NCBI GenBank assembly: GCA_022117465.1
Contig: JAHCGZ010000007.1
Span: 1-55,858 of the forward strand
From: Candidatus Nitrosopumilus limneticus
Lineage (GTDB): Archaea > Thermoproteota > Nitrososphaeria > Nitrososphaerales > Nitrosopumilaceae
Length of the DNA: 55,858 nucleotides
Reading direction: 5' to 3'
Positions 1 through 55,858 of the stretch are shown here, one piece after another (within the stretch, counting starts at the first letter, position 1; each line of letters opens with the position of its first letter). The notes beneath the pieces are model-generated. The model was not told where the DNA came from. It made no database searches and saw only the letters and a list, made by a program, of their open reading frames with translations. The position numbers and the translations under genes are program-made.

Positions 1-765
1 GGTACTTGCACCAAATGTTTGTGCTGTTCCAAATGTTTGTCCTGCACCAAATTTAGCACTTGATCCAAATGTGTTTGAACCTACAAATATTTGAGCACCT
101 GAAAAGTTTGCACCAGTACCAAATGTTTGAGCAGTGTTAAATGTACTACCACTTGAAAACTTCATACTAGATGTATCAAAGTTTTGAGTTCCAGTAAATG
201 CTTGTCCAGATGCAAATATGGTACCACTTCCAAATTGTGTGTTTGATCCAAATGTTTGAGTTCCTGAAAAAGTTTGTCCAGATGTAAATGTAGCACCACT
301 ACCAAATGTTTGTCCTTGTTGGAAATTTTGTACGCCATTACCAAAGTTAATTCCACCAGATGCAAATATAGTTCCAGCCATAAGTGGGGCAGTGAAAGCT
401 GAATCACCCTCATTATTGAAAGCTAAAACTTTCCAACTAAATGGCTGACCTGCAGTCAAGGCACTGTTTCGATATGTTACAGTTGCAGCATTAACATTTG
501 TTTGATTTACTAATACTTCAGCATAATCTCCAAATTGATTAAAGGTATTAGGTAATGGTGATGCACGATAAATCTTGTAACCTGTTGGTGCTCCAGAAGT
601 AGGTTGAGTCCATTTTAAAGTAATGCTAGTTTCACTGGGTATTCCATCAACTCTAAGATTAATAGGTGCTGAAGGAACGGCGGCAAAAACAGGTTCTACA
701 GATATTGCTATAACAGATAATACAACTAATACGGAAATTATAATAATTAGTTTATTTTCGACCAT
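1..765 (-). CDS. Secreted FN3 domain protein with Phe-hexad repeats (3' end beyond window)
   Basis: An open frame runs from an ATG at 763-765 to the window edge with no stop, so at least 255 residues are seen and the C-terminus is missing. Residues 1-29 form a hydrophobic signal peptide (IIIISVLVVLSVIAISV then a FAA-type cleavage site). Residues about 30-130 look like a fibronectin type III domain (PSAPINLRV, ITLKWTQP, GYKIYRA, SWKVLAFNNEG). From about residue 135 onward a phenylalanine occurs nearly every six residues for about 20 turns, with small or polar residues and glycine between (GSGATF, TSGQTF, SGTQTF). This spacing suggests a beta-solenoid stalk on a cell-surface protein. Extracellular role, such as adhesion or S-layer association, is inference. 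Its composition is strongly biased to G, S, T, Q and F. Confidence 0.85.
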   Translation of the reverse strand, partial: MVENKLIIIISVLVVLSVIAISVEPVFAAVPSAPINLRVDGIPSETSITLKWTQPTSGAPTGYKIYRASPLPNTFNQFGDYAEVLVNQTNVNAATVTYRNSALTAGQPFSWKVLAFNNEGDSAFTAPLMAGTIFASGGINFGNGVQNFQQGQTFGSGATFTSGQTFSGTQTFGSNTQFGSGTIFASGQAFTGTQNFDTSSMKFSSGSTFNTAQTFGTGANFSGAQIFVGSNTFGSSAKFGAGQTFGTAQTFGAST

Positions 766-889
766 TCTCTGAAATAATTGTCGTGGTATTTATACAATTA
801 ATATACAAAATTTTATTTTGGGCTTAAGATCAGAATCATAATTTTATCTAGTATCACAAAATTGCATCTAAGAGATCTAGATTCTATTT

Positions 890-3079
890 TTACTCTTTAT
901 CAATATACTCAGAAATGCCTGGTGGGTCAGGAGCTAATCCTTTACGTTTTCTAATATCAGCAACTGCTGTTGCTAAAATTGATTTAGGAACTTCAGTCCA
1001 TGCTTTAAATGATGTATTCCATGTTGCACGTCCTGCAGTCTGACCCCTCATAGCTTCAGACAACGTAAAGGTTTCTGATGCAGGTAGTTCACCAATTATA
1101 ATACTTGATGCACCTTTTTGTTGCATATCAAGTACCTTACCACGTTTACCAGAAAGTATTGTTGCAACGTTTCCAACTAAATCAGTTGGTACACGAACTT
1201 CAATTGCAAGTGTTGGTTCTAAAACAGCAGTACCTGCAGTTAACAATGCACCCATACATGCCCTACGAGATGCAGGACCTAATTGAGACAAACCCCTATG
1301 TGCTGTATCTTCATGAGGTACAAAGTGAGTAAAGATAAATTTGCAGTCTCTCATTTGTTCTTTGCAAAGTGGACCTTCTTTCATAACGTCTTCAAATCCA
1401 GAATTTAGAGAGTCTGTAGATTCATTAACAAACTGAACACCTTTTGTGCCATTGATTAAAACATTACCACGAGAATCAAATTTCATTACTCTTTTAATTG
1501 TGTCAGTGTCCCAACCAGCACCTTTGAGTAAATCAGATACAATATCTTTATTTTTCATATCACTGATTTCACCAGTTCGTAACATGTGAGCAATTGCAGG
1601 TTCTAATGGCTCCACTCTCATGAAAATTTTATTGTGTCTATTTGGAGATTTTGCCATAACTGGTTCACATCCACCTTTTACAGTTTCTCTATAATTGATT
1701 AAAGGTTCAGAGGTAATAATTTCACATTTTTCTTGTATTCTATGATTTGCAACATCTAAATGTAAAACACCCATACCAGCAACAATAGTTTCACCACTTT
1801 CCTCATCAATTTTTACAATTAAATTTGGATCCTCAATTGTTAACTGTCTTAAAATTTCTACAAGTTTAGGCAAGTCTTTAGGATGTTTTGGTTCAATTGC
1901 AACTTGAACAACAGGTTCTGAAACATATTTGACACCTTCAAACATTTGAATGTCTTTAATAGATGACAAAGTATTTCCTGCACGACACTCTGTTAATCCC
2001 AGTAATGCAGGAATATTTCCTGCTCCTAGTTCACCAACTTGTTCTCTTTGATTGCCCATAAAGAAATTTACAGATTGAACTCGTCCCTCTCTTTTTTCAT
2101 CTATAATGTTAATTGTTTGTCCATCTTTTATTGTTCCAGAAAATAATCTACCAATTGCAATGGGACCAGCTGCAGGATCTATGACCATATTTACAACCAT
2201 CATAATTGTTGGTCCGTCATCTTCACCAGCAAGTAATGCTTTACCAACATCAGAATTTAAATCGCCTTTCCAAATTTGTGGAATTCTGTATTTGACTGCA
2301 TCTTGTGGTGGTGGATGATGTTTTACAACCATTCCAAGTACTGCATCAGCTAATGGTGCTTTTTCTACAAGTTCTGGAAGTTTTTCAGAAGTGTATGCAT
2401 CAATTACGTCTTTAAATGTAATTCCTCTTTCTTTCATTAAATCAGTGTTAATTGCCCATCTATCTTTAGCTGAACCAAATGTAACACTTGCATTCTGAAT
2501 TGATACCTTCCATTTTTCTTTGTACTCAGGTTCGGCATATGTGTCAATTAATTGATTAAATGCTGAAACCACATCTGCAAGTTGAGCTTGCATTTTTTCT
2601 GGAGTTAATCTCAATTCTTTGATTAATCTATCTACTTTATTGATAAACAAAACAGGTCTTACTCTTTCTTCAAGTGCCATTCTAGTTACAGTTTCAGTTT
2701 GAGTCATAATTCCTTCTACTGCATCACAAACTACTACAGCACCATCAATTGCTCTAAGACTTCGAATTACCCTTCCACTAAAATCGACGTGACCAGGAGT
2801 ATCAATCATATTAATTACATATTCTTGGTCTTTTTGAGTAAATAGTAAAGTAACATTTGCTTGATAAATTGTAATTCCTCTTGCTTGCTCTTCTTTGTCA
2901 AAGTCCATTGCAAGTGCTTTACCAGCAGCAGAAGGAGCAATAATTCCAGAATAAGCCAAAAGACTATCACTCATGGTTGTCTTTCCATGGTCAACATGTG
3001 CAATTACACCAAAGTTACGAATATTTTTTTTATTTTTAATAATTTTCATTACTTCTTGAGTTGACTTGAATTTTGCCAT
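890..3079 (-). CDS. fusA: Translation elongation factor 2 (aEF-2)
   Basis: This is the ribosomal translocase GTPase, about 729 residues, the normal size for archaeal EF-2. The G1 motif AHVDHGKT lies near residues 27-34, G3 as DTPGH, and G4 as NKVD. Domain IV keeps the histidine of AHRGLSQ (about residue 594), which aligns with yeast H699, the diphthamide site. The C-terminus reads RKRKGLAPDPPGISEYIDKE. An in-frame TTG nine bases upstream could extend it, but the ATG giving MAKFKSTQ fits the TATA box spacing and known homologues better. It stands alone with its own promoter. Nothing is odd about it. Confidence 0.97.
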   Translation of the reverse strand: MAKFKSTQEVMKIIKNKKNIRNFGVIAHVDHGKTTMSDSLLAYSGIIAPSAAGKALAMDFDKEEQARGITIYQANVTLLFTQKDQEYVINMIDTPGHVDFSGRVIRSLRAIDGAVVVCDAVEGIMTQTETVTRMALEERVRPVLFINKVDRLIKELRLTPEKMQAQLADVVSAFNQLIDTYAEPEYKEKWKVSIQNASVTFGSAKDRWAINTDLMKERGITFKDVIDAYTSEKLPELVEKAPLADAVLGMVVKHHPPPQDAVKYRIPQIWKGDLNSDVGKALLAGEDDGPTIMMVVNMVIDPAAGPIAIGRLFSGTIKDGQTINIIDEKREGRVQSVNFFMGNQREQVGELGAGNIPALLGLTECRAGNTLSSIKDIQMFEGVKYVSEPVVQVAIEPKHPKDLPKLVEILRQLTIEDPNLIVKIDEESGETIVAGMGVLHLDVANHRIQEKCEIITSEPLINYRETVKGGCEPVMAKSPNRHNKIFMRVEPLEPAIAHMLRTGEISDMKNKDIVSDLLKGAGWDTDTIKRVMKFDSRGNVLINGTKGVQFVNESTDSLNSGFEDVMKEGPLCKEQMRDCKFIFTHFVPHEDTAHRGLSQLGPASRRACMGALLTAGTAVLEPTLAIEVRVPTDLVGNVATILSGKRGKVLDMQQKGASSIIIGELPASETFTLSEAMRGQTAGRATWNTSFKAWTEVPKSILATAVADIRKRKGLAPDPPGISEYIDKE

Positions 3080-3099
3080 AATGCGCAATCCAGTCGGGC

Positions 3100-3110
3100 A
3101 TTATATAATG
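3100..3110 (-). promoter_or_regulatory. TATA box of the EF-2 gene
   Basis: On the minus strand the sequence ATTATATAA is centred about 26 bases before the EF-2 ATG. Archaeal TATA boxes sit about 25 bases before the transcription start, so the mRNA would begin at or next to the start codon (leaderless), as is usual in this group. This is inferred from spacing and composition only. Confidence 0.55.
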
Positions 3111-3268
3111 TATGGGATATTTACTCATGAAATTAATTTGTAAATTTTTTAATCTTTAAGAAAATTATTAAAAATAATCATTTGATTAAAAGATCATCCA
3201 TTACAAAAAATATCTACTAAAATTTTAAAATGATTTTGATTTTTATTACGACTATTAAAAAAACTAAT

Positions 3269-4096
3269 ATGAAAATTTCTGTAGGACATACTCCTGATTC
3301 AGACGACGCATTCATGTTTTATGGAATGTTTACAAATAAAGTCCCATCTCCAGATTTTACAGTAAATCATGTTATAGAAGACATTGAAAAATTGAACCTC
3401 AAAGCAACTAATCCAGAATTAGATGTTACAGCAGTTTCAGTTCATGCATGTGCATACATTCCAGGATATACAATTTTGAGAAGTGGTGGAAGTTTTGGAA
3501 TTAATTATGGTCCAATAGTTACAGCAAAAAAACAAATGACAATTAATGAATTAAAAAAATGTAAAATAGCAATTCCTGGAAAAATGACATCAGCATTTTT
3601 GCTACTACAGTTAATGATAGGAAAATTTGAATATGTTGAAATGATTTTTAGCGACATTCCAAAAGCTGTAGAATCAGGAGAAGTAGATGCAGGATTAGTA
3701 ATTCATGAAACTCAATTATCATATAAGCAAGAAGGAAATGTCAAAATTTTAGATGTTGGAGAATGGTGGGATAAAACAACAGGAGGATTACCAGTACCTT
3801 TAGGAATTAACGTAATGAAAACAGATTTGGGCATGGAAACGATTGTTAAATTTGATAAATATTTGCAGGCATCTATTGAATTTGGAATAAAGAATTTTGA
3901 TGATGCAATAGAATATTCAATGCAATACTCTAGAGGCAAAGAACGAACACTAATTGAGAAATTTGTAAAGATGTATGTAAACCAAATTACAGTTAACATG
4001 GGAGATTCAGGAGAAAAGTCAATTAGAAAATTATTTGAAATGGCAAAAGAAAAAGGATTAGTTCCAGATTTTGAAATCTCTATTGCCACCAAGTAA
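3269..4096 (+). CDS. mqnD: MqnD-like menaquinone biosynthesis protein (1,4-dihydroxy-6-naphthoate synthase family)
   Basis: The product (275 residues from the ATG giving MKISVGHTPDSDDAFM) has the MqnA/MqnD periplasmic-binding-protein-like fold signature: an N-terminal GHTPDSDDAF segment in place of the bacterial CPNDTF motif, a YGPIVTAKK strand, IAIPGKMTSAFLLLQL, and GEVDAGLVIHETQ. MqnD converts cyclic dehypoxanthinyl futalosine to 1,4-dihydroxy-6-naphthoate in the futalosine route to menaquinone. No signal peptide is seen from the chosen start; a TTG start 39 bases upstream would add a hydrophobic stretch but is less likely. The presence of an MqnE-like radical SAM gene in the same region (7504-8601) supports the pathway call. 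Automatic annotation might label it an ABC substrate-binding protein. Confidence 0.8.
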   Translation: MKISVGHTPDSDDAFMFYGMFTNKVPSPDFTVNHVIEDIEKLNLKATNPELDVTAVSVHACAYIPGYTILRSGGSFGINYGPIVTAKKQMTINELKKCKIAIPGKMTSAFLLLQLMIGKFEYVEMIFSDIPKAVESGEVDAGLVIHETQLSYKQEGNVKILDVGEWWDKTTGGLPVPLGINVMKTDLGMETIVKFDKYLQASIEFGIKNFDDAIEYSMQYSRGKERTLIEKFVKMYVNQITVNMGDSGEKSIRKLFEMAKEKGLVPDFEISIATK

Positions 4097-4123
4097 TTAT
4101 AGTACAAAAAAAATATTTAGATT

Positions 4124-4432
4124 ATGGCAGATGATTTGGATGGAGATGGAATTGGAGGAGCAGTTTTAGAAATTTTAACTGGAAATGCATTCAGATTACT
4201 TGTTAGTCATACAAGAAAAGATAACAAAGGAGATTATGGAAAAACAGAAAAAATAATCATGGGGTTGATTAAAGATTCAGAAGAGGGACAACCTCCAGAA
4301 CAAACCAAAGAGGATCTAGAGAGAGCATTAAAAGGTAAATTTGTCACTTGTAAAGTTCAACACAGAGATGCAAAGACAGATGCGTTAATTTGTAATGTAT
4401 TTGTTCAAAGACCACCAGAAGGTTCAATTTAA
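4124..4432 (+). CDS. Conserved small acidic protein of unknown function
   Basis: A 102-residue soluble protein begins at an ATG 28 bases after mqnD and may be co-transcribed with it. The N-terminus is acidic and glycine-rich (MADDLDGDGIGGAVLE); the middle is mixed charge (LVSHTRKDNKGDYGKTEK), and the C-terminal half contains CKVQHRDAKTDALICNVFV. There are no membrane segments, and the two cysteines are not in a metal-binding CxxC. I do not recognise the family. Clean codon structure, good start spacing and lack of overlap support a real gene. Confidence 0.75.
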   Translation: MADDLDGDGIGGAVLEILTGNAFRLLVSHTRKDNKGDYGKTEKIIMGLIKDSEEGQPPEQTKEDLERALKGKFVTCKVQHRDAKTDALICNVFVQRPPEGSI

Positions 4433-4451
4433 TTCTAAAATAAATTAAAAG

Positions 4452-4769
4452 TTAATTTTTTTCTCCCCAGAATTTTAAAAAAATATGATGTGCTTGACCA
4501 ATAGAAGTTAAATTGTAACCAACTACCCCTTCTTTTTTAATTATAGAAGTGATAATTCCTTTTTTAATCATGATCTTAAAGGTGGGATTATTATTAAACG
4601 GGTATCCTGAGTTTTTATTTAAAATTTTGAAATAGTCCTTACCTTTGGTAGTTAATTTGAAAATAATGTTTTGAGGATTATTTGAATCTGTAATTGGTTC
4701 TAAAATCCAATCATTAACTAAATCAGATAAAATCAAATTGTCATCAGATTTTTCTTTAGGTAACTCCAC
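4452..4769 (-). CDS. Hypothetical protein, possible winged-helix-like
   Basis: A 105-residue protein opens with GTG. It has alternating helix- and strand-like segments: ILSDLVNDWIL, FKLTTKGKDYFKIL, then FKIMIKKGIITSIIKKEGVVGYNLTSIG. Phrases like LTTKGKDYF and GYNLTSIGQAH resemble the wing and recognition region of small winged-helix proteins, but this is a weak impression. It converges on the preceding plus-strand gene with 19 bases between stops. The 147 bases between this gene and sdhD hold only short unassigned open frames. Confidence 0.6.
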   Translation of the reverse strand: MELPKEKSDDNLILSDLVNDWILEPITDSNNPQNIIFKLTTKGKDYFKILNKNSGYPFNNNPTFKIMIKKGIITSIIKKEGVVGYNLTSIGQAHHIFLKFWGEKN

Positions 4770-4916
4770 AAATATTAAAAAACTATACAGTATATGAAAT
4801 TTGAATAGAATTATTTACTTTAGAAATTATTAAAACAACGGCTAATGATGATACCAACGGGTTCTATCTGATTCCTCAATCTGATGATACTTTGCCGAAT
4901 TTTGAAGCCAAATAAC

Positions 4917-5270
4917 TTAAAGACGAATTTGATTTGCAAGAACGATAATAATAGTTCCATATCCAATCAAAGAAAGTGCAGAAATAAAACATCCCCAATT
5001 TACAGCTTTTTCATATTTTAATCCACTTTTGTAATCAAGCAAAATACCTCTAAAACCATTAAAGCCGTGTACAGATACAAGAATCAAAATCATTTCTAAT
5101 AATAATGCATAAGTAAGATTCTGATAATTTGAAACAACATAATCATATGATAATGATGCTGCAAAATTTCCAGTTGCAAATCTAACAGAAATATGTAATG
5201 CAACTAATCCTACTGCACCTAAAGCTGTACCATAGTGAATTTTTCTGATGTGACTTTCTCTAATTCTCAA
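4917..5270 (-). CDS. sdhD: Succinate dehydrogenase membrane anchor subunit D
   Basis: A 117-residue protein with three hydrophobic segments: about residues 14-32 (GTALGAVGLVALHISV), 50-70 (YALLLEMILILVSVHGF) and 90-113. Histidines in the first and second segments are candidate haem b ligands; HGFNGFRGILLDY resembles the conserved H-x-x-x-G-x-R motif of complex II anchors. It starts at a TTG overlapping the stop of sdhC by three bases (TTGA), so the two are translationally coupled. The role is to anchor the catalytic subunits and pass electrons to quinone. The catalytic sdhA and sdhB genes are not in this window. Confidence 0.8.
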   Translation of the reverse strand: MRIRESHIRKIHYGTALGAVGLVALHISVRFATGNFAASLSYDYVVSNYQNLTYALLLEMILILVSVHGFNGFRGILLDYKSGLKYEKAVNWGCFISALSLIGYGTIIIVLANQIRL

Positions 5271-5668
5271 AATTTAAAAAACACTCCTAATGCGTAGTAT
5301 AACGCTAATGCAGAAATTCCCATAGTTACGTAAATGCACAATCTATTTTTTTTCCCCATGGATTGAATTGTATAAGGATAATCAGGTCTAGCAGGAGTTC
5401 CAATTCCAATTCCACCTTGGTTAAACATCAATCTAATTCCATTAATTGCATGAAATGAACCAAGTGCTATCATTACAGATAAGACAACAAAACCTAGTGG
5501 AGAATATGTCAAAAATAGTAATTTCCCCCAACTCATACGATCAAGAATTGAAGCTGCATGAATTACATGTACAATAAAAAATACTAGCAAGTATATTCCA
5601 GAAATTCTCATAAGCAACCATGAAACTCTGCCCATTCCGTATCCTTTTGGGTTAAGCCAAGCCCTCAA
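5267..5668 (-). CDS. sdhC: Succinate dehydrogenase cytochrome b subunit C
   Basis: A 133-residue membrane protein with three transmembrane helices (about 17-40, 52-75 and 108-130). Histidines in LLVFFIVHVIHAAS and GSFHAINGIRL are candidate haem ligands, and the GSFHAINGIRLM block matches the conserved helix of SdhC/FrdC proteins. It begins with TTG; no in-frame ATG lies upstream before the stop. It is followed directly by sdhD. The pair supplies the membrane half of complex II, linking the oxidation of succinate to the quinone pool, for which mqnD and mqnE nearby are relevant. Confidence 0.85.
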   Translation of the reverse strand: MRAWLNPKGYGMGRVSWLLMRISGIYLLVFFIVHVIHAASILDRMSWGKLLFLTYSPLGFVVLSVMIALGSFHAINGIRLMFNQGGIGIGTPARPDYPYTIQSMGKKNRLCIYVTMGISALALYYALGVFFKF

Positions 5669-5778
5669 TCCCTTTTTATTTTGTTTATTCAGAATTTTGC
5701 TAATTTTTGGTGGTATTTAGCATCTAACTACAAATCATAGCTGCTGACCAAAATCATATAATATAGAGAAAAAAATTG

Positions 5779-6042
5779 ATGATAATGACAGAAGACATAT
5801 GTGATTTTTGTAAAGGGGTAGGCTCAAGTTCGACAAATATCTGTGTTTATTGTAATGGAACTGGAGAATGGAATCAAGCTGCTCAATCATATGTAAAAAA
5901 TCATATTTGCCAGTGCATTGTATTAGATAGAAAGTTTTGTCCAGTTTGTAACAAACCATGTCATCATGATACAAGTCTTAATCCAAAACAGACAATTGAT
6001 TCAGGATTTGGTGGAATGTCAGTACCTGAGATGCGTATGTAA
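5779..6042 (+). CDS. Small DnaJ-type zinc-finger protein
   Basis: A protein of about 87 residues with two CxxCxGxG zinc motifs of the DnaJ cysteine-rich type (CDFCKGVG and CVYCNGTG), followed by a second cluster (CQC, CPVCNKPCHH). It contains no J domain. Possible starts are the ATGs at 5779 and 5785; a TATA-like catataat lies about 25 bases upstream, consistent with a leaderless mRNA. Likely folds around two or three zinc ions. A role as a chaperone accessory or nucleic-acid-binding factor is a guess. It faces away from sdhCD. Confidence 0.8.
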   Translation: MIMTEDICDFCKGVGSSSTNICVYCNGTGEWNQAAQSYVKNHICQCIVLDRKFCPVCNKPCHHDTSLNPKQTIDSGFGGMSVPEMRM

Positions 6043-6158
6043 TCAAATATAGTGAAAAAAATAAGAAAATAGTTGTAAAGAAACATCAAATTCATTAAAA
6101 AATAAAGGAATTTTACAATGGTTTAATTACAACATGGATTTGATGAGATTTAGAAAAT

Positions 6159-6491
6159 ATGTCATACAATAGAGAAGATAGAGAAATGTTTGACGCAAAA
6201 TGCGGAGATTGTGGAAATGCTACGAAAGTACCATTCCAACCAAAACAAGATAGACCCGTATATTGCAGAGAATGCTTCCAAAATCACAAACCAGAGCCAC
6301 GACAAGGTGGCGGTAGATTTGGTGGAAGATCAGGTGGAAATGATAGAGGTAGATTTGTAAGACGAGATGACAGACCACGAGAAATGTTTGACGCAAAATG
6401 CGGAGATTGTGGAACTGATACTCAAGTACCATTTAGACCAAAGGAAGACAGACCTGTTTATTGCAGAGAATGCTTCCAAAGCCATAAATAA
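6159..6491 (+). CDS. Duplicated CxxC zinc-ribbon protein with RG-rich linker
   Basis: The 110-residue protein holds two near-identical zinc ribbons of about 35 residues: EMFDAKCGDCG...PVYCRECFQ near residues 9-42 and again near 75-108. The linker (about 48-72) is rich in RGG/RG repeats (GGGRFGGRSGGNDRGRF). Each ribbon has four cysteines in CxxC-x18-CxxC spacing. At DNA level 6183-6216 and 6381-6414 are identical over 34 bases, so the duplication is recent or kept alike. Zinc ribbon plus RGG linker suggests RNA or single-stranded nucleic acid binding; this is inference. Single-ribbon relatives are common in archaea of this group. Confidence 0.88.
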   Translation: MSYNREDREMFDAKCGDCGNATKVPFQPKQDRPVYCRECFQNHKPEPRQGGGRFGGRSGGNDRGRFVRRDDRPREMFDAKCGDCGTDTQVPFRPKEDRPVYCRECFQSHK

Positions 6492-6650
6492 CATAAACAA
6501 ATTGTTTTGAGAAAAACACTCAGAACTTTGTAACTTTTATTAAATTCCTTAAAAACAAACTTACGTAAATTTTAATTAAAAAAATAAATTTTAAAGAATA
6601 GATATTAATTGAATTCCCTAATATATGATGAAATTTTATTAAATTCAAAG

Positions 6651-6932
6651 ATGGTTCTTGTAAACAAAAAAATGTTAGCAGGCGGAATGTCAATGGTAAT
6701 TGTAGGATTAATACTAATCATAAACATCAATGCATCAGTTCCTGTAGGTCAAGCTGGAATGACTGATGAAGAAAAACTTGATTTAATGTTAGCAGAACAA
6801 GAAAATGAAGATTATAACACATTAGCAGGAATTTTGTTTGGTTTAGGATTTTTACTGATACTGATTAGTTTTGGGGCAAGAAGGAAAAAAGGTAGCAAGC
6901 CAATTAAAAATGTGGAAAACAAAGTAAACTAA
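6651..6932 (+). CDS. Two-helix membrane protein of unknown function
   Basis: The ATG at 6651 gives a 93-residue protein with two hydrophobic helices, about residues 9-27 (GGMSMVIVGLILIININAS) and 58-78 (GILFGLGFLLILISFGA), joined by an acidic loop (MTDEEKLDLMLAEQENED) and ending in a basic tail (ARRKKGSKPIKN). The positive-inside rule puts both termini in the cytoplasm. An upstream TTG would add 14 residues but is less likely. The family is not recognised. Confidence 0.75.
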   Translation: MVLVNKKMLAGGMSMVIVGLILIININASVPVGQAGMTDEEKLDLMLAEQENEDYNTLAGILFGLGFLLILISFGARRKKGSKPIKNVENKVN

Positions 6933-6979
6933 TTTTAAATTTTCGTTTCTTTTATACGTGGGTATACTTTTAGAATAAT

Positions 6980-7098
6980 ACGTTTGATTCCAAAATCGCG
7001 TTAACCAAATCGGGTTAACAAAACGTGGTAAATATAGAACGGAACTCTCCATTCTATATGAGGTTGGTCGAGACTATTCATCTCACCAATCTCAATTT
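6980..7098 (+). ncRNA. Candidate structured non-coding RNA with consecutive hairpins
   Basis: A stretch richer in G and C than its surroundings lies between two genes and folds into consecutive hairpins. Element 1: CGTTT (6981-6985) pairs with AAACG (7021-7025) and encloses GATT/AATC (6986-6989 with 6994-6997) and GTTAACC/GGTTAAC (7000-7006 with 7013-7019). Element 2: ATATAGAA/TTCTATAT (7032-7039 with 7052-7059) capped by GGA/TCC. Element 3: 7060-7068 with 7085-7093 (nine pairs, one G-U) capped by GAGA/TCTC (7070-7073 with 7081-7084). A TATA-like TTTATAC at 6951-6957 lies about 27 bases before the first stem, and a U-run follows the last, so the plus strand is preferred. A minus-strand promoter near 7120 cannot be excluded. 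No match to a known RNA class was recognised. Confidence 0.5.
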
Positions 7099-7201
7099 TG
7101 ATAAATTCCTTTAAAAAAAATATAATATGAAATTTAAAATCTAGAAATTTTAAAATATTGAATTTCAAACATTTTAATCTTAAATTGTTTTAAAAAAATT
7201 A

Positions 7202-7507
7202 ATGATCCAAGCCGAAATTAGCATATACCCAATTGCAACAAAAACAACCAGTGTTAGTTTTTACATTGCAAAAGCAATTGAATCAATTAAAGATATAGAA
7301 AATTTAAGATATGAGATTAATTCTATGGGGACAATTTTAGAGTCAGAAAATATTGATACCATAAACAAAGCATCTAAAAAAATGATAGAAACAGTTCATC
7401 ATTTAGGAATAAACAGAGTAGAAGTGATCATAAAAATAGATTCAAGAACAGATAAGCAAACAAAAATGGAAGAAAAAATTGAATCGATTAAAAAACAAAT
7501 GAATTAA
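7202..7507 (+). CDS. MTH1187/YkoF-type thiamine-binding domain protein
   Basis: A 101-residue protein matching the DUF77/MTH1187 family: MIQAEISIYPIAT at the N-terminus, then SFYIAKAIESIK, YEINSMGTILES and a C-terminal VEVIIKIDSRTDK. These are ferredoxin-like folds that form tetramers; some members bind thiamine or its precursors, but the ligand here is not known. It converges on mqnE with a four-base overlap of stops. The upstream hairpins at 6980-7098 do not contain the TPP riboswitch core. Confidence 0.85.
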   Translation: MIQAEISIYPIATKTTSVSFYIAKAIESIKDIENLRYEINSMGTILESENIDTINKASKKMIETVHHLGINRVEVIIKIDSRTDKQTKMEEKIESIKKQMN

Positions 7508-8601
7508 AATCGTTTTAAAATTCCAAAATGAGTATTTCTTTGAGCAGGTACTCGACCTATTTCTTTAACCATAGTTGCTAATTCATCAATTGAAGAAGTT
7601 GTAGGTTTACCTGCTGCACGATAAATTTCTTCAGAAAATGCAGTTCCAACTAAATCACTTCCACCATTTGATAAAGCAACTTGAGCTAATTTTTTTCCAT
7701 ATGCAACCCAATAAACAGAAATATTGTTTAAGGTATTTGCAAGCATCAATCTGGATAATGCAGTTATTTTTAAATCATAAATTGATGAGCATTCATTATT
7801 TACTAAATGATCTTTTTCCAATTCAGTATTATCTAAACTAAATTTTAGTGGAATCAATGTAAGAAATCCATTTGTTTTCTTTTGGAGTTCACGAATTTTT
7901 ATTAAATGATCAATAATATGTTCGGGTTTTTCAATATGGCCATATAACATTGTAACATTACTTTGAATTCCCATAGTATGAGCTTCCTCAATTACATCAA
8001 GCCATTGTTGACCAGTACATTTACCACGTACAATTTTTCCACGAATATCTGGATGAAATAATTCTGCACCACCACCTGGCATTGAATCCAATCCAGCAGA
8101 TTTCAATCGAGAGAGAATTTCTTTAGTAGAATTTTTTGTGAGTTTTGATAAAAAGAAAATTTCCGCTGCAGTTAATGCTTTGATATTTAATTCTGGATGA
8201 CTACCCTTAATGGTTTTCATCATATTTTCATAGTATTCTAATGGAAGGTCTGGATGAAAACCACCAACAATGTGTACCTCGGTAGCTCCTAATTGTTTTG
8301 CAATAGCAATTCTTTGCTCAATTTCTTTAGGAGTTAAGGTGTATGCATCAGCTTCATCGCCTTTTCGATAAAATGCACACATTTGGCAACTTGCAGCACA
8401 AACATTGGTATAATTCATGTAATATGATGCAGCAAAAGTTACAGTATCACCAACTAATTTTTTTCGTGTAGAATCTGCAACAGCCCCAAGTAAATGTAGA
8501 TTATCATAATTCATTAAATCTAGTCCATCCTTGTAAGACAACTCTTCACCAGCAAGTGCTCGATCTAATGCCTGAGAATCACCAATAAGTTGTTCTAACA
8601 C
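7504..8601 (-). CDS. mqnE: Aminofutalosine synthase MqnE-like radical SAM enzyme
   Basis: A radical SAM protein with the cluster motif CAASCQMC (Cx3Cx2C) in an NYTNVCAASCQMCAFYRKG context. Internal signatures favour MqnE over CofH or MqnC: ATEVHIVGGFHP, AGLDSMPGGGAELF, SNVTMLYGHIE, and VYWVAYGKKLAQVALSNGG, ending with GRVPAQRNT. MqnE couples chorismate-derived enolpyruvyl benzoate with SAM to make aminodeoxyfutalosine, the first radical step of the futalosine menaquinone route. I prefer the GTG at 8601 (about 365 residues) because a TATA-like ATATAT lies about 27 bases upstream; a GTG at 8667 would add 22 residues but would leave only seven bases to the divergent gene at 8675. Confidence 0.87.
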   Translation of the reverse strand: MLEQLIGDSQALDRALAGEELSYKDGLDLMNYDNLHLLGAVADSTRKKLVGDTVTFAASYYMNYTNVCAASCQMCAFYRKGDEADAYTLTPKEIEQRIAIAKQLGATEVHIVGGFHPDLPLEYYENMMKTIKGSHPELNIKALTAAEIFFLSKLTKNSTKEILSRLKSAGLDSMPGGGAELFHPDIRGKIVRGKCTGQQWLDVIEEAHTMGIQSNVTMLYGHIEKPEHIIDHLIKIRELQKKTNGFLTLIPLKFSLDNTELEKDHLVNNECSSIYDLKITALSRLMLANTLNNISVYWVAYGKKLAQVALSNGGSDLVGTAFSEEIYRAAGKPTTSSIDELATMVKEIGRVPAQRNTHFGILKRF

Positions 8602-8674
8602 ACTCAAAGGTTTTCTTATTGGGATATATTCCTTAACTCCTAAGAAATAAGTAACCAAACAAATCACTATTGCT

Positions 8675-8848
8675 ATGGTACTACCACTAGTGGATGAACA
8701 TAAACCAAAATGTTACTTGTGCCATGAAGGCTTTGAAGATATTGAAAAATTAAGAGAGCATCAAAATTCAAAACATAGTGAATTTTTTCAATCCAATAAG
8801 AAACATACAACCAGAGAGCCTGCACCAGGCGATGTTACAGTTTTTTAG
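8675..8848 (+). CDS. Mini C2H2 zinc-finger protein
   Basis: A 57-residue protein (ATG at 8675, TAG at 8846) with one classical C2H2 finger: Cys13-x2-Cys16-x12-His-x4-His, in the context KCYLCHEGFEDIEKLREHQ. The rest is basic and likely disordered. It is divergent from mqnE, and its last 14 bases overlap the end of the converging TPR gene. Single C2H2 mini-proteins occur widely in archaea of this group and may bind DNA or protein. The intact finger spacing makes chance unlikely. Confidence 0.82.
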   Translation: MVLPLVDEHKPKCYLCHEGFEDIEKLREHQNSKHSEFFQSNKKHTTREPAPGDVTVF

Positions 8849-9410
8849 ATTCTAAATTTAGAAGATTTTGAGCGGTTTCTTTAGATATTTGAGCTAGAGT
8901 AAAATATTTGTCAATAGATAATGCTTTTTTAAAATAATCAATTGCTTCAGATAGATTTCCCAATTCAGCTAATGAAAGCCCTTTGTAAGCAAGTGCCATT
9001 GAACATTTTTTATCAATATTTAGAATTAAATCATAACAATCAATTGCATCCAAATATTTTTTACTCAAATGAAGTGCAGAGCCTTTATTGATTAAAGCAT
9101 CAATATTATGTGGAGAAACATCTAGTGCTTCATCAAAGCATTGAATTGCCAATTTAACTTTACCAAGAATTTGTAACGTAGTTCCTTTATCAATCAAAGC
9201 AGAAATATTTTTAGAATCTACATTTAAAATTAAATCATAAAATTTTAAAGCTTCTAAAAAATCCTCATTATCAAGACAAGCATTAGCTTGTAAAAATAAT
9301 GTATTTACTTTATCAATCATTAAATTTTCTATTATATCGTCAATAATATAGTAATCCTCAGATCGAGATAACTGAAAATCATTTTTATTGATTGAAATTA
9401 ATTTTTGCAT
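8835..9410 (-). CDS. TPR-repeat protein
   Basis: About 191 residues with at least four tetratricopeptide repeats from about residue 40 to 180; each carries the pattern A-x3-G-x2-L...A-x3-[FY]-x2-A-L (EALKFYDLILNVDSKN, LAIQCFDEALDVSPHN, DAIDCYDLILNIDKK, EAIDYFKKALSIDK). No signal or membrane segment is present, so it is probably a cytoplasmic scaffold. The ATG at 9410 is preferred to an adjacent TTG. A smaller TPR protein lies 278 bases upstream on the same strand (9688-9915). Confidence 0.85.
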   Translation of the reverse strand: MQKLISINKNDFQLSRSEDYYIIDDIIENLMIDKVNTLFLQANACLDNEDFLEALKFYDLILNVDSKNISALIDKGTTLQILGKVKLAIQCFDEALDVSPHNIDALINKGSALHLSKKYLDAIDCYDLILNIDKKCSMALAYKGLSLAELGNLSEAIDYFKKALSIDKYFTLAQISKETAQNLLNLESKKL

Positions 9411-9533
9411 CAAGTGTCACATATGATATTTTAAATTAAAACCTGAGTGATTTTGACATTACCTACAAATTAGATAATTAAATTTAGCCTCAAAAGAGAA
9501 TTAAAAATAGAGGAAAATAATGGAACCTCTATT

Positions 9534-9632
9534 TTATTGACAATCCTTACAATGGATATCAACACATACAGGATTGTGCTTACCATCTCGAGTAGGATAT
9601 ACCGTGTCTCGTCTTCTTTGTGTTCTAGTCAT
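9534..9632 (-). CDS. Tiny Cys-rich protein (32 residues)
   Basis: A minus-strand frame from ATG (9632) to TAA encodes 32 residues: a basic N-terminus (MTRTQRRRDTVYPTRDGK) and a cysteine-histidine cluster (CVDIHCKDCQ) that could hold one metal ion. A T/A-rich TATA-like stretch sits about 25 bases upstream, and the codon use matches neighbours. Its small size leaves doubt, but the organised C-terminus and lack of any alternative gene in the 278-base gap favour a real mini-protein. Function unknown. Confidence 0.5.
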   Translation of the reverse strand: MTRTQRRRDTVYPTRDGKHNPVCVDIHCKDCQ

Positions 9633-9687
9633 GACATGATTAGGTATAGATCATTAAAAAAATTAACGCATAAAACCTGAAAAAATA

Positions 9688-9915
9688 TCAAGATGCAAAT
9701 TTATCGCGAGGATCAAGCTTTAATGATTGATTAAAACAATCAATAGATTCGTCATATCGTCCTAAACTTCTAAGAGTAGTGCCCTTGTAGTTCCACAGAT
9801 CAGGATTATTTGGGTTTAAGAGAAGTGCTTGTTCAAAAAATCCAAGTGCCTTATCAAAATCGCCATTTTCCAAAGATGATTTTCCACTTAATACAAGTTC
9901 ATCAATTTTAGTCAT
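9688..9915 (-). CDS. Short TPR protein
   Basis: A 75-residue protein with two tetratricopeptide repeats (DFDKALGFFEQALLLNPNNP, then RYDESIDCFNQSLKLDPRD) after a short N-terminal helix. It opens with ATG. It may act with the larger TPR protein on the same strand downstream. No enzyme motif is seen. Confidence 0.8.
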   Translation of the reverse strand: MTKIDELVLSGKSSLENGDFDKALGFFEQALLLNPNNPDLWNYKGTTLRSLGRYDESIDCFNQSLKLDPRDKFAS

Positions 9916-10080
9916 AATAAGACATAATTTTCATAGATATTAAATTTCAAGAGTAAATTTCTCAAATTTAGGAAAGTTATAAAAACAGATACAAAATAAA
10001 ATAATAAAAATTAGGAAAAGTATTTTAAAAAAATATACCACTAAATACAGTAAACAAGGCTTACAAAATTGTATAAGAAA

Positions 10081-10635
10081 ATGAATAAAATTAAAATTCT
10101 AATAATTTTTGTAATTCTAATTGTAGCACCACAAATATCATATGCACAAGAAAATGAAACAGATAGAGTACTAAAAATTTCAAATGATGAAAAAATTATT
10201 TTGTTTGCAGGATTTTCTATTGCAGTAATTGCAATATTTTTATTTTTAGCTAGGGATATAATATTAAGAAGAAAAACAACATATGATAAACAAGAACATG
10301 AATCAAAAAAAGATAAAACATATGAAAAATATCATTCAGACTGGGGAGATGATTATGAAGAAATTGGTAAAAGAGGCAACAGTAAAGAAGAAAAAGAGTT
10401 CAGAGATCAAATATCAAATAATGACTTGCCAAATTATTATGAAATTTTAGGATTAAAAATAGATGCATCGCCTCAAGAAATTAAAAATAATTTTAGAGAA
10501 TTAGCAAAAAAGTCACATCCAGATAAAACAAAAAAAGATTCTGAAAAGGAAATGATAGAAATTAACAAAGCATATGAAATATTATCAGATGTTGAAGCTA
10601 GAAAAAAATATGATAAATATATGAAATCAAGTTAA
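10081..10635 (+). CDS. Membrane-anchored J-domain (DnaJ-like) co-chaperone
   Basis: From the ATG at 10081 the protein has 184 residues. Residues 1-25 form a signal-like hydrophobic segment ending in SYAQ, and a second helix lies near residues 42-60 (FAGFSIAVIAIFLFLARD). A charged linker follows, and the C-terminal 65 residues are a J domain with NYYEILGL, the catalytic HPD tripeptide in KKSHPDKT, and YEILSDVEARKKYDKY. It likely recruits DnaK/Hsp70 to the membrane, with the J domain in the cytoplasm. It lacks the Gly/Phe and zinc regions of canonical DnaJ. It converges with the next gene, overlapping by four bases. Confidence 0.88.
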   Translation: MNKIKILIIFVILIVAPQISYAQENETDRVLKISNDEKIILFAGFSIAVIAIFLFLARDIILRRKTTYDKQEHESKKDKTYEKYHSDWGDDYEEIGKRGNSKEEKEFRDQISNNDLPNYYEILGLKIDASPQEIKNNFRELAKKSHPDKTKKDSEKEMIEINKAYEILSDVEARKKYDKYMKSS

Positions 10636-11036
10636 GATGATTCTAATTTTACAATAATCATACTTAATTCAATTGAATTTGGAGTTTGCAAACTATTTGT
10701 TAAATTAGTGAAAATATCAACAGAAATAGATTTGTTATTCATTTGAATATTACAAGAAATTCTTAATTCACCAAATTCAGTATTGGGTCCTAGCATCTTT
10801 TTAGTAAGTAACGGAACAACACTAAGATCCTCAATAATACCTTTAATTTTATAGGCAAATTTTTCTGAAAAATATACACCGCCACGAGTTGTAGGTTCAT
10901 TTACAGGGATAGGAGAATTTTCAATTGAAACATGCAATAAATTAAAAATTTGATCATTTATGAAAATACTAAATTTTGAATCATTTTCAGCTGAATATTT
11001 TACAAGTTTTTCTAGTAAATTTAGGTCTACAGACAT
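10632..11036 (-). CDS. Hypothetical protein
   Basis: A 134-residue soluble protein, ATG start, with no membrane segments. It has a helical N-terminus (LNLLEKLVKYSAEND) and mostly beta-like remainder (FSIFINDQIFNLLHVSIEN, ELRISCNIQMNNKSISVDIF). No catalytic or metal-binding motif is visible and the family is not recognised. Its stop overlaps that of the J-domain gene. Confidence 0.7.
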   Translation of the reverse strand: MSVDLNLLEKLVKYSAENDSKFSIFINDQIFNLLHVSIENSPIPVNEPTTRGGVYFSEKFAYKIKGIIEDLSVVPLLTKKMLGPNTEFGELRISCNIQMNNKSISVDIFTNLTNSLQTPNSIELSMIIVKLESS

Positions 11037-11159
11037 TAAAAAATAGTAAAAGAGAATTGTATTGAATCTTGTGATTAAATAAAAGTATTAGGGTATTAAA
11101 ATCAAATATTAAAAACTAAACAGATCATATTTAAAAACTCAAATTATGATAAAAATATA

Positions 11160-12476
11160 ATGCAAGAATTTGCAAATACTCACTCAATGAGAAACGCAAT
11201 TATCAGTCAAATGGCAGAAAATGGATTAGAACAAGACTGCTACATAGAAATGTTAGATTATACAATAAGCTTGTTTGAAACTCAGGGTTTAGGCAGAGAA
11301 TATTTTGGATATCATAACATCAACCATGAGTTGGAAGTGACATATATTTCGCTTTTAGCAAGCAACCAAAAAAAAGTACAATTAACTGACGAAGATAAAA
11401 AATACCTTTATGCTGCTGCATTATTTCATGATTTTGATCCTCAAAAAAATGTTGATAAACCTCATGAAGAAAGTGTCATAAGATTTATTTCGTTAGATAA
11501 AAAACTTCAAGAATTATTAATATCTGCAAAAATAGATTTAGAAATAATTAAAGTATTGATTTTAAGAACAACATATCCATGGAGTGGAGAAACAAGAAAA
11601 AATGCAGAGACAGAAATTAAAAATTGTTTTGAGAGATCAGAGATAACAAAAAATGATTTAAAATTACAGCAACACTTTATGGATATTGGATGGTATCTTT
11701 CACTAGTAGATAGAATTAGTGGTTATCTATTAGGTGATTTCACAAGAGCATTGGAGTTGGCAAAAATGAATGCTCATGCACTTGCATGGAGACCATCAGT
11801 TATCATACGAACTTCAGTTGCATATTTTGAGGAAGTACTTAACAAAGAGGCATCAATGTCCAAAGCTATACTTAGAACACTTCCAAAAGAGATGAGAAAA
11901 AATTTCTTTGATACAATTTTATCATTTATGAAAATTAGACAACAAGAGGTAACTATTCAAGCAAATTATTCATATGAAAATCTTAAATTAATTCCAACCA
12001 TTGAAAACCAATCAATACATGATGATGTAAATTTTGCACAAACATTGTATGACATATTTTTGGAATTACCAAAACCATTACAATTTGGAAAAGAAAATTT
12101 TAAAGAATCAATAAAGGATCCAGAAACAATAATCAATACACTTAGACTAAATGACAACAAAGGTGAAATTATAGGATTTTCCAAAGGGGGACCGCTAGAA
12201 AAATATCAATTACGTGAAGAGATTAGAGATGAAAATTATGGTTTAAAAAATACTATATTTTTGGAACCATTGGCTTTGAAAATGGGTTATTGGGGATTGC
12301 GTGGAGGTAGTGAAATGAGACACATGTTCATAATGCAGGCGCATTCAAGAAAATACAAGTATATGACAAGTTTTGCATTGCGAGATGTAATTAGGGCAAG
12401 AATAACTAAAGAAGAGGCAGAATTTGTGCAATTATTTGATCCTGAAAGATGGGATTATTATCGAGTAAAACTCTAA
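11160..12476 (+). CDS. HD-domain protein with possible GNAT-like C-terminal domain
   Basis: A 438-residue protein. The N-terminal 200 residues look like an HD-type metal-dependent phosphohydrolase: YHNINHELEVTYISLLAS, then ALFHDFDP with the HD dyad, and later a conserved WYLSLVDRISGYLLGD. The last 150 residues (GEIIGFSKGGPLEKYQL, NTIFLEPLALKMGYWGLRGG, MRHMFIMQAHS) resemble a GNAT acyltransferase core. The substrate is unknown; HD domains often act on nucleotides. The combination appears to be a lineage-specific fusion, but the GNAT call is inference from pattern only. It has a free-standing promoter region of 120 bases. Confidence 0.75.
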   Translation: MQEFANTHSMRNAIISQMAENGLEQDCYIEMLDYTISLFETQGLGREYFGYHNINHELEVTYISLLASNQKKVQLTDEDKKYLYAAALFHDFDPQKNVDKPHEESVIRFISLDKKLQELLISAKIDLEIIKVLILRTTYPWSGETRKNAETEIKNCFERSEITKNDLKLQQHFMDIGWYLSLVDRISGYLLGDFTRALELAKMNAHALAWRPSVIIRTSVAYFEEVLNKEASMSKAILRTLPKEMRKNFFDTILSFMKIRQQEVTIQANYSYENLKLIPTIENQSIHDDVNFAQTLYDIFLELPKPLQFGKENFKESIKDPETIINTLRLNDNKGEIIGFSKGGPLEKYQLREEIRDENYGLKNTIFLEPLALKMGYWGLRGGSEMRHMFIMQAHSRKYKYMTSFALRDVIRARITKEEAEFVQLFDPERWDYYRVKL

Positions 12477-12598
12477 GAATTAATTTTTTAGTTCATATGA
12501 AAAAATCAATAGATTGAAAGCTAGTTTTAGACTAAAAAGTGTAGATAGTAAGTTTGCCTAATAGTAAAAAAAGTTCGACAAGATCTCGGTAATAGAAC

Positions 12599-12760
12599 AT
12601 GGAATCTATATTTGGTATGACAATTGGATATTGTGTAAAGTGTAGAGACAAACGAGAAATCGGTAGTCCATCACCATACACCATGAAAAATGGTAAGCCT
12701 GCAATCAAAGGAACATGCCCTTCATGCAAGACTGCCATTTTTAGAATCGGTCGCGGATAA
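12599..12760 (+). CDS. DUF5679-like mini zinc-ribbon protein
   Basis: A 53-residue protein, ATG at 12599 (or 12617), TAA at 12758. It carries two CxxC knuckles, YCVKC and TCPSC, about 27 residues apart, with the TMKNGKPAIKGTCPSC segment typical of the DUF5679 family of archaeal and bacterial mini zinc ribbons. Such proteins are often linked to nucleic-acid handling, but no role is proven. The gene was easy to miss because a longer frame runs across it on the other strand. Confidence 0.85.
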   Translation: MESIFGMTIGYCVKCRDKREIGSPSPYTMKNGKPAIKGTCPSCKTAIFRIGRG

Positions 12761-12778
12761 AAAATCTTAACAGATAAT

Positions 12779-13030
12779 TTATCTTGGCCAATCATCGGTT
12801 AGGCCATGCCATAGCGCAAGCAATGGCGATGGATCTTTTTCAATCTCTTGTGTTATTCTGTTCTTTAATACAAATGAAAAATTTTCTAATGCATCAGCAC
12901 CGCCATCAGCAAAAATTTCACCACCAATTTCAATGATTCGAATATGCTTTTCTTTTATTTCAGATGAGTCAGTATTTTGTAAACAAAAAGTCATTAAATC
13001 AATTAATTCTTCTTCAAGCATCATATCCAT
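12779..13030 (-). CDS. Small conserved hypothetical protein
   Basis: An 83-residue acidic, helical protein with no cysteine pairs or membrane segments beyond a single Cys. Notable segments are IEIGGEIFADGGADALENF and a C-terminal LLALWHGLTDDWPR. It begins with ATG and lies 41 bases upstream of the superoxide dismutase stop on the same strand. I do not recognise the family. Confidence 0.7.
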   Translation of the reverse strand: MDMMLEEELIDLMTFCLQNTDSSEIKEKHIRIIEIGGEIFADGGADALENFSFVLKNRITQEIEKDPSPLLALWHGLTDDWPR

Positions 13031-13071
13031 AAAATATGTAAATACTAATTGTTAATGAATCTTTTTTGAAA

Positions 13072-13692
13072 TTAAAAAATTTCTTCAAATCGATTAGTTA
13101 CATAATCCCAATTTACAACATTCCACCAGGATTCAACATAATCAGGACGTTTATTTTGAAATTTCAAATAATAAGCATGCTCCCACATGTCAAGTCCTAA
13201 CAGAGGAGTTTTTTGAACTGTCCACGGACTATCTTGGTTGGCAGTAGTAATAATTTCAATTTTGTGATACGTCTCATTAAAAACTAACCAACACCATCCA
13301 CTGCCCTGAATAGAAACAGCCTTTTCTGAAAAAATTTTTTTAAAATTTTCAAAATTCTCATAATAAACATCAATTTGATCCTCTAATTTTCCGCCTGGAA
13401 TTTTATCTCCATTAGGGGTCAGGGTTTCCCAAAACAATCTATGGTTTTCAAATCCACCTCCAAAGAAATTAATCGATGATCTTGCAGATTCATTAATAGA
13501 ATTTAATTCAGATAAAATTGCAGAAATGTATTTTGGGTGGGATGAAGCGCCGATTTTATCAAGAGAAGTGTTTAATCCATCAACATATGCTTGATGGTGT
13601 TTTAAATGATGTATTTTCATAGTTTTCTCATCAAGAAATGGTTCTAATGCATCATAATCATAAGATAATTTTGGAAGTTGGTAAAGAACCAT
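13072..13692 (-). CDS. sod: Iron/manganese superoxide dismutase
   Basis: About 206 residues from the ATG giving MVLYQLPKLSYDY. All four metal ligands are placed as in the family: His28 in KIHHLKHHQAYV, His in GGGFENHRLFW, and Asp and His in LDMWEHAYYLK. The enzyme dismutates superoxide, useful for an aerobic ammonia oxidiser. A TTG start eight codons earlier is possible but adds a hydrophobic leader unlike homologues. The cytoplasmic location follows from the absence of a signal peptide. Confidence 0.95.
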   Translation of the reverse strand: MVLYQLPKLSYDYDALEPFLDEKTMKIHHLKHHQAYVDGLNTSLDKIGASSHPKYISAILSELNSINESARSSINFFGGGFENHRLFWETLTPNGDKIPGGKLEDQIDVYYENFENFKKIFSEKAVSIQGSGWCWLVFNETYHKIEIITTANQDSPWTVQKTPLLGLDMWEHAYYLKFQNKRPDYVESWWNVVNWDYVTNRFEEIF

Positions 13693-13740
13693 AATGAAAT
13701 AAATGATAATCCACATATATTCTGAAAGTTAAAATAAAAT

Positions 13741-14355
13741 ATGAGAAAATTAGGTACGATAGATTTAGAAATATTATTTTTAGCAGTTAAAGAAAATGGA
13801 ACATTTAATGAAAATAATTTAGAGAATTCAGAATTAAAAAGACACGGTGTAGGAAAATTACTAGACACCCTAGCATCATTAAAAGATAGAAAATTTATTT
13901 CATTAAATTCAGATGGATCTTTTTCAATCACACAACTTGCTCGAGAAATACTTTGGAGTTCCAATATTCCAATTTGGGGAAGAATATTGAGATTATTACA
14001 AATTAAATCTTGTAATCTAGATCAAATTGTAGAAATCATTAGAGTATCAGAAAATCAAATCATCCAAGAATTAGAAGAATTAAGAAAAAGTCAATTGATA
14101 TTAATGTCACCACAAAGACAAGATGAGAAATTAATTAAAATGTACGAAATATTACCAGAAGGAATTGAAGAGATTGATAAAACAGATATTCAAGGATTCA
14201 ATAAATTAAATTTTATAAAAGTAGAATCAAACGGAGGAATTTTAGAAATAATTAAAGAAATAGAAAATGAGATAGAAAGAGCAGGTATTAGCGAGCCTGA
14301 AAAAAGAAGTATAATACAAAAATTTGAAAATTTAAAGAGTAAATTAAAAATATAA
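13741..14355 (+). CDS. Winged-helix-like protein of unknown function
   Basis: A 204-residue soluble protein. The N-terminus looks like a DNA-binding winged helix (LEILFLAVKENGTF, VGKLLDTLASLKDRKFISLN, GSFSITQLAREIL), and a second HTH-like unit follows near residues 90-120 (CNLDQIVEIIRVSENQIIQE). The C-terminus is helical and charged. It is divergent from sod with 48 bases between starts, so it might regulate that gene; this is inference. No ligand-binding domain is identified. Confidence 0.75.
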   Translation: MRKLGTIDLEILFLAVKENGTFNENNLENSELKRHGVGKLLDTLASLKDRKFISLNSDGSFSITQLAREILWSSNIPIWGRILRLLQIKSCNLDQIVEIIRVSENQIIQELEELRKSQLILMSPQRQDEKLIKMYEILPEGIEEIDKTDIQGFNKLNFIKVESNGGILEIIKEIENEIERAGISEPEKRSIIQKFENLKSKLKI

Positions 14356-14379
14356 TATTAGCAATAAAATTTTAGAAAT

Positions 14380-14775
14380 TTATTTTGGATGTGAACAAAG
14401 TTCTGCCAAAACACCATGTAATGATTTTGGATGTATGAAAGTTACCTTAGTTCCTAAAGAACCTGGTCGAATTTTTCCTAAAAATTGAATTCCGCATCCT
14501 TCCATTCGCTCTACTTCACCTTCAATGTTATCAGTGTCTAATGCCATATGATGAAGTCCTTCACCTTTTTTATCAAGAAATTTTTTAATGGGGCTAGAAT
14601 CATTTGTAGGCTGCATTAATTCAATACGTCCATTTTCTAATTCAATAATAGCAATCTTTACACCTTCAGATTCTACAATTTCAAATTCAACATGGTTTAC
14701 ACCCAATGCTTTTTGATAGACTTTAGCTGATGCTTCTACATCATTTACTGCAATGGCAATATGATCAATTTTCAA
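14380..14775 (-). CDS. mce: Methylmalonyl-CoA epimerase
   Basis: A 131-residue vicinal-oxygen-chelate fold protein. It starts MKIDHIAIAVNDVEAS with the first metal-binding His, has IELMQPTND, and the GEGLHHMALDTDNIE and HPKSLHGVLAELCSHP segments that carry the other ligands. It interconverts (S)- and (R)-methylmalonyl-CoA in the 3HP/4HB cycle. The start codon directly abuts the stop of the mutase large subunit, so both are in one operon. Confidence 0.95.
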   Translation of the reverse strand: MKIDHIAIAVNDVEASAKVYQKALGVNHVEFEIVESEGVKIAIIELENGRIELMQPTNDSSPIKKFLDKKGEGLHHMALDTDNIEGEVERMEGCGIQFLGKIRPGSLGTKVTFIHPKSLHGVLAELCSHPK

Positions 14776-16377
14776 TTAAAAGACCTCTTTTGGACGATAT
14801 TCTCCAAATACTTCCCTGAAGGTATTACTAATTTCACCAGTAGTTGCAAATGCTTTTGCAGCAGTAACAATGTATGGCATAAGATTTTCTTCAGTGTCTG
14901 CAGCACTTTGCATTGCAGATAAAGCATTTTCTAATTTTTTAGAATCTCTATCTGCACGTAATTTTTTAATTGCTTTGTTTTGTTGTATTTCAATTCTACC
15001 ATCAATTCGAAGTAATTCAGGTTGTTGTTCTTCTTCAGAATATTTGTTTACACCAACAATTATTCTTTTAGCATCATCAGTTTCTTTCTTTAAACGATAT
15101 GCATTTGCTCTAATTTCAGATTGAAAGAATCCTTTTTCAATAGCCTTAACTGAACCTCCCATCTTTTCAATTTTCTTCAAATATTTCCAAACATCAATCT
15201 CAATTTGATCACATAATTCTTCAAGATAGTATGAACCTGCAAGTGGGTCAGCAGTTTTTGTAATACCACTTTCATGTGCAATAATTTGTTGAGTTCTAAG
15301 AGCAATTTTTGCAGATTCTTGAGTAGGTAGAGCAAGTGCTTCATCTCTAGAATTAGTATGAAGGGATTGTGTACCACCAGCAACAGCTGCCATAGTTTGA
15401 ATTGCAACTCGTACAATGTTATTATTTGGTTGTTGTGCAGTTAATGATTCACCACTAGTTTGAGTATGGAATTTTAATTGTAATGAACGAGGATTCTTTG
15501 CATGGAATTTTTCTTTTAAAATTTTTGCATATATTTTTCTTGCAACTCTAAATTTTGCAACTTCCTCAAAGAATTCAATTGTACAACAAAAGAAAAATGA
15601 CAAACGCGGTGCAAAGTCATCAATTTTTAATCCTTTTTCTAAACATGTTTCAATATATGCAATTGCATTTGCTAAAGTAAATGCAATTTCTTGTGTAGCT
15701 GTACAACCAGCTTCTCTCATATGGTAGCCAGAAATAGATACAGGATACCATGATGGAACTTTATCTGCACAAAATTCAATCATATCACCAATTAATCGCA
15801 TAGAAGGTTGTGGTGGATAAATGTAAGTATTTCTTGCAATGTATTCTTTTAATATATCATTTTGAGTTGTTCCTCTAAGTTCTGTACTTTTGAATCCTTG
15901 AGATTCTCCAACTGCAATATAATATGCAAGTAATGTTGATGCAGTTGAATTAATTGTCATTGATGAACTAACTTTTCCAAGAGGAATTCCATCAAAGGCA
16001 ATCATCATATCTTTTATCGAAGTAATTGAAACACCTACTTTTCCAACTTCTCCTTCAGCTTGTGGTGAATCAGAATCATATCCAATTTGAGTTGGAAGAT
16101 CAAATGCCATACTAAGACCCGTTTGACCTTTTTCAAGCATGAATTTGAATCGTTCATTGGTTAATTTTGCATCACCAAATCCAGAATACTGTCTCATGGT
16201 CCAAAATCTTTCACGAAACATTTCAGGATGTATCCCTCTAGTGAATGGATAGGTACCAGCATCTTCAGTAGATTTTGTTTTGGAAGATTTTTGATAAATT
16301 CGTTTAACAACATATTCAGAATCTGTAAATATTTGCTTTTCAGTAACCTTTGATTTTGTTAATTTTTTTGCAACCAT
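14776..16377 (-). CDS. mcmA1: Methylmalonyl-CoA mutase, large (catalytic) subunit
   Basis: A 533-residue TIM-barrel subunit without its cobalamin domain. Family signatures include YPFTRGIHPEMFRERFWTMR, RQYSGFGDAKLTNERFKFML, LSMAFDLPTQIGYDSD, TAQQPNNNIVRVAIQ and GGTQSLHTNSRDEALALPT. It isomerises (R)-methylmalonyl-CoA to succinyl-CoA using B12, together with the separate small subunit at 21717-22139. It is transcribed with meaB upstream and mce downstream. Mutases split into two chains are normal in archaea. Confidence 0.96.
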   Translation of the reverse strand: MVAKKLTKSKVTEKQIFTDSEYVVKRIYQKSSKTKSTEDAGTYPFTRGIHPEMFRERFWTMRQYSGFGDAKLTNERFKFMLEKGQTGLSMAFDLPTQIGYDSDSPQAEGEVGKVGVSITSIKDMMIAFDGIPLGKVSSSMTINSTASTLLAYYIAVGESQGFKSTELRGTTQNDILKEYIARNTYIYPPQPSMRLIGDMIEFCADKVPSWYPVSISGYHMREAGCTATQEIAFTLANAIAYIETCLEKGLKIDDFAPRLSFFFCCTIEFFEEVAKFRVARKIYAKILKEKFHAKNPRSLQLKFHTQTSGESLTAQQPNNNIVRVAIQTMAAVAGGTQSLHTNSRDEALALPTQESAKIALRTQQIIAHESGITKTADPLAGSYYLEELCDQIEIDVWKYLKKIEKMGGSVKAIEKGFFQSEIRANAYRLKKETDDAKRIIVGVNKYSEEEQQPELLRIDGRIEIQQNKAIKKLRADRDSKKLENALSAMQSAADTEENLMPYIVTAAKAFATTGEISNTFREVFGEYRPKEVF

Positions 16378-16381
16378 AATA

Positions 16382-17301
16382 TCACTTTATCAACGATTTA
16401 CTTATTTTATCACCAGCAGTGAATGGGTCGATTTTTTTATAAGTTACTTTTTGAACATAATTTGAAAAAGTGTTATCTGATTCGATCATTTCTTCAAACT
16501 TTTCTTTAATGTTATTTAAAACAATATCTTTTAGTTCTGTTTCAAATCGTTCCAAATCCTTTTCAGTTTTAAATTTCTTTTTTATACTCATCATATCTTT
16601 AAGGGTTTTTGCAAAAACAGTTATTCCTGAATTTCTTGTAACAGATGTTTTCAAAATGATTGGATTTCTTGCAGAATCACCAATATAATCACGAACAGCA
16701 TCAAAAAGTTGATTTGTTCCAGGAAGATCACTTTTGTTAACAACATAGATATCACCAATTTCAGTCAAGCCAGCTTTGATGGTTTGAATACTATCGCCAG
16801 TATTTGGATTAAAAACAACAACTGTGATATCAGCAATATTAGATATCTCCACTTCAGTTTGTCCAGCTCCAACACTTTCAATGATTATGGGATTAAAACC
16901 AGCATATTCCAAAACTCTAATACTATTTCTTAATGAACGTGAAACAGCTCCAGTTGCACCCCTTGATGCAATACTTCGAATGTATGTTCCAGAATCAGTA
17001 GATTCACTCATTCTAACTCTATCTCCCAATATGGCACCACCAGTTACATGGCTACTAGGATCAACTGCTAACACAGCAGGATTAGAGCCTAATTTTTTAA
17101 TGACAGAACAGTTTTGTTGATTAAGGAACTTTTTCCAGAACCTGCAGGACCAGTAATTCCAATAATACTAGAATTACCAGAATCTTTAAAAATTTTTTTT
17201 AAGAGTTTTTTTGTTTCTTTTTTATCATTTTCAACAATTGATATTGCTTTAGCAATTGCACCGCGTTTTCCTTTTTTTAAATCAGAAAGCAAGTCAACCA
17301 T
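16382..17301 (-). pseudogene. meaB: MeaB/ArgK-type G-protein chaperone, frameshifted as sequenced
   Basis: The gene is read in two frames. The first part (17301 to about 17095) has MVDLLSDLKKGKRGAIAKAI and the P-loop GPAGSGKSSL; the second (from about 17110 to 16382) has AVLAVDPSSHVTGGAILGD, the VEISNIADITVVVFNP region and the NKSD guanine-specificity motif. One extra T in the run at 17093-17098 (six T on the plus strand) would join them without a gap as SLKKLGSNPAVLAVDPSS. MeaB loads and protects cobalamin in methylmalonyl-CoA mutase and lies just before mcmA1 in the operon. Because the break is one base in a homopolymer and no other damage is seen, a sequencing error is likelier than true loss. 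Confidence 0.88.
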
Positions 17302-17342
17302 AGAATAAGATTTAGAAGCTACAATAAAATGTTGTATGTGAT

Positions 17343-17750
17343 CTATGAAACATCATAGATGGTATTTGGAGTTGGCGTATTCAATTCATGAATTTCAGTC
17401 TTAATTTGAATATGACCAAATTCTTCATGGTCTACTTCTAAAACAATAGGATGAATAGCCCAACCGTATTTAGGTTCATTTGGAAATTGTATAATTTCTA
17501 TAAATTCTGAACTAGTAAAAGATTTTTGAAAAGAATTTTCCATTCCCAGTATTTCAAGTACTACTAAAGTTGTTTTATCAGATTTGTCAAGATACGAAAT
17601 TTCCACATAACCAGCATCATAATAAATTGCCTCCAATTGAAAATTTTCACGGAGTGGATTTTTATCATCAGTGGCACCACCAGTCAAAAATACAATTGCT
17701 AAAACAGTAAAAACCCCAAGAACTATTGGAGGACCTAATTTTTTAGCCAT
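17343..17750 (-). CDS. Single-pass membrane protein of unknown function
   Basis: A 135-residue protein with an N-terminal anchor (about residues 7-26, PPIVLGVFTVLAIVFLTGG) and an outside domain rich in beta-like segments (FQLEAIYYDAGYVEISYLD, TTLVVLEILGM). Its start overlaps the stop of the aminopeptidase gene by eight bases, so they are probably co-transcribed. The soluble part has no recognised motif. Confidence 0.75.
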   Translation of the reverse strand: MAKKLGPPIVLGVFTVLAIVFLTGGATDDKNPLRENFQLEAIYYDAGYVEISYLDKSDKTTLVVLEILGMENSFQKSFTSSEFIEIIQFPNEPKYGWAIHPIVLEVDHEEFGHIQIKTEIHELNTPTPNTIYDVS

Positions 17751-20244
17751 TTTTGAATTCTTTACGCATGTTTCTTAAAAATTTAGAATTAATTCGAATT
17801 CTTTCTAATGTTTGACTTTGAGTTCTTTCAGTTCCAGGAGCAGGATTATTTTTGAAAAATAATTTAATTTCTTTTTCCATAGAATCATCAGCAACACCAG
17901 CAATACTAGCAACAATTCGGTTAAACAGAGGATTTCCATATCCAACTTTTTTATTGATTTTTTTCCAATTTTTCTTTAACCATGGCCACAAAACTTTCTC
18001 TCCATAAGGATTACCAGCAATTTGCATAATTGGTAATTGCATATTTTGAGAACGAACGTCAGAAGTTTGAGAGAAATCAAGAGTTTTTAAAAGTAGTTTT
18101 GGATCCTGAAAACCACACATTGCTCCCAAGAAACGAAGTTTTTCTTCCATTGTTTTTGCATCAGTATACAATTTTTTTAATTCAGAATAAGTTTTTGAAT
18201 TTCCATTCCAAGCTGCAATAGAACAAATGGTTCCAATAAAATCAGGAGATAAACTACTTGGAGATTTTAAGAATTTTTTATATTTTCTAATTGCTTCCTC
18301 AGTAACATAGTCATCATTCATTTTACCCAACACTGATATTGCAAATGTACGTAATAGTGCATCAGTATGTTTATCAGTTTTTCTTGGCTCCCAACCAAGA
18401 TTGGATAAAATTTTTCTAAAGTAATTAATTGCATAGATTCTAATTTCTTCTAAAAATTTTTCATTAAATGCACGGAAATACAGTGATGCCAAATTATGTG
18501 CAACGTTTACAGATGCAAGATAACTGTCTTCATTAAAATATGCATCAGAAAAATCAAGATAATTTCTAACTTGTTCGTCACCTGAAATACAAAGAGAAAA
18601 TAAATCATTTTGTATAGCCCATCTATCAATTGGAGAAATACGTTTTTCATCAACTAACATTTTAAGATCAAGTAAAATTCCTTCATCATATTTTACACGG
18701 TAGAATCCTTTTCTACCAAAATTTGCTACAAAGCCAATTGTATTTTTAGGTAATTTTACTGTCATAGATTTTTTAGAAAATAATGTTTTAGAAGTTTCTT
18801 TTTCCAGTCCTAAAGATAAAGGAATAGACCATAATCCTTTACTAAATTTTTTATCAGATTCAAGCAAATATCGTTGTTGTTTGATTTTTAAATTATTTCC
18901 ATCCTGATTAATTTCAACTAATGGAAATCCTGGTTGTTTTAACCATGTTTCAATCACAGAAGTTACAGGTATTTTGGATGCTTTACCAATTGCATTCCAC
19001 AAATCTTGTCCTTTAGCATTTTTGTACTTAAAATCAGAAAGATATTTCTTTAAACCATTTTGAAAATTTGGTTCCCCAACATAGTTTTCCAACATTCTCA
19101 AGACACATCCACCTTTATCATAAGAAATTGCATCAAAAATTTCGCGAATTTCAGCAGGAGAATTAACTTTAACATCTATTGGATGAGTAGTTTTTAGTGA
19201 ATCAAGTCCCATTGCTACATTCATTGCATCTTCAACAAATTGATTCCACAAATCCCATTCAGGATAAAACTTGTCAACAAATTTAGTTGCCATAAAAGTT
19301 GCAAAACTTTCATTTAACCACAAATCATTCCACCATTTCATAGTTACCAAGTTTCCAAACCACATGTGTGCGATTTCATGGGAAATAACTTCTGCAATGT
19401 ATTGTTTAGTTCTTGTTGAAGATGTTTTTGGATCATAAAGTAAAATGGTTTCTCTAAATGTAATAGCGCCCCAATTTTCCATAGCACCAGATGCAAAATC
19501 AGGAACAGCTATCAAATCAAGTTTAGGTAAAGGAAATTTAATTCCAAAATATTGTTCATATGAAGTAAGAAGTTTTTTGGCTAAGTCTAAAGAGAATTTA
19601 CCTTTAGAAATATTTCCTTTTGTAGTTACAACTCGAATTTGAATTTTACCAGATTTTCCAGAAAGATATTCAAATTCACCTACACCAAGATAAATTAAAT
19701 ATGTTGAAACAGGAGGCGTTTTTTGAAAATTATAAATTGTTTTATTTCCAGATTTTTTCTTTGTTTTAACTGGCATGTTAGAAATTGCAGTAAATGTATT
19801 TTCTGCAACAATTGAAATTTCAAAAGTAGCTTTAGCCTCAGGCTCGTCCCAGCAAGGAAACGCCCGCCTAGCATCTGCAGCTTCAAACTGAGTTGTAGCA
19901 AGATATTTTGTCTTGCCATTTTGTTGATATTGACTGCGATAAAATCCCAACAACCTATCATTCAAAATACCTTCAAATTCTAAATCAATTGTGCATAAAC
20001 CGTGAATTTTTTCTCCAAGTTTAATTTGTAATTCCTCTTTTTTTTCATTTATTTTAAAAAATGATTTAATTATTTTATTTCCAGATTTTACAACACATGA
20101 TTTTACTTTTAATTCAGCACAATTCATGGTGATTATATTTACAGATTTTTTACAATTAACAGAAATAGATTCTAAGCCATGAAATGTAAATTTTTTTAGA
20201 TCAGGTTCAAAAATTAATTTATAATTTATAGGATATGTATCCAT
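17743..20244 (-). CDS. M1 family zinc aminopeptidase
   Basis: An 833-residue gluzincin. The substrate-recognition motif GAMENWG is at about 253-259, the zinc motif HEIAH at 289-293, and the third ligand Glu312 in LNESFATF. Domain order is an N-terminal beta saddle, the catalytic domain, a beta sandwich and a C-terminal helical ERAP1-like domain, as in tricorn-interacting factors F2/F3. It trims peptides made by the proteasome in the cytoplasm; no signal peptide is present. Length is normal for the archaeal members. Confidence 0.95.
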   Translation of the reverse strand: MDTYPINYKLIFEPDLKKFTFHGLESISVNCKKSVNIITMNCAELKVKSCVVKSGNKIIKSFFKINEKKEELQIKLGEKIHGLCTIDLEFEGILNDRLLGFYRSQYQQNGKTKYLATTQFEAADARRAFPCWDEPEAKATFEISIVAENTFTAISNMPVKTKKKSGNKTIYNFQKTPPVSTYLIYLGVGEFEYLSGKSGKIQIRVVTTKGNISKGKFSLDLAKKLLTSYEQYFGIKFPLPKLDLIAVPDFASGAMENWGAITFRETILLYDPKTSSTRTKQYIAEVISHEIAHMWFGNLVTMKWWNDLWLNESFATFMATKFVDKFYPEWDLWNQFVEDAMNVAMGLDSLKTTHPIDVKVNSPAEIREIFDAISYDKGGCVLRMLENYVGEPNFQNGLKKYLSDFKYKNAKGQDLWNAIGKASKIPVTSVIETWLKQPGFPLVEINQDGNNLKIKQQRYLLESDKKFSKGLWSIPLSLGLEKETSKTLFSKKSMTVKLPKNTIGFVANFGRKGFYRVKYDEGILLDLKMLVDEKRISPIDRWAIQNDLFSLCISGDEQVRNYLDFSDAYFNEDSYLASVNVAHNLASLYFRAFNEKFLEEIRIYAINYFRKILSNLGWEPRKTDKHTDALLRTFAISVLGKMNDDYVTEEAIRKYKKFLKSPSSLSPDFIGTICSIAAWNGNSKTYSELKKLYTDAKTMEEKLRFLGAMCGFQDPKLLLKTLDFSQTSDVRSQNMQLPIMQIAGNPYGEKVLWPWLKKNWKKINKKVGYGNPLFNRIVASIAGVADDSMEKEIKLFFKNNPAPGTERTQSQTLERIRINSKFLRNMRKEFKNG

Positions 20245-20310
20245 AATCTTGAGATATTTTTACGCTTTATGTAGATTTTCTATTTAAAAAAAGTTTACTG
20301 ATTTTCAAAA

Positions 20311-21240
20311 TTATTCCGAAGAATTATTGGGTTTAGGAGACTGTTCTGCTTTCAAACCCTTGTAACGATTTCTTATTGTTACTTCAGTGACACCTGCAGC
20401 TTCTGCAAGATCCCGTTGAGTAATCGATACACCATTTTTAACACATGATAAGTACAATGCAGTAGCTGCAAGACCCATAGGATCCTTACCAGCTGATTCC
20501 TTTCGTTCTTGTGCCTCTTTTAGTACTTTAACTGCATAACGTTTTGTTTTTTCTGAAATTTCTAATTTGCTAGAAATTCTTGCAATACATTGAATGGAAT
20601 CAACTACTGGCATTTTTAATTCTAATTCGTGATGTAATAATCGATAACATCTTGCAATGTCTTTTCTTTTAACATTTGCAGAATCTGAAATATCTTTAAG
20701 TGTTCGAGGGGTTTCAGTATCACGACATGCAGCATAAAGAGATGCAGCAATCATTGCAGATATAGAACGACCTCTTACTAATTTTTTTTCAAGTGCTTTT
20801 CGGTAAATGTAAGCTGCTTTTTCAAGAACATTAGCAGGAACTGAAACTTTGTCTTTTAATTTATTTAAGTCACTAAGAGCTTGTCTAAGATTTCTATCTA
20901 CGGGTTCATGTACTTGGCTTCTACTATCCCAAGTTCTAAGACGTTCAATAGTACTTTTCATAGATGTTGATAATGGTTTTCCAGATGCATCCTTGTTTAA
21001 TGGATTAATGACTGTAGACAATCCCATATCATGTATCATTAATGAGGAAGGAGCACCAGTTCTTGCAGGATCTGCACCACCATCTTTTGAAAATGATCTC
21101 CATTCAGGTCCAGATTCTTGAGATTTTTCTGAAATTACATAACCACATTTTGAGCAAAATTGTTCACCAGTAACATCATCAGTTAAAAGAGAATTTTTTC
21201 CGCAACGTAAACAGCTAGGAGTTGAATTTGAAGCACCCAT
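20311..21240 (-). CDS. tfb: Transcription initiation factor TFB
   Basis: About 309 residues from the ATG giving MGASNST. The N-terminal zinc ribbon is CLRC...CSKC (about residues 10-31), followed by the B-finger/reader region (GPEWRSFSKDGGADPARTGAP) and two cyclin-fold repeats (about 110-200 and 205-295) with GRSISAMIAASLYAACR and GKDPMGLAATALYLSC. It bridges TBP-bound promoter DNA and RNA polymerase. A TTG six codons upstream is less likely. It lies 10 bases after albA in the same direction. Archaea of this group carry several TFB paralogues. Confidence 0.96.
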   Translation of the reverse strand: MGASNSTPSCLRCGKNSLLTDDVTGEQFCSKCGYVISEKSQESGPEWRSFSKDGGADPARTGAPSSLMIHDMGLSTVINPLNKDASGKPLSTSMKSTIERLRTWDSRSQVHEPVDRNLRQALSDLNKLKDKVSVPANVLEKAAYIYRKALEKKLVRGRSISAMIAASLYAACRDTETPRTLKDISDSANVKRKDIARCYRLLHHELELKMPVVDSIQCIARISSKLEISEKTKRYAVKVLKEAQERKESAGKDPMGLAATALYLSCVKNGVSITQRDLAEAAGVTEVTIRNRYKGLKAEQSPKPNNSSE

Positions 21241-21250
21241 ACCGATTATC

Positions 21251-21535
21251 CTAGGCAATAGTCCTTTTTATAGAAATGTCTATTGTTGAAACGTCTCGAT
21301 TTCTACCATCAGAAGAGACTAAAGACTCTGAACCTATGCAAACATTACTAATTTCAAATGCAGGCTTGGTTTTCTTTATTACGAGTTGGGCTACATCAAT
21401 TGCAATTGAAGTAGTTAGTCCTCTTGCTTTGATAGTTACACTAGGTCTGGTAGCTAATTGAACAATAGTTGAAGTTACATAAGTCATTAAGGGTTTTTTA
21501 CCAATGAAAATTAAATCATTTTGATGATTTGACAT
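21251..21535 (-). CDS. albA: DNA/RNA-binding chromatin protein Alba
   Basis: A 94-residue protein with the Alba fold: IFIGKKPLMTYVTSTIVQL carries the lysine pair that contacts nucleic acid and is acetylated in Sulfolobus, followed by VTIKARGLTTSIAIDVAQL and a conserved C-terminal strand (VSTIDISIKRT). It coats DNA or RNA as a dimer. It is followed 10 bases on by tfb, a logical chromatin-transcription pair. The 180-base region upstream holds its promoter and that of mcmA2. Confidence 0.94.
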   Translation of the reverse strand: MSNHQNDLIFIGKKPLMTYVTSTIVQLATRPSVTIKARGLTTSIAIDVAQLVIKKTKPAFEISNVCIGSESLVSSDGRNRDVSTIDISIKRTIA

Positions 21536-21716
21536 ACTGAAGTAATTTTCAGGTCTAATTTAAACAGATAGTTCATTAGAGTGTAATTTACTGAACTAAG
21601 AACTGACATAGATCGCAAGAAAACGCATATTTGGACATTTAAAAAATATCAACATCCTAATTTTACGTTTTTTACAAAGACTAAAGGTTTTAAAATATAG
21701 ATGATACATCCGTGTC

Positions 21717-22139
21717 ATGAAGCAAAAAAATGCATCACGAAGCATCAAAATCTTAGTGGCTAAATTAGGACTAGACGGTCATGATAGAGGTGCACTAGTA
21801 TTGTGTAGAGCATTTAGGGATGCAGGTATGGAAGTCATTTATTCAGGATTATTTGCAACCCCAGACAGAATTGCTCAAATTGCAGAAGATGAGGATGTTG
21901 ATGCAGTTGCAATGAGTTTGTTAAATGGGGCACATGGAACATTGTTTCCAAGAGTAGTAAAAACAATTCAAAAGAAAGGAATCAAAGATGTATTAATCAT
22001 AGGTGGAGGAGTAATTCCAGAAATAGACCATGCAGATTTGATTAAAGCAGGAGTAGACCATGTATTTGGTCCAGGTACACCATTACCAACAATTATTGAT
22101 CATATCAATACTGGTGTATCAAGATTAAGAAAAATATAA
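21717..22139 (+). CDS. mcmA2: Methylmalonyl-CoA mutase, small (cobalamin-binding) subunit
   Basis: A 140-residue B12-binding domain with the signature LGLDGHDRGALVL (DxHxxG, where the His is the lower cobalt ligand), then VDAVAMSLLNGAHGTLFP and IIGGGVIPEIDHADL with FGPGTPL. It completes the large subunit mcmA1, which is encoded 5 kb away on the other strand. Splitting of the two subunits into distant loci is seen in this archaeal group. Confidence 0.95.
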   Translation: MKQKNASRSIKILVAKLGLDGHDRGALVLCRAFRDAGMEVIYSGLFATPDRIAQIAEDEDVDAVAMSLLNGAHGTLFPRVVKTIQKKGIKDVLIIGGGVIPEIDHADLIKAGVDHVFGPGTPLPTIIDHINTGVSRLRKI

Positions 22140-22151
22140 AATAAAAAAAGA

Positions 22152-23150
22152 TTATTCTGTGGAATCAGGCCACATCATTTTTCGCATTTCTTTACCAACT
22201 TTTTCAATTTGGTGTTCATCATTTTTTTTCATATATTGATCAAATGCCTCTGAACCTTTTGTTTTATATTCAGATATCCACTCATTGTTAAAAGTACCAT
22301 CTTGAATCATGGTGAGAACTTTTTTCATGTTAGATTTACTTGCAGAATCCATGACCATAGGTCCACGTGTCAACCCACCATATCTAGCAGTTTCACTTAC
22401 GCGTTTCCACATACCATTAATTCCATATCTTTGAATCATATCCACAATTAATTTGAGTTCATGTAAAACTTCAAAGTATGCAATTTCTGGTTGGTATCCT
22501 GCTTCAACTAGAGTTTCAAATGCATTTGTTACCATAGAAGCTGCACCACCACAAAGGTCTGCTTGTTCACCAAACCAATCAGTTTCAACTTCCTCTTTGA
22601 AAGTAGTTTTGATTAATCCAGCTCTTGCACTACCAATTGCTTTTGCAATTCCTAAAGTTCTATCCCAAGCCTTTCCTGTAAAGTCTTGTTCAACTGCAAT
22701 AATAGATGGAGTTCCAAAGTTATCAAGATAAGTTTCTCTAACTTTAGAACCAGGTCCTTTTGGAGCAACCATAATAAGATCAACATTACTTGGTGCTTCA
22801 ATCCATTTCCAATAGATTGCAGCTGCGTGAGAAAATGACAATGCTTTTCCTTCTGAAAGATGTGGTTTGATTTCATCTCTGTAAACTTGATTCTGAATCA
22901 TATCAGGAAGTAAGATGTGAATAATATCTCCTTGTTTTGTTGCATCTGCAACAGACATTACTTTATGACCATCAGCTTTGGCTTTTTTCCAGCTTTTACC
23001 GCCTTCCTTAAGACCGACAATAACATTAAGACCAGAGTCTTTCATGTTATTTGCTTGTGCATCACCTTGAATTCCATAACCGATTACAGCAACAATTTCA
23101 TCTTTAATTGGAACTAGACTGATATCTTTATCTTTCCATGTTTGTGCCAT
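22152..23150 (-). CDS. ilvC: Ketol-acid reductoisomerase
   Basis: A 332-residue class I enzyme of branched-chain amino acid synthesis, starting MAQTWKDKDISLVPIKDE. The NADPH site reads VIGYGIQGDAQANNMKDSG; catalytic and Mg ligands lie in LSFSHAAAIYWKWIEAP and ETDWFGEQADLCGG. The C-terminal knotted domain ends KVGKEMRKMMWPD. An upstream in-frame start would add 14 residues but lacks support. It converges with mcmA2, 12 bases between stops. Confidence 0.96.
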   Translation of the reverse strand: MAQTWKDKDISLVPIKDEIVAVIGYGIQGDAQANNMKDSGLNVIVGLKEGGKSWKKAKADGHKVMSVADATKQGDIIHILLPDMIQNQVYRDEIKPHLSEGKALSFSHAAAIYWKWIEAPSNVDLIMVAPKGPGSKVRETYLDNFGTPSIIAVEQDFTGKAWDRTLGIAKAIGSARAGLIKTTFKEEVETDWFGEQADLCGGAASMVTNAFETLVEAGYQPEIAYFEVLHELKLIVDMIQRYGINGMWKRVSETARYGGLTRGPMVMDSASKSNMKKVLTMIQDGTFNNEWISEYKTKGSEAFDQYMKKNDEHQIEKVGKEMRKMMWPDSTE

Positions 23151-23206
23151 GAATGGTCTAAAGGTTGTGCAAATATTAACTATGAAACACACTCAAAATA
23201 AAAAAA

Positions 23207-23326
23207 CTAAATTTCAATAATATTGTCACATGAGCGGCATTTTACAGTGACTTTTTCCCCTGAAAGTCGAATGAATCGTTTAGAACCACATTTAGGACAA
23301 ATAGGACAAAAACGTGCAGGTTCCAT
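23207..23326 (-). CDS. Mini zinc-ribbon protein (39 residues)
   Basis: Minus-strand ATG at 23326 to TAG at 23207. The product has cysteines in CPICPKC and CRSC, spaced as a small zinc ribbon (the second pair comes after SKRFIRLSGEKVTVK). Beta-hairpin composition matches zinc-ribbon mini-proteins. It lies between ilvC and the EF1A-like gene on the same strand. Function unknown; nucleic-acid binding is likely from the fold. Confidence 0.72.
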   Translation of the reverse strand: MEPARFCPICPKCGSKRFIRLSGEKVTVKCRSCDNIIEI

Positions 23327-23362
23327 CAAGTAGTTATGATAATAGGATTTTATTAAATTACA

Positions 23363-24283
23363 CTATACTATTTTACCGCTACCCAAAATACGGATAGTTG
23401 TGGATTCAGGTTTTAAGATTACAGCAATGTCATTTTTTTTGCATGCAATGGGTTTCTCAAAAGTTAATTTTAAAGGAGATATTGATGAAAACTTTGCAGC
23501 TTTGATTTGTAATCCAACACTAACAAGACATCCCTGATTTTCTGTAATGTCATTTTTATAAAATGGATTTTTCTTAAAATCTAATTCAATCTCAGTTTTA
23601 ACATCAACAATATTTTCTGCACAAATAATATCACCACGTCCAACCTCATCAGGTTTTACACCCTTTACTGCAATACCAACTCTTGCAGGGAAAACTGATT
23701 CAACTGTAGGATCATCATGCATCTGTATTGATTTTATTAATACATCAATATTTTGAGGATATAGTTTTAGATTGTCATATTGTTTTATTGTTCCACCAGT
23801 AACCTTTCCTAAAATTACCGTTCCCACACCCTTAACATCAAAACAATGGTCAATTACCATCTCAGGAGGATCAGTGTTAACTATTGGTTGAAGTTTATTC
23901 ATCTCTTCTTTAATTTTATCAGGTTCAACTTTAAAATATTTTTCAACTACGGTTCCTTTAATCATCATGTTAAGTTTTAATTCATCAACATCAAAAGTAT
24001 GAGATAAAATTCCTTTCTCCTTAGCCAAAGAATCAAGAGCAATAATTTGTTCGCCAGTAAATTTATCTAATTTATCAACATGAAATATGACATACTCTGC
24101 CAAATTTATCGCTTGAAAAAGAGGTTGAATTTTTTCAGGAAACCCATTTGGTACAACCCATGTTTTAATAATATCAGATTCTTTACGATCATACAAGGTT
24201 AGATCAGTTTGGGTTCCCTTTTTACCAAATTCAGTTGCAAGATCTTGTTTACCCAAAATTACAAAATTAATTGATTGAATCAT
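23363..24283 (-). CDS. SelB/EF1A-like translation factor without an active GTPase site
   Basis: A 306-residue protein. Residues about 170-306 are typical EF-Tu domain II and III (IDHCFDVKGVGTVILGKVTGG, RVGIAVKGVKPDEVGRGDII, LKLTFEKPIACKKNDIAVI). The N-terminal domain keeps the G-domain layout (YVIFHVDKLDKFTGEQI) but the usual GHVDxGKS P-loop is replaced by LGKQDLATEFGKKGT and no NKxD motif is present. Domain I therefore probably cannot bind GTP in the normal way. Relatives of this type exist in archaea without selenocysteine; their role is not established. It is flanked by mini zinc proteins. Confidence 0.8.
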   Translation of the reverse strand: MIQSINFVILGKQDLATEFGKKGTQTDLTLYDRKESDIIKTWVVPNGFPEKIQPLFQAINLAEYVIFHVDKLDKFTGEQIIALDSLAKEKGILSHTFDVDELKLNMMIKGTVVEKYFKVEPDKIKEEMNKLQPIVNTDPPEMVIDHCFDVKGVGTVILGKVTGGTIKQYDNLKLYPQNIDVLIKSIQMHDDPTVESVFPARVGIAVKGVKPDEVGRGDIICAENIVDVKTEIELDFKKNPFYKNDITENQGCLVSVGLQIKAAKFSSISPLKLTFEKPIACKKNDIAVILKPESTTIRILGSGKIV

Positions 24284-24337
24284 AATTGATAAATAAAAAA
24301 TTCTTTCTTATGAATTTTTGAATTCAAAATTTATGCA

Positions 24338-24454
24338 TCAATGTTTATGATTTTTAATACAACTATCACAAAATTCAGAACCGCAGTCATCACAAGAAAT
24401 TAGTTGTCCAGGTCGATATCCGGTAAAGCAGTTATCACAACTTGTACCATTCAT
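24338..24454 (-). CDS. Mini Cys-rich zinc-binding protein (38 residues)
   Basis: Minus-strand ATG at 24454 to TGA at 24338. It encodes SCDNCFTGYRPG, SCDDCGSEFCDSC and ends HKH: four CxxC-type pairs or partial pairs within 32 residues, enough for one or two zinc ions in a B-box- or ribbon-like fold. Codon structure is clean. It sits just upstream of the EF1A-like gene on the same strand. Function unknown. Confidence 0.7.
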   Translation of the reverse strand: MNGTSCDNCFTGYRPGQLISCDDCGSEFCDSCIKNHKH

Positions 24455-24496
24455 GTCATTGTAAATTACTTTAATTTTAAAAAGATATCAGTCTAT

Positions 24497-24610
24497 TTAG
24501 CAAGGATATTCAGAAAGTTCTAAATCCGTTTCGGATGCCTCATCTAAAATATTAAAATGATACAAGATAACTTTGTTAGAATTTACCAATTTGTTTGAAG
24601 TCATATACAT
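24497..24610 (-). CDS. Possible mini-protein (37 residues)
   Basis: A minus-strand frame from ATG (24610, alternative 24604) to TAA encodes a short acidic-tailed peptide ending ASETDLELSEYPC. Support comes mainly from a TATA-like TTTTTATATCC about 25 bases upstream, which would give a leaderless mRNA. No motif is recognised and chance cannot be ruled out. Confidence 0.35.
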   Translation of the reverse strand: MYMTSNKLVNSNKVILYHFNILDEASETDLELSEYPC

Positions 24611-24676
24611 AATTTAGGTAGATCGGATATAAAAAAATAACGTATCATAGATACTATGTTGGGGATTAATGAAAAT

Positions 24677-25429
24677 CTAAGGAAATGTCTTCAAAACAGA
24701 GGCATAACTTGCAAATCGATGATTTTTAGGCTTCAATAAAGTTTGAGAATATTTTGAAACAGGTTTTCCAATTGAACCGTTTAACCCCAATGGACCATTA
24801 ACAAATTTCTCTTTATTTGCCCAACCTAACACCTCATCAGATGGGGCATAATGATTTACAATTTTTTTATTTACAATATTTTGAAGTATCTTTCCATATT
24901 TTTTTGATGATGGAACATCTTGAGTAATAGATGCACCAAAAAAATAAACGCCTTCAACAATTCCAAGATTTTTTTTCTTTTTTGCAAGATATTCCAAAGT
25001 ACTCAATATAACTTGAGAACCAAGTGAGTGTCCAATTAAACGAATTTTTGTAACAGGACTAGTTAATTTAAAATCTTCAATAAATTTTCCTAGATTGCGT
25101 CCATTTTTCTTTGCAATAATTTGTCCTGTAGATAATGATCTTTTTGCATGTTTAATTAAATGAGCACCAGTAGTGTTTGAATCATAACTAAAACCAATTA
25201 CAGGATAAAAGTATCCTAATTTGTTTAGTTGATTTTTTGCCAAAACTACTTTTGCAATTGCTCCAGCATTATCATTTCTTAAACCATGAATCATAATTGT
25301 TAATTCTTTTGAATCAATTAATTTTTTGAAATCTTGCTTCGGATACAGATAATATGAATTATTTTTAATTGTTTTACCAGTTAGTAAATTGTAATATCCA
25401 CGAGTTGAAATTCTGGCAACAGGTTTCAT
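24677..25429 (-). CDS. Alpha/beta hydrolase (DUF726-like)
   Basis: A 250-residue cytoplasmic protein with an alpha/beta hydrolase core: the oxyanion loop LTIMIHGLRNDNAG, the nucleophile elbow IRLIGHSLGSQV (Ser of GHSLG), a likely acid in HYAPSDEVLGWANK, and His in KPKNHRFASY. It resembles the DUF726 group, whose substrates are unknown. Its start lies three bases after the stop of metG, so it is co-transcribed with it. Confidence 0.8.
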   Translation of the reverse strand: MKPVARISTRGYYNLLTGKTIKNNSYYLYPKQDFKKLIDSKELTIMIHGLRNDNAGAIAKVVLAKNQLNKLGYFYPVIGFSYDSNTTGAHLIKHAKRSLSTGQIIAKKNGRNLGKFIEDFKLTSPVTKIRLIGHSLGSQVILSTLEYLAKKKKNLGIVEGVYFFGASITQDVPSSKKYGKILQNIVNKKIVNHYAPSDEVLGWANKEKFVNGPLGLNGSIGKPVSKYSQTLLKPKNHRFASYASVLKTFP

Positions 25430-25431
25430 AG

Positions 25432-27087
25432 TTATTTAGAATGGCCTAATTCTTTTTTATATTTTTCAATATCAGCGGGTTCAATTCTTGCAAATAACGG
25501 AAATGATTCACCTAGAACATGTCCAGATAAAATACCCAATTCAGATTGAGAAGACCATGGAATTTCTTCTATATTTCCATCAAGTCCAATCTGATTCCAA
25601 ATTTTTTGTGCAGATTCAGGCATAAATGGGAATATGGCAATAGATATACTTCTAACAGCATTTACTGAAAGATATACACAATTTTTAGTTCCAGGACCAT
25701 TTTTCCATGGCTCCTTGTGTTGAAAGTATTGGTTAAAAAAAGAAGAAAATTCCATTATTTTCTTTAATCCTCTATCCAAATGATTTTGTTCCATCAAAGC
25801 AGAGATATCAGTTGCAAGTGATTTTATTTTTTGTTCGGCTTCAGAATCCTTTTCATCAAAGGATTCAATTTCTGGAATTTTTCCATCAAATGCTTTTTTT
25901 GTAAATCCTAATGCACGATTTACAAAATTTCCAAGATTACCAATCAATTCAGAATTTATTCTAGTTGTAAAATCATTCCAATCAAAATTCAAATCATCTT
26001 GTGAATATGGATTTATAGAAACAAGATAGAATCTCAAATAATCTGCAGGGTAATATTCTAGAAATTGTTTTAGTCCAATATACCAATTTCTACTCTTGGA
26101 TATTTTTTTTCCTTGAAGTGTAAGATGTCCTCGAGTTGGAATATAATCAGGTAATTTGTATTCTGTATTAATTCCCAATCTCATTGCAGGTAAGAAAAGA
26201 TAATGATGATACACAATATCCTTTCCAATAAAATGATAAATGTCAGATGAATTCCAAAATTCTTTTCCATCAATTCCTTTATCATTTAGAAATTTTAGTG
26301 CAGTTGAAATGTATGCCAAGTGATTATCAAACCAACCATAGAATACTTTGCCATTTGCATCATCAAGAGGAACAGGTACACCCCAAGGAATGTCACGTGT
26401 AATATCCCAATCAATTAATCCAGATTTAATCCAATTTTGTACATATTTTTTAACATCCTTTTGAAGAGTGCTAGTTTCCTCTAACCATTTAGATAAGGAA
26501 TCACCAAAATTTTTGAGTTTGAAAAAATAATGATTAGTTTTTTCTTTGATTGGAGTTTGACCGCAAAGAGAGCATTTAGGATCAGTTATTTCCTCAGGTA
26601 CACGACCACAACTTTCACATAAATCAGAATATTGATCTTCAGCTTTACAATATGGGCATATTCCTTTGACATATCTGTCAGGAAGGAATTTTTTATCATT
26701 ATTACAATAAAACTGAATAATTTCTTTTTGATAAATGTGACCGGCATCATTTAATTTGTTAAAAACTTCTTGAACAAATTCAATATTTTCAGGAGAGCTA
26801 GTTTTATAGAAAAAATCAAAATTAATACCAAATGCAGTAAAATCCTCATAATCACGTTTATTCCAATGAGCAACGTAATCAGCAGGAGTTTTTCCTTCTT
26901 TTTCAGATTGAATTAAGATAGGAGTTCCAAAATCATCAGATGCACAAAAATAGTATGCCTCAACTCCATTTTGTTTTAGAAATCTAGTAGTTACATCTGC
27001 TGGAAGATACGTAGATGCAACATGACCCAAATGAATCTCTCCATTTGCATACGGCAATGCACTTGTAATTATAGCTCTTTTATTCAT
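25432..27087 (-). CDS. metG: Methionyl-tRNA synthetase
   Basis: A 551-residue class I synthetase. The HIGH-type motif is in NGEIHLGHVAS (about residues 15-25), the zinc knuckle has CPYC, CESC and CSLC between about residues 140 and 180, and the KMSKS-type loop is LQGKKISKSRNW. The anticodon-binding helical domain follows. It lacks the C-terminal EMAP/dimerisation domain, which archaea often encode separately. Charges tRNA-Met in the cytoplasm. Confidence 0.96.
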   Translation of the reverse strand: MNKRAIITSALPYANGEIHLGHVASTYLPADVTTRFLKQNGVEAYYFCASDDFGTPILIQSEKEGKTPADYVAHWNKRDYEDFTAFGINFDFFYKTSSPENIEFVQEVFNKLNDAGHIYQKEIIQFYCNNDKKFLPDRYVKGICPYCKAEDQYSDLCESCGRVPEEITDPKCSLCGQTPIKEKTNHYFFKLKNFGDSLSKWLEETSTLQKDVKKYVQNWIKSGLIDWDITRDIPWGVPVPLDDANGKVFYGWFDNHLAYISTALKFLNDKGIDGKEFWNSSDIYHFIGKDIVYHHYLFLPAMRLGINTEYKLPDYIPTRGHLTLQGKKISKSRNWYIGLKQFLEYYPADYLRFYLVSINPYSQDDLNFDWNDFTTRINSELIGNLGNFVNRALGFTKKAFDGKIPEIESFDEKDSEAEQKIKSLATDISALMEQNHLDRGLKKIMEFSSFFNQYFQHKEPWKNGPGTKNCVYLSVNAVRSISIAIFPFMPESAQKIWNQIGLDGNIEEIPWSSQSELGILSGHVLGESFPLFARIEPADIEKYKKELGHSK

Positions 27088-27217
27088 ATTATAATTTTCA
27101 ATAATTAGATTAGGGTTAAGAAGTTTTACTAAAAAAAAGTCACTCAGTCATATAGTTCGTAACAAAATAAGAAATAACTTTTTTTAAAATTAGAAAAAAA
27201 TAGAACTACTTTATTGT

Positions 27218-28072
27218 TTATGCATTATGAGAAATTTTTGAAGGTTCTTGGATATTGATTTTTGAAATTAATCCCAATGAACGACATGCAAGCGTTCCAA
27301 GTAACAAAGCAACTGCAATCAAGACGATCATTCCTGATGGTGCTAAGTTAAGATAGTATGATAGAAATATTCCCACAACTACAGAAACCACAGACATTGA
27401 GACAGAAATTACGATAGTCTTTTTGAATCCTTTACCAAATAACATTGCAGAAAGGTTTGGTATCACAATTAGTGCAGATATTAGAAGTATTCCCACAAGT
27501 CGCATCGACGTAACCACTGTTACTGCTGCAATAACTACAAACAGATAATTCAGCATAGTAACATTTAGTCCTGCAACTTTTGCCTGTTCCTCATTAAATG
27601 AAATATGTAAAAATTGTTTTTGAAATACCAAAAGCATTACAACTATTCCAGCACTAATACCAATGATTGTGATTGTATCTTCTAGACTGATTAAAAGAAT
27701 ACTTCCAAACAAAAAGCTAAACAAGTCTACTGAAAATCCTCCTGATGCACTCACTAATGTTACACCAACTGCAAGACCAGATACTAAAATAACTGCAACT
27801 GCTGCATCTCCAGATATCTTTGTGCTAGAGCGAAGTTTCTGCAGACCAAGTCCTCCAAGTACAGATACAACAAATGCACTCCACAACGGAGCAACTCCTA
27901 AAAACAACCCTACAGAAATTCCACCAAAAGCAACATGTGCAATGCCATCACCAAAAAGGGCATACCTTCTAAGTACAAGAAAAGTTCCCATAAATGAACA
28001 TATTATTGCTACAGAAATTCCAGCAATCAGAGCCTTTTGCATAAAACCATAGGATAAGACATCAAGAAGCAT
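27218..28072 (-). CDS. znuB: Zinc/manganese-type ABC transporter permease
   Basis: A 284-residue membrane protein with eight to nine predicted helices and ABC-3 family signatures: FLVLRRYALFGDGIAHVAFGGI near the N-terminus and LVGILLISALIVIPNLSAML. It forms the channel of a metal importer with the ATPase and binding protein encoded just upstream on the same strand (28081-30161). Metal could be Zn, Mn or another divalent ion; the family does not decide this. Confidence 0.93.
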   Translation of the reverse strand: MLLDVLSYGFMQKALIAGISVAIICSFMGTFLVLRRYALFGDGIAHVAFGGISVGLFLGVAPLWSAFVVSVLGGLGLQKLRSSTKISGDAAVAVILVSGLAVGVTLVSASGGFSVDLFSFLFGSILLISLEDTITIIGISAGIVVMLLVFQKQFLHISFNEEQAKVAGLNVTMLNYLFVVIAAVTVVTSMRLVGILLISALIVIPNLSAMLFGKGFKKTIVISVSMSVVSVVVGIFLSYYLNLAPSGMIVLIAVALLLGTLACRSLGLISKINIQEPSKISHNA

Positions 28073-28080
28073 AATTTCAC

Positions 28081-28887
28081 CTAATGGTTATGATCATGCA
28101 TATGCATTTGCATTGCAGATTCTGTGTATGTTTTTAAAATATTTTCATCTTCAAAGAATTTTTCTTTTTCTCCGTGAAAGAAAAGTTTTCTGTTCATGCA
28201 TGAAACTCTGTTTGCGTATTTTTTTATTGCATCAAGATCATGTGATGACCAGACAATCGTGATTCCGTTTTCTTTGTTAATTTTCTTAATGACATTGTAA
28301 AACTTTGTTTGTGATTCTACATCTACACTTGTGACAGGTTCATCAAGAATAAGAAGCAGTGGATCTTTTACCAAAGATTTTGCAATGAATACTCTCTGAA
28401 GTTCTCCTCCTGAGAGTTCGCCTATCCTTCTGTTTTTCAAATCTTCCATACCAACCGTTTTTAGAGCCTCAAGTATCTTGTCTTCTGTTTTGTCAATCTT
28501 TTTGTAAACTCTGTTCCAACAACAACCGCACTGCTGAATCAGTTTTCCCCCTTTTACAATTTTTTTATCAGAAATAATTCCCATCGATACTATATCGTAA
28601 ACTGTTGCAGGAAAATTTGGCTCAAATGCAATCTTTTGTGGAACGTATCCAACTAGTGGAATTAGTGATTTGTACTTGTCAGGTCCATACTCAAACAGTT
28701 TTATCTTTCCTTTGTAATTCTGCAAACCCAATATGGCCCGAAACAGTGTCGTCTTACCTGCTCCGTTTGGACCTACTATTCCAAGTATGTCTCCTTCTGC
28801 AACATCAAAGCTGATATCATCTACTGCAATGTGATTGTTGTATCCAATTGTCAGATTTTCTACCTGAAGTACTGTTGTCATTGACAT
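28081..28887 (-). CDS. znuC: Zinc/manganese-type ABC transporter ATP-binding protein
   Basis: A 268-residue ATPase with Walker A GPNGAGKTT (about residue 38), Q-loop YVPQK, signature LSGGE and Walker B LLILDEP. The C-terminus is His-rich (MHMHDHNH), which may sense metal. An unusual insert between Q-loop and signature carries CGCCWNR. Its start overlaps the end of znuA by 10 bases and its stop is 8 bases before znuB, so the three are one operon. Confidence 0.94.
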   Translation of the reverse strand: MSMTTVLQVENLTIGYNNHIAVDDISFDVAEGDILGIVGPNGAGKTTLFRAILGLQNYKGKIKLFEYGPDKYKSLIPLVGYVPQKIAFEPNFPATVYDIVSMGIISDKKIVKGGKLIQQCGCCWNRVYKKIDKTEDKILEALKTVGMEDLKNRRIGELSGGELQRVFIAKSLVKDPLLLILDEPVTSVDVESQTKFYNVIKKINKENGITIVWSSHDLDAIKKYANRVSCMNRKLFFHGEKEKFFEDENILKTYTESAMQMHMHDHNH

Positions 28888-30161
28888 TCTAATGCCACTT
28901 TAAGGACATCTAAGTTTTGCTCCATCTTTTGCAAAAATGTTACTCCCTTGGATGCTTCTACAGGTGTTAATGCCTCTAATGGACTGAAGATCAGGACTTG
29001 TGCGCCTGCTTCATCTGCAATTACTTGTGCAAGTCTTGGGTCTACCAATTCTTCGGCAAATATTACTTTGATGTCATTGTCTTTTACAAAGTTTACAAAT
29101 TCAGCAATTTCAGAAGCTGATGCTTCAGAATCGGGTGTTAGCCCCCCTATTGCAAATACTGTCAAGTCGTATCTTTCACCAAAATAAGTAAACGCATTAT
29201 GGAATGGGACAAATGTATCCTTCTGACAATTTGAGATTTCAGATCTTACTTTAGCATCAAAGGTATCTAGCTGAGCATTGTATGCAACAGCATTTTGCTC
29301 ATAATAGTTTGCGTTTTCAGGATCAACCTTAACCAGTTCATCCTTTATGTTGTTGACCTGCTGTTTTACAAGAATCGGATCAAGCCAGATATGTGGGTCG
29401 TACTCAAATGAATGTCCATGTTCATCTTCTATTTCACCATCGGTATCATGCTCATATTCTATTTCACCATCGGTATCATGCTCATATTCTATTTCACCAT
29501 CTTTAGCATGAACATCTTCGCCAGAAACCAAATGGTGAATTTCCACTATTCCCTCTAAAGCATTAATTTCCCCTTCTTCAAATTGATGTACAAATTCTTC
29601 AATCTCTTCAATAATGCCTTTACCATGATCATGTCCGTCACCTACATGCTCATGTAGTATTTCTTTGATAAATTCAAGAGTTTGTAATTCCGTTATTTGT
29701 CCTTCTTCAAACTCTTCTATTATTTTTCCAATTTCTTCTAAAAATTGCTCTTTATGATCTTCAAATTTCAAAAGTTCTATGCCATTGGATGCCTTGATAA
29801 AAACAATATGATCAAATTCCCCAGAATCAATTAAGTTATCCACATATGGCTCAATTCCAAGTCCGGCGTACACAAAGACATCAGCGTCCTGAAGCGATTG
29901 TATTTCCCCTGCTCGAGGTTCCCAATTATGTGCTTCTATTCCAGATGGAAGATACTGTTTAACTATTGCTTTGTCCCCTGCAACATTCTTTGCAAATTCA
30001 TAATATGGAAAAAATGATGCATACACAATGATCTTCTCTTGTTGAATTTCAGAAGACATAGACATTTTAGAATTGTCTGAGGATTGCAATGCAAAGATTA
30101 GAATTATCACGCTAACTGCAACTACAGCGCCGATTCCACCATAAAGAAAATTTTTTTTCAT
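28878..30161 (-). CDS. znuA: Metal-binding lipoprotein-like component of ABC transporter (cluster A-I)
   Basis: From the ATG at 30161 the protein has 427 residues. An N-terminal membrane anchor (about 6-26) precedes a cluster A-I binding protein: IIVYASFFPYYEFAKN, SGIEAHNWEPR (metal His), DPHIWLDP (metal His), FVPFHNAFTYFGERY, and IFAEELVDPRLAQ. A long acidic and His-rich insertion (about residues 130-250) includes HEHVGDGHDHGKG and tandem DGEIEYEHDT units. Such loops help capture metal in ZnuA proteins. First gene of the operon; the operator-like palindrome at 30192-30213 lies at its promoter. Confidence 0.93.
   Translation of the reverse strand: MKKNFLYGGIGAVVAVSVIILIFALQSSDNSKMSMSSEIQQEKIIVYASFFPYYEFAKNVAGDKAIVKQYLPSGIEAHNWEPRAGEIQSLQDADVFVYAGLGIEPYVDNLIDSGEFDHIVFIKASNGIELLKFEDHKEQFLEEIGKIIEEFEEGQITELQTLEFIKEILHEHVGDGHDHGKGIIEEIEEFVHQFEEGEINALEGIVEIHHLVSGEDVHAKDGEIEYEHDTDGEIEYEHDTDGEIEDEHGHSFEYDPHIWLDPILVKQQVNNIKDELVKVDPENANYYEQNAVAYNAQLDTFDAKVRSEISNCQKDTFVPFHNAFTYFGERYDLTVFAIGGLTPDSEASASEIAEFVNFVKDNDIKVIFAEELVDPRLAQVIADEAGAQVLIFSPLEALTPVEASKGVTFLQKMEQNLDVLKVALECQ
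29431..29490 (-). repeat. 30-bp tandem repeat in znuA
   Basis: Two perfect 30-base copies (29431-29460 and 29461-29490) plus a partial third encode the acidic unit DGEIEYEHDT in the metal-binding loop. Length variation between strains would be expected here. Confidence 0.85.
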
Positions 30162-30191
30162 ATGTTTCAAAAACGTATTATTAAGATATGT

Positions 30192-30213
30192 ATATAAAGT
30201 TAATACTTTATAT
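30192..30213. promoter_or_regulatory. Palindromic operator in the znuABC/nikR divergent promoter
   Basis: A perfect inverted repeat with 9-base arms, ATATAAAGT and ACTTTATAT, is separated by TAAT. It covers the TATA box expected for znuA (about 30 bases before its ATG) and lies 100 bases before the regulator start. A ribbon-helix-helix dimer bound here would block TBP/TFB. Binding by the adjacent NikR-like protein is inference; AT-rich palindromes also arise by chance in such DNA. Confidence 0.5.
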
Positions 30214-30312
30214 CATAATTTATGTTATTTTCAATAAAAAGAAAACGATAAAAAATTAATTCTTATTAACATTTACTAGTAGATTTAAATAATAATTAAT
30301 AATGTAAATCAC

Positions 30313-30696
30313 ATGCCAATAGTTTCAATTTCTCTAAACAATGAGATTCTAAAGGAACTTGACAAGCTCCAGATCTCTATGGGATTTTCCGGACGTTCTG
30401 AGATCATAAGAGCTGGAATCAGATCCTTTGTTCAAGATGAAAAACAAAAACAAGACATGACAGGAAAAAGAAAAGCATTTTTGATGGTTGTACATGCAGA
30501 TGAATTTGATGACCAAGTTGCAGGAATAAAACATGACTATGAGGATCTGATAAAAACACACCTTCACAGCAAGGTAGACGAAAGCAGATGTGTTGAATTG
30601 TTTCTGTTAGATGGCGATGCAAGAAAAATAGAGTCTGTGACCAAAGGATTTGTTACAAACAAAAAGATGGACACGGTAAAACTTATGACGATATAA
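30313..30696 (+). CDS. nikR: NikR-like ribbon-helix-helix metal-responsive regulator
   Basis: A 127-residue protein. Residues 1-45 form a CopG-type DNA-binding domain (IVSISLNNEILKELDKLQ, GRSEIIRAGIRSFV). The C-terminal ACT-like domain keeps residues resembling the NikR nickel site: His74, His83 and His85 (THLH), and Cys93. It is divergent from the metal transporter operon, so it likely represses it when metal is sufficient. Spacing of the ligands differs slightly from E. coli NikR, so the metal may not be nickel. Confidence 0.88.
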   Translation: MPIVSISLNNEILKELDKLQISMGFSGRSEIIRAGIRSFVQDEKQKQDMTGKRKAFLMVVHADEFDDQVAGIKHDYEDLIKTHLHSKVDESRCVELFLLDGDARKIESVTKGFVTNKKMDTVKLMTI

Positions 30697-30714
30697 AATC
30701 CAAAATATTACTAT

Positions 30715-31956
30715 TTACCAGTTATTTGCGTATTTGACTTGCTCTGGAGTTAATTTATCAATTTTTACATCCATTGCTTTTAATGCATCAAATGCGATTT
30801 GAATATCAATTTCTTTAGGAACATCAATAATTTTATTTTCCATTTTTTTATGATTTTTTAGAATATACAATACGGACAAAAGTTGGTTTAAAAATGATTG
30901 TGCCATCACCTCTGGTGGATGTCCTTCTGCAGAAACTAAGTTTGCAAGACGTCCTTTTCCAATCAAGTAAACTTTTCTACCATTGTTCAAAGTACATTCA
31001 TCAAGAGTTGGTCGTACTTCTTTAACAGATTTAGATTTGGTAAGTAAGAATTCACTATCAATTTCAACATCAAAGTGCCCAACGTTACCCATTATTGCAC
31101 CATCCTTCATTTTCAAAATGTGTTCTTTTCTAATTACACTAGTCATTCCAGTACATGTGATAAACATGTCACCAATTTTTGCTGCTTGGGACATTGGCAT
31201 GACCTCAAATCCATCCATGTGAGCTTCAAGTGCTTTAATAGGATCAACTTCAGTTACAATTACTTTTGAGCCCATTCCATGGCATCTTGATGCAACCCCA
31301 CGTCCAACCCAACCATATCCAACTACTACAACACGTTTTGATGCCATTAGTAAATTCATAGCGCGTAAATAACCATCAATAGTGCTTTGTCCTGTACCAT
31401 ATCGATTATCAAACATATGTTTAGTGTAAGCTTCATTAACTAAAATTACAGGATATCTCAACTTGCCTTGATTTTCTACAGCTCTAATTCTAGTAACACC
31501 GGCAGTAGTTTCTTCAGTAGCACCTAAAATTTTCATGTTGTTAAATCGTTTATCAAAGTGTGCTTTGATGTTCATATCTGCACCATCATCAGTTAGAATT
31601 GTTGGTTTGTGTTTAAGCACTTGATCAATACACCAATCATAATCTTTTACAGATTGTCCATGCCATGCATACACGTGAATTCCTTGTGATGCCAAAAATG
31701 CAGCAATATTATCTTGAGTGGTTAAAGGATTACCACCACAAACGGCAACTGTTGCACCCAATTCCTTTGCACCCATTAATAAAACAGAAGTTTCTTTTGT
31801 AACGTGTAGACAAAATCCAATTGTAATTCCCTTGAGAGGTTTTGATTTTTTTAATCGATTAATGGTATTATCTAAAATTTGCATATGAGATCTAGCCCAC
31901 TCATAAGAAAGATTGCCTTCCTTGATCAATTTTGGACTAGATTTTACTTTACTCAA
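30715..31956 (-). CDS. ahcY: S-adenosylhomocysteine hydrolase
   Basis: A 413-residue enzyme. The NAD site is VVVGYGWVGRGVASRCHGMG, the substrate region includes LTDDGADMN and GATEETTAGVTR, and the C-terminal PPEVMAQSFLNQL and VKYANNW fit the family; the shortened C-terminus is typical of archaeal and Thermotoga forms. It splits SAH to adenosine and homocysteine, keeping methylation going. Cytoplasmic. Confidence 0.96.
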   Translation of the reverse strand: MSKVKSSPKLIKEGNLSYEWARSHMQILDNTINRLKKSKPLKGITIGFCLHVTKETSVLLMGAKELGATVAVCGGNPLTTQDNIAAFLASQGIHVYAWHGQSVKDYDWCIDQVLKHKPTILTDDGADMNIKAHFDKRFNNMKILGATEETTAGVTRIRAVENQGKLRYPVILVNEAYTKHMFDNRYGTGQSTIDGYLRAMNLLMASKRVVVVGYGWVGRGVASRCHGMGSKVIVTEVDPIKALEAHMDGFEVMPMSQAAKIGDMFITCTGMTSVIRKEHILKMKDGAIMGNVGHFDVEIDSEFLLTKSKSVKEVRPTLDECTLNNGRKVYLIGKGRLANLVSAEGHPPEVMAQSFLNQLLSVLYILKNHKKMENKIIDVPKEIDIQIAFDALKAMDVKIDKLTPEQVKYANNW

Positions 31957-32031
31957 TAAAGCAATCCCATTTTTGGACTATAAAATACTATCATGCGAAT
32001 GTAAATAAATAACAAATATTCAATTAAATTC

Positions 32032-32334
32032 ATGGCTTGGAAAAAAATTGCAGAAAAAGGCGAAGTAATCTCAGGTAAAGGGAAGGCATTTAAAATTGAT
32101 GGAAAACAAATTGCAATTTTTAATCAAGATGGATATCATGCAATAGATGATCTTTGTGTTCATCAAGACGGATCAATTGCACCAGGAAAACTAGAAGGGG
32201 ACATAGTAGAATGCCCATTACATTTCTGGCATTATAATATCAAAACAGGACAACTAGTAGATTATCTTAAAGATGTAAAATTAGCAACGTATCGTGTTGA
32301 AGCTAGAAATGATGGGATTTACGTAGACGTTTAA
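32032..32334 (+). CDS. Rieske [2Fe-2S] ferredoxin
   Basis: A 100-residue soluble Rieske protein. Cluster ligands are Cys42-x-His44 (CVHQDG) and Cys61-x2-His64 (CPLHFWHYN). It has the small NirD/BphF-type fold with no membrane anchor, so it probably serves as electron carrier to an oxygenase or reductase elsewhere in the genome. Starts with ATG, free-standing. Confidence 0.93.
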   Translation: MAWKKIAEKGEVISGKGKAFKIDGKQIAIFNQDGYHAIDDLCVHQDGSIAPGKLEGDIVECPLHFWHYNIKTGQLVDYLKDVKLATYRVEARNDGIYVDV

Positions 32335-32394
32335 ATATAAAAAAAACACATAATGTGATAAATATTTATTAATCTTAAATTATATTGTCTTAAG

Positions 32395-32718
32395 ATGACA
32401 GATAATAGTTTTAAAGAAACCAAACGCCAAGAAAGATCTAGAATAAAAGAGGCAAAAATAAGACTAGACGAAGCTAAGAGCGCACATAAAAAAGTCAAAA
32501 AAGATGTAAAGAAAAAACTAATACAAATTAAAAAAGACAAACGTGGAAAAATTAAAGAAAATAAAAAATTAAAAAAATTGGCAGGAAAACAAAACAAACA
32601 AGAGTTAGAAAAAAAAATTAAAGAAACAAAAAATGACATCAAATTGGAAAAAATAGCTGCTAAAAATGAGGCAAAAATTAAAATTAAAAGTGCAAAATCA
32701 AAATTAAAAAGAGATTAA
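32395..32718 (+). CDS. Lysine-rich coiled-coil protein
   Basis: A 107-residue protein with about 40 per cent lysine and a nearly continuous helical heptad pattern (RSRIKEAKIRLDEAKSAHKK, LEKKIKETKNDIKLEKIAAK). It has no cysteine, tryptophan or membrane segment. The very high pI suggests DNA or RNA binding, or chromatin association, but no family is recognised. Starts ATG after a short AT-rich spacer. Confidence 0.72.
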   Translation: MTDNSFKETKRQERSRIKEAKIRLDEAKSAHKKVKKDVKKKLIQIKKDKRGKIKENKKLKKLAGKQNKQELEKKIKETKNDIKLEKIAAKNEAKIKIKSAKSKLKRD

Positions 32719-32733
32719 GAAAATATCTAAAAA

Positions 32734-33524
32734 CTAGCCATTTGTAGATAGAAGTGAATTGTGTTCAACCAATTTTTTAAATTTAGCATCTCTAGATTGT
32801 TTTTCAAGTAATATTAGTGGTTTTAAAGAATTGAATTTATCAATTTTTTTCTGAAAAAATAAAATCGTTATATCATTATCATGAATGTCACCAAGGAGAT
32901 CCTGTAGTTGTTTAAGATCTTCCATAATTTGTGAGATAGAATACTCAGGTAAAAATTCTAATAGATAACGTAATTTTTTAACAGTTTTTCTCATGGAATG
33001 AAGTTCTTTGATTTTAGTTTGATCTTGTATAATTATAGGAAAATTGGTTTGAATTGCTAAAATAAGTTCAAGACATTTTTTGGTAAAGAATATGTTGATC
33101 TCATCAATAAAATTAAATTCTGAAATAGTTGGGACTTCTAATGTTAAAAGCAAGGAATATTGGTTTAGAATGTCGGTAATCTTTTTTTCTCTTTGTTTTT
33201 TTAGATATTGAATGAATTTAAGTTCGGAAAACCCATAAAAAGAAATCTTTTCAGATAAAATATCATAATCTCTAATTATACTACTGGATTTGAATAAAAG
33301 TTGATATTGTTTTACAAATTTTTTTATTTTCTTTTTTTTTTTGGATATTTTGATAAAATTTTATAAATTGTGGTCATTCTACGAATTGAAGTCCTAAGAT
33401 CATGTATATTATCAACGGAGGGCTCATTAACACAAACAGATAATCGGTGATGAGATTTTTTCATATGTTCTAAAAACATTTGAAAAAAAGAATCATTGAG
33501 GGAACTAATGTGAATTATTGTCAT
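32734..33524 (-). pseudogene. CHAD-domain protein, frameshifted as sequenced
   Basis: The N-terminal part (33524-33324) has HMKKSHHRLSVCVNEPSVDN and IHDLRTSIRRMTTIYKIL, and the rest (to 32734) has KELHSMRKTVKKLRYLLEFL and LQDLLGDIHDNDI. These are the paired His/Arg/Lys helices of CHAD domains, which bind polyphosphate. The frame changes at a run of 11 T (33332-33342); one extra T would give a continuous protein of about 263 residues through KKFVKQYQLLFK. A base-calling error is likely. Its start overlaps the stop of the kinase gene upstream by four bases, so it belongs to the same operon. Confidence 0.88.
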
Positions 33525-34255
33525 TTTTTGAGAAAACCACGAATTTGTCTTTGAAGAACTAAATTTACATCAAGTATTGATTTATTTCCATCTATTGTGA
33601 TTAGATCGTATTTTTTCTTTAACCTTGCAAATTCATCTGCCATTTTACTTTGGTAAATTAAAAATGATTCATACATATCATCAGATAATCCTAGGTCTGA
33701 ACCAGATTCATAATAATCTAAAGACATTCGTTTTTCAAATACTCTGTGAACTAATTTAGTTGAATTTACATTTAAATAAAAAACTAAATCAGGCACTAGA
33801 GCAAAACTGTATAGATCACTAGACCATTTTCTTTTTAGTCCTCTAACATTGTTTCTTGCAATTAATGTGTAGATGTATCTGTCTGCAAGTACAACATATC
33901 CAGATTGTAATGCAGGAATAATCTTATGTTCTAATTCATCAGCAAAATCTGCAGCATAAAAAAGAGCCAATGTTTTCTTTCCTAATGAAATATTTCGTTT
34001 AGCTTCAAGAATCCCTTCGCCAATAAGATCTGAGCGTTTGAGACCAGTATTAAGAACAGCAAATCCATCTGCTTCAAGTCGTGATGTCAACATTTCAATC
34101 TGAGCACTTCGCCCAGAACCATCAGGCCCTTCAATTACAATTAATCTACCACTGATTTTAATATTTTTCAAATAAGGAATTCCTACATGTGAGTTACCGG
34201 AATACCATATTGGTGATCTTTTTTGTATTGATTTAGAAATTTTAGAGTGCATCAT
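33521..34255 (-). CDS. Thymidylate-kinase-like protein with Arg in the Walker A motif
   Basis: A 244-residue P-loop kinase of the thymidylate kinase fold. Walker A reads GPDGSGRS, with arginine in place of the catalytic lysine. A DR motif (LADRYIYTLIARN) replaces the usual DRYxxSxxAYQ, and the C-terminal part includes YYESGSDLGL. An N-terminal extension of 35 residues (IWYSGNSHVGIPYLKN) is absent from ordinary Tmk. It overlaps by one base with a paralogous kinase upstream and by four with CHAD downstream. Substrate uncertain: dTMP, or nucleotides with polyphosphate as in PPK2, a related fold. The Arg may reduce catalysis and suggest a partner role. Confidence 0.82.
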   Translation of the reverse strand: MMHSKISKSIQKRSPIWYSGNSHVGIPYLKNIKISGRLIVIEGPDGSGRSAQIEMLTSRLEADGFAVLNTGLKRSDLIGEGILEAKRNISLGKKTLALFYAADFADELEHKIIPALQSGYVVLADRYIYTLIARNNVRGLKRKWSSDLYSFALVPDLVFYLNVNSTKLVHRVFEKRMSLDYYESGSDLGLSDDMYESFLIYQSKMADEFARLKKKYDLITIDGNKSILDVNLVLQRQIRGFLKK

Positions 34256-34949
34256 TATTTCTCCTTAACGACTTTTACTAATTTTTTGGTAAGAAGTTTC
34301 ATTACTTTTTCACGCATGACTGATTGTTGTTTCGGTATATCTAATGAAGCGTCAATTATTGTAAAGTTTTCCTGTTTACTCATGGCGTCATATTGTGAAA
34401 TTATTTTTGATTGGAAAATACGATAGCTCTCATAAATATCTTTGCTAAAATCTAGATCCATTCCAGCTTCATAGTATTTTAGTTTAGGACGACCAGAAAG
34501 AATTCTATCAATTGCAATATCTATTGGGGTTTTAAAATAAAATGTAATGTCAGGTTTTAGCGCAAAATCATATACTTTTCTTACCCATTTGTAATTACAG
34601 CCTCTAGTAACATCTCTAGCATATGCTGTGTATACGTATCTATCTGCAAGAACAAAGTATCCGGCTCTTAGCAGAGGAAGAATATTTCTTTCAAATCTGT
34701 CAGCAAAATCTGTTGCATGCAATAAGCTAAATGTAGTAGGTGTTAGATTTCCTTTCTTTTTTCCTTTTGAAGTAATTTCTTTTACCAATTCAGATGAATT
34801 CCATTCAGTTTTAAAAACATCTATTTTGTTAAATTTTAGCCATTTTTCCAATAAGCTTAGTTGCGTAGATTTTCCTGAACCATCTATTCCCTCTACAACT
34901 ATCAGCCTTCCAGTTCTACCATGTATTTTGAGATTTTTTTAGTAATCAT
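34255..34949 (-). pseudogene. Thymidylate-kinase-like protein, N-terminal frameshift as sequenced
   Basis: From an in-frame point near 34933 the protein reads LKIHGRTGRLIVVEGIDGSGKSTQ..., with an intact Walker A GIDGSGKS, then TPTTFSLLHATDFADRFE, LADRYVYTAYARD and LKYYEAGMDLDFS. No start codon precedes the P-loop in that frame; adding one T to the seven-T run at 34934-34940 gives a start at 34949 (MITKKNLKIHG). It is a paralogue of the downstream gene and shares its ARD/ARN change in the nucleotide-binding loop. About 230 residues when repaired. Likely sequencing error rather than decay. Confidence 0.82.
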
Positions 34950-35031
34950 GGACACACAGAATATAAAGAAATAGAGATACCTATTATTTTACCATATTGT
35001 TTACGTATATGAGGAGTTTAGAAAACACTAA

Positions 35032-36575
35032 TTAAATTTGGTGTACGTCAAATGATGATTGATAATAGACATCGGATTGTACATGAATATCTAAAGTAGT
35101 TTCAAGTTTTTCACATGCTTGTTTGAAAAGCACTTCTGGGAACGCGTTGTTTTTTGGATAAATCTTTAAAATTAAATTAAAATTTTCATAGGATGAAGTT
35201 ACAATTGCCTGAGTTTTGAGAAATATATAACATAAAGATAAAATAGAAGAAATTTTACGGATAATTTTTTTATCATTTTTTTCTAATAGCATTTTGTATT
35301 TTAAAATTAAAGACTCTGATTTTTTTTTCTTTTTTGAATAAATTAGTGAGAGTGCAACGATTAATTGTTCTCTATGAGATAAAGAACTGTCATCGTCCAT
35401 AACTGCATAAAGAATATTGTCTACGTCTCTAAATGATGAAAGTATGTCAATTTTAGAAATAGATTGAGAGAGTAAAATTTTCTCCATTTCTGAAATTAAT
35501 GTAATTGAAAATAACAAACTTGTAAAATCTTCAACAGATTTAGACAGATGATCAGACTGAGTTGAAAGATTAATTATGTCATGAATTTGCGGTAAGCTGA
35601 TTTCGATGTCATTGAAAAACTTATCAGGATATTGCATAGATACGAATAATGTTCCTTCACGTAATCCATGTGCGCTTACTAAAAGTTCAGTTAATTTTAA
35701 TTTTTCCATTAATTCTGAAATTACACATGCCCCAGATTGAACAGTGTCAGATCTTCCGCTTCCGATTGATTCAATCTGAGAGATTTGCTCAAAATCATAG
35801 GACATTAATCGTTGAGTAATTTGATTAACAGATTCTGAAGAGATCGAATAGTTATGAATTTTCTTTAATGGATAGTTTTTCAATTCTTGAACATATTTTG
35901 CAATACTTCGAAGTGTTCCGCCAACCCCAATTATTGGAATTTGCGTTTCAAGTATTTGCAATTCTTCTCTAAGAAGGCAATGATTGTATTATGTATTGAG
36001 ACATTTTGTAATAATTGTTATTTGAAAAAATTTCCTTTTTTGCTTGCAAATAATTGTGATAGTCTAAGGGAGCCAAAGGGTAAAGAAATAATTGTTTTTA
36101 TTTTGTAATTAGAGGCATAAACTATTTCTAAACTTCCACCTCCAAGATCAAAGAAAATAGCAGATTGAATTTTCAATGATCTAATCGCTCCAATATAAGA
36201 ATAGAGTGCTTCTTGGGTTTCAGATAAAATTTTAAATTTAAATCCTGTTTCTCTGTGAATTTTATTAAGTAATTCGACATTATTTTTTGCATCACGTACA
36301 ACACTAGTTGCAATACATATGACATAATCAATTTGCTCAAAATCCACAATATTTCTAAATAATTTCATGGTTTCAATTGTTTTTTCTACATATTTTTCCT
36401 GAATAATACCATTTTCCAAGCCTTCAGCTAATTTTACTCGAACGGATTCCTGATGATATGGTTTGTATGTATTATCAATTCCAATATTATAATTAACTAA
36501 TTTAACTGAATTAGAACCAAGATCTATCACTGCAGCTTTTCTTGTATTTATTATATTTTTTGTAATTGGGATCAA
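35032..36575 (-). pseudogene. ppx: Exopolyphosphatase / GppA-type phosphatase, frameshifted as sequenced
   Basis: The N-terminal part (36575-36018) has the ASKHA phosphate-1 motif AAVIDLGSNSVKLV, and FFDLGGGSLEIVYA (phosphate-2). The C-terminal part (about 35976-35032) continues with LQILETQIPIIGVGGTLRS, the adenosine-like motif, and an HD-like helical region (VSAHGLREGTLF). Between them (about 35960-36045) two changes of frame, or one plus a stop, are needed. A likely middle segment is NNNYYKMSQYIIQSLP. It would hydrolyse terminal phosphate from polyphosphate or pppGpp. With CHAD and SixA beside it, polyphosphate is the better guess. Confidence 0.85.
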
Positions 36576-36634
36576 ACTTTCGTTTTCTTAATTGAAAATG
36601 TCCAATTTATTAAATCCATGTTAAAATAAATTAT

Positions 36635-37135
36635 CTAATTGCATAGTTTTTTTATCTGTTTGGGTGTCATCAAACTTTTCAATGTTCCATGTAATGCAGA
36701 TCTATCCGAGAAAAGTTCAATATGGGCAAAGCCTCCTTTTTTTAATAATATACAGATTTTTGAAGAATCAGAAATAATACTTCCAATTAACTTACTAAGA
36801 TTTGGCTCATGTCCTACAAGCATCATAGATGAAAAATTTAGAGATCGTATCTTTTTTTTTATTTGTTCTATAGGAATTTCAGGCTTTAATTCATCCCAAA
36901 TCAAAAAGTGTTTTTTTTGTTTTAGCAAGTCTTTTGATAAAATATTTGCGGTTTGCTTTGATCTATTTAATGGGCTTGAGATTAGATAATCAATTTTTAC
37001 ATCTAGTCCCTTTAATGATTTTGAAATTATATTAATTTCTTTTATACCGTATTCTGTAAGATTTCTTTTAGAATCACTAGTGACTGAAGATGTTCTCTCT
37101 TCAGCTTTTCCATGCCTGAATAAGTACAAATCCAC
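36635..37135 (-). CDS. sixA: SixA-type histidine phosphatase
   Basis: A 166-residue histidine-phosphatase superfamily protein. The catalytic RHG is at residues 7-9 (YLFRHGKAEE), YLISSPLNRSKQTANIL supplies the second Arg, and MMLVGHEPNLSKL the second His. SixA enzymes remove phosphate from phosphohistidine or small phospho-compounds and commonly sit beside CHAD and ppx genes. It is upstream of ppx on the same strand, 59 bases away. Confidence 0.92.
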   Translation of the reverse strand: MDLYLFRHGKAEERTSSVTSDSKRNLTEYGIKEINIISKSLKGLDVKIDYLISSPLNRSKQTANILSKDLLKQKKHFLIWDELKPEIPIEQIKKKIRSLNFSSMMLVGHEPNLSKLIGSIISDSSKICILLKKGGFAHIELFSDRSALHGTLKSLMTPKQIKKLCN

Positions 37136-37285
37136 ATCTTCTATAAGCGATGATTTGTATAAAAATTGTTTTATTTTCCTATATAGTTAACAGAAAATCG
37201 TAATTCAAGTACGTCACTGTAATTTAATGACTAGTTATTTTTATTGCAGTTTTTATCATTTCAATTGGAATGCACATAATCTTCT

Positions 37286-37347
37286 CCTGTGGATATAAAA
37301 TTTAAGATCGTGATGGAACACTTGTAAAATCATGTATTTTCCACAGG
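37286..37347. other. Long-range inverted repeat in the sixA/nadE gap
   Basis: The gap from 37136 to 37469 (334 bases) has no gene. It holds CCTGTGGA (37286-37293) and its exact complement TCCACAGG (37340-37347), enclosing a smaller CGTGAT/ATCATG stem. This GC-rich structure stands out from AT-rich surroundings and could be a small RNA or a DNA site. No known class is recognised and strand is open. Nearer nadE, a TATA-like ttatattt at about 37424 probably drives nadE. Confidence 0.3.
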
Positions 37348-37469
37348 GAAGAAAATTTTATCAATTAAATTTCATTAAAAATTGTGTCATGCCAATAAAT
37401 TCAGGCATTAAAGATATGAAAATTATATTTGGCACAACTTTTATTCAGACGATTTTTTAAAAGGATCTA

Positions 37470-38261
37470 TTGAATCAGAAGATTTTAGATGAAATACTTC
37501 ATCAAGATTACAATTCCATCATAAAAAACGTAGAAGAATTTTTGCAAACCCAGATTGAAAAAAAACAAGGCAAACGGAGTAATTCTTGGCCTAAGTGGAG
37601 GAATAGATTCTGCAGTATTGGCGTATTTATGCAAAGGAGTACTTAAAGAAAAACACTTGCACTAATAATGCCAGATACAACAATTACACCATTTAGTGAA
37701 ACACAAGATGCAATGAAAATTATTTCACTAATAGGAATGGAATACAAACTAATAGACATAAACCCAATTGTAAAGGAATATTCAATGTATTTAGTACCAA
37801 ACGAAAAAGCTAAAGGAAATTTAAGAGCAAGAGTTAGAACCAATATTTTATACTATTATGCAAACATCGAAAACTATTTAGTTTTAGGATCAAGTGATAA
37901 AAGTGAATATCTAACAGGATATTTTACTAAATTTGGAGACGGTGCATCAGATTTAGCACCGATAATCTCGTTGTACAAACTACAAGTTAGAGAAATTGCT
38001 AAGCATTTAGGAATTCCAGAAAATATTATTTCAAAAAAAAGTAGTCCACACCTTTGGAAAGACCATGAAGCAGAAAAAGAATTAGGAATACAATATGAAG
38101 AAATTGATTCCATACTATATTGTTTATTTGATGAAAAACTGTCTATTGAAAAAACAGCAGAAACGACTAAAATTGATATAAAAATAGTTGAAAAAATTCA
38201 TCAATTAAACATTAAGAGTGAACATAAAAGATTACAACCGCAGAAAAGTGATATGAAGTAA
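37470..38261 (+). pseudogene. nadE: NAD synthetase, two frameshifts as sequenced
   Basis: Starting at TTG 37470 the first frame reads MNQKILDEILHQDYNSIIKN; after a missing A in the eight-A run near 37558-37565 it continues ANGVILGLSGGIDSAVLAYL (the SGGxDS PP-loop), and after a second missing A near 37648-37652 as TLALIMPDTTITPFSETQ to the end. The C-terminal part has NILYYYANIENYLVLGSSDKSE, YFTKFGDGASDLAPI and KKSSPHLWKDHEAE. Repaired length is about 264 residues, the NH3-dependent type. It makes NAD from deamido-NAD. Stop and the cysS start are directly adjacent. Both breaks are single bases in A runs. Confidence 0.9.
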
Positions 38262-39650
38262 ATGCAATTACAAGATACATTATCAAATAAAGAACAGACT
38301 CTAGATATTTCAAAAAAGATAAAAATTTACCTATGTGGAGTTACAGTTTATGATGAATCGCATATAGGTCATGCTAGAACAATCATAATTTTTGATGTTT
38401 TACGAAAATATTTAGAAAGTAAAAAAGTGGAAGTAGAATTTATCCAAAATTTTACAGATGTTGATGATAAAATCATAAATCGTGCAACAACAGAAAATGT
38501 TTCAGCACAAGAAATTAGTGACAAATACATTAAAAGTTATTTTAAAGATTTTGATGAATTGAATATTATGCGTGCAACAAACTATCCTAAAGCAACAGAA
38601 CACATAGGAGACATCATAAAATTTATTGAGAAATTAATTGATAAAGAAATAGCATATGTTTCAAAAAATGGAGTGTATTTTTCAGTTTCAAAATTTCCAC
38701 AATATGGTAAATTATCAAAAAAGAAAATAGACGAATTACAGTCAGGATCAAGAATACAAATAGATGAAACAAAAAAGGATCCACTAGATTTTGCATTATG
38801 GAAATATTCAGGCATAAATCCAACATGGGAGAGTCCTTGGGGGAAAGGAAGACCAGGGTGGCACATAGAGTGTTCTGCAATGAGTATAAAGTATCTAGGC
38901 GAAAATTTTGACATTCACGGTGGAGGCAGAGATTTAATTTTTCCACATCACGAAAATGAAATAGCTCAATCAGAATCACATACAGGTAATCAATTTGCAA
39001 AAATTTGGATGCATGTGGGAATGGTTACACTAGGTGGAGAGAAAATGTCAAAATCATTAGGAAATACTAAATCAATCAAGTATGTATTAGAAAATTGGGG
39101 TCCAAACATTATTAGATTATTTTGTTTATCAGGTCATTATTCCAAAGTAATAGATTATTCAGAAGAAATACTAAAAGAAAATTTTTCAAAATGGAGACAA
39201 GTTGAAACTTGTTATTTTGAATTAATACATGCAAATAATAAAAATCAAGAAAATATATCAGAAAAAATTAAAAAAATAGGCATGAAATTTGATAAATCAT
39301 TAGAAAATGACTTTAATACGCATCTTGCATTATCTTCATTTTTTGAATTGGTAAAAGAAACCAACAGATTAGCTGCTGAAGAAAAATTAGGAGAAGAAAA
39401 TAGTGTAATTATTAAAAAAGAATTTCAAAGAATTTTAAAAATACTAGGACTAAATATCCCAGAAATGAGTATTGATGAAAAACAAAAAATAGATGAATTA
39501 ATTTCCAATAGAGAAAAATTTAGAGATGAAAAACAATTTGTTCAAGCAGATAAAATTAGAGAAAAATTAAATGAAATGAATATAGAATTGATTGACCATA
39601 AGGAAAAAACTATTTGGATGAAAAAAGAGAAAATTAAATCAGAAAAATAA
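38262..39650 (+). CDS. cysS: Cysteinyl-tRNA synthetase
   Basis: A 462-residue class I synthetase. Zinc Cys and HIGH-type motif lie in YLCGVTVYDESHIGHART (residues about 24-41), further zinc ligands in WHIECSAM and HHENEIAQSE, and KMSKS in GGEKMSKSLGN. It begins at the base after the nadE stop, so the two are co-transcribed. Charges tRNA-Cys. Confidence 0.96.
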   Translation: MQLQDTLSNKEQTLDISKKIKIYLCGVTVYDESHIGHARTIIIFDVLRKYLESKKVEVEFIQNFTDVDDKIINRATTENVSAQEISDKYIKSYFKDFDELNIMRATNYPKATEHIGDIIKFIEKLIDKEIAYVSKNGVYFSVSKFPQYGKLSKKKIDELQSGSRIQIDETKKDPLDFALWKYSGINPTWESPWGKGRPGWHIECSAMSIKYLGENFDIHGGGRDLIFPHHENEIAQSESHTGNQFAKIWMHVGMVTLGGEKMSKSLGNTKSIKYVLENWGPNIIRLFCLSGHYSKVIDYSEEILKENFSKWRQVETCYFELIHANNKNQENISEKIKKIGMKFDKSLENDFNTHLALSSFFELVKETNRLAAEEKLGEENSVIIKKEFQRILKILGLNIPEMSIDEKQKIDELISNREKFRDEKQFVQADKIREKLNEMNIELIDHKEKTIWMKKEKIKSEK

Positions 39651-39739
39651 TGTATCCTGTGGGTAAAGAAATTAGGCTAATCTAATTAGTCAAGTCTAAT
39701 TTTAACATCCTTTATTAGAATTAAAAAATTAACGTGTGT

Positions 39740-40018
39740 ATGAATCCTTGGGCTAAATTTTGGAGTTGGTATGAAAGTAAAATATTAGGAAGTATTGTCA
39801 TTATTGCAATTGTACAATTTATTCAAATACCACACATGGTATGGAATGCAGATATCATGCTTGAAGCAGGAATTATTTCAAGAGTTCATCCAGTCATTGA
39901 CTGGTTACTATACGGCGTAGATTTAATTGAAATTGTTTCAATTATCAATGTAGGAATGATCATGTTTAGTTTATTGAAAAAAAGACGCCAAAATAAAAAA
40001 CAAATTAATAAAGTTTAA
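39740..40018 (+). CDS. Small membrane protein of unknown function
   Basis: From the ATG at 39740, 92 residues with two hydrophobic stretches: about 16-35 (ILGSIVIIAIVQFIQIPHMV) and 56-80 (IDWLLYGVDLIEIVSIINVG...). The C-terminus is very basic (KKRRQNKKQINK). The NPWAKFWSWYESK opening is amphipathic. No family is recognised. It is separate from cysS by about 90 bases. Confidence 0.72.
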   Translation: MNPWAKFWSWYESKILGSIVIIAIVQFIQIPHMVWNADIMLEAGIISRVHPVIDWLLYGVDLIEIVSIINVGMIMFSLLKKRRQNKKQINKV

Positions 40019-40155
40019 TCATTTCTAGTCCAAATGACTTTTTAAGATAAACAATTTCAGATTTATCAATATTTGACTTTAAAGTACTTAAAATAATTAT
40101 TTGAGATTGATTTTAATTATCAATATAGTGAGTTTATCGACCATAAAAAAAATTC

Positions 40156-41079
40156 TTAAGAAACATTAGAGAATGAATTGGCAGAAACAACCAAATGCTC
40201 AAATTTATCAGGTTGAATAATTTTTGCTAAAATTTCTAATCCTTCAATAGTTCTGATACTGGGTTTGCTAAAAAAAGAATTTGCATCAACTGCAAATATT
40301 TGATTGTTTTTTACTGCATTTAGAGAATTCCATACAGGGTTATTCTTTAAAATTAATTCATATTCAGATAATATACGTAAAGAATCAAATCCACATGGCA
40401 TTAAAATAATTATGTCAGGATCGGAATTTTTTACTTCCTCCATATCCATACGTCTAGAATGCTCACCAGTTTTACTAATTAAATTAATTCCACCAGCAAG
40501 TTCTATCATTTCAGGAATCCAATGACCCGCAGTAAAAAAAGGTTCAAGCCATTCTATTGCAAGAACTTTAGGAATTTTTTTATTTTTAGAATTTTGAATG
40601 TTTTTGATACGTTGTTTTAATGAATTTGTAATTTCTAATGCTTTTTTTTCTTTTTGCAATATTTTTCCTAATTTAGTGACAGATTCAATTATTTCAGTTA
40701 AATTATGTGGATCCATTGAATATAATTTAGGTTTTTTAGGCAAAATGTCTAAAGCATTTTTAACTTGATTAGTGTATGCAGCACAAACTTCACAGGTTTC
40801 CTGAGAAATAATTAAATCAGGATCGGCATCAAGAAGATTCTGTTTATTTAATTCAAAAATGTTTTTTCCGTCACGTAATAATGTACAAGTCATAGAATTT
40901 ATTTCATTGCTAGACAATTCATCAGAATTAATTACAGAGGAAATTACTTGTGGTTTTAATTTTGCATTTTCAGGATATTTACATTCATGTGTAACTCCAA
41001 ATAATTTATCATCAACACCAAATTCATAAAGTAATTCAGTTGCACTAGGAAGAAAAGAAACTATTCTATTAATACTCAT
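40156..41079 (-). CDS. BtuF-like cobalamin/iron-chelate binding protein lacking a signal peptide
   Basis: A 307-residue helical-backbone metal-receptor (from MSINRIVSFLPSATE). The pattern RIVSFLPSATELLYEFG, LDADPDLIISQ, and SDPDIIILMPCGF fits BtuF/FhuD-type binding proteins. No signal peptide or lipobox precedes it, and no permease or ATPase is adjacent, so it may be cytoplasmic or act as a B12-handling protein. A CEVC pair in SQETCEVCAAY is unusual. The window's B12-dependent mutase makes a cobalamin link attractive but unproven. Confidence 0.83.
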   Translation of the reverse strand: MSINRIVSFLPSATELLYEFGVDDKLFGVTHECKYPENAKLKPQVISSVINSDELSSNEINSMTCTLLRDGKNIFELNKQNLLDADPDLIISQETCEVCAAYTNQVKNALDILPKKPKLYSMDPHNLTEIIESVTKLGKILQKEKKALEITNSLKQRIKNIQNSKNKKIPKVLAIEWLEPFFTAGHWIPEMIELAGGINLISKTGEHSRRMDMEEVKNSDPDIIILMPCGFDSLRILSEYELILKNNPVWNSLNAVKNNQIFAVDANSFFSKPSIRTIEGLEILAKIIQPDKFEHLVVSANSFSNVS

Positions 41080-41180
41080 ATTTGAGAGTATAACATACAA
41101 AGTTTAAAAATTATACACGTATTAATCATAAATTTAAAAAATTAGTCAAGTTAATAGGCTTATTTCAGGCATAAATTACC

Positions 41181-42338
41181 ATGTCATCAGATTCTCAGGA
41201 AATAAGAAGATCAATTTTATTAAAATGGCATGAATCATTATCAAAATATGGAAATTTATTTTCATCAGATTCCATCAGCGGTACAAGTCCACCATCAGTA
41301 TTTGTTGGATCGTACAATTATCCAAAAGTGTTTGTCGGTCCAATGGTACCACCAATTCATGGGGATACAGAGTTATTGGATAGTCCAGAAAAATGGAAAG
41401 GAAGAACACTTGAAGAAATAGTTAATTTTCGTTTAAACCTAGTTAGAGGAATTAAAAAAATTCCAATTGAACAAACACAAGGCAGGTATATTGAGAATCT
41501 ACAAGAAGTAACAATGTCATCAAAACCAACAGATTTAGATTTAATATTTACGAAAAATGTGTCATCAAATATTTCCATTGGTGGTGAGAGTGCACCTTTT
41601 GGTCCAGTGGGGGAAATAAAATCTGCAAAATTCTCAGGAAGTACATCTAGCAAACCAATTGAGAGGATATTTTATGATAGAGATATGAAGGCACAAGATG
41701 CAGTTTTAAAATTATACAATTCAGGAATTGAAATTTCAAAAATACAAAAATGTTTCAGTATTGGAATGCTAGGAAAAAACAGGAAACTAGTACCAACAAA
41801 ATGGAGTATTACTGCAACTGATGACATAATATCAAAATCCATAGTAGAAAAAATTTTAGAAAATAGTTTAATTGATACATGTAAAATTTTCTCACATGAA
41901 CATTTAGGAAATATATTTTTAGTGATTTTATTTCCTCACAGATGGATTTTTGAAATGATTGAAGCATGGCATGCAAATGGAATCATAGGATTTGGTTCAG
42001 ATAGTGAAGATGCACGAGGGATAAATCATTCACCACGTATTGCTGGAGCATATTTTGCTGCAAAATTAGCAGTTTCAGAATATCTGCTAAAAAATAATAT
42101 TCAAGCAGGAGTTTTAATTTTTAGAGAAATTAGACCAGAGTATGCCATTCCAGTTGGAGTATGGCAAGTACGAGAAGGAATTAGAGAAGCAATGAAGCAA
42201 GATCCACAAATAATTACAGACTTTAACAGTGCATTAAATATTGCATCGGCAAAAACGAGTGTCAGTAAAAATGAATGGATAAGAAATGGAAGTATTACTA
42301 ACATGATTAGACAAAAAACACTTTTGGATTTTATATAA
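41181..42338 (+). CDS. nreA: Archaeal DNA repair protein of the Nre family
   Basis: A 385-residue protein of the archaea-specific Nre family: PPSVFVGSYNYPKVFVGPMV, LEEIVNFRLNLVRGI, KPTDLDLIFTKN and the C-terminal FREIRPEYAIPVGVWQVREG. It ends QKTLLDFI, a PCNA-interacting (PIP) type peptide as reported for Nre proteins in other archaea, so it probably works with the sliding clamp in DNA repair. N-terminal zinc cysteines present in some relatives are not seen. Divergent from the BtuF-like gene. Confidence 0.88.
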   Translation: MSSDSQEIRRSILLKWHESLSKYGNLFSSDSISGTSPPSVFVGSYNYPKVFVGPMVPPIHGDTELLDSPEKWKGRTLEEIVNFRLNLVRGIKKIPIEQTQGRYIENLQEVTMSSKPTDLDLIFTKNVSSNISIGGESAPFGPVGEIKSAKFSGSTSSKPIERIFYDRDMKAQDAVLKLYNSGIEISKIQKCFSIGMLGKNRKLVPTKWSITATDDIISKSIVEKILENSLIDTCKIFSHEHLGNIFLVILFPHRWIFEMIEAWHANGIIGFGSDSEDARGINHSPRIAGAYFAAKLAVSEYLLKNNIQAGVLIFREIRPEYAIPVGVWQVREGIREAMKQDPQIITDFNSALNIASAKTSVSKNEWIRNGSITNMIRQKTLLDFI

Positions 42339-42367
42339 TTAATTAAAAATATAATGAAAGTTTAATC

Positions 42368-42955
42368 CTACCAGAATGAATGAATTCTTTCTACATTTCT
42401 ATATCTATCATGTAAAAGAAATCCAGACATCAAACCCATAACTGCACCAAATAACACATGTAAGAATGCAGAATACCATAATACAAAGTTATTATTAACA
42501 AGCAATTCAGATAGAGATTCCTTCTCTTCTGGAGTTATACTAAGTAGGGATTCAGTTGAATTAACTTCAGATTCTAACATAGGTACCATCACCAATGTAT
42601 GCATGGGTAAGAACGCTAAACTAAATACAATTGCGCCAGTAATTGCGCCAGTTAAAATTCCTTTAGGAACTGTAACAATTTGGAAAGTTCTCCAATATGA
42701 TGCTGACAAATTAAAACAGATACCAATTAGTGCTGCAACAATAATGTGCATACTAAAACCTATTCCAATTGCAGTCATTCCTTCAAGACCCAAAGGAATA
42801 CCGATTGTTTTGTAAAATGTTCCATGTGGGATATTTATTTGCTGATCAATTGAGAGAAATGATGAAAATAATGCGCATCCTGCAACCAACCCAGCTCCAA
42901 AACCCACTTTTATAGTACCAAATAGACCTTCAGGGTCCTTATTTGTGGAACTCAT
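42368..42955 (-). CDS. Four-helix membrane protein of unknown function
   Basis: About 195 residues with four predicted membrane helices: near 17-36 (GFGAGLVAGCALFSSFLS), 58-82, 98-120 (GILTGAITGAIVFSLAFL) and 158-182 (FLHVLFGAVMGLMSGFLL). The loop between helices 3 and 4 is acidic. Small-residue-rich helices resemble channel- or transporter-like modules, but there is no recognised signature. ATG at 42955 follows an adjacent TTG. Confidence 0.75.
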   Translation of the reverse strand: MSSTNKDPEGLFGTIKVGFGAGLVAGCALFSSFLSIDQQINIPHGTFYKTIGIPLGLEGMTAIGIGFSMHIIVAALIGICFNLSASYWRTFQIVTVPKGILTGAITGAIVFSLAFLPMHTLVMVPMLESEVNSTESLLSITPEEKESLSELLVNNNFVLWYSAFLHVLFGAVMGLMSGFLLHDRYRNVERIHSFW

Positions 42956-43039
42956 CAATAAATGTCAGAATTAAGTTATTTATTAAGGAATACAAGTTCA
43001 CACGGATCCATCATTTTTGTGCATATTTTTAATTAATTT

Positions 43040-43408
43040 TTAATGACTATGAGAAACATTAGAATTATTTTTAATTTTTTCTAATGTTTGATTAATTTCT
43101 TTTAAAGCCCATTTAATATCAGCAACATTCTCAGAGGATAATGATTTTTCCCAATTATCTAGAAGTGTATGAGTAATTTCTGAACAGTTATACAATAAAT
43201 TCCAATAAGGATGATGTTCAGCTGTAGTATATGCTAATTCTGTCACGTCATTAAGACCGTTTTGAGCTCTTGTCAAAGAAGTAATTTTGGTACCAAATAT
43301 TTTGATAATATCATGTTCAAGATCTTCTTCAATCTTTAATGCAAGATCATTTTCATATTTTTTTATCAATTCAATCAAGTCATGATAAAAATTATCAAAA
43401 TCAGTCAT
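43040..43408 (-). CDS. Hypothetical helical protein
   Basis: About 122 residues from MTDFDNFYHDLIELIKK. Mostly amphipathic helix, including EEDLEHDIIKIFG, a His-rich AEHHPYWNLLYN and a C-terminal SNVSHSH. No enzyme signature. Its ATG overlaps the stop of the CoA-binding gene (ATGA), indicating one operon. Confidence 0.7.
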   Translation of the reverse strand: MTDFDNFYHDLIELIKKYENDLALKIEEDLEHDIIKIFGTKITSLTRAQNGLNDVTELAYTTAEHHPYWNLLYNCSEITHTLLDNWEKSLSSENVADIKWALKEINQTLEKIKNNSNVSHSH

Positions 43409-43818
43409 AATTTTAATCTCTGATGTTCTGACAACATACACCTATTGAAAACTACAATTATTCCATTTTTTCTAGCTAATTCTTCAGATTCAAAATCATG
43501 AATTCCTTCTTGAAGCCAAATCACTTTAGGTTTTTTTTCAATACATTCGTGAATAATAGACGAAATCTGATCAGAGGGCCTAAATACATCAATAATATCA
43601 ACGGGATAGTTAATTTCAGAAATTGAATTAAAACAACATATGTCTAAAATTTTATCTGTAGTTGGATTTACTGGAGTTACAACATATCCATTATCAATTA
43701 AATACTTTGGAACATAATGAGCTGCTTTTGATGAGTGTTTTGACATTCCAATTACAGCTACATGTCTCAACGATAAAATATCAATTATTTGTTTATCAGA
43801 ATAAGAGTCCTGATCCAT
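43405..43818 (-). CDS. CoA-binding domain protein (YccU-like)
   Basis: A 137-residue Rossmann protein of the CoA_binding_2 family: HVAVIGMSKHSSKAAHYVPK, the strand VVTPVNPT, PVDIIDVFRPSDQI, KVIWLQEGIHD and the conserved C-terminal NRCMLSEHQRL. Members bind CoA or acyl-CoA; specific role unknown. First gene of a two-gene operon. Confidence 0.88.
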   Translation of the reverse strand: MDQDSYSDKQIIDILSLRHVAVIGMSKHSSKAAHYVPKYLIDNGYVVTPVNPTTDKILDICCFNSISEINYPVDIIDVFRPSDQISSIIHECIEKKPKVIWLQEGIHDFESEELARKNGIIVVFNRCMLSEHQRLKL

Positions 43819-43913
43819 AGATTAATTTCAATATTGTAACATATAATTTTTGAAGTATGGCACTAGTTAAACAAATAAAAATACAATAAAAGGTAAAAAG
43901 AAAGTACAAAAGT

Positions 43914-44822
43914 ATGACAAAATCAGTATTAGTTACAGGAGCAACAGGGTTTATTGGCTCAAGATTGGTAAATGAATTAATCAACAAGCAATACGATGTA
44001 ACTAGTTTAATTCGTAAAGGTAAACAAGGAAACCCAAAATCAAATATTATTTATGGAGATTTAACTGATGAAAAAATAGATTTTAAAGATTTAAAATTTG
44101 ATTGTGTATTTCATCTTGCATCACACACACCTTTAGAAAAAAATAAAAAAATATTAGAAAAAGTTAATCTAGAAGGAACAAAAAAATTATTTAAAGAAAT
44201 TAAGGATATCACAAAATCAATTATTTACATTTCAGGTTTAGGAGTATATGGTGAAACAGGAGAAAAAATAATTGATGAAAGTCAAGAATATAATCCAAAT
44301 ACAAATTTTGTTAAGATTAGATTAGATGCTGAAAAATACCTCAAAGAAAAATCACTTGAAAATAAAATAGATTTCTCAGTAGTTCATTTTGGAGATGTTT
44401 ATGGACCAGACGGATGGTTTTATGAAATGCTTGTAAAAAGATTGAAAAAGAATATGTTCAGAATGCCTAAGGGTGGAGATTATTTCAAAGGCTTTGTTCA
44501 TGTAGAAGATGCTGTGGGCAGCATGATTTCAGTTCTAGAAAATAATTCTTTTGGTGAATCATTTATTGTTGCAGACTCGATGCCAGCTACATTTAAAGAA
44601 TTTTCAGACTATACAGCTGATGAAATAAATGTAAACCATCCAGGAAGTGTTCCAACATTTTTAGCTAAAGCAATAGTTGGAGGAGACTTGATTAAATTAT
44701 TGACGACGTCAATGAAGGTTTCCAATAAGAAAATAACTAAAATATACCAATTCAAATACCCAAATTATAAAGAAGGTGTGACTCAAGTTATATCTGAATT
44801 AAAGAAAAAAAATAGAATTTAA
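43914..44822 (+). CDS. NAD-dependent epimerase/dehydratase
   Basis: A 302-residue extended SDR. The nucleotide motif is VTGATGFIGSRL (GxxGxxG), and CVFHLASHTP follows. The usual YxxxK catalytic pair appears altered: the expected region reads IYISGLGVYGETGEK..., with a later RLDAEKYLKE. It would act on a nucleotide sugar or polyketide-like substrate; the substrate cannot be read from sequence. Starts ATG, no operon partner. Confidence 0.87.
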   Translation: MTKSVLVTGATGFIGSRLVNELINKQYDVTSLIRKGKQGNPKSNIIYGDLTDEKIDFKDLKFDCVFHLASHTPLEKNKKILEKVNLEGTKKLFKEIKDITKSIIYISGLGVYGETGEKIIDESQEYNPNTNFVKIRLDAEKYLKEKSLENKIDFSVVHFGDVYGPDGWFYEMLVKRLKKNMFRMPKGGDYFKGFVHVEDAVGSMISVLENNSFGESFIVADSMPATFKEFSDYTADEINVNHPGSVPTFLAKAIVGGDLIKLLTTSMKVSNKKITKIYQFKYPNYKEGVTQVISELKKKNRI

Positions 44823-44865
44823 TCAAAATCAAAGAGTATTTTAATAATAAGTAATTAAAGAAATT

Positions 44866-45423
44866 ATGGAAACAGAGCCAAAGGATGTAATTGTATTAGG
44901 ATCAATCAGAAAAGGAAATAAAAAATTTTCAAAGATCCAAAATGATACCAAAATCGAGACTGAAGAATTAAATTTAATTTTAGAAGAATTAGAAAATAAT
45001 GAATTCATTAAAGTTGAAGAGAAAAAAGGTTTGTTTGGAAAAAAAATTGAATTGGACATTACAGAAGTAGGTTCAAATGAACTAGATAGAAAAATCACAG
45101 AAATACAATCAAAATGGAAAGAAATGAAATCACTTTACGAAAGTGGAAATAAACAGCAACTTCAACAAAAAATGGAAGAAAATAAATCATTGTTACCAAC
45201 TATGATGTTTTTTGGCGTAATGGATATGATCATGTTTTCAATGATGTTCAGTATGATGGGAATGGCAATGTCAAGTTTCGTATCAGACCAAGACATGGCC
45301 AATGCAGAGACGGATGGTGGTGCATCTGATGGTGGTGCATCTGATGGTGGTGCATCTGATGGTGGTGCATCTGATGGTGGTGCATCTGATGGTGGAGGAT
45401 TTGATTTTGATGTTGGGTTCTAG
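44866..45423 (+). CDS. Winged-helix protein with Met-rich helix and Gly-Asp repeat tail
   Basis: A 185-residue protein with three parts. Residues 1-75 look like a winged helix (DVIVLGSIRKGNKKFSKIQN, TEELNLILEELENNEFIKV). A charged helix follows, then a Met-rich hydrophobic segment at about 115-140 (MMFFGVMDMIMFSMMFSMMG) that may span or lie on the membrane. The tail (about 150-178) is five perfect DGGAS units. A membrane-tethered transcription regulator is one reading; the Met cluster could also bind copper. Uncertain family. Confidence 0.78.
   Translation: METEPKDVIVLGSIRKGNKKFSKIQNDTKIETEELNLILEELENNEFIKVEEKKGLFGKKIELDITEVGSNELDRKITEIQSKWKEMKSLYESGNKQQLQQKMEENKSLLPTMMFFGVMDMIMFSMMFSMMGMAMSSFVSDQDMANAETDGGASDGGASDGGASDGGASDGGASDGGGFDFDVGF
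45313..45387 (+). repeat. 15-bp tandem repeat (five copies)
   Basis: Five perfect copies of gatggtggtgcatct encode the DGGAS tail of the preceding gene. Perfect identity at DNA level means recent expansion; copy number likely varies. Confidence 0.92.
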
Positions 45424-45459
45424 CGGGGATTTTATACTTCAATTAAAAATAACATCTAA

Positions 45460-46461
45460 TTGATTTACAATTCTTTTAATGACACAGGATTACTAAAAGT
45501 TTTAAAATTTTTAAAATCTCACAATACAGAGTATCTTTCAGGTCAAGATCTCAGCGATGTTCTACGAATTAGTAGAGTTGCAGTTTGGAAACATATTAAA
45601 AAAATCCGTACATTGGGGTACACAGTAGAATCAAAACAAAAAGAAGGTTATAAAATAACAAAAAATTCGGATTTATTACTACCATGGGAAATTATTGCAG
45701 GACTAGAAACTAAAGTGTTAGGTCAAAGAGCATATTATTTTGACATTATAGATTCAACACAAAATCAAGCATTGAAAATGAATAATGAAAATGATGGAAC
45801 TATAATTATTGCAGAAAAACAAACAGGAGGAAGAGGAAGATCAGGTAGAAAATGGATTTCACCAAAAGGTGGAATATGGTTTTCACTAATATTACATCCA
45901 AAATTTGATATTTCTAATACTACATTATTTCCAATTGCATCATCATTAGCATTATCATATGCAATTGAAAAAACATGTAAAATATCACCAGAATTAAAAT
46001 GGCCAAATGATTTAACAATAAAAGGTAAAAAACTTGCAGGTATGTTAGTGGATGCATCATTTGAATCCAATAAAATAGAAAATTTAGTTTTAGGAGTTGG
46101 AATAAATTTTGAAATAAATAGTAAAGAAATAGAAAAAATATTAAAAAAGACACCAAATTTCTATGGAGTTACAAGTTTGAGTGAACAAAAAAATAAAATT
46201 AAACCAATAAAGTTGATTCAATCATTCTTATTGGAATTAGAAAAAATTTATGAGGATCTAAATAGAAATCAGACAAACAAAATTATTGTAGAATGGACAA
46301 AAAGATCATCAACAATTGGGAAAAAAATAGAAATCGATACAGAACAAGGCAAAGTAAAGGGCGAAGCAGTAAAAATAGATGATGATGGAGGGTTAATTGT
46401 CAAAGATAAAGATAAAAATAGAAAAATTTTTGCCGGAGATATAGTTCATTTAACTAAATAG
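45460..46461 (+). CDS. birA: Bifunctional biotin-protein ligase / biotin operon repressor
   Basis: A 333-residue protein starting at TTG. Residues 1-65 are an HTH_11 winged helix (GQDLSDVLRISRVAVWKHIKK), 80-270 the ligase with QTGGRGRSGRKW (biotinyl-AMP loop) and LKWPNDLTIKGKKLAGML, and a C-terminal SH3-like domain (KIEIDTEQGKVKGEAVKI). It biotinylates the carrier subunit of acetyl/propionyl-CoA carboxylase, a key step in 3HP/4HB fixation, and may repress biotin-related genes. Confidence 0.94.
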   Translation: MIYNSFNDTGLLKVLKFLKSHNTEYLSGQDLSDVLRISRVAVWKHIKKIRTLGYTVESKQKEGYKITKNSDLLLPWEIIAGLETKVLGQRAYYFDIIDSTQNQALKMNNENDGTIIIAEKQTGGRGRSGRKWISPKGGIWFSLILHPKFDISNTTLFPIASSLALSYAIEKTCKISPELKWPNDLTIKGKKLAGMLVDASFESNKIENLVLGVGINFEINSKEIEKILKKTPNFYGVTSLSEQKNKIKPIKLIQSFLLELEKIYEDLNRNQTNKIIVEWTKRSSTIGKKIEIDTEQGKVKGEAVKIDDDGGLIVKDKDKNRKIFAGDIVHLTK

Positions 46462-46462
46462 T

Positions 46463-46981
46463 TTATTTTTTGGATTTAGGTTTAGTTTTAGGTTTAGTTT
46501 TAGGTTTAGTTTTAGGTTTAGTTTTAGGTTTAGTTTTAGGTTTAGTTTTAGGTTTAGTTTTAGGTTTAGTTTTAGGTTTAGTTTTAGGTTTAGTTTTAGG
46601 TTTAGTTTTAGACTTGGATTTTGTTTTAGATTTAGATTTTGTTTTAGAAGATTTCATCAAAGAAGATTGATCTTGTAAGATATTTTTTAGTTCATTTTTA
46701 ATTTCAGATAGGGAAGTCAATATTGACTCCATAGATTTTGCATAAATAGAATAAACAGAAATAAGTTCTGTCTTTTTTTGATCAGAATGTACAAGAAATT
46801 CATTTTTGCGTAGTAGGTTTGCAGAATCAATTAATTCAGGAAGTTGCTCTGGAGAATCTCCCGATTTCTGTAATTCGCTTTCAATTTGATCAATCTTTTG
46901 CTTTAAATCATGCAAATTAGCACTAATTTGAATTTCAGTCAACAAAAAAGTACAGCTTAGAAATGAATTAAAGATTTCCAT
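46463..46981 (-). CDS. Helical protein with (KTKP)n basic tail
   Basis: The ATG at 46981 gives 172 residues (a TTG 14 codons upstream would add a hydrophobic N-terminus). The body is helical coiled-coil (LHDLKQKIDQIESELQKSG, MESILTSLSEIKNELKNIL). The tail begins with KTKSKSK and becomes 11 copies of KTKP, ending KPKSKK. This resembles histone-H1-like or bacterial AlgP/HC2 basic tails, so DNA or RNA binding is plausible. Family not recognised. Confidence 0.78.
   Translation of the reverse strand: MEIFNSFLSCTFLLTEIQISANLHDLKQKIDQIESELQKSGDSPEQLPELIDSANLLRKNEFLVHSDQKKTELISVYSIYAKSMESILTSLSEIKNELKNILQDQSSLMKSSKTKSKSKTKSKSKTKPKTKPKTKPKTKPKTKPKTKPKTKPKTKPKTKPKTKPKTKPKSKK
46476..46607 (-). repeat. 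12-bp tandem repeat (11 copies)
   Basis: Eleven copies of ttaggtttagtt (plus strand) encode KTKP units in the tail of the gene on the minus strand. The copies are identical, so length change by slippage is expected. An open frame on the plus strand (GLVL repeats) is only the shadow of this repeat. Confidence 0.93.
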
Positions 46982-47054
46982 GATTTTTAGAAACACCAAA
47001 AATATAGTAGACAATAATAACAAAGTATAGAAATAAACACGAAAATAATAAATT

Positions 47055-48491
47055 ATGAAAACACTAGTAAAAATATTATTTTTTTGTACAATAATCTTAT
47101 TTTTTCTTTCACATAGCGATAAGAATACAGTATTTGCTCAAGAACAAACACCCGAACAATTAGAATTATTATTTAATCAAGCAACTGAACTTTTTCAAAA
47201 TGGAGACTATAATCAAGCAATCACAATTTATGATCAAATTTTAGAATCAAGTCACAATAATATTTCAACATTAAACATGAAAGGTATTGCATACAGCAAC
47301 ATGGAGCAGCATACATTGTCATTAAAACAATTTTACATTGTACTAGAAAAGGATCCAAATAATGCCAAAGCTCTACTAGGAATGGGAGTAGGATTTGGAA
47401 ATCTAGGAGAATACTCTGAATCTTTAGAATATTTAGAAAAAGCAGAAAAAATTAATCCAAACAGTGAAGTGATTAAAAATTATAAAGATATTGTTGTAAA
47501 TACACTAAAAAAATACCCATACACACCAACAGAAAAGCCAACTAACACAATGAATTTAACAATTGGAAAAGTACCAGAATGGATTAAACAGATTACAAAT
47601 TGGTGGTCATTAGGAAATATTTCTGATGAGAAATTTATAGAAAACATGGAGTATATGATTAAAAAAGAAATTATAGTAATTCCAGAAAATAAAAAGTTTG
47701 ATACCACAACTGAATTAAAAATGATTTCAATGATTAGAAATAATTTTAATCAGTGGGGTCAAAATGAAATTCCCGATGAAGAATTTTATAAAAATATGAA
47801 TTGGTTAATAGAAAATAAGTTTATCAAAATAAATTTACAAAAATCAACTGAAGAAATTGAGTATGAAAGTTATTTGTTTGACAAATATTTACAGAGTATT
47901 TTGAAAAATAAAAATTCAGAAATAAGATATATCGAATACCCAAATCCAAGTCAAGATGTAATAAAAAAATTTCTCAGAGATTACGCTAAATGGAATTTTG
48001 AACAACAAGCACAAATGACATCAAAGGATTTTCCATATCCGACATACAAAATAATTGACGAAGAATATATTATAAAATACAAAATTTACATCAATGATCA
48101 ACCTCCAGGTTTGCCATTAGATCATGTAAGTACTTTAAAAAATAGTTTTGAATTTTGGGAAAAAATGGAATTAACAACAAATAATCAAACTGCAAAAGTG
48201 GTTTTTGAAATTACAACTTCAAAAACAGAGGCAAATGTATGGGTAACATGGGTAGTTAGAAACTTGGGAGACGGAGTATTAGGTCATGCACATTTGGGAA
48301 AAGGAATAGTAGAAGTTGCACTAGGGGACTACAATTGTGATGGTAGTTTTCAGTTATATGATGTGAAAAGTGTCAACTCAATTATGACACATGAATTAGG
48401 TCACTCAATTGGTCTACCACACACAAATGATAAAGAAAATATCATGTATCCATCAATGACACCGTCTTACGCATATTGTATGTTAAGTTAA
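47055..48491 (+). CDS. Secreted TPR and matrixin-like metalloprotease
   Basis: A 478-residue protein with a signal peptide (1-29, ends VFAQ), TPR repeats at about 35-150 (LFQNGDYNQAITIYDQIL, EYSESLEYLEKAEKINPNS), two copies of a W-x-x-G-x-I-x-D-x-x-F module common in surface proteins of this group (WWSLGNISDEKFIENMEYM and QWGQNEIPDEEFYKNMNWL), and a C-terminal zinc protease domain with HELGHSIGLPH and the Met-turn IMYPSM. The enzyme would act outside the cell. The TPR plus matrixin combination is uncommon. Confidence 0.9.
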   Translation: MKTLVKILFFCTIILFFLSHSDKNTVFAQEQTPEQLELLFNQATELFQNGDYNQAITIYDQILESSHNNISTLNMKGIAYSNMEQHTLSLKQFYIVLEKDPNNAKALLGMGVGFGNLGEYSESLEYLEKAEKINPNSEVIKNYKDIVVNTLKKYPYTPTEKPTNTMNLTIGKVPEWIKQITNWWSLGNISDEKFIENMEYMIKKEIIVIPENKKFDTTTELKMISMIRNNFNQWGQNEIPDEEFYKNMNWLIENKFIKINLQKSTEEIEYESYLFDKYLQSILKNKNSEIRYIEYPNPSQDVIKKFLRDYAKWNFEQQAQMTSKDFPYPTYKIIDEEYIIKYKIYINDQPPGLPLDHVSTLKNSFEFWEKMELTTNNQTAKVVFEITTSKTEANVWVTWVVRNLGDGVLGHAHLGKGIVEVALGDYNCDGSFQLYDVKSVNSIMTHELGHSIGLPHTNDKENIMYPSMTPSYAYCMLS

Positions 48492-48544
48492 AAAAAATGT
48501 ATTTGTAATTAGATTAAAAGACTAAAATTAATTCAAATATTATT

Positions 48545-48949
48545 TTAACAGTTTTTAAATTCTAATTTATCCCATGGGAAAACAACATAGGAATCATTAA
48601 AAGTTTTTTCAGCATATATCAATTGTTCAGGATATTTTATTCCTCGTCTTGCAAGAAGTGTAGCAAAGATAAATTTTGAAGGATCATCAACATTAGAAAA
48701 TACATCATGAAATGTTTTTCCAGTATCAAAAATATCATCAACAAATAAAGAATTAGAACAAATAATTTTTTGATCAACAAATATTTTTTTAATTCCAAGA
48801 GAATCAGCTAATAATCTAGATGGAATCAATCCACCACGGCTGATGGTAGTAATACTAGAAAAACTTCTAGATAGTTTTAAGATATTTTTAGAAAGTATAG
48901 CTACCAGAGATTCAATATCATTCCAATTAACAGTTTGTGTTGTGACCAT
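48545..48949 (-). CDS. Phosphoribosyltransferase (xanthine/hypoxanthine type)
   Basis: A 134-residue type I PRTase with TISRGGLIPSRLLADSLG (PPi loop region) and the PRPP motif SLFVDDIFDTGKTF, followed by FATLLARRGIKYPE and YVVFPWDK. Likely purine salvage; the exact base is unknown. ATG start. About 40 bases downstream of another same-strand gene. Confidence 0.9.
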   Translation of the reverse strand: MVTTQTVNWNDIESLVAILSKNILKLSRSFSSITTISRGGLIPSRLLADSLGIKKIFVDQKIICSNSLFVDDIFDTGKTFHDVFSNVDDPSKFIFATLLARRGIKYPEQLIYAEKTFNDSYVVFPWDKLEFKNC

Positions 48950-48988
48950 ACGAATAATTATAATTTAGAAGAAATTAAGTTATTGAAA

Positions 48989-49381
48989 TCAAAATGTTTT
49001 TGTCGGAGTTTTTTTAAGGGATTCAATAATTTCTAAAATTTTAAATGGAATGTGATCAAAATCTTTATCCTTTTCACGAGATACTAACAAAACATCATCA
49101 TTATTTAGTGGAAAACTCATGACAAGTACTTTATCACGGTAGGATAATGAAAAATGAACTATACCAAATTCACTATCAAACTCATGTCTCATTCTTACAC
49201 GTAATGCAAGTTCCATGAACATCATTTCATCTTGTTGTTTTGCTTCAAGTGAAAGTATTCCATCTTTCATACCACCAGCTTCCAAATGTCCTCGCGCATT
49301 GATAAATCTGGCAGAACGCATCTTAGGGTCTAATTGTAAAATTTGCTGACAAATACTTTCTAGTTCCTCGACGTTATCCAC
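48989..49381 (-). CDS. DUF6659-like (roadblock-like) protein, copy 1
   Basis: A 130-residue protein with the layout of small roadblock/LC7-like domains: MRSARFINARGHLEAGGMKD, GIVHFSLSYRDKVLVMSFPL and VLLVSREKD. A paralogue is at 53853-54236. Such proteins often bind small GTPases or form dimers in signalling, but the role here is unknown. Divergent from phaE. Confidence 0.78.
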   Translation of the reverse strand: MDNVEELESICQQILQLDPKMRSARFINARGHLEAGGMKDGILSLEAKQQDEMMFMELALRVRMRHEFDSEFGIVHFSLSYRDKVLVMSFPLNNDDVLLVSREKDKDFDHIPFKILEIIESLKKTPTKTF

Positions 49382-49431
49382 TTTGATAATAACGAAATAG
49401 AACTATTTATTGCGATCTAAATTAATCAGTA

Positions 49432-50030
49432 ATGATGCAGCCAAAATCAACCAAAAATTTAGCCGAATCACCAAAAGAAATGACAGAATATTACAAACAT
49501 TTGTCAGTATTTTGGACTGATATCATACATCTGATGTCAAGTAAACCACAGGCATTAACTTCAATTGGACCAATGAGATCATTTGCAGCAAATTCAAAAA
49601 GATTGCCTTAGAATTAATAGAAATAAATGAAAATTTATTGAGTTTTAACCAATACATTACAGAATATTATAAGCAATTATCAAATACATGGGGAGAAGCT
49701 CAAAAGAAAGTAAATTACAAATCTCCAAAAATTCCCCAGGATGTTGAACAAATAGAAGCTTTCAAAAGAATATGGATAGATATTTTTGATAATGATTTTA
49801 CAGAATTGTTTGATTCCAATAAATTTGGTGAAAATTATGGAAACCTTGTATCAAAAGAATTGGAATTAACAAAACATTGGAATAACATTACAAATATAAT
49901 TTTACAATCAGTTAATCTTCCAAGTAAAGAAGAAGTTGATGAAGTGTATAAAGAAATTCATTCATTAAAAAAACGTGTTTCAAAATTGGAATTAGAATTA
50001 ATAAAGGATAAGAGAAAAAATGCAAAATGA
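49432..50030 (+). pseudogene. phaE: Class III PHA synthase subunit PhaE, frameshifted as sequenced
   Basis: From ATG 49432 the first frame reads MMQPKSTKNLAESPKEMTEY to NSKRLP then stops; adding one A to the five-A run at 49596-49600 continues as NSKKIALELIEINENLLSFN and the rest (to 50030). The product is about 199 residues, helical, with KEEVDEVYKEIHSLKKRVSK at the end, the usual PhaE tail. It overlaps phaC by 11 bases. PhaE partners PhaC to polymerise 3-hydroxyacyl-CoA. Confidence 0.87.
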
Positions 50031-51084
50031 ATCTTCAATAGATCCTAAAATCATAGAAGAAATTTTGAGATTTAGTAAAAATGTAATTGAAGCTCCAAAA
50101 TTTGTATCTGCACCTGATGAAATAAATCTTGAAGTAACTCCACATAAAGTTGTTCAACAAATAGATAAAACAAGATTGTTACATTACACCCCAGTTATGG
50201 AAATCAAACATAAAACACCTTTGTTAATTTCATACGCATTAGTTAATAGATATCACATATTGGACATACATCCAGAAAAAAGTTGGGTAAGAAATCTTCT
50301 AGAACAAGGATTTGATCTATACATGTTAGATTGGGGAACACCAACTAGTATGGATAAATATTTAGATTTTGATGATTATGTCAACGGATATCTAGATTCA
50401 TCAGTGGAATATATTAAAAATCAATCATCTACAGAACAAATTTCATTACAGGGATATTGTACAGGCGCAACAATTGCTACAGCATATGTTTCATTACATC
50501 CAGAAAATGTAAAAAACTACATTGCAACAGCACCTGTAATTGATGGATGGAAAGATACCACAGTAATTAGTAATTTGGCAAAACACATGGATGTTGATAA
50601 AATGGTCGATACAATTGGAAATATGCCTCCAGAATTCATGTATTATTGCTTTTCAGTTTTAAAACCTTTTGAGCAGGGAATTGAAAAATATATAAAATTT
50701 TTCAAAAACATTGATGATAAAAAATATGTAGATAATTTTTTGAGAGTAGAAAAATGGTTGGGTGATACGCCTCCTATTCCAGGACAATTGTTCAAACAGT
50801 GGATCAAAGACATCTATCAACAAAACCTCCTAATTCAAAATAAAATGTATGTAGGAGACAAACTCATAGATTTAAAAAAAATAGATATGCCAATGTTAAC
50901 ACAGGTTGCAGTAGGTGATCATTTAGTATCACCAGAATGCAGTATGCCACTACATTATGCGGTAGGTAGTGAGGACAAAACTTTGAAAATATACCCAACT
51001 GGACATGTAGGGATGATTGCTAGTTCATTATCACAGAAAAAAGTATTACCAGAAATGGGAAAATGGTTATCTGAAAGATCATAA
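50020..51084 (+). CDS. phaC: Class III poly(3-hydroxyalkanoate) synthase catalytic subunit
   Basis: A 354-residue alpha/beta hydrolase-type synthase. The nucleophile Cys147 is in the elbow QGYCTGATIA, Asp in AVGDHLVSPE and His in YPTGHVGM, completing the catalytic triad. It polymerises 3-hydroxyacyl-CoA into granules together with PhaE. The length is right for class III (about 355). Storage of carbon fits with 3HP/4HB intermediates made by the mutase genes in this window. Confidence 0.95.
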   Translation: MQNESSIDPKIIEEILRFSKNVIEAPKFVSAPDEINLEVTPHKVVQQIDKTRLLHYTPVMEIKHKTPLLISYALVNRYHILDIHPEKSWVRNLLEQGFDLYMLDWGTPTSMDKYLDFDDYVNGYLDSSVEYIKNQSSTEQISLQGYCTGATIATAYVSLHPENVKNYIATAPVIDGWKDTTVISNLAKHMDVDKMVDTIGNMPPEFMYYCFSVLKPFEQGIEKYIKFFKNIDDKKYVDNFLRVEKWLGDTPPIPGQLFKQWIKDIYQQNLLIQNKMYVGDKLIDLKKIDMPMLTQVAVGDHLVSPECSMPLHYAVGSEDKTLKIYPTGHVGMIASSLSQKKVLPEMGKWLSERS

Positions 51085-51106
51085 AAAAGTGGGGGAAAAA
51101 ATACCA

Positions 51107-51532
51107 CTAGTTATTTTTTGTTGTGAATGCAGAAATCCAAGACTGTAGAATGTTTCTGTTTAATTCAACAAATGATTTTGCATTATCGTTGAAGGTTTTG
51201 ATGTTTTGTTGTGTAGCGTCAATACTTGCCAATACTATTTGGTTTTGTATAGATGCTGCTTTTAGATATTCTTCAGTTGTATCACCAATTACCTTTAATG
51301 TTGCGTTAGGAACATCAGATGCAATACCTGCTTTTATTACAAATTCTTTTTGAAGTGTGATAGAAGAATCTATCATATTTTCAAATGTTTGTAAATATTC
51401 CTGTTGTACATTAGTGATAGATTGATGGTATTGTGGGACTGATTGTTTAACACCATTAAACATCTTAGCTGCATTTTCTTGATATATAGAAAATATGTCT
51501 CTAGAATTTTCTTTAGTTTCGTTGTTACTCAA
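51107..51532 (-). CDS. Phasin-like PHA granule protein
   Basis: A 141-residue helical amphipathic protein (FSIYQENAAKMFNGVKQSV, YLQTFENMIDSSITLQKEF, IDATQQNIKTFNDNAKSF). No signal or membrane segments. Position beside phaEC and helical make-up fit phasins, which coat PHA granules. Its start overlaps the stop of the phasin-AbrB gene by four bases. Confidence 0.85.
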   Translation of the reverse strand: MSNNETKENSRDIFSIYQENAAKMFNGVKQSVPQYHQSITNVQQEYLQTFENMIDSSITLQKEFVIKAGIASDVPNATLKVIGDTTEEYLKAASIQNQIVLASIDATQQNIKTFNDNAKSFVELNRNILQSWISAFTTKNN

Positions 51533-51954
51533 TTTTTCACCTCCTTAGTTTTTGATTTTTTTGCGATTGGTAAAATTATGACTTGAACCAAGTCGCCATC
51601 TCCCAGACCAAGTGCATTACGTTCTGCTTCTGGAATTGAAATTCTACCATTACTGCTAATGGTGGTTTTGTATGCACCCCAATTCATAAAAGATGGAAGC
51701 ATTTGTCCAATGTTAAACATGGTATCCATACTTTTTGTTTGCATAGATGACATGTTATCCATAATGGCGGATTGTGTCTGTCGAGTTTTATCAGAAACAT
51801 CTCTTAGAGTTTCTAATGGATTGAATGTTTGGTTTGATTGTGTAGACATTAAAGAGCCAAAACTTTTCATAAATTCAGATTGAGCTTGACCACTTTTTTG
51901 AATCCAATCTTTAAACATCGTTGTTGGATCGTATTGGTTAGTATTACCATTCAT
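51529..51954 (-). CDS. Phasin-like/AbrB fusion protein
   Basis: A 141-residue protein with a helical phasin-like N-terminal half (TMFKDWIQKSGQAQSEFMKS, ETLRDVSDKTRQTQSAIMD) and a C-terminal AbrB/SpoVT swapped-hairpin domain (ISSNGRISIPEAERNALGLG, DGDLVQVIIL). This may link the granule surface with gene control, similar in idea to PhaR/PhaF in bacteria. First gene of the pair with the phasin. Regulation of phaEC is inference. Confidence 0.85.
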   Translation of the reverse strand: MNGNTNQYDPTTMFKDWIQKSGQAQSEFMKSFGSLMSTQSNQTFNPLETLRDVSDKTRQTQSAIMDNMSSMQTKSMDTMFNIGQMLPSFMNWGAYKTTISSNGRISIPEAERNALGLGDGDLVQVIILPIAKKSKTKEVKN

Positions 51955-51990
51955 TACCAGTAATTGGTAATTAACGGTATTTAAATCATT

Positions 51991-52782
51991 CTATTTGTCA
52001 TGTAAAAAAGCCAGTACTAGAGATGCAAAGAGTTCAGGCTCTTGTACAAAAGGAGTATGACCACAATCACTCATTTCATGAAATACACAATTAGTTATAG
52101 AAGATACAAAATCATCTGCAAAATTTACTGGGATTACAGGATCATTAGAACCCCAAATAACCAATGTAGGTGATGAAATATTTTTAAGTTTTTCTGTAAT
52201 TATCCCAGAATTTTTTAATCCCAATAAAGTTGACATGAAAGCAAATTTTGCATTAGGTAATTTCATCCTGTTGACAAATCCATCGATTGTATCCATAGGA
52301 ATTTTTTTACCTGTTCCATCCATTAATTCAAATGCATTTTTTGCACTCTGTTCGCTTGGATACAAGGCAGCCATAATATACGAATCAAGCGCAAAAGTAG
52401 ATTGTTTCATGACTCCAGATGGAGATACTAAAATTAACTTTTCAACATATTGTGAATGAGACGAAGTGTAATCTGAAGCTATTTGACCGCCAAGAGAGGA
52501 ACCAATAATACTAGTTTGTACAATACCCAAAGAGACTAAGAATTTTTCTAAAAAATTTGAAAAAAATTTAATTGTATAATCAATATTAGGTTTGTCACTA
52601 TAACCAAATCCAATTAAATCCGGCACTACAATATGAAAATCAGTTTCAAAAAAAGGTAGTACATATTTCCATCTTTCAGATGAAGCTCCTAATCCATGAA
52701 GAAATACCAATGTTCTTTTAGAAGAACCAGATTCAAGATAATGAATTTTATTTCCATCTATTTCTACAATTTTTTCTTCCAA
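51991..52782 (-). CDS. Alpha/beta hydrolase, possible PHA-related esterase
   Basis: A 263-residue hydrolase starting at TTG (MEEKIVEIDG). Catalytic Ser is in IGSSLGGQIA, Asp in WGSNDPVIP and His in SDCGHTPF. LVFLHGLGASSERW forms the oxyanion region. It follows the PHA cluster and might release monomers or act as an accessory, but no depolymerase-specific motif is visible. Confidence 0.86.
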   Translation of the reverse strand: MEEKIVEIDGNKIHYLESGSSKRTLVFLHGLGASSERWKYVLPFFETDFHIVVPDLIGFGYSDKPNIDYTIKFFSNFLEKFLVSLGIVQTSIIGSSLGGQIASDYTSSHSQYVEKLILVSPSGVMKQSTFALDSYIMAALYPSEQSAKNAFELMDGTGKKIPMDTIDGFVNRMKLPNAKFAFMSTLLGLKNSGIITEKLKNISSPTLVIWGSNDPVIPVNFADDFVSSITNCVFHEMSDCGHTPFVQEPELFASLVLAFLHDK

Positions 52783-52912
52783 TGTTTTAGCGTCAATTTT
52801 GTTAGTAGATAAGGATACTTAATTTTGCGATCAAAAAATACAATTTATTTTTAAGAGATCAAATTTCAAAAAAAATAGTATCCTATTTAAAGAACAAAAA
52901 GAATTGGGTGTT

Positions 52913-53343
52913 GTGATAAATAAGAAAATTTCAAAAATTTTGGTCCCATTAGATGGTTCAAAAAATTCTATTCGTGGCTTAGAAATGGCAATAACATTAT
53001 CAAGAAATTGTGGAGCAACGATTACTGGAATTTATTCAATTTATTCCCAATCGCGTTCAGAATTCAGAGGAGTAGGCTCAGTTGACAAATCATTAAATGT
53101 AGAAATAAAAAAATTCATGAATGAAGCCAAACCCTGGCAGCACAAAACGGCATTGTTTTTACAGATAAAATAGCATCAGGCGAAATAGGATACAACATAA
53201 TTAAAGCAGCTCATGGAACACCAAAATTTGACATGATCGTAATGGGATCTAGAGGGAGAAGTAATACAAAAGAAATGTTTTTCGGAAGCGTATCAAATTA
53301 TGTAATTCATACTTCTAAAATTCCCGTAGTTATAGTAAAATAA
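52913..53343 (+). pseudogene. Universal stress protein, frameshifted as sequenced
   Basis: The N-terminal part (KKISKILVPLDGSKNSIRGLE) and the C-terminal part (FDMIVMGSRGRSNTKEMFFG, SKIPVVIV) are in different frames. Adding one A in the AAACCC stretch near 53128-53134 joins them as NEAKTLAAQNGIVF. The ATP-binding G-x2-G-x9-G(S/T) motif MGSRGRSNTKEMFFGS is present, so it is an ATP-binding type UspA. Start is GTG 52913, 25 bases after a TATA-like ctatttaaag; a TTG at 52904 is also possible. Single-base break, probably sequencing error. Confidence 0.85.
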
Positions 53344-53348
53344 TTATT

Positions 53349-53801
53349 TCAAAATCCGTGCTTTTTAAAATATTTTTGATGATATTCTTCAGCTTTATAG
53401 AATTTAGCAGCAGGAACTATTTGAGTAACAATAGGATCTCTAAATGATTTAGATGAATCAAGTGATTTTTTAGATTTTTCAGCAATTTCTTTTTGTTTTT
53501 CATCGTGATAAAAAATTGCAGAACGATATTGATTTCCAATATCAGGTCCCTGTCGGTTTAATGTTGTAGGATTATGATTATGCCAAAATACATCTAACAA
53601 TTCTTCGTAAGATATTTCATCAGGGTTAAATTCAACTTCAACCGCCTCTGCATGTCCTGTTTTATCCGTACATACGTCTTCATATGTGGGATTGGGTAAT
53701 TGGCCACCAATATATCCAACTGCAGTTGAAGTGACACCTTTAGTTTTAACAAGTATATCTTCAACATGCCAAAAACATCCGGCTCCAAAAGTTGCTTTCA
53801 A
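53349..53801 (-). CDS. msrA: Peptide methionine sulfoxide reductase A
   Basis: A 150-residue protein with the catalytic motif [10 protein letters not shown] (Cys9), [18 protein letters not shown] and [12 protein letters not shown]. It repairs Met-S-oxide in oxidised proteins. Lacks the C-terminal recycling cysteines of some bacterial forms, so thioredoxin recycling may differ. ATG start. Confidence 0.95.
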
Positions 53802-53852
53802 TTCAATTAGAATTTAAAAACACCAAATTAAAAGGATTTGATTAAAATATAA

Positions 53853-54236
53853 TTAATTAACATCGGTAAAAATTTCTACGACCTTTTTGGCCAAATTTTC
53901 AATATTTGCAGAAGGTTCAGCAGAAATTAACAATAGTATTTGAGTTATAGGAAAAGGAAAACTCACTAAAACTGCCTTGTCACGTCGTGCTGCAAGATAA
54001 TTGATAGGACCTAAACTTTCATCATATTCTTTTCTAATGGATGCTTTAGAAACAAATTCCAAAAATGAGTGCAATCTCGTTTCATCCCCTTCGTGTGGAA
54101 CTAAACCTTCTTTGAATCCACCTGCAATCAACTTACCATCTTTATCGACAATTCCAGCAAATCGAATTTCAGATTCGGATAATAATCGAGCGCATTTTTT
54201 ACTATGTAATGACAATTGAGCTGAATCAGCCATCAT
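53853..54236 (-). CDS. DUF6659-like (roadblock-like) protein, copy 2
   Basis: A 127-residue protein, paralogue of the one at 48989-49381. Typical segments are IRFAGIVDKDGKLIAGGFKE, GPINYLAARRDKAVLVSFPF and ILLLISAEP, a roadblock-like alpha/beta arrangement. Two adjacent ATGs (54236, 54233). The pair flanks the PHA region, 4.5 kb apart. Role unknown. Confidence 0.8.
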   Translation of the reverse strand: MMADSAQLSLHSKKCARLLSESEIRFAGIVDKDGKLIAGGFKEGLVPHEGDETRLHSFLEFVSKASIRKEYDESLGPINYLAARRDKAVLVSFPFPITQILLLISAEPSANIENLAKKVVEIFTDVN

Positions 54237-54296
54237 ACAAAATTAGTCAACATGAAGATAAAAACCTATTTAGAACTAAAATAGATTTTATTAAGA

Positions 54297-55148
54297 TTAA
54301 TTTTTTAAAACACATTTCAAAAGAACGTAATCAATAATTTTTTCTTGTGACGCTTTTTTCATTTTTAGTAATGACTTGTAAAGAATTTTTTCCATGTATC
54401 CAGGATAATATTCAAGAATATTATTACTCAATATTTTTCTATTTTCAACATAATAATCTGCTAAAGGTTCATAAACATTAGAACCAATCAATGTTTCATC
54501 AGTTATTTTAAATCCATTAGAAGTAAGAAGGCTTTTCAAATAAGTCAAGTCATAATGCTCAGATGACCAAGTAAATTTTAGCAAGCCTAATTTTGCAAAA
54601 GAAGGATTACCTACAGTAACAGGTATTGCCATGACAAGGAATCCAGATGAAATTAAAACTCGTTTGGACTCCTTAATGAAATCATCCAAAGGTTTGAAAT
54701 GTTGTGCAGATTCTAAAGCTAATACACGATCCACAGAGTTATCTAAAAAAGGCAACTTAGTGGATGTTGAATTTAAAAATTGAATGTTTTCATGCTGTTT
54801 TAAAAAAGATAATTGCTTAAAATTGATATTTACATCATAAAGTTTAAGATCAGGATAAGACTCATGCCATAATTTGGATGGAGCAGATAAACCACTTCCA
54901 ACATCAATAGCATTTTTTGCAGTAGATAATTCAGATATCTTTCCAAAGACACTACACAAATTTTCTTGTGCAGAAATTGGGTCTAAATGTTTTGAAGACC
55001 AATAACCAAAATTAAGCATATCCCCCCCAGTAGCAATTTGCATAACAGGGGATAACGTATTGTAGAGATTTATCACATCCTTTTCATTTTTACGAAATGT
55101 CCAAAGAAATACATCAACAGGGTTTATCGATATCAAAAATAATTTCAT
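54297..55148 (-). CDS. SAM-dependent class I methyltransferase
   Basis: A 283-residue protein. Motif I is NAIDVGSGLSAPSKLW, followed by LKLYDVNINFKQLSFLKQ (SAM-binding acid) and a motif near VDRVLALESAQHFKP; FVLISSGF-like segments follow. N-terminal MLNFGYWS and the sterol/ubiquinone-like GYW context suggest a small-molecule O-, C- or N-methyltransferase. Substrate unknown. Confidence 0.88.
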   Translation of the reverse strand: MKLFLISINPVDVFLWTFRKNEKDVINLYNTLSPVMQIATGGDMLNFGYWSSKHLDPISAQENLCSVFGKISELSTAKNAIDVGSGLSAPSKLWHESYPDLKLYDVNINFKQLSFLKQHENIQFLNSTSTKLPFLDNSVDRVLALESAQHFKPLDDFIKESKRVLISSGFLVMAIPVTVGNPSFAKLGLLKFTWSSEHYDLTYLKSLLTSNGFKITDETLIGSNVYEPLADYYVENRKILSNNILEYYPGYMEKILYKSLLKMKKASQEKIIDYVLLKCVLKN

Positions 55149-55250
55149 TTTTATTTAAAATTGGTACTATTAATTCCTAAGTTAATTTTTAGAAATCACA
55201 ATGATTTTCAATAATTAACGTATTTTACTAGGTAAAAATAATATAAAATA

Positions 55251-55721
55251 TTGGATAATCCAGAATCATCAGAAATAATATTAGCTAAATGGAAAGATAG
55301 ATTTTTTGCATGGATTATTGATTTTCTTATTATTTCAATTATATCCACATCTGTAATCTTTCTATCATTTCAATATTTAGAGTATAATTTTGATGAATTT
55401 ATTACAAATTCTAGAATGTATATTCCAACAAGTATAATGTTTTTTGTATATTGGATAATTATAGAATATAAGACAGGTCAAACAATTGGGAAAAAAATTT
55501 TTAATCTGAAAATTGTAAATTATGATGGAAAAAAACCAACATTTTTAGAAATTGTTGCTAGTAGTTTTGGAAAATCATTCATATTACCAGTAGATGTTAT
55601 CTTAGGAGTTATTCTAACAAATCAAAGACGTCAAAGAATATTCAATAAAGTAGGAAACACAATAATAATTAAAATTAAAAAAATTGATGAAAGTTTAGAT
55701 TTTAAATATATCAAAGATTAA
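55251..55721 (+). CDS. RDD family membrane protein
   Basis: A 156-residue protein starting at TTG (MDNPESSEII). The RDD signature is present as KDRFFAWIIDFLIIS (R and D in helix 1), with further helices near 60-78 and 105-130, and TIGKKIFNLKIV as the conserved G-x2-IFxLKIV segment. Function of the family is poorly known (ion or amphipath related). Its stop is three bases before a 42-bp tandem repeat array. Confidence 0.88.
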   Translation: MDNPESSEIILAKWKDRFFAWIIDFLIISIISTSVIFLSFQYLEYNFDEFITNSRMYIPTSIMFFVYWIIIEYKTGQTIGKKIFNLKIVNYDGKKPTFLEIVASSFGKSFILPVDVILGVILTNQRRQRIFNKVGNTIIIKIKKIDESLDFKYIKD

Positions 55722-55723
55722 TT

Positions 55724-55858
55724 ATGAAATCAACAATGCATAGCTTACGCTATGTGTGATTTAAAATGAAATCAACAATGCATAGCTTACGCTATGTGTG
55801 ATTTAAAATGAAATCAACAATGCATAGCTTACGCTATGTGTGATTTAAAATGAAATCA
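55724..55858. repeat. 42-bp perfect tandem repeat array with two hairpins per unit (runs off the window)
   Basis: Three full identical 42-base units start at 55724, 55766 and 55808, and a fourth begins at 55850 and is cut by the window edge. Each unit contains TGATTT-aaaatg-AAATCA (6-pair stem across unit joints) and ATGCATAGC-ttac-GCTATGTGT (nine pairs including G-U), joined by ACA, so nearly every base can pair. Each unit also holds a short frame of 11 codons (MKSTMHSLRYV). Whether this is natural, or an assembly artefact at a contig end, cannot be told from here. Confidence 0.88.

Follow-up and report, generated by a model that had tools for sequence, protein, structure and literature searches.

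A candidate trans-acting small RNA of the genus Nitrosopumilus, carried as a short cassette at changing genomic sites

In an intergenic region of Candidatus Nitrosopumilus limneticus, within the stretch of 55,858 nucleotides that was analysed as a whole and is called the window here, three hairpins follow one another directly, and the question is whether they form a small RNA and whether such an RNA serves the gene downstream or stands alone. The original prediction, made from the letters only, was a structured RNA of about 118 nt with its own promoter and a U-run at its end. All the stems that it described were found in their places, by reading as well as by folding: the three-way-like first element is a three-way junction in which P1 closes over P2 and P3, the 8-pair stem is P4, which has an extra inner stem, and the 9 + 4-pair stem is P5. 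The features are as follows.

6934 to 7163, no strand: stretch lacking in relatives, whose gap is 36-40 bp; holds the whole RNA cassette (junctions by eye)
6934 to 6978, plus strand: promoter region, with the block of about -39 to -1 conserved across 36 loci
6950 to 6957, plus strand: TATA-like element TTTTATAC
6979 to 7099, plus strand: small structured RNA, match to covariance model R1 at 114 bits
6980 to 7026, plus strand: 5' three-way junction, P1 enclosing P2 and P3
6980-6985/7021-7026, plus strand: P1, seen in the fold, compensatory changes present
6986-6989/6994-6997, plus strand: P2
7000-7006/7013-7019, plus strand: P3 (GTTAACC), seen in the fold, compensatory changes present
7032 to 7059 (7032-7039/7052-7059), plus strand: P4 hairpin, CUC at the apex
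7041-7043/7048-7050, plus strand: P4 inner stem, GGA/UCC
7060 to 7093 (7060-7068 and 7070-7073/7081-7093), plus strand: P5 hairpin
7074-7080, plus strand: P5 loop, CU-rich across the family
7096-7099, plus strand: U-run UUUU after P5, probable 3' end

The minimum free energy of positions 6980-7100 is -38.5 kcal/mol against a mean of -19.4 for shuffled sequences (z -6.5; 0 of 200 shuffles as good), and the G + C content of the RNA (0.37) is, as had been noticed, higher than that of the upstream flank (0.22), the downstream flank (0.11) and the whole window (0.30). The predicted lack of a known RNA signature was borne out: no Rfam 15 family matched in the window at the gathering score, the matches of a permissive Rfam scan were all far below threshold, and a tRNA scan gave none at the RNA locus.

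BLASTN matches were obtained in 17 of 61 genomes, every one of the same genus, and full copies from 15 of these 17, besides the window's own, entered the first alignment, to which genome G032 contributed two; one G024 copy is close to a contig end. The covariance model R1 was made from relatives in an alignment (A3) of 16 sequences with the P1-P5 structure, and of 95 genomes of the genus searched with it, 37 had a strong match (84-137 bits) and, besides these, G113 had a single weak one of 36 bits. The RNA is present in 23 of the 56 good genomes of the genus, several single-contig genomes are without it, and many of the genomes in the comparison are incomplete. Searches with R1 of samples of the order (300 genomes) and the phylum (398) found no copy outside the genus. 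A rescan with looser filters of 30 genomes of the genus without a strong match, G113 included, returned the 36-bit match, four of less than 20 bits and nothing else; the match in G026 (16 bits) is chance-like. The core motif also occurs in named records titled Nitrosopumilus, Nitrosopumilaceae, Thaumarchaeota or plain archaeon. Nearly every carrier has one copy, the exceptions being G032 and G092 with two each, and these paired copies, which have common flanks, may come from redundant contigs. A degraded-looking copy in G103 (L061:111-231; 84 bits) folds no better than its shuffles (z -0.4) and is perhaps a decaying gene. Conservation in this group, as originally predicted, is therefore true in part: sequence and structure are kept in congeners, but the distribution is patchy, no copy was found beyond the genus and the RNA is not fixed to the window's locus.

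Compensatory changes in relatives had been proposed as a check of the RNA, and they were found. In A3, 96.5% of cells are paired and both partners have changed in 11 pairs, which 0 of 500 shuffles equalled; when the partner strand was slid as a control, pairing fell to 38-52%. In a larger alignment of 45 matches (44 copies and the weak relative; 40 distinct rows), 95.8% of structural cells pair and both-side changes are seen in 18 pairs and 89 cells (0 of 500 shuffles). Under a tree-based null similar to that of R-scape, of modest power, in which the observed substitutions are replayed at random columns on the RNA tree, three pairs are significant, all in P3, and two further pairs, in P4 and P5, are borderline; none of the non-structural pairs was above the all-pairs threshold. 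The pairing of P2 is beyond covariation testing because its stem and loop are almost invariant, and its sequence is clearly constrained.

A TATA-like box had been predicted about 27 bases before the first stem; the centre of TTTTATAC is about 26 nt ahead of 6980, and across copies the element lies about 26-30 nt before P1. There are two promoter flavours, which largely match two RNA subgroups, except that in G111 and G005 an RNA of the second type follows a promoter of the first. The promoter motif did not recur in the rest of the 1.0 Mb of DNA examined, a redundant set biased to RNA neighbourhoods. At the other end, where the U-run had been taken as the terminus, P5 is followed by an RNUUUU tail in most copies. 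Copy pairs in unrelated neighbourhoods align only from about -45/-36 to +120/+126, and a few pairs, whose downstream sequence is partly common, align out to +131 to +187. Promoter, RNA and terminator may thus form a self-contained transcription unit of about 165 bp, and the homologues in 37 congeneric genomes, together with the compensatory changes and the conservation of promoter and 3' end, support a putative structured RNA of about 118-120 nt with both signals of its own.

The site of this unit is not constant. The gene for a small membrane protein and that for a thiamine-binding protein are 36-40 bp apart in most RNA-less relatives and also in many carriers whose RNA sits elsewhere; in some genomes the distance is greater or the two were not found as a pair. 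The window keeps, at 7164-7201, the 38 bp of ancestral type that precede the thiamine-binding-protein gene, and its RNA and promoter lie between the two genes. A sister group has the RNA between cobB and cobH, in some cases together with a divergent membrane ORF of 111 aa, and cobB and cobH overlap in several relatives that have no RNA at that site. The empty-site junctions were judged by eye at three sites. Comparison of flanks gave at least 10 context groups, some still mixing sites; the neighbours are unrelated and often convergent, and no downstream gene is common to the groups, which argues against cis action. This difference of address between relatives suggests a stand-alone regulatory RNA.

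Several neighbours were observed in addition. The protein encoded just upstream of the window's site, at 6159-6491, has 110 aa and two treble-clef zinc fingers in tandem (PF23477). The loci L028 (G005) and L040 (G008) have identical neighbours around the RNA in opposite orientation, although these genomes are distant and their promoter types differ. The 111-aa membrane ORF, which has no Pfam match, occurs at L075:4882-5217 (minus strand) and elsewhere in the window's clade; it is divergent from the RNA, accompanies it at two different chromosomal sites and is absent at the window's copy. It was rejected as a partner and is treated as a hitchhiker, because only loci of the window's clade have it next to the RNA, and in G083 and G022 its relatives are encoded far away from the RNA.

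On a cofH tree, most members of the window's clade carry the RNA, and outside this clade carriers are scattered among complete genomes without it. Cassette and cofH distances are correlated in the window's clade (r 0.56) and weakly elsewhere (r 0.20; 103 of 2000 permutations, with one degraded copy left out that the first test had included), and in some pairs cofH is 20% apart while the cassettes are 5-6% apart. This pattern suggests vertical descent with loss plus some transfer, as far as one marker gene, which cannot settle the matter, may indicate.

It is possible, if doubtful, that the cassette of about 165 bp is a mobile, single-copy promoter-RNA-terminator gene moving through the genus, which perhaps arose from integrative elements or was exchanged with them, since the weak relative in G113 adjoins an integrase, and that its function is tied to this history. 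That relative (L063:1191-1296, the same as L253:10591-10696, both minus strand) has a similar three-hairpin layout (z -4.9), with a tyrosine recombinase (PF00589) on one side and an HNH-like gene on the other; identity to the nearest copy is 74% in its P5 and less than 50% in the remainder. A link to an integrated element is possible, and its integrase and HNH neighbours had no homologue in viral contigs. A different element of 110 nt occurs in G081 (L249:1501-1610) and G090 (L251:1501-1609), both on the minus strand of genomes near carriers; the two are 94% alike over about 150 bp with different upstream flanks, end in a P5-type hairpin GAGGUUGG...CCAAUCUCGCUUUU plus a U-run, have no Rfam match and fold mildly better than shuffles (z -1.9). 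The elements of G113 and of G081 and G090 may be divergent relatives or simply have a common 3' hairpin. Furthermore, G114 has two very stable hairpins (L250:1501-1586, plus strand; z -7.0) between convergent genes; the second of them resembles P5 and precedes a U-run, and the two may be only a terminator.

MITE-like, hairpin-ended non-autonomous elements are short palindromic units that usually multiply, and the cassette resembles them in being short, palindromic and found at various sites that are empty in relatives. If it were one of them, the hairpins would be recognised as DNA, and the features of an RNA gene would be incidental or serve the element. The recombinase beside the weak relative and the cassette's weak agreement with the cofH tree beyond the window's clade are in favour of this, as is ACGTAGAT, which flanks the cob-locus insertion on both sides and has a near-copy in G111; however, this repeat is seen at one insertion site only and may merely preserve two overlapping gene ends. 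The explanation is unlikely, as the RNA is near single copy in its carriers, no inverted ends were seen by eye, the promoter is conserved and the fold covaries down to the inner P3 stem. Moreover, collections of viral, phage and plasmid sequences gave no match, and none to a transposon or a remnant gene was found.

A cis-acting leader, that is, a riboswitch or attenuator of the thiamine-binding-protein gene (PF01910), would be suggested by the position of the window's RNA upstream of this gene on the same strand, but it is very improbable: it is rejected because of the empty sites, most relatives having only the short upstream region, and other copies adjoin unrelated genes, while the hairpin and U-run end about 100 bp before the gene. 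The match to the TPP riboswitch (RF00059) scores 12.8 bits where the cut-off is 54.3, lies on the opposite strand and is not above chance, and the position of the RNA in front of the thiamine-binding-protein gene is not conserved. That the element is a chance set of hairpins, a cluster of terminators or the remnant of a gene can hardly be credited, even though AT-rich intergenic DNA has palindromes and several loci have a minus-strand frame across the region, for 1-2 nt indels break the frames and fold stability, conservation and compensatory changes speak against all three; riboswitch, terminator and gene remnant are ruled out by the comparative data.

The element is therefore probably a new, genus-restricted, trans-acting sRNA of about 118-120 nt whose cassette of about 165 bp relocates. 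At the level of sequence it has what is expected of a stand-alone sRNA, namely its own promoter, a defined 3' end and no fixed neighbour, and from the private promoter, the terminator-like end and the lack of a fixed downstream gene, action in trans is inferred; the many complete genomes of the genus that do without it count against this reading. Transcription would start from the archaeal promoter and end at the P5 hairpin and U-run. The near-invariance of P2 and the junction suggests a bound partner, so that most likely a protein or ligand would read the 5' three-way junction; no near-exact antisense copy of the P2 segment was found in the genus. The CU-rich apices of P4 (CUCUCC) and P5 (CUCUUCA) suggest pairing with purine-rich mRNA sites and would most likely contact Shine-Dalgarno-like stretches, as judged from composition and loop conservation. 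In different lineages the cassette would have been re-inserted at different intergenic sites, mostly with one copy per genome, and many lineages would have lost it.

In bacterial sRNAs such as LhrC and RepG, CU-rich loops pair with Shine-Dalgarno sequences. The Nitrosopumilus RNA is like these in its CU-rich exposed apices on stable hairpins; unlike them it has an archaeal host, it has no homology to them and its target pairing is putative. Stand-alone, trans-acting sRNA candidates have been found by comparative genomics (Weinberg et al. 2010, PMC2864571), and the RNA resembles these in being intergenic, structured and covarying, with its own promoter and terminator and no fixed downstream gene. 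It differs from those candidates in that it is not among the Rfam families, is confined to one archaeal genus and belongs to an address-changing 165-bp cassette. The RNA is described neither in Rfam nor in the literature found on Nitrosopumilus small RNAs, a search that took in few of the subscription journals.

Ammonia-oxidising archaea are abundant in the sea, and their regulatory RNAs seem hardly described, the literature searched having given none for this genus. Stable RNA genes do not usually change address while staying near single copy, and the cassette is a clean case of gain, movement and loss of a small RNA gene. In addition, the RNA is well delimited by a covariance model, boundaries and a promoter and has natural presence/absence pairs, and its role is therefore directly testable.

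Follow-up and report, generated by a model that had tools for sequence, protein, structure and literature searches.

In eukaryotes, the name Sal box is tied to clustered rDNA terminator sites, and in the usual bulge-helix-bulge (BHB) stem the middle helix has 4 bp. For archaeal termination, the accessible parts of two papers (PMC8716108, PMC7515710) describe U-tracts read by RNA polymerase together with the nuclease aCPSF1/FttA, a hairpin being not strictly needed; the same parts describe a thaumarchaeal aCPSF1 orthologue, from Cenarchaeum, that acts with U-tracts in Methanococcus. A Haloferax hairpin near 3' ends terminated 59% of transcripts in a reporter, according to an extract of PMC7237163, and the available portion of PMC12918454 reports circular 23S without circular 16S rRNA in Nitrososphaeria. 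How rRNA transcripts end in this ammonia-oxidising group was not described in the article portions returned by our literature searches, nor did the text portions returned by a full-text search describe the array or hairpin reported here.

The window, the whole stretch of 55,858 nucleotides analysed, corresponds to contig C7 in an 8-contig genome of 1.19 Mb. A tandem array of period 42 fills the last 135 bp of the window (55724–55858), with 3.2 copies, 100% matches and no indels (TRF), bearing out the perfect 42-bp repeat of the preliminary description. The array and its neighbour comprise the following features:

55251..55721, plus strand: convergent gene for an RDD family membrane protein (PF06271, E 1.6e-18)
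55724..55732, minus strand: initial 9 bases of a fourth unit; the array ends there against the convergent gene (sequence, TRF)
55733..55774, minus strand: third array unit, identical (TRF, covariance model)
55741..55752, minus strand: core of the third unit's hairpin, TAGC-GTAA-GCTA, recurring at 55783–55794 and 55825–55836 (sequence; family-wide covariation)
55757..55774, minus strand: T-rich half TGATTTCATTTTAAATCA of the unit, a weak hairpin plus U-tract; also at 55799–55816 and 55841–55858 (sequence; alignment)
55775..55816, minus strand: second array unit, identical (TRF, covariance model)
55817..55858, minus strand: array unit nearest the 23S rRNA (TRF; covariance model match, 43 bits)

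Read on the minus strand, a unit consists of the T-rich half TGATTTCATTTTAAATCA and then the hairpin ACATAGC-GTAA-GCTATGC, or, in terms of what is conserved, a small hairpin (TAGY-GNAN-RCTA) with a short U-tract (CATTTT) ahead of it. Units follow one another at exactly 42 bp, the unit length itself, which leaves no spacers; the locus was correctly said not to be a CRISPR. Two hairpins per unit had also been proposed, and that proposal stands in part. The array does fold better than 200 dinucleotide shuffles (RNA z −4.4 on the minus strand and −4.4 on the plus strand), and the stem CATAGC/GCTATG with its GTAA loop forms on the minus strand, the strand of the rRNA transcript. The long stem ATGCATAGC/GCTATGTGT, however, needs two G.T wobbles that exist on the plus strand only, being A.C mismatches on the minus strand; it has one base in common with the other stem, and in the minimum-energy RNA fold adjacent units pair together, so that no string of separate hairpins results. 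TRF finds two further repeats in the window, a 12-bp repeat of 14.4 copies (46475–46647, inside the minus-strand ORF 46463–47023) and a 15-bp repeat of 5.5 copies (45313–45395, inside the plus-strand ORF 44866–45423); both ORFs probably encode low-complexity repeat proteins.

The genomic place of the array emerges from a second contig. The last 127 bases of the window are also the first 127 of contig C2, which then leaves the array toward the 3' end of a 23S rRNA gene on the minus strand; Rfam places LSU rRNA at 202–3198 and SSU rRNA at 3349–4819 of this C2 locus (L011), both on the minus strand. Because C2 carries the array on into the 23S rRNA 3' end, we read it as the 3' trailer of the 16S–23S operon on the minus strand; by sequence continuity, it belongs to the genome's only such operon as its 3' external transcribed spacer. 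Going 3' from the 23S rRNA, the order is the 3' strand of a BHB-like processing stem, a conserved ACACGACTTGTACGATGATT element and the tandem units, the last of which lies 2 bp from the stop codon of the RDD-family gene. The three identical units first described are thus present, but the window edge is not where the array ends, for C2 opens with those final 127 bases of the window before leaving the array. The overlap, at exactly 127 bases, resembles an assembly-graph break with k=127, and because a break of this kind by a 42-bp tandem requires an array of at least 169 bp, four or more units are likely here. For the same reason, copy numbers of 3.1–3.2 in other assemblies may be lower bounds, and short-read assemblies may show too few copies. 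That the array itself is an assembly artefact, as had been suggested, we reject: it occupies the same place in 14 separately assembled genomes, one of them a single contig with 5.1 copies, and the contig end hides the copy number only. The array also explains assembly breaks behind the 23S rRNA in several assemblies of this group.

Our comparison took in 68 trailers of the genus and 62 of the family's other genera, 130 altogether, a few of them cut by contig ends (genus loci L021, L051 and L052, which have no 23S end, were left out). Nitrosopumilus trailers read, in rRNA sense, ATACACGACTTGTACGATGATTT-CATTTTTAATCA-n(3-6)-TAGCGNANGCTATG, and the array unit corresponds to the T-rich tract and hairpin of these trailers. 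Of the 130, 106 contain the strict core TAGY-N4-RCTA (reversed control, 2 of 130; shuffles, 2.9%) and 118 a looser core, against 15.1 in shuffles. Most family genomes hold one to three unequal copies of the module, and at least two hairpins, mostly non-identical, are found in 58 of the 130 trailers. The 135 distinct hairpins close with CG in 83 cases, TA in 50, TG in 2 and CA in none, so this pair covaries; 127 of them have G as the first loop base and 121 have A as the third. The covariation claim is drawn from this 130-trailer count, in which the closing pair was not conditioned. Pair counts in an alignment of 36 seeds are biased toward structure at one pair, since these seeds had been selected for a closing pair that matches. 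Toward the outside of the stem, where positions are poorly conserved, A.C is more frequent than G.T in rRNA sense, which speaks against a long stem there and favours neither RNA nor DNA. The strict core is missing from 24 of the 130 trailers and the looser core from 12, six of these from genus g19; the hairpin is therefore dispensable.

Rfam 15, run on 54000–55858, gave no array match up to E 5, its only hit being snoU18, far below cut-off and outside the array; searches of 50,697 phage and 72,556 plasmid records for an origin there gave no array match either. In six g19 loci (L173, L174, L175, L176, L178 and L182), a conserved stretch about 50–200 nt behind the 23S end replaces the hairpin. 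With its TATA-like start and GCTGTGGGGGAGTGCG...ACAGC element it resembles an RNA gene; Rfam gave no match to the stretch of L173.

The repeats could instead act as DNA, as near-palindromic sites bound by a protein that forms, for example, a polar replication-fork barrier or a chromatin boundary behind the rRNA operon, a reading that we consider highly improbable. The units are indeed near-palindromic in DNA (minus-strand DNA fold z −4.7 against 200 dinucleotide shuffles), and they form a cluster of identical sites immediately 3' of the large rRNA gene, as in rDNA terminator or fork-barrier arrays such as the TTF-I sites described in the accessible part of PMC3772059. Their orientation, on the other hand, is fixed relative to the transcript, and both loop and T-tract are strand-specific. 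We know of no protein that binds the array. Pair changes here cannot separate an RNA from a DNA reading; G.U asymmetry was tried as such a test and dropped, since closing-pair cases are too few (TG 2, CA 0). Among the options listed in the preliminary description, a segregation or replication site found no support in this analysis, and a transcribed structural RNA appears the best supported, given the position in the rRNA 3' trailer and the covariation of the hairpin.

Relatives had been proposed as a place to look for the repeat, and they do carry it. The 135-bp array query matches 41 of 95 genus genomes, and 14 genomes have the 42-bp array; a 351-bp query comprising the 23S end and the trailer start matches 69 of 95, and wherever the 23S end was also found, the best array match of the genome lies directly 3' of it. 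The 14 arrays hold 2 to 6 full units, with five in the single-contig genome G003. Units differ at a mean of 0.07 of 42 positions within a genome (60 pairs) and at a mean of 1.9, and up to 6, between genomes (91 pairs); we infer that the units undergo concerted turnover. A 23S tree with 46 rows groups the 42-bp arrays into a single clade (11 rows, 100/100 support), the label of G013 having been assigned manually on the basis of its second contig. Elsewhere in the genus, G092 has a 46-bp array and its sister G035 has none, and G014 has a 44-bp array where its sister G015 has a longer duplication. In g14, another genus of the family, G151 has a 42-bp unit of different sequence in 4.7 copies, G178 a 48-bp unit in 3.3 and G188 a 43-bp unit in 3.1, while single or unequal copies occur in other members. 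Tandem arrays of identical copies (unit lengths 42 to 48 bp) thus arose independently at least three or four times, a count in which the g14 events lie outside the tree.

Four g14 loci (L156, L158, L165 and L166) contain more short tandem repeats, with periods of 21 to 42, some 290–470 nt behind the 23S match. Two contigs are anomalous. The 23S of L081 (G013:C23) groups with the array clade while its trailer is nearly that of G040, and the G013 array ends another contig (L021); L081 is probably a chimeric contig. L091, filed under a Desulfobacterota genome, has the Nitrosopumilus 23S trailer motif and is probably mis-binned.

Such turnover might need no function at all: hairpin-prone DNA behind a heavily transcribed operon could slip in replication and duplicate without benefit, as a neutral or selfish minisatellite. 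Units homogenised within genomes and different between them, copy numbers running from 2 to 6 full units, and recurrent amplification with varied unit lengths would all fit. We nevertheless judge this decidedly unlikely, for at least two units are kept in all 14 examined genomes of the 42-bp clade despite their small size (1.36 Mb for the complete G003), and those 58 of 130 family members with two or more hairpins keep copies that are mostly non-identical.

Upstream of the array, 23S leader and trailer form a BHB-like stem of −43.3 kcal/mol with two three-base bulges and, in the fold, a middle helix of 6 bp. Between this processing stem and the array of L011, the ACACGACTTGTACGATGATT strand complements the same 23S leader with one-base interruptions only; its pairing scores −34.3, against a mean of −12.3 for shuffled leaders, none of 200 being equally good. 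Across the genus (45 loci examined, one without the motif), the second leader complement outscores every one of 100 shuffles at 41 of 44 loci. From these modelled pairings, it may compete with the 23S processing stem. The module could belong to processing or protecting the 3' end of the rRNA precursor as a nuclease entry site or a block to 3' exonucleases, with termination elsewhere and the array units as equivalent sites. The module does lie beyond the processing stem, its G-N-A-N loop is conserved and its stem covaries, and the nearly bulge-free leader complement suggests RNA-level folding steps in the spacer. Yet we think this reading unlikely, as the conserved T-rich tract also precedes the hairpin at two protein genes that have no need of rRNA processing.

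These two genes came from a covariance model built from 36 trailers and run on 17 genomes, in all 17 of which it recovers the rRNA site. The model lists 46 matches with E no higher than 1: 34 fall at rRNA, including six from G000 in which three units are double-counted owing to the contig overlap, and the other 12 lie elsewhere. The best 8 non-rRNA matches (E up to 0.5) include five behind an IscA/ErpA gene and two behind a gene for an 89-aa protein, all seven in sense direction; the eighth is at G026:156487. At 30 genus loci of each gene the T-rich tract behind the coding sequence is nearly constant. By eye, the hairpin follows this tract, 34–43 nt behind the coding end, at 17 of 30 IscA/ErpA and 11 of 30 89-aa loci, and several others have a one-letter hairpin variant; the loop at the two genes is often not G-N-A-N. 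The 89-aa protein is membrane-like, occurs in 77 of 95 genus genomes (L221, L225, L229 and L269–L298) and has no NCBIfam or Pfam family and no PDB relative. A general terminator role for the hairpin was discarded: over 400 kb of G003, the looser core stands behind 4 of 131 ORF ends with room for it (shuffles 3.4, reversed control 1). Outside rRNA, the strict pattern is no commoner in the 17 genomes than its reversed control.

Because T-rich tract and hairpin also stand together behind these two protein genes, we read the module as a 3'-end or termination module, amplified here into what would be a fail-safe rRNA terminator. We put the probability of this function, deduced from comparative sequence evidence, at about 0.6. 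The U-tract would serve as the archaeal stop signal for RNA polymerase and aCPSF1/FttA, and the hairpin would slow the polymerase or shield the new 3' end. Each unit might be a weak terminator, with repetition tightening termination, so that the repeated module would halt heavy rRNA transcription before the convergent gene 2 bp beyond; unit identity would be maintained through replacement by slippage or unequal exchange. The genome has an aCPSF1 gene (TIGR03675, 800.9 bits; cut-off 580.2). About four or more U are characteristic of archaeal U-tracts; each unit offers CATTTT, the U-run of the 42-bp unit being only four long, and many relatives have longer T-runs. A bacterial-type intrinsic terminator is not what the unit resembles: its core stem of 4–6 bp is followed by GCATTGTTG, and the U-tract precedes the hairpin. 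All ten 42-bp arrays with a readable next ORF face a convergent ORF, and all ten belong to one clade; the next ORF is codirectional at the 44-bp, 46-bp and duplication arrays of the genus. Any link between array and convergent gene would rest on that one clade.

Were termination the function, a hairpin would be added to a process thought to require a U-tract alone; a conserved, covarying module at a defined site, present naturally in one to six copies, opens rRNA termination in Thaumarchaeota to direct testing. A much bolder proposal, to which we give little chance, is that Nitrosopumilaceae have their own rDNA-like terminator system, a U-tract-plus-GNAN-hairpin specific to the family, with a dedicated factor and a copy number behind the rRNA operon repeatedly and adaptively raised, as in the clustered rDNA terminators of eukaryotes, together with a second, nearly bulge-free 'anti-leader' strand in that trailer, which would compete with the 23S processing stem and set when excision occurs.

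Each known system resembles the array in part. Like archaeal aCPSF1/FttA-dependent terminators, it has a U-rich tract behind a gene, in a genome that encodes aCPSF1; unlike them, it places a conserved hairpin after the U-tract and repeats the whole module in tandem, whereas archaeal 3' ends, in the accessible parts of the published accounts, need no hairpin. The E. coli rrn operons also have more than one terminator-like structure behind the rRNA genes (available portion of PMC8144298), but these are two terminators and no identical head-to-tail repeats, and the bacterial signal, a strong hairpin and then U, is the reverse of the order in the array module. The archaeal 23S bulge-helix-bulge stem has a counterpart just upstream in the same trailer, yet the array lies outside that stem and is no part of the excised 23S. 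The clustered TTF-I sites of eukaryotic rDNA share the arrangement of a repeated short element directly behind the large rRNA (excerpted text of PMC3772059); those, however, are protein-binding DNA sites for RNA polymerase I, whereas the hairpin of the array covaries.
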